DNA of 18,560 nucleotides from Candidatus Bathyarchaeota archaeon (lineage in GTDB: Archaea > Thermoproteota > Bathyarchaeia > Bathyarchaeales > SOJC01), in assembly GCA_030641425.1 (NCBI GenBank), contig DAOWHM010000009.1:1-18560 (forward strand), given 5' to 3'. The notes under the pieces were generated by a model that had not been told where the DNA came from, did not search any database, and worked only from the letters and a program-made list of their open reading frames with translations. Shown piece after piece: positions 1 through 18,560 of this stretch (within the stretch, counting starts at the first letter, position 1; the number at the start of each line of letters is the position of its first letter). Made by a program: the position numbers and the translations under genes.

Positions 1-710
1 ACTTCCTCTTTAATCATCTCTTGAACCTTCCCGTTTATCTTCAGATTATGTTCCTCTAAAGCTTCGGGATCAAGGTACAAACTTTTAATCAGATTTGGAG
101 GGCGTCCCTTAGCACCTGTCAAAGCCCATCCTTTCATAGGAAGACTCACTTGAGTTCTCTTTTCAAACTCGACTGGTTCCATCATTTGACCCATATAACC
201 ATCTCCCAAGATCATCACAGGATTTCGATATTTATCTGCAAGATCGAAGGATTCCATTGTAAGCGAAACAGCTTCCTGCACAGTATGAGGTGCCAACACA
301 AGCAGATGATAATCACCATGTCCTCCACCCTTAGTCGCCTGGAAGTAGTCAGATTGCGAAGGTTGTATACCTCCCAATCCAGGTCCACCCCGCATTATAT
401 TCACTATGACGCATGGAAGCTCAGCGCCAGCAAGATAAGAAATCCCTTCTTGCATAAGGCTGACCCCAGGACTAGAAGAAGAAGTCATCACCCTTTCCCC
501 TGCCCCTGCTGCGCCAAAGAGCATGTTAATAGCGGCTACTTCACTCTCTGCCTGAAGGTAAACCCCACCAACCTCTGGAAGGCGTTTAGACATATACTCG
601 GGGATTTCACTCTGAGGAGTAATAGGGTAACCAAAGAAGTGTTTACAACCAGCTTGAATTGCAGCTTCAGCGATGGCTTCGTTACCAGTCATAAACCTCT
701 TATCCATCAT
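1..710 (-). CDS. vorB: 2-oxoacid:ferredoxin oxidoreductase alpha subunit, VorB type (partial, C-terminus off the left edge)
   Basis: Oxidative decarboxylation of a 2-oxoacid (branched-chain 2-oxoisovalerate or a related acid) to acyl-CoA with ferredoxin as acceptor; cytoplasmic. Reading the minus strand from ATG at 710, the frame stays open to base 1 and gives about 236 residues. Visible are the thiamine-pyrimidine domain signature GYPITPQSE, the AESEVAA stretch with the Glu expected to contact the thiamine ring, an SSSSPG turn, and the glycine-rich [14 protein letters not shown] region followed by GGGHGDY, which I associate with VorB-type rather than pyruvate- or 2-oxoglutarate-type alpha subunits. 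The start overlaps the stop of the upstream ferredoxin gene (ATGA), so translation is probably coupled. The TPP-binding beta and the gamma subunits should lie beyond the left edge. Family assignment is strong; the exact substrate is inferred. Confidence 0.88.
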
Positions 711-937
711 CTCTTCCCTCCAACCTTCTTCTCTCGATAAACCTCTATGGCAACATCAGGACATGTTATTGCGCACAAAGTGCAACCAGTGCATTTCCCA
801 TTTGGATCAACAAACTCAGCTGGATAGTAACCCTTCGAGCTGATCCGCTGAGAAATGCTGATGATGTGGAATGGACAAGCATACACACACAACTCGCAAC
901 CTTTACAGACATTCTCGTCAATAACGATTTTGCCCAT
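707..937 (-). CDS. Ferredoxin-like (delta) subunit of a 2-oxoacid:ferredoxin oxidoreductase
   Basis: A 76-residue protein carrying two [4Fe-4S] cluster motifs: C11, C14, C17 and C21, then C49, C52, C55 and C59, each followed by a proline-containing turn. This is the dicluster ferredoxin layout of KorD/VorC-like subunits, which pass electrons from the thiamine/cluster core of the enzyme to free ferredoxin. It is the first gene of the leftward operon and overlaps the start of the alpha subunit by 4 bases. The start is an ATG at 937, with a GAGAGG sequence about ten bases upstream as a likely ribosome binding site. The length is usual for the family. The only uncertainty is which 2-oxoacid enzyme it serves; the neighbouring alpha subunit points to a VorB-type enzyme. 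Confidence 0.88.
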
Positions 938-1118
938 TTCACATTATCCTCTCTGCAGCACTGATTTGTGTTCGAAAACACACATTTACCTTCATGACAC
1001 GCACCATTTCTGAGAAGTAACAATAACCACCATATAGGGAAAAGTGTTTCGCAAAGGATCCTATCCAGTCTCCTGTAGAGAAATCTCACTGCTGACGCCT
1101 TAACTGAGATGGGGAAAC

Positions 1119-1128
1119 GTGTATATTC
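1119..1128 (+). promoter_or_regulatory. Candidate TATA box for the porCDAB operon
   Basis: A GTGTATATTC sequence lies about 45 bases before the porC ATG. With the usual archaeal spacing of about 25 bases from TATA box to start site, transcription would begin near 1147 and give a leader of about 20 bases that contains GAAGGAA as ribosome binding site. The call rests on position and base composition only. Confidence 0.35.
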
Positions 1129-1168
1129 AACGATTCAAATGTAGAACGAAAGATTGAAGGAACGTTAA

Positions 1169-1729
1169 ATGGCAAATTTACAGGAAGTACGATGGCACGG
1201 TCGAGGCGGACAAGGTGCATGGACAGCAAGCGAACTCCTCGCCAAAGCCGCTATCATTGAGGGAAAGCATATCCAATCATTCCCAGAGTTCGGACCTGAA
1301 CGCATGGGCGCGCCTTTAGCAGCTTACACCAGAATCAGCAACGAACCAATTAGACTCCACTGCTCCATATACAACCCAAACTTAGTAGTCGTACTTGACC
1401 CAACACTGTTACGATCGGTTGATGTATTGGCTGGTCTTACCGAAGAGGGAACGATAGTTGTCAACACTCAAGAAAACCCTCAAACACTCAAAGAGAAGTT
1501 AAAAATAACCTCACAAAAAGTCTGGACAGTTCCAGCAACGGACATTGCCATCAAAATCTTAAATGCTCCCATCACAAACACCGCAGTGCTTGGAGCCACA
1601 ATTCATGCGTCATCACTAGTAAACCTGGAAAGCCTCGAAAAGGCTGTCAGAGAACGCTTCAGAGAAGAACTAGCTGAAAGAAACATAGCTGTAATAAGAA
1701 ACGCATACGAGGAGGCAAAAACTGCATGA
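1169..1729 (+). CDS. porC: Pyruvate:ferredoxin oxidoreductase gamma subunit
   Basis: Gamma subunit (186 residues) of the four-subunit archaeal pyruvate:ferredoxin oxidoreductase, which converts pyruvate and CoA to acetyl-CoA and CO2 with reduction of ferredoxin, and in autotrophs can run in the carboxylating direction. The N-terminus has the family hallmark WHGRGGQG (residues 9-16), followed by FPEFGPERMGAP (39-50), both typical of the gamma domain that takes part in CoA binding. Length is normal. The ATG start at 1169 has a GAAGGAA stretch about seven bases upstream. Its stop overlaps the porD start (ATGA), and the order gamma-delta-alpha-beta matches archaeal por operons. Specificity for pyruvate rather than another oxoacid is inferred from the subunit set and the alpha subunit. 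Confidence 0.93.
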   Translation: MANLQEVRWHGRGGQGAWTASELLAKAAIIEGKHIQSFPEFGPERMGAPLAAYTRISNEPIRLHCSIYNPNLVVVLDPTLLRSVDVLAGLTEEGTIVVNTQENPQTLKEKLKITSQKVWTVPATDIAIKILNAPITNTAVLGATIHASSLVNLESLEKAVRERFREELAERNIAVIRNAYEEAKTA

Positions 1730-2013
1730 ACAAGACACTCAAAGGATGGAAAGACATCCCGATTGCCGGAGTCTGCTGGAAACCTGCCACACAATACCTC
1801 ACTGGTGACTGGAAAACTTTCAAACCCATCCATGATGCTGAAAAATGCACAAAATGTCTTCTTTGCCCCATGATCTGCCCAGATTCTGCCATAAAATGGA
1901 ATCAAACTAACGAGGAGATTGAGTTCGACTATGACTTCTGCAAAGGCTGTGGCATATGCGCCAACGAGTGCCCAGCTGACGCTATAAAGATGGTGAGAGA
2001 AGGTGGAGAATAA
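1726..2013 (+). CDS. porD: Pyruvate:ferredoxin oxidoreductase delta subunit (2x[4Fe-4S])
   Basis: A 95-residue ferredoxin-like subunit. About 36 N-terminal residues resemble those of PorD proteins (CWKPATQYLTGDWKTFKP region). Then come two cluster motifs, C41/C44/C47/C51 and C72/C75/C78/C82. It relays electrons from the core clusters to the external ferredoxin. The start codon at 1726 overlaps the porC stop by 4 bases, and the C-terminus overlaps the GTG start of porA by 11 bases, so the cluster is tightly coupled. Nothing is unusual in length or motif content. Confidence 0.93.
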   Translation: MNKTLKGWKDIPIAGVCWKPATQYLTGDWKTFKPIHDAEKCTKCLLCPMICPDSAIKWNQTNEEIEFDYDFCKGCGICANECPADAIKMVREGGE

Positions 2014-3244
2014 GTTGGCAGTTGCGCAACAGAAAACCCTTGCAATGAACGGTGATGAAGCGGTCGCTCTCGCCGTTAAACAATCAGATGTAGACGTGGT
2101 TGCAGCGTATCCCATAACACCACAAACAATCATTGTTGAAAGATTAAGCGAATACGTAGCAAATGGCGAAGTAGAAACCGAGTTCGTCTGCACAGAATCT
2201 GAACACAGCGCTTTAACCGCTTGCTTAGCTGCATCTGCCACTGGAGCTCGAACCTTCACAGCATCAGCCTCAGCCGGTCTAGCGTTGATGCATGAAATAC
2301 TGTATGTCACATCTGGATGTAGAGCACCCGTAGTGATGGCCATCGCAAACCGAGCCCTATCCGCCCCTATAAACATACACTGCGACCACTCCGACAGCAT
2401 GGTAGAGAGAGACAGTTGCTGGATACAGATCTACGCAGAGAACTCACAGGAAACCTACGACTCAATGATCCAATCTTTCAGAATAGCTGAACATCTACAG
2501 GTGCTTCTCCCAGTTATGGTTTGCCTAGATGCATTTGTCCTCAGCCACACCTTGGAAAATGTCCAAATCTTGGCGGATGAAACCGTCCGGAAATTTGTTG
2601 GTGTTAGGCAATTTCCATTGGTGATGGGTCATGAGGGCAAAGAGGTACCTTTCAAGCTTGACCCTAATAACCCGATAACAATGGGTCCTCTAGACCTTCA
2701 TGACTACTATTTTGAGCATAAAAGGCAGCAAGAAGAAGCAATGAAGATCGCCCCACGGATTATCAAGGAAATACACGAAGAGTTCTCCCGAATCAGTGGG
2801 CGCAAATATGGAAATGGACTCATTGAGGCTTACCGTCTTGAAGACGCAGACATCGCTACAGTCTGTGTCGGCTCAACTGCCGGCACAACAAAAACGGTAG
2901 TAGATCACCTCCGAACTAAAGGGACAAAGGCAGGCCTACTACGGCTTAGAACTTTCAGACCGCTCCCATTAACTGAAATCATGGGGGCATTGGAAAACGT
3001 GAAGGCGCTGGCAATTATGGATCGAAGCAATAGTTTTGGAGGAAGTGGTGGACCAATATACCATGAAATCAGACACTCCATGTATGATGCTCCTACGCAC
3101 CCACATATTGTGAACTACATATATGGACTTGGAGGAAGAGATATGCCCCCAACAACTATTCTCAACATCTACAAAGACTTGCAGGAAATCCTCCAAACAA
3201 AGAAGGTGAAGAGAGATGTACAATTTGCAGGAGTACGACAATAG
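2003..3244 (+). CDS. porA: Pyruvate:ferredoxin oxidoreductase alpha subunit
   Basis: Alpha subunit, 413 residues, which binds the pyrimidine end of thiamine diphosphate. The N-terminal domain shows AAYPITPQT (about 34-42) and the TESEHSAL stretch (about 64-71) with the conserved Glu. SASAGLALMHE and NRALSAPINIHCDHSD follow, and a C-terminal transketolase-like domain begins near residue 285 (CVGSTAGTTKTVVDHL). The length is that of stand-alone PorA. The start taken is GTG at 2003, eleven bases inside porD, because a purine-rich GAGAGAAGG sits just upstream. The first ATG, at 2045, has no such site. The protein is followed after 11 bases by porB. Confidence 0.93.
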   Translation: MENKLAVAQQKTLAMNGDEAVALAVKQSDVDVVAAYPITPQTIIVERLSEYVANGEVETEFVCTESEHSALTACLAASATGARTFTASASAGLALMHEILYVTSGCRAPVVMAIANRALSAPINIHCDHSDSMVERDSCWIQIYAENSQETYDSMIQSFRIAEHLQVLLPVMVCLDAFVLSHTLENVQILADETVRKFVGVRQFPLVMGHEGKEVPFKLDPNNPITMGPLDLHDYYFEHKRQQEEAMKIAPRIIKEIHEEFSRISGRKYGNGLIEAYRLEDADIATVCVGSTAGTTKTVVDHLRTKGTKAGLLRLRTFRPLPLTEIMGALENVKALAIMDRSNSFGGSGGPIYHEIRHSMYDAPTHPHIVNYIYGLGGRDMPPTTILNIYKDLQEILQTKKVKRDVQFAGVRQ

Positions 3245-3255
3245 GAGACAATAAG

Positions 3256-4230
3256 ATGACAACAACATCTTGGAAACCTACTGCAAAAGAGATCGTGGAA
3301 AAAGCGGAACTCTTCACATCTGGACACCGAGCATGTGCAGGATGCGGTCCAGCTATCGCCCTACGACAGGTAATGAAGGCCACAAGGGGTCCTACAATAG
3401 TCACAAATGCGACAGGATGCATGGAGGTCGTTTCAACAATCTATCCCTACACCGCATGGAAAGTTCCTTGGATCCACACAGCCTTCGAAAACGTTGCAGC
3501 CAACGCTTCAGGCATCGAAGCCGCCTTGAAAGCCATGAAAAGAAAAGGAAGACTTGCACATGAAAATATCGATGTCATAGCGTTTGCTGGTGATGGAGGA
3601 ACATTCGACATTGGAATCCAAGCACTTTCTGGGGCTGTAGAGCGAGGTCACGACTTTCTGTATGTACTCTACGACAACGAAGCTTACATGAACACAGGCA
3701 TCCAACGAAGCGGAAGCACCCCTCACGGCGCATCGACCACTACATCACCTGCTGGCAGAGTGATCCCAGGCAAACTTCAATACAAGAAGCCCATCGCTGA
3801 TATCATGGTAGCGCATGAAATCCCTTATGTCGCAACAGCTTCAATCGCCTACTGGCAAGATCTACTAGTGAAAGCTAGAAGAGGCTTGGAAACAGAAGGC
3901 CCAGCTTTCATGCATATCTTTACGCCTTGTCCAAGAGGGTGGCGTTACGACACAAGCAAAACAATAGAAATCGCTCGCTTAGGAGTAGAAACATGTATCT
4001 TCCCACTGTGGGAAACAATTGATGGCGAATACAACTTGTCTCCTCAAAGCAAAATCTTTGCCTTGAAGCCTGAAAGGAAAAAGAAGATTTCCGGATATCT
4101 TAAGATGCAAAGACGGTTTAAACATCTATTCAGACCAAAATTCAAACACGTGATTGATGAGATTCAACATAGAGTCGATGAACGCTGGAACAGACTCCTA
4201 AAAAGGTGTAACATGACTCAATCAGATTAG
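3256..4230 (+). CDS. porB: Pyruvate:ferredoxin oxidoreductase beta subunit (TPP-binding)
   Basis: Catalytic beta subunit, 324 residues, carrying thiamine diphosphate and the proximal [4Fe-4S] cluster. Cluster ligands are visible as C27 and C30 (ACAGC), C55 (TGC) and C225 (PCPRGW). The thiamine diphosphate motif starts at GDGG (112-115) and ends at DNEAYMNTG (140-148). It starts at ATG 3256, 11 bases after porA, with GGAG eight bases upstream. It is the last gene of the porCDAB run. Its stop overlaps the stop of the convergent DUF2070 gene by 3 bases. All expected cofactor residues are present, so an active enzyme is likely. Confidence 0.94.
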   Translation: MTTTSWKPTAKEIVEKAELFTSGHRACAGCGPAIALRQVMKATRGPTIVTNATGCMEVVSTIYPYTAWKVPWIHTAFENVAANASGIEAALKAMKRKGRLAHENIDVIAFAGDGGTFDIGIQALSGAVERGHDFLYVLYDNEAYMNTGIQRSGSTPHGASTTTSPAGRVIPGKLQYKKPIADIMVAHEIPYVATASIAYWQDLLVKARRGLETEGPAFMHIFTPCPRGWRYDTSKTIEIARLGVETCIFPLWETIDGEYNLSPQSKIFALKPERKKKISGYLKMQRRFKHLFRPKFKHVIDEIQHRVDERWNRLLKRCNMTQSD

Positions 4231-6062
4231 AGTTGAAGAAGAAGTATAGCAACTATCAAAAGCAAGCCTGCACCTGAGAATATTGGAACTGATATTCTTT
4301 TAGCCTTCTGGAGAGCCCTATCTGCAAGGAGAGACATCTTTTCTATCTGTTTCTCTCCAATAACTCGAACATTAGGAACAGCTCCAACCTTCCAAGAAGA
4401 TGATGAAAACTCCAAATTCTCTAGAGCTCTTTTGACAGTGTCCTTTATGTAGTCGATCAACTTCTCATGAGAGATCACTTCACCAATTGGATGATACCCA
4501 CGCTCATTCATGACAATAGCATTTACAACGTGAGTGTCAGTAGTAAGAACCTCTCCTTCGTCGACTCCCAAATCCTTAAGGGCCTTAAGAATCTTCTCCC
4601 TCAAACCTGAAACCATGTTGTTACCGTCAATAGTCACGTAGACACTGATTTGCCGACTAACCCGAAATACCAAAGCACAAATCCCTCCCGGACCGATTCC
4701 ATCTTCAAAAGTGAATTCATCAGGAACGACTTTCGCAGCGCCAACTTCAAACGTAGAAGGCTTGAGAGTGACAGCTTCAGACAGAACTTTGAGAGCAGCC
4801 TCTTTCAAAGACTCCAACGCCTCCTCAACATTATACAAGCCATCAACACTGTTATGCGCGTTAATGACAATCACATGAGCCAATCCTAGTTTAGAAGCCT
4901 TTTCAAGAATAGCATCGCCAACTTTCTGAGGAAAATCCTCAGTGGTCTCCGGAGCCAAAGTTAAGGTTAAGACCGCGCAATCTCCGAAAATCTGGCAACT
5001 TGAACCTGCAACGCCTCTCTGAGTTCTCACGAAAACCGAGGCGTTCGAAGAAAACTCTAAAAACTTACTCGATTCTAAGATGCTTCTTAACACCTTTTGA
5101 TTTTGCAGTTGAGAAGAAAGGTCAAATTCGTGCCCGAATAAACCATGAGGAGTGGAAACAACACAAGGATGTTCTTTCTCCAACGCTTCTTGTAGCATAG
5201 ATGGAAGACGACTACTTCCTACGTTTCTGAAAGGTCCAGGATGAACAGATGAGACAGCAACTATGGACTTTAATCCGCTTTTTCTCCCAAAGGCGAGGAG
5301 GCTATGACTAATGGTCTTCTCACACCCAAAGGTCTCGAAGATCTTCTCAACAGGGCCCTCCAGATCCTCCATCCAATTTGCGAGGAAAGCCCTTAATATT
5401 GTAGTCGTAGGTGTCTGAAAGCTCTCAGTGCCAGCAATATCTACATAACGAAGAAAAGCAAATGCTGCAAGAATCGACGTTGGAACAGAGAGAAGGAGAT
5501 AAGCCAGCAAGGTTACTCCAAGAGGATATCCAACAACCCAAAGTGTGTAAAACATGGGTAGAAGGCAAAGAACTGGCTGCATCACAGACGCTGGAATGAC
5601 TATCCGACGAGGTTTGAAAGAGGTGAAAGAAAGCACAACCAACCTGAGAATGCAGACAGCAGCGAATCCAACCAAGAGAAGGCTCAGCCAAAGACTCCAA
5701 GAGCCAAAGATAAGGGTTAGTATGGAGCCAACCCCGAGAAACCCAAACCACAACAAAAGTGAAAACAACGAAAGACCACCACAACGTTTTGCAGTATAGA
5801 TTGGATCAAACCTCATTAGGACTCGTTTGAAGACCAAATCGGAAAACGTGGAAAGTAGGAAGAGAAGAAAGCTGAATTGCATCGCCAACATCACTCCTGA
5901 AAACGAAAAGAAATAGGGCAAAGCCACTACTAGAGCACCCCCCACCATACACAACAAAAAATTCAGTACTAGAATCTTCTTGTAAGAAGGCATAGTGAAT
6001 AAGGATGAATAATGTTTAGTAGCCCTCTCAACGGAATACTCTAAACTTCTCGCGGTACCCAA
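4227..6062 (-). CDS. DUF2070 family archaeal membrane protein
   Basis: A 611-residue protein of the archaeal DUF2070 family (COG3356, which I recall as described as a membrane-associated lipid hydrolase related to neutral ceramidases; no member's activity is known to me). About six hydrophobic segments fill residues 30-205. A long soluble domain (about 210-590) follows, and a final membrane anchor (591-611). The soluble domain has histidine-rich conserved patches: SSVHPGPF (H274), PHGLFGHE (H306, H311), INAHNS (H403) and TDTHVVN (H511), plus IDGNN (478-482). These look like metal-ligand positions. The first in-frame start is TTG at 6062, directly after a stop. The next candidate, ATG at 5993, would remove conserved residues before the first membrane segment, so TTG is preferred. 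A CTTTAATATCC box on the minus strand at 6108-6118 is a possible promoter. Confidence 0.87.
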   Translation of the reverse strand: MGTARSLEYSVERATKHYSSLFTMPSYKKILVLNFLLCMVGGALVVALPYFFSFSGVMLAMQFSFLLFLLSTFSDLVFKRVLMRFDPIYTAKRCGGLSLFSLLLWFGFLGVGSILTLIFGSWSLWLSLLLVGFAAVCILRLVVLSFTSFKPRRIVIPASVMQPVLCLLPMFYTLWVVGYPLGVTLLAYLLLSVPTSILAAFAFLRYVDIAGTESFQTPTTTILRAFLANWMEDLEGPVEKIFETFGCEKTISHSLLAFGRKSGLKSIVAVSSVHPGPFRNVGSSRLPSMLQEALEKEHPCVVSTPHGLFGHEFDLSSQLQNQKVLRSILESSKFLEFSSNASVFVRTQRGVAGSSCQIFGDCAVLTLTLAPETTEDFPQKVGDAILEKASKLGLAHVIVINAHNSVDGLYNVEEALESLKEAALKVLSEAVTLKPSTFEVGAAKVVPDEFTFEDGIGPGGICALVFRVSRQISVYVTIDGNNMVSGLREKILKALKDLGVDEGEVLTTDTHVVNAIVMNERGYHPIGEVISHEKLIDYIKDTVKRALENLEFSSSSWKVGAVPNVRVIGEKQIEKMSLLADRALQKAKRISVPIFSGAGLLLIVAILLLQL

Positions 6063-6218
6063 TCAATTGATGCCCCAATTATAATCCTTGGAATTAGCTT
6101 CTTCTCGGATATTAAAGTTGGCAGATCTCTGGCATAAACGGACAGGTTCACCCCAATGAAACAAGATGAAGCCTCTCCTGTTTTCAAGCGTGGGCAACCT
6201 ATGAACAGCATAACAGTG

Positions 6219-6228
6219 CTTTTATATG
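6219..6228 (+). promoter_or_regulatory. TATA box for the small Sm-like gene
   Basis: CTTTTATATG is close to the archaeal TATA consensus. It lies about 65 bases before the ATG at 6293, predicting a start near 6250 and a leader of about 40 bases. The call is based on sequence and spacing only. Confidence 0.45.
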
Positions 6229-6292
6229 CAGAACACAACAGTGAGGATAAAGTTTTATTTCACCCACACCAATACAAGGTTAGAGACTGTTT

Positions 6293-6580
6293 ATGCCAAC
6301 CAATACACTTCCACCTCCATCGATCTTTCACATGCTGGAGAAAAACGTGGGAAAGGAACTCTTAGTAATCTTGGATCGCTCCTACGGGTTTGAAGGGACA
6401 CTGGTAGCCCTGACACATAATCCACCAGGGATATGGCTCTCAAATTCTGAGGCAGTAGTCTTCCGAGCTACTATCGCAAACCCTATACCTCAGATTGCAG
6501 GTCGAGAGGAAAGAAGTGAAATATTCATTAACCTAAACTCGGTTCAACGGATAGAAGTTTTACATAAAAGCCACAAATAG
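6293..6580 (+). CDS. Small conserved-looking protein, possible Sm-like fold (uncharacterised)
   Basis: A 95-residue protein I do not recognise with certainty. After a proline-rich start, residues 13-41 read like the first Sm motif: a short helix (FHMLEKNVGK), a hydrophobic strand (ELLVILD), then a Gly-containing strand (GFEGTLVAL). Residues 75-91 (SEIFINLNSVQRIEVLHK) resemble the Sm2 strand pair. Between them is a longer variable loop (about 55-72). This supports a small RNA- or protein-binding beta barrel by inference only. ATG 6293 is taken as start; an internal ATG at 6332 would begin directly at the putative Sm helix, but neither has a strong ribosome binding site. It has its own TATA-like box and converges on Sec61-beta with a 15-base gap. 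Confidence 0.62.
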   Translation: MPTNTLPPPSIFHMLEKNVGKELLVILDRSYGFEGTLVALTHNPPGIWLSNSEAVVFRATIANPIPQIAGREERSEIFINLNSVQRIEVLHKSHK

Positions 6581-6595
6581 CAGCTTTCAGCCAAG

Positions 6596-6769
6596 TCAAC
6601 TTGGGCGCATGACCTGCGCTAATACACACATAATTATCAGAGCTACGGAAAGGACTGCAATAAGCTCAGGCCTAATCTGGATGCCTTTTGTCTCCTCTTC
6701 GAAAAACCTTAGTAAACCAGCACTCGCTGCAGGCATCGGTGTCCCGCTTCCTTTCTTCTTTCTGCTCAA
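6596..6769 (-). CDS. secG: Preprotein translocase subunit Sec61-beta (SecG-like)
   Basis: Small subunit of the SecYE-beta protein-conducting channel in the cytoplasmic membrane. Read from TTG at 6769 it is 57 residues. It has a lysine-rich start (SRKKKGSG), the family signature SAGLLRFFEEETKGIQIRP (about 16-34) and one membrane helix (about 35-55) with a short tail. The frame extends to a GTG at 6802, but those eleven extra codons contain the TATA box and are not family-like. The TTG lies about 26 bases from the centre of that box, which predicts a leaderless or nearly leaderless mRNA. Family membership is clear despite the size; the start is inferred. Confidence 0.88.
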   Translation of the reverse strand: MSRKKKGSGTPMPAASAGLLRFFEEETKGIQIRPELIAVLSVALIIMCVLAQVMRPS

Positions 6770-6789
6770 TCCAATATCCCCAACAACTG

Positions 6790-6799
6790 GTTTTATATT
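6790..6799 (-). promoter_or_regulatory. TATA box for Sec61-beta
   Basis: On the minus strand the sequence reads GAATATAAAACC around these bases. Its centre is about 26 bases from the TTG at 6769, the standard archaeal distance from TATA box to transcription start. The first transcribed base would therefore be at or very near the start codon. Confidence 0.5.
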
Positions 6800-6911
6800 C
6801 ACTGATCCTTAGCTAATTAATGTTACGTGTTAACTTCCGGAAATGCCTTAGGGTTTTCTCACTAACATATTTCAGCTAATCCACGTTGAGGTATCCAGTT
6901 GATTTTCAAAG

Positions 6912-6920
6912 CTTTTATGG
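6912..6920 (+). promoter_or_regulatory. Candidate TATA box for glyA
   Basis: CTTTTATGG preceded by a purine-rich CAAAG, a possible BRE. The predicted start near 6942 would leave a very short leader containing GAGGG. The match to the TATA consensus is imperfect. Confidence 0.35.
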
Positions 6921-6952
6921 TGGTTGTGAGTGTTCAATAGGGCAGAGGGACA

Positions 6953-8269
6953 GTGGTGTCGGCTCGTGAATCGTACAATCAAACACTTAGGCTTCTCCAG
7001 GAACATCACAGATGGTTCCAAGAAAATATTCCTCTAATTGCTAGCGAAAATGTGTCAAGCCTTGCTGTACGAGAAGCACTAGCAAGTGATTTTGGTCACC
7101 GTTACGCGGAGGGCTGGCCTGGTGAGCGAGTTTACGCCGGATGCACATACATAGACAAAGTTGAGCTCTTATGCATTGATCTGATGAAGAAACTCTACAA
7201 TGCAGAGTTCGTTGATGTGCGTCCAATCTCAGGAGTGGTGGCAAATCTGGTGGCTTATACAGCGTTTACTGAGCCTGGAGATGTCATGATGGCTTTATCA
7301 ATCCCGTGTGGTGGGCACATCACAACTGGTAAACGACGGTTGGGTGGTACAGCAGGTGCTGTCAGCGGATTAGACGTTCGATATCTAGCCCTTGACTATA
7401 AAGAATTAAACATCGACATCGATAGGACAAAAGTAAGAGTACAAAAGCTTGTGGACGAGGGAAAATCTCCTAGACTTGTAATGTTTGGGGCAAGTGTCTT
7501 CCCGTTTCCCCACCCGGTTAAGGAACTGGCTGAAACCTTCAAAGATTTAGGTGTCATAATTGGCTACGATGCTGCCCATGTGGCAGGGTTGATTGCTGGA
7601 GGTGTCTTTCAAGACCCTCTAAGAGAAGGTGCTGACTTTGTCAATTTGAGCACTCACAAAACCTTCTTCGGACCACAGCACGGCACAGTTCTATCCTGGA
7701 ATAAGCATGCGGACAAAATAAAGAGAGCAACGTTCCCAGGAATGGTCAGCAATCATCACCTACATGCTTTAGCTGGAGTCACAATTGCGTGCGCGGAAAT
7801 GATGGAGTTTGGGAGAGATTACGCTCAGCAAGTGGTGAAGAACGCGAAGGCATTGGCCCAAGCTTTGCATGAGAGAGGATTTGAAGTGTTAGCTGAACAC
7901 AAAGGCTTCACTGAGTCCCACGTCTTCCTTGTAGATGTAACTCAATATGGGGATGGTGGAAGTATAGAAGAGACTTTAGAGAAGGCTAACATCATCATAA
8001 ACCGCAACCTCCTACCTTGGGACATCAAAGAAGGCCGTCATTTCATGCATCCGGGAGGAATAAGACTTGGAACATCTGAAGTGACCAGGATTGGCATGAA
8101 AGGATCTGAAATGGTTGAGATTGCAGAGTTCATAAGCCGTACAGTCATCAAGAAAGAAACTGGCGATAAGGTAAAAAAAGACGTTACTGAGTTCCGAAGA
8201 GACTACCAAAATATCCATTATTGCTTTGAAGAAAACTCAGAGGCATATAAATACATAAGTATACGTTGA
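6953..8269 (+). CDS. glyA: Serine hydroxymethyltransferase
   Basis: PLP-dependent interconversion of serine and glycine with transfer of the C1 unit to a pterin carrier (tetrahydrofolate or tetrahydromethanopterin; which one cannot be read from the sequence). The 438 residues include the PLP lysine K236 in STHKT, D206 and H209 in YDAAHVAGL, H122 in GGHITTG, the substrate loop YAEGWPGERVYAG (51-63), and the carboxylate-binding R371 in GGIRLGTSE. The motif after the lysine reads FFGPQHG, where bacterial enzymes usually have RGPRGG. GTG codons at 6953 and 6956 both fit. GAGGG at 6945-6949 is better spaced for the second, which would shorten the protein by one residue. It is divergent from Sec61-beta. 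Confidence 0.95.
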   Translation: MVSARESYNQTLRLLQEHHRWFQENIPLIASENVSSLAVREALASDFGHRYAEGWPGERVYAGCTYIDKVELLCIDLMKKLYNAEFVDVRPISGVVANLVAYTAFTEPGDVMMALSIPCGGHITTGKRRLGGTAGAVSGLDVRYLALDYKELNIDIDRTKVRVQKLVDEGKSPRLVMFGASVFPFPHPVKELAETFKDLGVIIGYDAAHVAGLIAGGVFQDPLREGADFVNLSTHKTFFGPQHGTVLSWNKHADKIKRATFPGMVSNHHLHALAGVTIACAEMMEFGRDYAQQVVKNAKALAQALHERGFEVLAEHKGFTESHVFLVDVTQYGDGGSIEETLEKANIIINRNLLPWDIKEGRHFMHPGGIRLGTSEVTRIGMKGSEMVEIAEFISRTVIKKETGDKVKKDVTEFRRDYQNIHYCFEENSEAYKYISIR

Positions 8270-8368
8270 AGGGAGAGTAGTCGAAAGCAAAATGACACTA
8301 AAACGGCTACCAAGGTTCCGTTAGTATCCAGATTCGCACAAACATATTTCCAGCTTGGGAGCGAGTTC

Positions 8369-8662
8369 ATGACGTCGATTAAAGAATTTCAAAACCTGAT
8401 GCATCGCCTGTACTTTCTTCGAGACTCCAAGAGAGGAGTAAAGACGACAATCGAGTGGCTCAAAGAAGAGGTTGACGAACTCTATGAAGCCATACGGAAT
8501 GATGACAAAAGAGGCATCTCGGAAGAGTTTGCTGATGTTCTCGCTTGGCTCGTTTCATTAGCCAACGTTTTGGACGTAGATTTGCAGGAAGCTACACTTA
8601 AAAAGTACGCTGGCAACTGTCCAAAATGCAATTCAGCACCCTGCAAATGTCCTTTGAAGTGA
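8369..8662 (+). CDS. MazG-like nucleotide pyrophosphohydrolase with a C-terminal four-cysteine tail
   Basis: A 97-residue all-alpha protein of the MazG/NTP-PPase superfamily, which hydrolyses nucleoside triphosphates to monophosphate and pyrophosphate, often as house-cleaning of damaged nucleotides. The metal-binding acidic motif is present as E33, E34 and E37 (KEEVDEL) and then E53 and D56 (EEFADVLAWL). The last residues hold C84, C87, C92 and C94 (CPKC and CKC), a likely zinc knuckle, suggesting a small extension of the basic single-helical-hairpin unit. ATG 8369 is preceded by GGGAG about seven bases upstream. It lies 99 bases after glyA, possibly in its own transcript, and converges with the winged-helix gene with a 7-base gap. 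The substrate is unknown. Confidence 0.82.
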   Translation: MTSIKEFQNLMHRLYFLRDSKRGVKTTIEWLKEEVDELYEAIRNDDKRGISEEFADVLAWLVSLANVLDVDLQEATLKKYAGNCPKCNSAPCKCPLK

Positions 8663-8669
8663 AAGAATC

Positions 8670-8945
8670 CTAGGTTTCCAAACGTTGCTGTCCTATGCCC
8701 GTAACCTCCCAATTGAAAGGTCTACCATTCTTTCGTGAAACAATTCCTTCGGCTTCCAAAAGTCGGAGATGGTAAAGAACTACGCGGTAGTTCAATTGTG
8801 CTTCTTGGGCCACAGCAAGGGCTTTACCTTGCTCTCCTTCAAGAACGTCGAGAATTTTAGTGCGAGAAATTAATCCCCGTTTGACGTTTCTCTTTCTACT
8901 CAAGTAGGCATTCGGGTGAAATCCCAGATTGGTCATGACAACCAC
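8670..8945 (-). CDS. Winged helix-turn-helix DNA-binding protein (ArsR-like)
   Basis: A 91-residue protein with a single winged-helix domain: helix ISRTKILDVLEG (26-37), helix-turn-helix GKALAVAQEAQLNYRVVLYHLRLLEAEGIV (40-69), then a short wing ending WEVTGIGQQRL. The VxYHLRxLE pattern is typical of ArsR-type archaeal regulators. No metal-binding cysteines are present. It is the last gene of the minus-strand elf1 - GGGP synthase - DP2 run, 30 bases after DP2, so it is probably co-transcribed. The start could be GTG 8945, with AGGAA upstream, or ATG 8936 three codons in. The target is unknown; regulation of the operon is only a guess from position. Confidence 0.78.
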   Translation of the reverse strand: MVVMTNLGFHPNAYLSRKRNVKRGLISRTKILDVLEGEQGKALAVAQEAQLNYRVVLYHLRLLEAEGIVSRKNGRPFNWEVTGIGQQRLET

Positions 8946-8975
8946 TCAGAATTCCTGCTTCAAACAGAAAAGGGT

Positions 8976-11900
8976 TTAGGCAAAATCTGCAATACGCTTC
9001 TGCCGCGGCTTGTTACCTTCGAATATGGTAATCAACTCTTCTTCTACCAACCCTAAGCGTTGCAGGTAGTATTTCGGCAGCTTATACTTCTCAACAAGAT
9101 TCCTTGCGGTAACGATGTATTTCTCGATTCCCCCTCTGTAAACCGTCAAAGATAAATGCCCTCCGCATTTTAGGCACCTTCCCTTCAGAGGGATACGTCG
9201 GAACCGTTTGTTACACGTTTTGCAACGGAAACCTTGAGTCAAAAAAGCCCGGAGATTCCCGGAAATATCCCTAAGAAAATGAGTTGTTAGAACTTTCAAA
9301 GCTACTTTTTGGGCGTCGACGGCGGAGATCTTCTCCGCAAGTTCCAACTGACGATTAAGCTTGTCCGTCATCTTTTTAAGCTTCTTGTACATGCTTTCAT
9401 GATTTCCCGCGTTTATATCGGTAACTGGGACTGTGTAGCCAAAACCTTCAAACTGTTCTTCTGTTCCCAGTTTATGGACAAGTAAATCGATAAGGTTTGT
9501 TACTCTCCATGGGGCAACATTCTCCCATGTGTTCTCGTAAAAGGTTAAAGGATATTGTTTAGCGATGTCGAACTCGTGGGCCTGTCTTTGCACTTCTTTG
9601 GGATTGACAACGGGTATGATGAAAAGTGGTGCATCCATTATGCCACCAATTTGAGAAGGAAGATAGCTCTTGGAGAAGTTCAATAATGTGTCAAGAGCTA
9701 GCATCAAAGCGTCTTCATCTCCATCGCAATCGCGTCGCTTTGCTGAATGCCACACTGGGTGAGCATAGCATACGTCAAGTTTGGTGAAACCAATAACTCG
9801 GCCTAAGATGCCTACAGAAGTGTGAGGGGCTAAACCAATAACGAGGTGACCGAGAAGATCCTCTATTCGGTTGACGTTGTAGTATCTGGGAAGCCCGTAA
9901 ACTTTTTCCAGAAGTTGGTCGATAAATTTCGCTTCTCGAATGAAGTAAATCGCACACTTTCGGGGAATCACAACGTCTTGGACTCTCAACTCACAAAGCT
10001 GTTCTCCACTTGACAAAGGGATATTTTGGCAGTCTTTTGTGTAACCTAAAAGTTTGAGTTTTTCTATTGAAACTCCAACTTCCACCGGTTTGAAATGTGT
10101 GAGCGGGGCGTTTGTTGCATCAAAACGCATGGTTCCGTCTTTGTAGACGGATAGATCCTCCTTGGCGCGAAGAATTCCCTTTTCCAAGATTTCAGCAACT
10201 CTGTGTTCGTTCGATAGTCCTTTCACTCCTTTGATGTGTTTGGGTTGACTAACCTCTAATCGTTGGCAAGCATCATTAATTTCAGCTTTCAGATCAATTC
10301 TTTGTCGTTCAAAGACGCAGGTAGAGACACCACAAGCTGGACAAACATCACCATCAACACTTTTCCCACAACGAGGACAAGCCCTCTCCAAAACTGCCTC
10401 CGCGAAGCAAGAGAGGCATTTGATGTTTCGTGATAGCTTCCCACAGCCGGGGCAACGCCGTTTCGCTAATTCCACGTCAATAGGTCCCTTTTGAGCAGCC
10501 GCAATCAAATCACGTTGCGACCCCCCAGCCAAACCTACAGGAAAGAGAAGGTGGACGCGGGGTTTCATCTCTCTTCTTTTTGCCTTCTCTGGTCTACCCA
10601 TTCTCGCTCCTACTGTTGTTGGCGCTTTAGCGCGAACGATGATGCCGGAAAGGTTTCTTACAATCTCTAAGGATGACAGTGTTGGGTCAACTTTGACTTT
10701 CGAGTTTAAACTCAAACAAGTAGCCAGAATAAGAGCTTCGTCGCCTTCAACAAACATACGACCTTCAAGTACTCGATGAGGGAGACATAGCTTCTCAAGT
10801 GTCTTCTTAACGTTAGGATCGATTTCACCCATCATCTTAACTATCTCTTCTTCTCCTTTTCGAGTTTCTGAACTCTCCAACCATCGCCGTAATTTCCCCA
10901 ACTCTTCCGGAGTTATGTTGGACCAGTGAAAGTTATGACAGGGATGGAGAGGTACATCCAAGCCTTTGGCTATAGCAATTGCTTCTTGTGCATTAGGTTT
11001 ATGTCTAAGAGGAAGCGAGAGAAATGCGTCTAAACGTTGGTTTGAGATGCCAGTGGCTAAGGCAGCCTCCCCAACATTACCTCCAAATCTTAGATTTATA
11101 GCTGCGTGCAAATCCTGACACCACCACTCTTCACAGTATCCTGAGGGAGAGAGTGTTTTGTTGTTGTAAAGGAAGTCGCCAAAGCTGATCAGCAAATCGC
11201 CTAAAGATAGGATCCGGTGAATCTTGCTTCTTATTTGGGCATAATTGCTCTTTGAGACTCTAGCTACTGAGCCGTCCTTGAGGAGCACTGTTGGTGTCTC
11301 TATCGTATCTACAGGCATGACAACCCCGCCTTTGCCGGGCAACTCTATACGCATCTGTGTACCGCCAGCAAGAAACCTATTCAGAACTAACATAGTCAAG
11401 GGATGGATCCCGACAGCTGCGAGACCAGTATTTCTTGCCCTGCCGTAGCGAAGGCGAAAACCGCCTGGCTGCGAAGGGAAAGAAAAGACTGGGCGACCAG
11501 CAATGACGTCTTCCATGAAGCCTAAATTGTTACGTTTCTCTCCGTCGGTTCCTTCAACTTCTCTCACATCTTTCAGCCAATCCCATCCTTCGATCCCAAG
11601 TTTTTTAACTATTGTACGAACTTTTGTGGCTCGTCCGACGATGCCGTCATTTATTACGCGCAATGCGCCGCCACGGACATTGTTCGTTTCCACCCTAGGC
11701 AGATCACGGTAGGATTGCACCTCAACGGGATCAGATTTTGTTCCAGTAACTTCAATAGGGACTGATTCGATGGCCATTCGCAGTTGAGAATCGGCAACGT
11801 GATATTGAAAACGACCTACGTTCCGTTCATAAAGCCTCATTTCTTCGATAAATCTGCTTATCTCCTCCTCAGTAGGCTTATAGCGGTCTAAACCTAGAAG

Positions 11901-12452
11901 GCGGCGCACAAAATCTCCGATTATGAGCGTTAATGCTTGATCAGTTCCCCCAGCAGAACGTATAGGACCTGCATAGTATATGGCTAAGTACTTGGTTCCG
12001 TCAAAATTCTCTTTGACAGAAACTTTCGCCACTCCTTGAAGGGGAGCAGCAGTTATACCCTCGGTGAGTATGGCGAGAGCTGTTCGAACAGCCTGTTCTG
12101 CTGCGCTCTGGGTCTCTAAGTGACCAAACTTGCCGTATACGATCTCCTCGGCGATCTTGAACGCCAATTCTTCACGAGGGAGTTTCTCGCTCAAACTTCT
12201 TATGCTTGTGGCTACCCCTGTAGGACCTACTAGACCTTCCACAAGTTCAGCAAGGTCTTTACCAACTTCCGACTCTGGCTCTAGGGACGGGTCTAATCCC
12301 TTTGCCCTTGCTTTCCTGGCAACCGTGAAAAGTTTTTCCAGCTCCTCCTCTAGAGACTCTGCGTAACGCTTGTATTCAATGCTCATCTTGGCATTCAAAT
12401 GATCGCCCAACGACATTACACGTAGAAGCATATTTCGGGTTTTTGCCATCAA
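8976..12452 (-). CDS. polC: DNA polymerase D large subunit DP2
   Basis: Catalytic subunit of the archaeal replicative polymerase PolD, 1158 residues. Conserved landmarks are YYAGPIRSAGGTDQA (159-173), ETNNVRGGALR (255-265), RYGRARNTG (335-343) and ARMGRPEKA (616-624). A cysteine-rich zinc region has C667, C670, C679, C682, C692, C695, C704 and C707. The catalytic loop DCDGDEDA (908-915) places the active-site aspartates at D910 and D912, and a C-terminal zinc ribbon has C1077, C1080, C1093 and C1096. The tail QKRIADFA (1151-1158) resembles a PCNA-interacting box. There is no intein in the catalytic loop. The start is uncertain: TTG 12452, ATG 12449 and an internal ATG 12386 are all in frame, and none has a clear ribosome binding site. 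It lies 26 bases after the GGGP synthase gene. Confidence 0.96.
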   Translation of the reverse strand: MMAKTRNMLLRVMSLGDHLNAKMSIEYKRYAESLEEELEKLFTVARKARAKGLDPSLEPESEVGKDLAELVEGLVGPTGVATSIRSLSEKLPREELAFKIAEEIVYGKFGHLETQSAAEQAVRTALAILTEGITAAPLQGVAKVSVKENFDGTKYLAIYYAGPIRSAGGTDQALTLIIGDFVRRLLGLDRYKPTEEEISRFIEEMRLYERNVGRFQYHVADSQLRMAIESVPIEVTGTKSDPVEVQSYRDLPRVETNNVRGGALRVINDGIVGRATKVRTIVKKLGIEGWDWLKDVREVEGTDGEKRNNLGFMEDVIAGRPVFSFPSQPGGFRLRYGRARNTGLAAVGIHPLTMLVLNRFLAGGTQMRIELPGKGGVVMPVDTIETPTVLLKDGSVARVSKSNYAQIRSKIHRILSLGDLLISFGDFLYNNKTLSPSGYCEEWWCQDLHAAINLRFGGNVGEAALATGISNQRLDAFLSLPLRHKPNAQEAIAIAKGLDVPLHPCHNFHWSNITPEELGKLRRWLESSETRKGEEEIVKMMGEIDPNVKKTLEKLCLPHRVLEGRMFVEGDEALILATCLSLNSKVKVDPTLSSLEIVRNLSGIIVRAKAPTTVGARMGRPEKAKRREMKPRVHLLFPVGLAGGSQRDLIAAAQKGPIDVELAKRRCPGCGKLSRNIKCLSCFAEAVLERACPRCGKSVDGDVCPACGVSTCVFERQRIDLKAEINDACQRLEVSQPKHIKGVKGLSNEHRVAEILEKGILRAKEDLSVYKDGTMRFDATNAPLTHFKPVEVGVSIEKLKLLGYTKDCQNIPLSSGEQLCELRVQDVVIPRKCAIYFIREAKFIDQLLEKVYGLPRYYNVNRIEDLLGHLVIGLAPHTSVGILGRVIGFTKLDVCYAHPVWHSAKRRDCDGDEDALMLALDTLLNFSKSYLPSQIGGIMDAPLFIIPVVNPKEVQRQAHEFDIAKQYPLTFYENTWENVAPWRVTNLIDLLVHKLGTEEQFEGFGYTVPVTDINAGNHESMYKKLKKMTDKLNRQLELAEKISAVDAQKVALKVLTTHFLRDISGNLRAFLTQGFRCKTCNKRFRRIPLKGRCLKCGGHLSLTVYRGGIEKYIVTARNLVEKYKLPKYYLQRLGLVEEELITIFEGNKPRQKRIADFA

Positions 12453-12478
12453 AGGGATAAAAGAATGGGAACAGAGAG

Positions 12479-13303
12479 TTATGTTAATGGTTTTGTAGAC
12501 AATTTCTTGTGACGAAAGCTCTGTAGTTGTTCGTTGCGACAGCGGCTTCTGGCAGCGCCACCATCTTTAACAGCTTCTATAAGTTTCTCGAACTCACCTT
12601 CAGACCCAGCTTCTTCAATGATGTTTCCTGTCACCACGATATCCGCACCAGCTGTGACAACAGCTCTGGCCTGTTCACTACCTCTTATCCCACCTCCAAC
12701 AATCAAGATGACATCCAAAGCATCTTTTACAGTTCTAATCATAGCTGACGGAACTGGTTGGTTTGCTCCAGAACCAGCTTCCAGATAGACAAATCGCATG
12801 CCAAGATACTGAGCTGCCAAAGCATGTGCCACAGCTAGTTCCGGCTTTTTGTAAGGGATAGAAACAGCCCGTCCGACGATCCCGGCAGTACCGCCTTCTC
12901 CAACAATGATGTATCCAAGAGGTAGAGCCTCCAAGCTAAACTTCTTCACCAAAGGAGCCCCCAAGATCTGAGCCCCAACAAGAAAATAAGGATCAACCGA
13001 GTTCAGAAGCGACATAAACCATATTGCGTCCGCATATTGGCTAATTCCAGTCACATTATTTGGGAACAAGATTACGGGTATTTGAATATCACTTTTTATG
13101 GCTTTCACAACTTTATCAAGATGTACGGTCGAGTTAGTAGTTGACCCCCCAACCATAATAGCTGTCGTTTCCGATCTCGCTAACCTTTTTGCCAGATTTG
13201 AAGCAGAGCCAACTGAAACTTTTTCAGGGTCAACAAGGGTAAGATGGATGGCATCATCAGCTTGAATACGTTCCAAAAGATGCTTCTCTACAGACCCGAC
13301 CAT
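12479..13303 (-). CDS. Geranylgeranylglyceryl phosphate synthase
   Basis: Catalyses the first ether-bond step of archaeal membrane lipid synthesis, joining geranylgeranyl diphosphate to sn-glycerol-1-phosphate. The 274-residue TIM-barrel protein shows LVDPEK (23-28, with the Mg-binding Asp), GGST (52-55), FPNN (80-83), YLEAGSGA (173-180), VGGGIR (202-207) and TGN (225-227), the phosphate-binding loops of the GGGPS/PcrB family. The C-terminus carries about 25 extra basic residues after the last expected helix, which I do not recognise. ATG 13303 follows AGGAA at a spacing of about ten bases. It lies 20 bases after elf1 and 26 before DP2, so an operon linking lipid synthesis with replication and transcription genes is likely. 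Confidence 0.94.
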   Translation of the reverse strand: MVGSVEKHLLERIQADDAIHLTLVDPEKVSVGSASNLAKRLARSETTAIMVGGSTTNSTVHLDKVVKAIKSDIQIPVILFPNNVTGISQYADAIWFMSLLNSVDPYFLVGAQILGAPLVKKFSLEALPLGYIIVGEGGTAGIVGRAVSIPYKKPELAVAHALAAQYLGMRFVYLEAGSGANQPVPSAMIRTVKDALDVILIVGGGIRGSEQARAVVTAGADIVVTGNIIEEAGSEGEFEKLIEAVKDGGAARSRCRNEQLQSFRHKKLSTKPLT

Positions 13304-13323
13304 ACAAAACGTTTCCTAGGTTT

Positions 13324-13581
13324 CTACTGAAGTTTTGCAGCCTTTCTCTCGGCGTAGTATTTGTCGGTAAATCTACAATAAACATCAATATCCTTGTAAG
13401 GTTGTCTAATTGGAAATTCATCAGCCAGACCACAGCCGCCACAACGCAACATCGCGTGTTCTTCACCTTTCATAAGCTCAACTCTTATAGTCTCTTTTCC
13501 GCAACGTGGACAGAGAAAGACCTGTGGTAAACGTTTCTTGAGAATGCGGACAACTTTCCTCCGCCTTCTTCCCATGGTCAT
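13324..13581 (-). CDS. Elf1-like zinc-ribbon transcription elongation factor
   Basis: A small protein of the Elf1 family, which associates with RNA polymerase during elongation in eukaryotes and occurs in several archaeal lineages. It begins with a basic stretch MGRRRRK, followed by the [11 protein letters not shown] strand (C24, C27) and LRCGGCG (C47, C50), which form one four-cysteine zinc ribbon, then [11 protein letters not shown]. Two in-frame ATGs exist, at 13581 and 13575. The second gives the typical family N-terminus and sits about eight bases from GAGGG, so it is probably the real start (83 residues). A TATA-like box lies upstream. It heads the run to GGGP synthase, DP2 and the winged-helix gene. 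Confidence 0.9.
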
Positions 13582-13613
13582 ATCCCTCGTCTTTCATTTT
13601 CTACACAACTATT

Positions 13614-13623
13614 CCTTAAATAC
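13614..13623 (-). promoter_or_regulatory. TATA box for the elf1 - DP2 operon
   Basis: Reads GTATTTAAGG on the minus strand. With standard spacing transcription would begin near 13592, leaving a leader of about 17 bases that includes the GAGGG before ATG 13575. It is the only good promoter candidate for the four-gene run. Confidence 0.5.
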
Positions 13624-13663
13624 TTACCCGAGATGCTTTTTTTGGGTTCATGATAACGAAAAT

Positions 13664-14662
13664 CTACATCTTGACGCCCCTACGTGGCTCCCTTGGCATA
13701 ACTAGGTCTGCAATATCTACACTATGACTAAAAATCCGATATATTGAAGATGCCACTGCCAGTATCATAGGCACAAACTCTGCAGATCGTTTGTTTATCG
13801 ACAACTCAATCTCTCGAAACATAGTTTCTATCTTTCCTCTCTTATTCCTAACCTCTTCTGCCAAAGCGACATTACGAGCAAAGAATGCTTTGAGCGCGGT
13901 TTCTTGAGCGTTAAATACATCTGAGTGGAACATTTCAACAGTATGAGTCATCGTTCTTGGAATTTCGCCACCTTTTGAGACCAAACCTTTATGAGCAATC
14001 TCTACAGCGCGGTCTCCAATTGTTTCCACCAGACTTCCACATAAACGGTAATCAAGGCAATCTATTGAGTGGATCCCAAATTTCTCACCAGCACTTGGAT
14101 TCTGAATCACAGCTCGTAGTGTACGGACTAGAAGGAAGTAGAACCTGTTGACTTCAACATCTCGTGCTATCACATTCTGAGCCAAACTTCTATCACCTTC
14201 TAGAAACGCTGTCACCCCGTCTCGGTGCATCCAAGCAGCAATATTATACTCACGCCGCAAGATCTTTTCCGGTGAAGATGCTGTCGGTTCTAGCAAACAC
14301 TGTAAGACTATTCGGGCATAGTCCTCCTCAACAATCTCCAAACCAATGAGGCGACTTGACGTTTCTTTAATCAATGTTCTTTCCTCTGGCGAAATATTGT
14401 TCTTGGCTTCAACTCGAATCTCATCATATCCTAGTAAGTATTTCCCGACGATTTCCCTATACAGGTAGGGAGTTGGCCTTATCACGGCACGTAAAATCCT
14501 ACGCTCCATTTCACTCTGTGGACTGAGACTTAAATGTCCGTCAATGGATTCAGTAATGCTTAGAATTGCACCTTTACTCAGTCCGAAGCGTTCTGCCCAG
14601 TTTTTAGGCAACGTAACAAAGAAGGTGCCACTGTTTGTACGTTGAACCTTGCGTAGTTCCAT
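13664..14662 (-). CDS. AbrB-PhoU phosphate-type regulator
   Basis: A 332-residue protein with an N-terminal AbrB/SpoVT-like swapped-hairpin domain (residues 1-48, including SGTFFVTLPKNWAERFGLSKG) and a C-terminal pair of PhoU helical bundles (about 115-325). This two-domain build is common in archaea, where such proteins are annotated as phosphate uptake regulators. The AbrB part suggests DNA binding, and the PhoU part a sensor or metal/phosphate-binding role. No pst phosphate transporter genes are seen nearby, so the target is unknown. ATG 14662 has GAGAGGT about eight bases upstream and a TATA-like box. It is divergent from DP1 and lies 82 bases before elf1, which has its own promoter candidate. 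Confidence 0.87.
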   Translation of the reverse strand: MELRKVQRTNSGTFFVTLPKNWAERFGLSKGAILSITESIDGHLSLSPQSEMERRILRAVIRPTPYLYREIVGKYLLGYDEIRVEAKNNISPEERTLIKETSSRLIGLEIVEEDYARIVLQCLLEPTASSPEKILRREYNIAAWMHRDGVTAFLEGDRSLAQNVIARDVEVNRFYFLLVRTLRAVIQNPSAGEKFGIHSIDCLDYRLCGSLVETIGDRAVEIAHKGLVSKGGEIPRTMTHTVEMFHSDVFNAQETALKAFFARNVALAEEVRNKRGKIETMFREIELSINKRSAEFVPMILAVASSIYRIFSHSVDIADLVMPREPRRGVKM

Positions 14663-14708
14663 GGTAATACCTCTCGATTTTTTCGACAGAATCTAAACAA
14701 GCATGCAA

Positions 14709-14717
14709 CATATAAAC
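14709..14717 (-). promoter_or_regulatory. TATA box for the AbrB-PhoU gene
   Basis: Reads GTTTATATG on the minus strand, predicting a start near 14687 and a 25-base leader containing GAGAGGT. The opposite strand reads CATATAAAC, so the same site could also serve DP1 in the other direction. Confidence 0.5.
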
Positions 14718-14827
14718 ACAGACAGTGAAGAATGGATTTACAGGAGAAATTAATACATGTATAGACACTCAGTTTACAGAAACAGTAATGTTTTTGAGGC
14801 TTCTCTCTGAAACCTTCTCGGGCATGT

Positions 14828-16465
14828 TTGGTTAGAGCCTCAAATCACTTTGATGCAAAAACGAATGAATCTAACGGTTGGTCTATTGTGGTCACAAAGC
14901 ACATAGTAGAAAAGTCAAGAGATTATAAGGTTCGTGAAGCTATCTCCCTGTCTCTGAGAGCAGGCTATCACCTTGACAAGGAAGCTTACGGATTCCTGCG
15001 CACAATTTCTGGAACTAAGGATCCTGTAGAGTTCTTAGAGGTAACTCTACGAAGACTAGAAGCTTATGGAAAAAGAACTTTCTTCATAGACAAGGCGCTC
15101 CTTGAAGAAATCGCTGAAGAAATCTTTCCTCAAGCCAAAGAGGCTAGACCATCAGCTGAACCCTACCTCCAAAAACATTCCGCAAGTACGGGAAAGGCTC
15201 GAAGATACCAGCCTCATGCAAAAGATATAGACAGCGATATCAACGTGATAGATGACCCAACAGACAGAATTCGCTCAACTGGCTCAATTGAAGAGTACTT
15301 GAAATATTTCCAAGATAGATTCAAGAAGACTCGAAGATTGCTTCAACAACGAATGGATTCAAGAAATGCCACATCCATAAAGGAAGTGTTCCGAGCGCCC
15401 CCACACTCAAAAACTAAATTTATATGCATAGTTACTGAGAAACGCGAGTCACCCCGCGGAGTTTTCTTAATAACTGAAGACTTGGAAACTGGAACAACCG
15501 TATTCATTCCTTCCAATGCTCCTCCTGAGCTCCTACTGAAGACAAAGTCGATATTACCTGATCAGGTTGTATGCTTGAGCATAATAAAAGGCAGAGGAAA
15601 TTTACTGATAGTTGAAGACATCCATTTTCCCGATATCCCCCAACGGAAACCACGAAGAGCCCAAGAAGCAGTGAGTGCTGCATTAATATCAGACCTTCAT
15701 GTAGGAAGCAGAGAATTCATGAGAGAAGAGTTTAACCGCTTTCTGCTTTGGCTCAATGGAAAATTCGGACCCCAGAAGCTGAAGGAAGCAGCTAGTTTGA
15801 TCAAATATGTCATTATTGCTGGTGACATCGTAGATGGCGTGGGGATTTATCCAAATCAAATTGAAGACCTCACCATTCGAGATATTTCAAGACAATATAG
15901 AGTCGCTTCGGAATTCATCGAACAGATTCCTGATTATGTGGAATTGATCATCATACCTGGAAACCATGATGCCTCCAGGAAAGCCCTACCCCAACCTAGC
16001 CTGCCAAAGGAATACGTCGAGATTCTACGTGAGACACGAAACGTGCTTTCATTAGGTAACCCAGCAACTGTGAGTATTCATGGAGTGGAGCTCCTCACAT
16101 ATCATGGTCGGAGCCTCGACGATATACTTGCTACAGCTGTAAATATGGACTTCCACTCCCCTGAGAGAGCTATGAAGCTTATGTTGAAGTGCCGACATCT
16201 TGCACCGATTTATGGTCAAAGAACCCCTATTGCCCCTGCAAACAGAGACTTACTTGTCATTGACCGGGTTCCGGACATCTTCCACACAGGGCATGTACAT
16301 GTGATGAGGTATGAAACTTACAGGGGCACAATCATGATTAATTCGGGTGCTTGGCAGAGGCAAACCAATTTTCAACGGAATTTGGGTCTAGAGCCTACAC
16401 CAGGCGTCATACCGATTATAGATTTGCAGACTCACGCCATTCTACCTATAGACTTCAATGCCTAA
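14828..16465 (+). CDS. polB: DNA polymerase D small subunit DP1 (proofreading exonuclease)
   Basis: The small PolD subunit, 545 residues, with a 3'-5' exonuclease of the calcineurin/Mre11 phosphoesterase type. There is an N-terminal helical domain (about 33-100), a charged linker (about 105-150), an OB-fold (about 195-270) and a C-terminal phosphoesterase domain. Its metal motifs are all intact: SDLHVG (D289, H291), GDIVDG (D333), PGNHD (N379, H380), YHGRS (H426) and TGHVHV (H489, H491). TTG 14828 is the first start after an in-frame stop at 14795. GTG 14888 is an alternative closer to the first conserved helix; neither has a strong ribosome binding site. It is divergent from AbrB-PhoU and overlaps the end of orc1/cdc6 by 4 bases. 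Confidence 0.95.
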   Translation: MVRASNHFDAKTNESNGWSIVVTKHIVEKSRDYKVREAISLSLRAGYHLDKEAYGFLRTISGTKDPVEFLEVTLRRLEAYGKRTFFIDKALLEEIAEEIFPQAKEARPSAEPYLQKHSASTGKARRYQPHAKDIDSDINVIDDPTDRIRSTGSIEEYLKYFQDRFKKTRRLLQQRMDSRNATSIKEVFRAPPHSKTKFICIVTEKRESPRGVFLITEDLETGTTVFIPSNAPPELLLKTKSILPDQVVCLSIIKGRGNLLIVEDIHFPDIPQRKPRRAQEAVSAALISDLHVGSREFMREEFNRFLLWLNGKFGPQKLKEAASLIKYVIIAGDIVDGVGIYPNQIEDLTIRDISRQYRVASEFIEQIPDYVELIIIPGNHDASRKALPQPSLPKEYVEILRETRNVLSLGNPATVSIHGVELLTYHGRSLDDILATAVNMDFHSPERAMKLMLKCRHLAPIYGQRTPIAPANRDLLVIDRVPDIFHTGHVHVMRYETYRGTIMINSGAWQRQTNFQRNLGLEPTPGVIPIIDLQTHAILPIDFNA

Positions 16466-17715
16466 CTCCTTCTAAGTTTTCCCTTCAAGCATGTTGGAGT
16501 GAAATTAGTTAACAAATCCAAATAGTCGTCATTTGCATATATCTTCTTGAAGGGGCTGCGCGGTATAGCTAGGCTTATCTTCTTTGTGCGTCCATATCGT
16601 CCTCTGCTAACAACGCGTGCATTGAGCAATCCCATCGCGTCAAGCTCATTTATAAGCCCACTGACCCTTCTCTGAGTTAAAGTTGATGTACCAACTTCCT
16701 TACACAATTCGCCGTAGACTTCGTATATGTCACCAGTAATCGCTGCGGAGATATTAGCCTTACCGAGGAAATATACGCTGAAGAGAACGAGCTTTGAGTG
16801 GGTTGTTAAATTTGTCAATGCGTCAAAGACTCTATCGTGTTCAATTCTTCTGGCAGCCTCTCTCACATGATCTTCTGTTATCGCATCCGCATTATTCCTC
16901 TCTGCTACTTCACCGGCTACACGTAACAAGTCAAGAGCACGTCTTGCATCCCCATGCTCACCTGCAGCCAAAGCCGCGCACAGACCTATCGCTCCATCTA
17001 ATAACACGTTTCCACAGAAGGCCAACTTAGCTCGTTCCTGTAAAATGTCCCGAAGCTCAGAAGCATCATAAGGTCGGAACATTATTTCTTCTTCACTAAG
17101 AGAACTCAGAACACGCGGCTCCAACAACTCTTTAAAACACAGGTCGTTTGAAATTCCTACAATGGAAACCTTACTGCTCGCGAGTACTTCATTAATTCTC
17201 GTTAGTTCATACAAAAGCCCATCTCCCCTTGTCTTAACAAGCTCATCAATCTCGTCTAATACAGCGATGAAAGAAACTTTCCGCACTTCCAACCCCTTTT
17301 TAAGCCTATCAAAAATCTCTCCAACTGCAAGACCAGTAAAAGGCACATGGACTTCTATTGCTTCACATAAGCTTGTAAATACCCTATATTCCGTTCCAGC
17401 CAACCTACAATTTACATACGCTACCTTGACAGATGCACCAGACTCCGCAGCTTTCCGCTCTAAACGACTCAATACATATTTCATTGCAACAGTTTTCCCA
17501 GTTCCTGGTTTTCCATAAATGAAAACATTAGAACAGCGCGCCATCTTAAGAATTGGTGCAACAATCATCCCCAAATATTTAATCAGAGTTTCACGATGAG
17601 GCAGCTTCGGTGGAACATAATCATGGCGAAGTACATCCCTATCTTTAAAGAGTTGAAAATTGCTAAGAAATCGCTCAAAGACATCATCGAGCATATCTAC
17701 CTCAATCTTCTCCAT
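16462..17715 (-). CDS. cdc6: Orc1/Cdc6-type replication initiator
   Basis: AAA+ origin-binding and helicase-loading protein. The frame opens at a TTG at 17793, but ATG 17715 is chosen (417 residues). The extra 26 codons contain the likely TATA box, and GGGAGAAAG lies before the ATG. Numbered from the longer form, Walker A is GKPGTGKT (94-101), Walker B is VLDEID (178-183), sensor 1 is N216 in GISND, and sensor 2 is GDARRALDLL (281-290). A winged-helix DNA-binding domain (about 325-425) includes TQRRVSGLINELDAMGLL and the wing RGRYGRTKKISL. It converges with DP1. The A/T-rich non-coding stretch upstream holds ORB-like repeats, as expected when an initiator gene sits beside its origin. Confidence 0.95.
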   Translation of the reverse strand: MEKIEVDMLDDVFERFLSNFQLFKDRDVLRHDYVPPKLPHRETLIKYLGMIVAPILKMARCSNVFIYGKPGTGKTVAMKYVLSRLERKAAESGASVKVAYVNCRLAGTEYRVFTSLCEAIEVHVPFTGLAVGEIFDRLKKGLEVRKVSFIAVLDEIDELVKTRGDGLLYELTRINEVLASSKVSIVGISNDLCFKELLEPRVLSSLSEEEIMFRPYDASELRDILQERAKLAFCGNVLLDGAIGLCAALAAGEHGDARRALDLLRVAGEVAERNNADAITEDHVREAARRIEHDRVFDALTNLTTHSKLVLFSVYFLGKANISAAITGDIYEVYGELCKEVGTSTLTQRRVSGLINELDAMGLLNARVVSRGRYGRTKKISLAIPRSPFKKIYANDDYLDLLTNFTPTCLKGKLRRS

Positions 17716-17771
17716 ATACGAAACTTTCTCCCTTCGGCAAATGCACTTGTAGAGCCCCACTTTCAACTGGA

Positions 17772-17781
17772 AAAAATAAAC
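17772..17781 (-). promoter_or_regulatory. TATA box for orc1/cdc6
   Basis: Reads GTTTATTTTT on the minus strand. The predicted start is near 17750, giving a leader of about 35 bases before ATG 17715. It overlaps a TGGAAA-containing sequence that weakly resembles the nearby origin boxes. Confidence 0.45.
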
Positions 17782-17858
17782 CCTTTTGTACAAAAAGTTG
17801 AAGATATGCTATAGAACTCGAAAACTAAGAATTATTTCCAATAGCGTTTACAAATGGT

Positions 17859-17875
17859 ATGAGATCACATCTCAT
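17859..17875. repeat. Perfect 7-bp inverted repeat (ATGAGAT, 3-base spacer)
   Basis: ATGAGAT and ATCTCAT flank CAC with no mismatch. It lies between the cdc6 promoter and the first ORB-like box. Size and symmetry suit a binding site for a dimeric protein; its partner is unknown. Confidence 0.5.
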
Positions 17876-17902
17876 TATCAGTTTAAAGAATCCTTTAACA
17901 CA

Positions 17903-17925
17903 CACACCCCACCATTTCCGGTAGA
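17903..17925 (-). repeat. ORB-like box C
   Basis: On the minus strand the 20-base core is TCTACCGGAAATGGTGGGGT (17925 down to 17906), followed by GTG. It shares GGAAA, the uninterrupted GGGG and the final T with box B (14 of 20 identical), but its left dyad half is degenerate. Its G run points towards cdc6. Confidence 0.5.
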
Positions 17926-18000
17926 ATACCTAAAGAATATATGTGGATGTTGGTTTATATGGATAAAAACATACTCCACCTCTTAAGTTAATTTATTGCT

Positions 18001-18018
18001 TTTATAGTAATCTATAAA
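18001..18018. repeat. A/T-rich dyad in the origin region
   Basis: TTTATAG, a four-base spacer TAAT, then CTATAAA: a perfect 7-bp inverted repeat inside the A/T-rich stretch between boxes C and A. It could be a melting element, a protein site or chance in A/T-rich DNA. Confidence 0.35.
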
Positions 18019-18095
18019 GATTTCTGTACAAAATATTCTTTGACTTTAGATTTGAACGTTTTTGTATATAGTATCAATCCTTATCTTTAATCATG

Positions 18096-18120
18096 TTTTC
18101 CAGTGGAAATAAAGGAGTGC
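18096..18120 (+). repeat. ORB-like box A
   Basis: Plus-strand core TCCAGTGGAAATAAAGGAGT at 18099-18118. The TTCCAGTGGAAA dyad is the best-known part of archaeal origin recognition boxes. The following G run is broken by one A (GGAG). It matches box B at 16 of 20 positions, and all four differences are transitions. Confidence 0.65.
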
Positions 18121-18242
18121 GGCGCTAACTTGTATTATAGCTTTACATAATTGTGAAATTCTTGTGATCTTCCTTAAACATTTGGCTCTCTCCTTACCAA
18201 TTCACTTAATCTTTATCAATTGGGCTAGTTTCCTGTGAAGAA

Positions 18243-18266
18243 CAGACCCCTTCGTTTCCATTGGAG
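18243..18266 (-). repeat. ORB-like box B
   Basis: Minus-strand core TCCAATGGAAACGAAGGGGT (18265 down to 18246). It has the dyad plus an intact GGGG run, the full ORB pattern. It is inverted relative to box A, so the two G runs face each other across about 127 A/T-rich bases. Confidence 0.67.
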
Positions 18267-18462
18267 AAATAAAAGCAAAGGCAAGTTGTTTTTTCAAAGT
18301 TAAGAACCGTTTGTGAATAGTGTTAAGTGAGAAATAGCTACAATTCAGGTCATAAATACTTGTACGTCGCCATTCTTTCAATTCTTTTATTCACAATAGA
18401 TAGTCATAAGAGCTATAACCTGTGAACTCATATTGTTAAGGCCTTGGCTCGTGATGATTGCA

Positions 18463-18560
18463 ATGCCCGCTAAAAAAATGCGAATCGAAATACTCGATGA
18501 GGAAGGAAACCGTTACACAATTTCATTCGAAGGAAAGGTAACTAAGCAGAAAGCACTACG
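18463..18560 (+). CDS. Origin-flanking protein of unknown function (partial, runs off the right edge)
   Basis: The N-terminal 32 residues of a protein starting MPAKKMRIEILDEEGNRY and continuing TISFEGKVTKQKAL; the frame is open to the window end. The charged, strand-forming pattern looks like real coding sequence, but I do not recognise the family. In-frame starts exist at GTG 18451, ATG 18454, ATG 18463 and ATG 18478. ATG 18463 is chosen because GTGAT at 18451-18455 matches part of the archaeal Shine-Dalgarno sequence at a suitable distance. TTTTATTC at 18385-18392 may be its TATA box. It is divergent from cdc6 across the putative origin, so its expression may be tied to that region. The product cannot be named from this fragment. 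Confidence 0.6.
   Translation, partial: MPAKKMRIEILDEEGNRYTISFEGKVTKQKAL

What the first reader, a model, noticed from the sequence alone, without database searches (positions are those of the whole stretch)
18096..18266. Two inverted ORB-like boxes facing each other across an A/T-rich spacer: a likely origin core
Boxes A (plus) and B (minus) share 16 of 20 core positions, with only transitions between them, and both carry a TCCAnTGGAAA dyad followed by a G run. Their G runs converge on an A/T-rich spacer of about 127 bases, next to an orc1/cdc6 gene. This is the architecture of experimentally known archaeal origins and makes the spacer a candidate unwinding site. To my knowledge origins are little described in uncultured lineages that have PolD.
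Basis: partly seen in the sequence, partly recalled or inferred. Interest (0 to 1): 0.78.

Follow-up and report, generated by a model that had tools for sequence, protein, structure and literature searches.

The report
Bathyarchaeal replication origin with second motif
This stretch looks like the chromosomal replication start site of an uncultured archaeon, and next to the known initiator-binding boxes it carries a second, precisely spaced DNA motif and a neighbouring DNA-binding gene whose role is unknown and testable.

Summary
Boxes A and B are real origin recognition boxes (ORBs): nothing else in the 1.0 Mb own assembly matches the ORB pattern with at most one mismatch. The order C(-) A(+) B(-) upstream of cdc6 is present in 81 of 88 regions examined, so this is very probably oriC.

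New here: B lies in a block of about 305 bp (18139-18444) that aligns without gaps across the order and stops sharply at both ends. YTGTGAA copies fall in eight registers at set distances from B, on average 3.6 exact per region. The block ends at an uncharacterised winged-helix gene, found in 189 of 299 sampled genomes of the phylum.

Best reading: C-A is the Cdc6 loading site; B plus the array is a second nucleoprotein element, probably bound by the winged-helix protein. Binding, unwinding and origin activity are not shown.

The parts
16462..17712 (-). orc1/cdc6 gene (Cdc6-1 type)
   Evidence: TIGR02928 410.8 bits, cut-off 181.3; Cdc6_C and Cdc6_lid. Start taken as ATG at 17712; the open frame runs on upstream to 17793
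17750..17773 (-). box D, weak ORB just upstream of cdc6
   Evidence: 13 bits; called in some relatives and not in others
   Evidence: 22 bits here; flank with CACACCCC conserved
17928..18096 (.). C-A spacer, candidate duplex unwinding element, 169 nt, AT 75.1%
   Evidence: least stable 60 bp of the region is centred at 18011
18097..18120 (+). box A, ORB
   Evidence: 29 bits; coordinates
18121..18243 (.). A-B spacer, 123 nt, AT 65.0%
18139..18444 (.). rigid block: ungapped conserved DNA around box B
   Evidence: pairwise identity in 20 nt steps 0.38-0.70 inside against 0.27-0.32 outside, 76 non-redundant of 81 sequences
18151..18157 (+). YTGTGAA copy, register -95 (TTGTGAA)
18162..18168 (+). 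YTGTGAA copy, register -84 (TTGTGAT, 1 mismatch)
18233..18239 (+). YTGTGAA copy, register -11, beside the G run of box B (CTGTGAA)
18244..18267 (-). box B, ORB
   Evidence: 33 bits; coordinates
18311..18317 (+). YTGTGAA copy, register +69 (here +67; TTGTGAA)
   Evidence: exact match in the wider register window (missed by the narrower one); position
18420..18426 (+). YTGTGAA copy, register +175 (CTGTGAA), just after CTATAAC
18433..18439 (+). YTGTGAA copy, register +190 (TTGTTAA, 1 mismatch)
18463..18560 (+). 5' end of the winged-helix (wHTH) gene, cut by the contig end after 32 codons
   Evidence: matches family model A1 positions 1-32, E 1e-14; whole gene in L014
14828..16465 (+). DNA polymerase D small subunit (DP1), meets cdc6 tail to tail
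   Evidence: NF003118 467 bits, cut-off 445

Best explanation
The region 17750-18462 is the chromosomal origin (oriC) of a Bathyarchaeia genome, made of two units. Unit 1: boxes C and A, facing away from each other, bind Cdc6-1 and flank a 169 bp A/T-rich stretch where MCM would be loaded and DNA first opened. Unit 2: box B sits in a fixed-length DNA scaffold of about 305 bp with YTGTGAA copies, mostly on one strand, at set distances from B, ending just before the start of a divergent winged-helix gene. I propose that the winged-helix protein binds the YTGTGAA copies, controls its own gene there, and with Cdc6 at B forms a defined complex that tunes origin firing. Shown: the boxes, their conservation, the fixed registers, the linkage of B and array to the gene, the lack of a coding frame. 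Inferred: binding by Cdc6 and by the winged-helix protein, the site of opening, the effect on firing.
For: C(-)A(+)B(-) in 81 of 88 regions, 81 of 85 of those at least 700 nt long. In 10 of 10 single-contig relatives (of 17 such) the only place with two or more ORB matches within 1 kb is beside cdc6-1. Least stable DNA in C-A in 67 of 81. YTGTGAA density 9.3 per kb in A-B and 8.2 per kb right of B, against 0.24-0.29 per kb left of A; 275 of 315 of these copies are on the top strand. Exact copies per register 18-55 of 81 against 0.1-0.4 in shuffles. Copies keep to B, not A: of 43 exact copies in register -95, 41 lie at -95 or -94, while their distance from A has SD 46.7 nt. Block bounded sharply at about -105 and +200 of B; anchoring on A or C shows little beyond the boxes. 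In f10, where cdc6 is about 3.8 kb off, B, a copy at -16 and the winged-helix gene stay together in 3 of 3. In G021, which keeps C and A, B, array and gene are all missing. The 80 nt step from the copy beside B to the next is exact in 4 of 4 loci of f11 and f12, and a copy at +68 or +69 recurs in f29, f33 and f38, outside the class. In genus g60 most copies read TGTTAA (19 against 3 TGTGAA in four regions), as expected of sites for one protein. In 4 of the 6 distant archaeal loci with an inverted ORB pair the AT-richest 60-mer lies inside a (-)(+) pair like C-A, 5 if a pair 535 nt apart counts.
Against: No binding, footprint or replication data exist. GC skew near a relative's locus (G144, +-200 kb) changes sign at the locus but similar swings occur elsewhere. 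f10 genomes have B but no ORB within 1.5 kb upstream of cdc6 in 3 of 3 (single matches 2.3 kb upstream in G165 and G168, none in G173), so C-A cannot be the core everywhere. The LS(T/A) residue of the putative recognition helix does not predict the motif variant (L067). 9 of 20 winged-helix genes sampled in the wider phylum have no such ORB. YTGTGAA pairs are not confined to the origin: in 9 genomes 24 pairs against 4 control, 18 of the 24 away from the origin; 8 of the 12 I opened lie inside ORFs. RNAalifold energies in f1 and f4 are small (-0.7 to -2.2) but below column shuffles (about 0), so weak pairing is not excluded. In 4 of 85 long regions the triple was not called: A just under threshold in two, no B in one, N-masked in one.
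Confidence: 0.6

Rival explanations
1. One reading: A and B are the functional inverted pair and the spacer between them is the unwinding site; the YTGTGAA copies inside it act like the Sulfolobus ucm.
For: A and B are the strongest boxes here (29 and 33 bits) and face each other. In Sulfolobus two inverted ORBs flank the unwinding region, whose middle carries an essential non-ORB motif (PMC12141716, introduction passages and sections 6, 7, 12 read). TTGTGAA is in 70 of 81 A-B spacers on either strand.
Against: A-B is the more stable DNA in 78 of 81. A-B length varies 141-272 in the order and exceeds 600 in four families. The registers ignore A.
Confidence: 0.25
2. The rigid block is only the regulatory region of the winged-helix gene: Cdc6 at B and a repressor at YTGTGAA control its transcription, with no role in replication.
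For: Copies at +175 and +190 lie about 20-45 nt before the start codon in most relatives, the first beside a CTATAAC word. Block and gene stay together away from cdc6 in f10.
Against: Eight registers over 300 bp and an ungapped block are more than a usual archaeal promoter needs (general knowledge), and the block sits in the origin in most of the regions examined.
Confidence: 0.3
3. YTGTGAA is bound by another factor (a nucleoid protein like Sulfolobus UBP, or the second Cdc6), not by the winged-helix protein.
For: UBP binds hundreds of genomic sites (PMC12141716, abstract). A second Cdc6 exists on C70. YTGTGAA pairs away from the origin: 18 in nine genomes against 4 control in all.
Against: Array and winged-helix gene are linked and are missing together in G021.
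Confidence: 0.35
4. The block is a structured RNA leader or a small gene.
For: Ungapped conservation over 305 nt could suit both. RNAalifold gives -2.2 (f1) and -1.0 (f4), below column shuffles near 0.
Against: No Rfam hit. Energies are tiny for 315 nt and zero in f5 and in the full set. 5.6-7.6 stops per frame in about 105 codons on either strand.
Confidence: 0.04

Closest known systems
Sulfolobus oriC1 (Orc1-1, ORB1-3, ucm and UBP)
   Same: Initiator gene beside inverted ORBs flanking A/T-rich DNA; a conserved non-ORB motif between ORBs (PMC12141716).
   Different: ucm is an 11 bp site in the unwinding region bound by UBP, an essential 111-residue protein. Here the second motif is a multi-copy array at fixed registers around one ORB, linked to a winged-helix gene. 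That paper calls ubp a relatively recent acquisition of Desulfurococcales and Sulfolobales and asks for analogues in other lineages.
Haloarchaeal oriC1 (Haloarcula hispanica)
   Same: Inverted ORBs with G strings; an extra repeat between them acts as an enhancer (PMC3936714, passages).
   Different: The extra repeat there is a G-rich inverted repeat; here it is a direct repeat YTGTGAA extending far outside the ORB pair.
Sulfolobus oriC3-whiP
   Same: A winged-helix protein gene at an origin (PMC4010727, section 4).
   Different: oriC3 has neither ORB nor mini-ORB (PMC4010727, section 9); here the gene sits at an ORB origin beside Cdc6. WhiP was not compared by sequence.
Nitrosopumilus maritimus single origin
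   Same: A named thaumarchaeon contig (L017) has cdc6, two ORBs and a homologous winged-helix gene in the same order. A single mapped origin in N. maritimus is reported in PMC4010727 section 8.
   Different: In the f25 loci, which resemble L017 in layout, YTGTGAA copies at these registers were not seen.

Membership tests
Archaeal Orc1/Cdc6-ORB replication origin | orc1/cdc6 gene adjacent | tested here: met
Archaeal Orc1/Cdc6-ORB replication origin | two or more inverted ORBs with dyad and G string | tested here: met
   A, B, C
Archaeal Orc1/Cdc6-ORB replication origin | A/T-rich unwinding element flanked by ORBs | tested here: met
   C-A spacer, AT 75.1%, least stable 60 bp; as composition only
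Archaeal Orc1/Cdc6-ORB replication origin | GC-skew change at the locus | tested here: inconclusive
   G144 +-200 kb, weak sign change within noise; own contig is 18.6 kb only
Archaeal Orc1/Cdc6-ORB replication origin | Cdc6 binds the boxes; replication starts here | not testable with these tools
   needs footprinting and marker frequency
Sulfolobus ucm/UBP element | non-ORB motif between inverted ORBs, needed for activity, bound by UBP | not tested
   position alike; ucm letters and UBP homologues were not compared, activity not testable
Winged-helix DNA-binding protein | winged-helix fold in the origin-linked protein | tested here: met

The most novel reading that the evidence does not exclude
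Bathyarchaeia origins use a second, previously undescribed code: a rigid array of YTGTGAA sites phased to one ORB and read by an origin-encoded winged-helix protein that is shared with thaumarchaeal relatives. It would be a dedicated origin regulator or helicase-loading partner, an analogue of Sulfolobus UBP in another lineage, feeding back on its own gene.
Probability: 0.4. Interest if true: 0.75.

Novelty: new variant of a known kind. Interest (0 to 1): 0.62.

Why it matters
Beyond Cdc6 and ORBs, little is known of what acts at archaeal origins. The 2025 Sulfolobus UBP paper (PMC12141716, Discussion read) ends by asking whether divergent archaea have analogous origin proteins. Here is a candidate gene, its probable binding word, a spacing rule and a distribution, in a lineage that uses DNA polymerase D. 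One binding assay on a 138-residue protein tests it.

Tried and rejected
RNA leader: no Rfam match; alifold zero for the full set with controls also zero, so weak as a test; by family, f1 -2.2/-1.8, f4 -0.7/-1.0, f5 0, shuffles about 0. Small ORF: stops in all frames. GC skew: inconclusive. YTGTGAA regulon: I opened 12 of the 18 pairs lying away from the origin; 8 lie inside ORFs of at least 90 codons, 4 between. Six proteins near those 4 were scanned: amino acid kinase, MFS transporter, asparaginase-like protein about 500 nt off, metallo-beta-lactamase fold, ArsR-like regulator, one without a family; no common theme. Helix residue against motif variant: one genus changes in concert, but L067 breaks the residue rule. 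Box polarity from haloarchaeal plasmids: six regions fetched, no clear ORB pairs by a GAAA..GGGG pattern, no conclusion. Polarity from papers: a review says the lid and winged-helix domains face the unwinding element (PMC6742236, passages) and others that AAA+ touches the G string (PMC3936714, PMC7776575, passages), which would put the dyad side inward as in C-A; this is inference, no passage I saw states it. Sigma-70 scan: one hit against a shuffle mean of 2.7, not relevant to archaea. Best PDB sequence match of the winged-helix family is E 0.036. Absence from a fold list was not used as evidence.

Full report
Setting. The window is a whole 18,560-base contig (C3) of a 1.00 Mb, 145-contig assembly, 79.5% complete. 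Its closest named relatives by Cdc6 are Candidatus Bathyarchaeota MAGs (88, 74 and 66% identity). It carries cdc6 (16462-17712, minus), the DNA polymerase D small subunit (14828-16465) and large subunit (8976-12452). A second Cdc6 lies on contig C70. The contig ends 98 bases into a small winged-helix gene.

The observation. Boxes A (18097-18120, +) and B (18244-18267, -) are as described. In the own assembly they are the only two matches to TTCCANNGGAAANNNAGGGG with at most one mismatch; box C (17904-17927, -) is one of three places with two. A weak fourth box, D, lies at 17750-17773.

Conservation. I examined 88 regions upstream of cdc6-1, the window's own included: 33 loci in hand less five duplicates or near-identical ones (L030, L038, L016, L051, L052), and 60 fetched for the purpose. 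The search behind it found Cdc6 in 160 of 162 genomes of the order, so about half were examined, the best matches first. C(-)A(+)B(-) at 18 bits or more is present in 81 of 88. The seven misses: L039, L056 and L117 are cut by contig ends; L045 and L097 have A just under 18 bits; L053 has no B; L063 is masked by N. In 10 of 10 single-contig genomes (chosen from 17; G012 and G014 are near-identical) the only place with two or more pattern matches within 1 kb is beside cdc6-1, while single matches elsewhere are near control level. This is what a single ORB-type origin would look like.

Which spacer opens? The least stable 60 bp lies in C-A in 67, in A-B in 5, left of C in 3 and right of B in 6 of 81 regions; C-A is weaker than A-B in 78 of 81. 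In the window C-A is 169 nt at 75.1% AT and A-B 123 nt at 65.0%. C-A spacing is 174-200 in 62 of 81 (range 119-265); A-B ranges from 141 to 272. In f20, f26, f49 and f50 (five loci) A and B are over 600 nt apart; in the four of these loci where C is seen, C-A is still 172-180. Of nine named loci outside Bathyarchaeia (L017-L025), six show an inverted ORB pair at 12 bits or more; in four the AT-richest 60-mer lies inside a (-)(+) pair like C-A, in L021 it does so only if a pair 535 nt apart counts, in L022 it does not. Against this, in f10 only B remains next to the winged-helix gene, no ORB lies within 1.5 kb upstream of cdc6 (single matches lie 2.3 kb upstream in G165 and G168), and the converging A-B pair also fits the term 'inverted ORBs' used for Sulfolobus (PMC12141716).

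The second motif. The 24 most over-represented seven-base words between A and B are all forms of TTGTGAA, which is in 70 of 81 spacers (expected 6.1); right of B it is in 75 of 81 (expected 7.4); it is not among the top words between C and A. YTGTGAA density is 9.3 and 8.2 per kb in those two zones, 275 of 315 copies on the top strand, against 0.24-0.29 per kb left of A. Measured from the left edge of B the copies fall in registers -104 (bottom strand), -95, -84, -11, +69, +79, +175 and +190 (top strand): exact in 18, 43, 41, 32, 39, 25, 55 and 39 of 81, against 0.1-0.4 in shuffles (38 for +69 with the narrower window). 76 of 81 regions have two or more exact registers, 65 have three or more, none has zero; the mean is 3.6. 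Of the 43 copies in register -95, 31 are at -95 and 10 at -94; their SD is 0.5 nt from B, within a 12 nt search window that caps it, and 46.7 nt from A. The window has exact copies at -95, -11, +69 and +175 and one-mismatch copies at -84 and +190. Families use the registers differently: f4 favours +79 (19 of 21), f5 +190 (36 of 38), f6 keeps only +175 well (5 of 5).

A rigid block. Without any gaps, anchored on B, mean pairwise identity in 76 non-redundant of 81 sequences is 0.38-0.70 between -105 and +200 and 0.27-0.32 outside. Anchoring on A or on C shows little beyond the boxes and short flanks. There is no open frame, no Rfam match, and RNA folding energies are zero or tiny, though in f1 and f4 below shuffles. 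So about 305 bp of DNA (window 18139-18444) has kept its length while its letters drifted, as expected for a protein-DNA scaffold.

Other families. The winged-helix gene follows in 82 of the 88 regions; four of the six misses are cut short, the others are L053 and L063. Outside the order, 20 regions upstream of the gene were taken from families f10-f20. One is too short; 17 of 19 have an ORB(-) about 150-240 nt before the gene match. In f11 and f12 the copy beside B sits at -15 or -16 and the 80 nt step to the next is exact in 4 of 4. In the wider phylum 11 of 20 chosen regions have such an ORB (f25, f26, f29, f33, f38, f49, f50) and 9 do not (f30, f34, f45, f46, f53, f56). There a copy at +68 or +69 of B recurs in 3 of 3 loci of f29, f33 and f38, and one at +180 or +181 in f26 (two loci), f29 and f33; f25 shows none at these registers. 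The named thaumarchaeon locus L017 has cdc6, two ORBs and the winged-helix gene in the same order. G021 keeps C and A, but B, all YTGTGAA copies and the winged-helix gene are missing; that genome is only 63% complete.

The gene. The protein is about 138 residues. The L014 copy has no Pfam or NCBIfam assignment. It has 1330 homologues, of which 120 were listed, mostly unnamed or 'hypothetical protein'; three of the 120 carry PF03965, penicillinase repressor. The family matches 149 of 190 class genomes (completeness limit 80) and 189 of 299 sampled phylum genomes, one match per genome in the listed rows. The model (mean pLDDT 81) shows a beta hairpin and helix, then a winged helix. Structural matches are generic winged-helix proteins.

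Who reads YTGTGAA? The copies at +175 and +190 lie just before the gene's start. The array's copy beside B and the gene stay together where cdc6 is about 3.8 kb away (f10, 3 of 3) and are missing together in G021. In genus g60 most registers read TGTTAA (19 against 3 TGTGAA in four regions); as a check, left of A TGTTAA outnumbers TGTGAA 22 to 5 over all 81, so background adds a little. This fits one protein with many sites. A single helix residue does not explain the change (L067). Pairs of YTGTGAA also occur away from the origin (18 in nine genomes, 4 in the reversed control in all), which could mean a small regulon or a general DNA-binding protein. The link to the winged-helix protein is therefore an inference.

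Literature seen. PMC12141716 abstract, passages and sections 6, 7, 12; PMC4010727 abstract and sections 4 (part 1), 8, 9; passages of PMC3528665, PMC3936714, PMC6742236, PMC3984812, PMC4588119 and PMC7776575; others as search listings only. In the listings of the ten searches no title or abstract start describes this motif or gene at an origin; most subscription papers are not held.

Verdict. The origin call is sound and by itself ordinary: a new member of the ORB-origin kind. The fixed-register array with a linked winged-helix gene is a new variant and a concrete answer to test for the question left open by the Sulfolobus work.

Noticed in passing
window 17928-18096, about 17960-17975; relatives' C-A spacers: A third conserved word, TATACTC / ATACTCT (part of GAAATATACTCTGA), just right of box C: TATACTC in 38 and ATACTCT in 39 of 81 spacers on either strand, expected 2-3; weaker in the window. 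Could be a promoter or another protein site.
   Followed up: no
window 3-937 and 1169-4230: Two sets of 2-oxoacid:ferredoxin oxidoreductase-like reading frames in opposite orientation at the left end of the contig (from the translations; family recalled, not searched).
   Followed up: no
   Followed up: no
L200, L201, L205 and L208-L210 (family f10): Box B and the winged-helix gene stand alone; cdc6 lies about 3.8 kb away with no ORB of this type within 1.5 kb upstream. Single pattern matches lie 2.3 kb upstream of cdc6 in G165 and G168. Where this family starts replication is open.
   Followed up: partly
G000:C70:591-1685: Second Cdc6, NF001623 313.5 bits against cut-off 311; its surroundings were not searched for its own boxes beyond the genome-wide pattern.
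   Followed up: no
G016:C1:961156 and G016:C1:1076549: The same 17-base YTGTGAA pair occurs twice in this genome in intergenic DNA near unrelated genes.
   Followed up: partly
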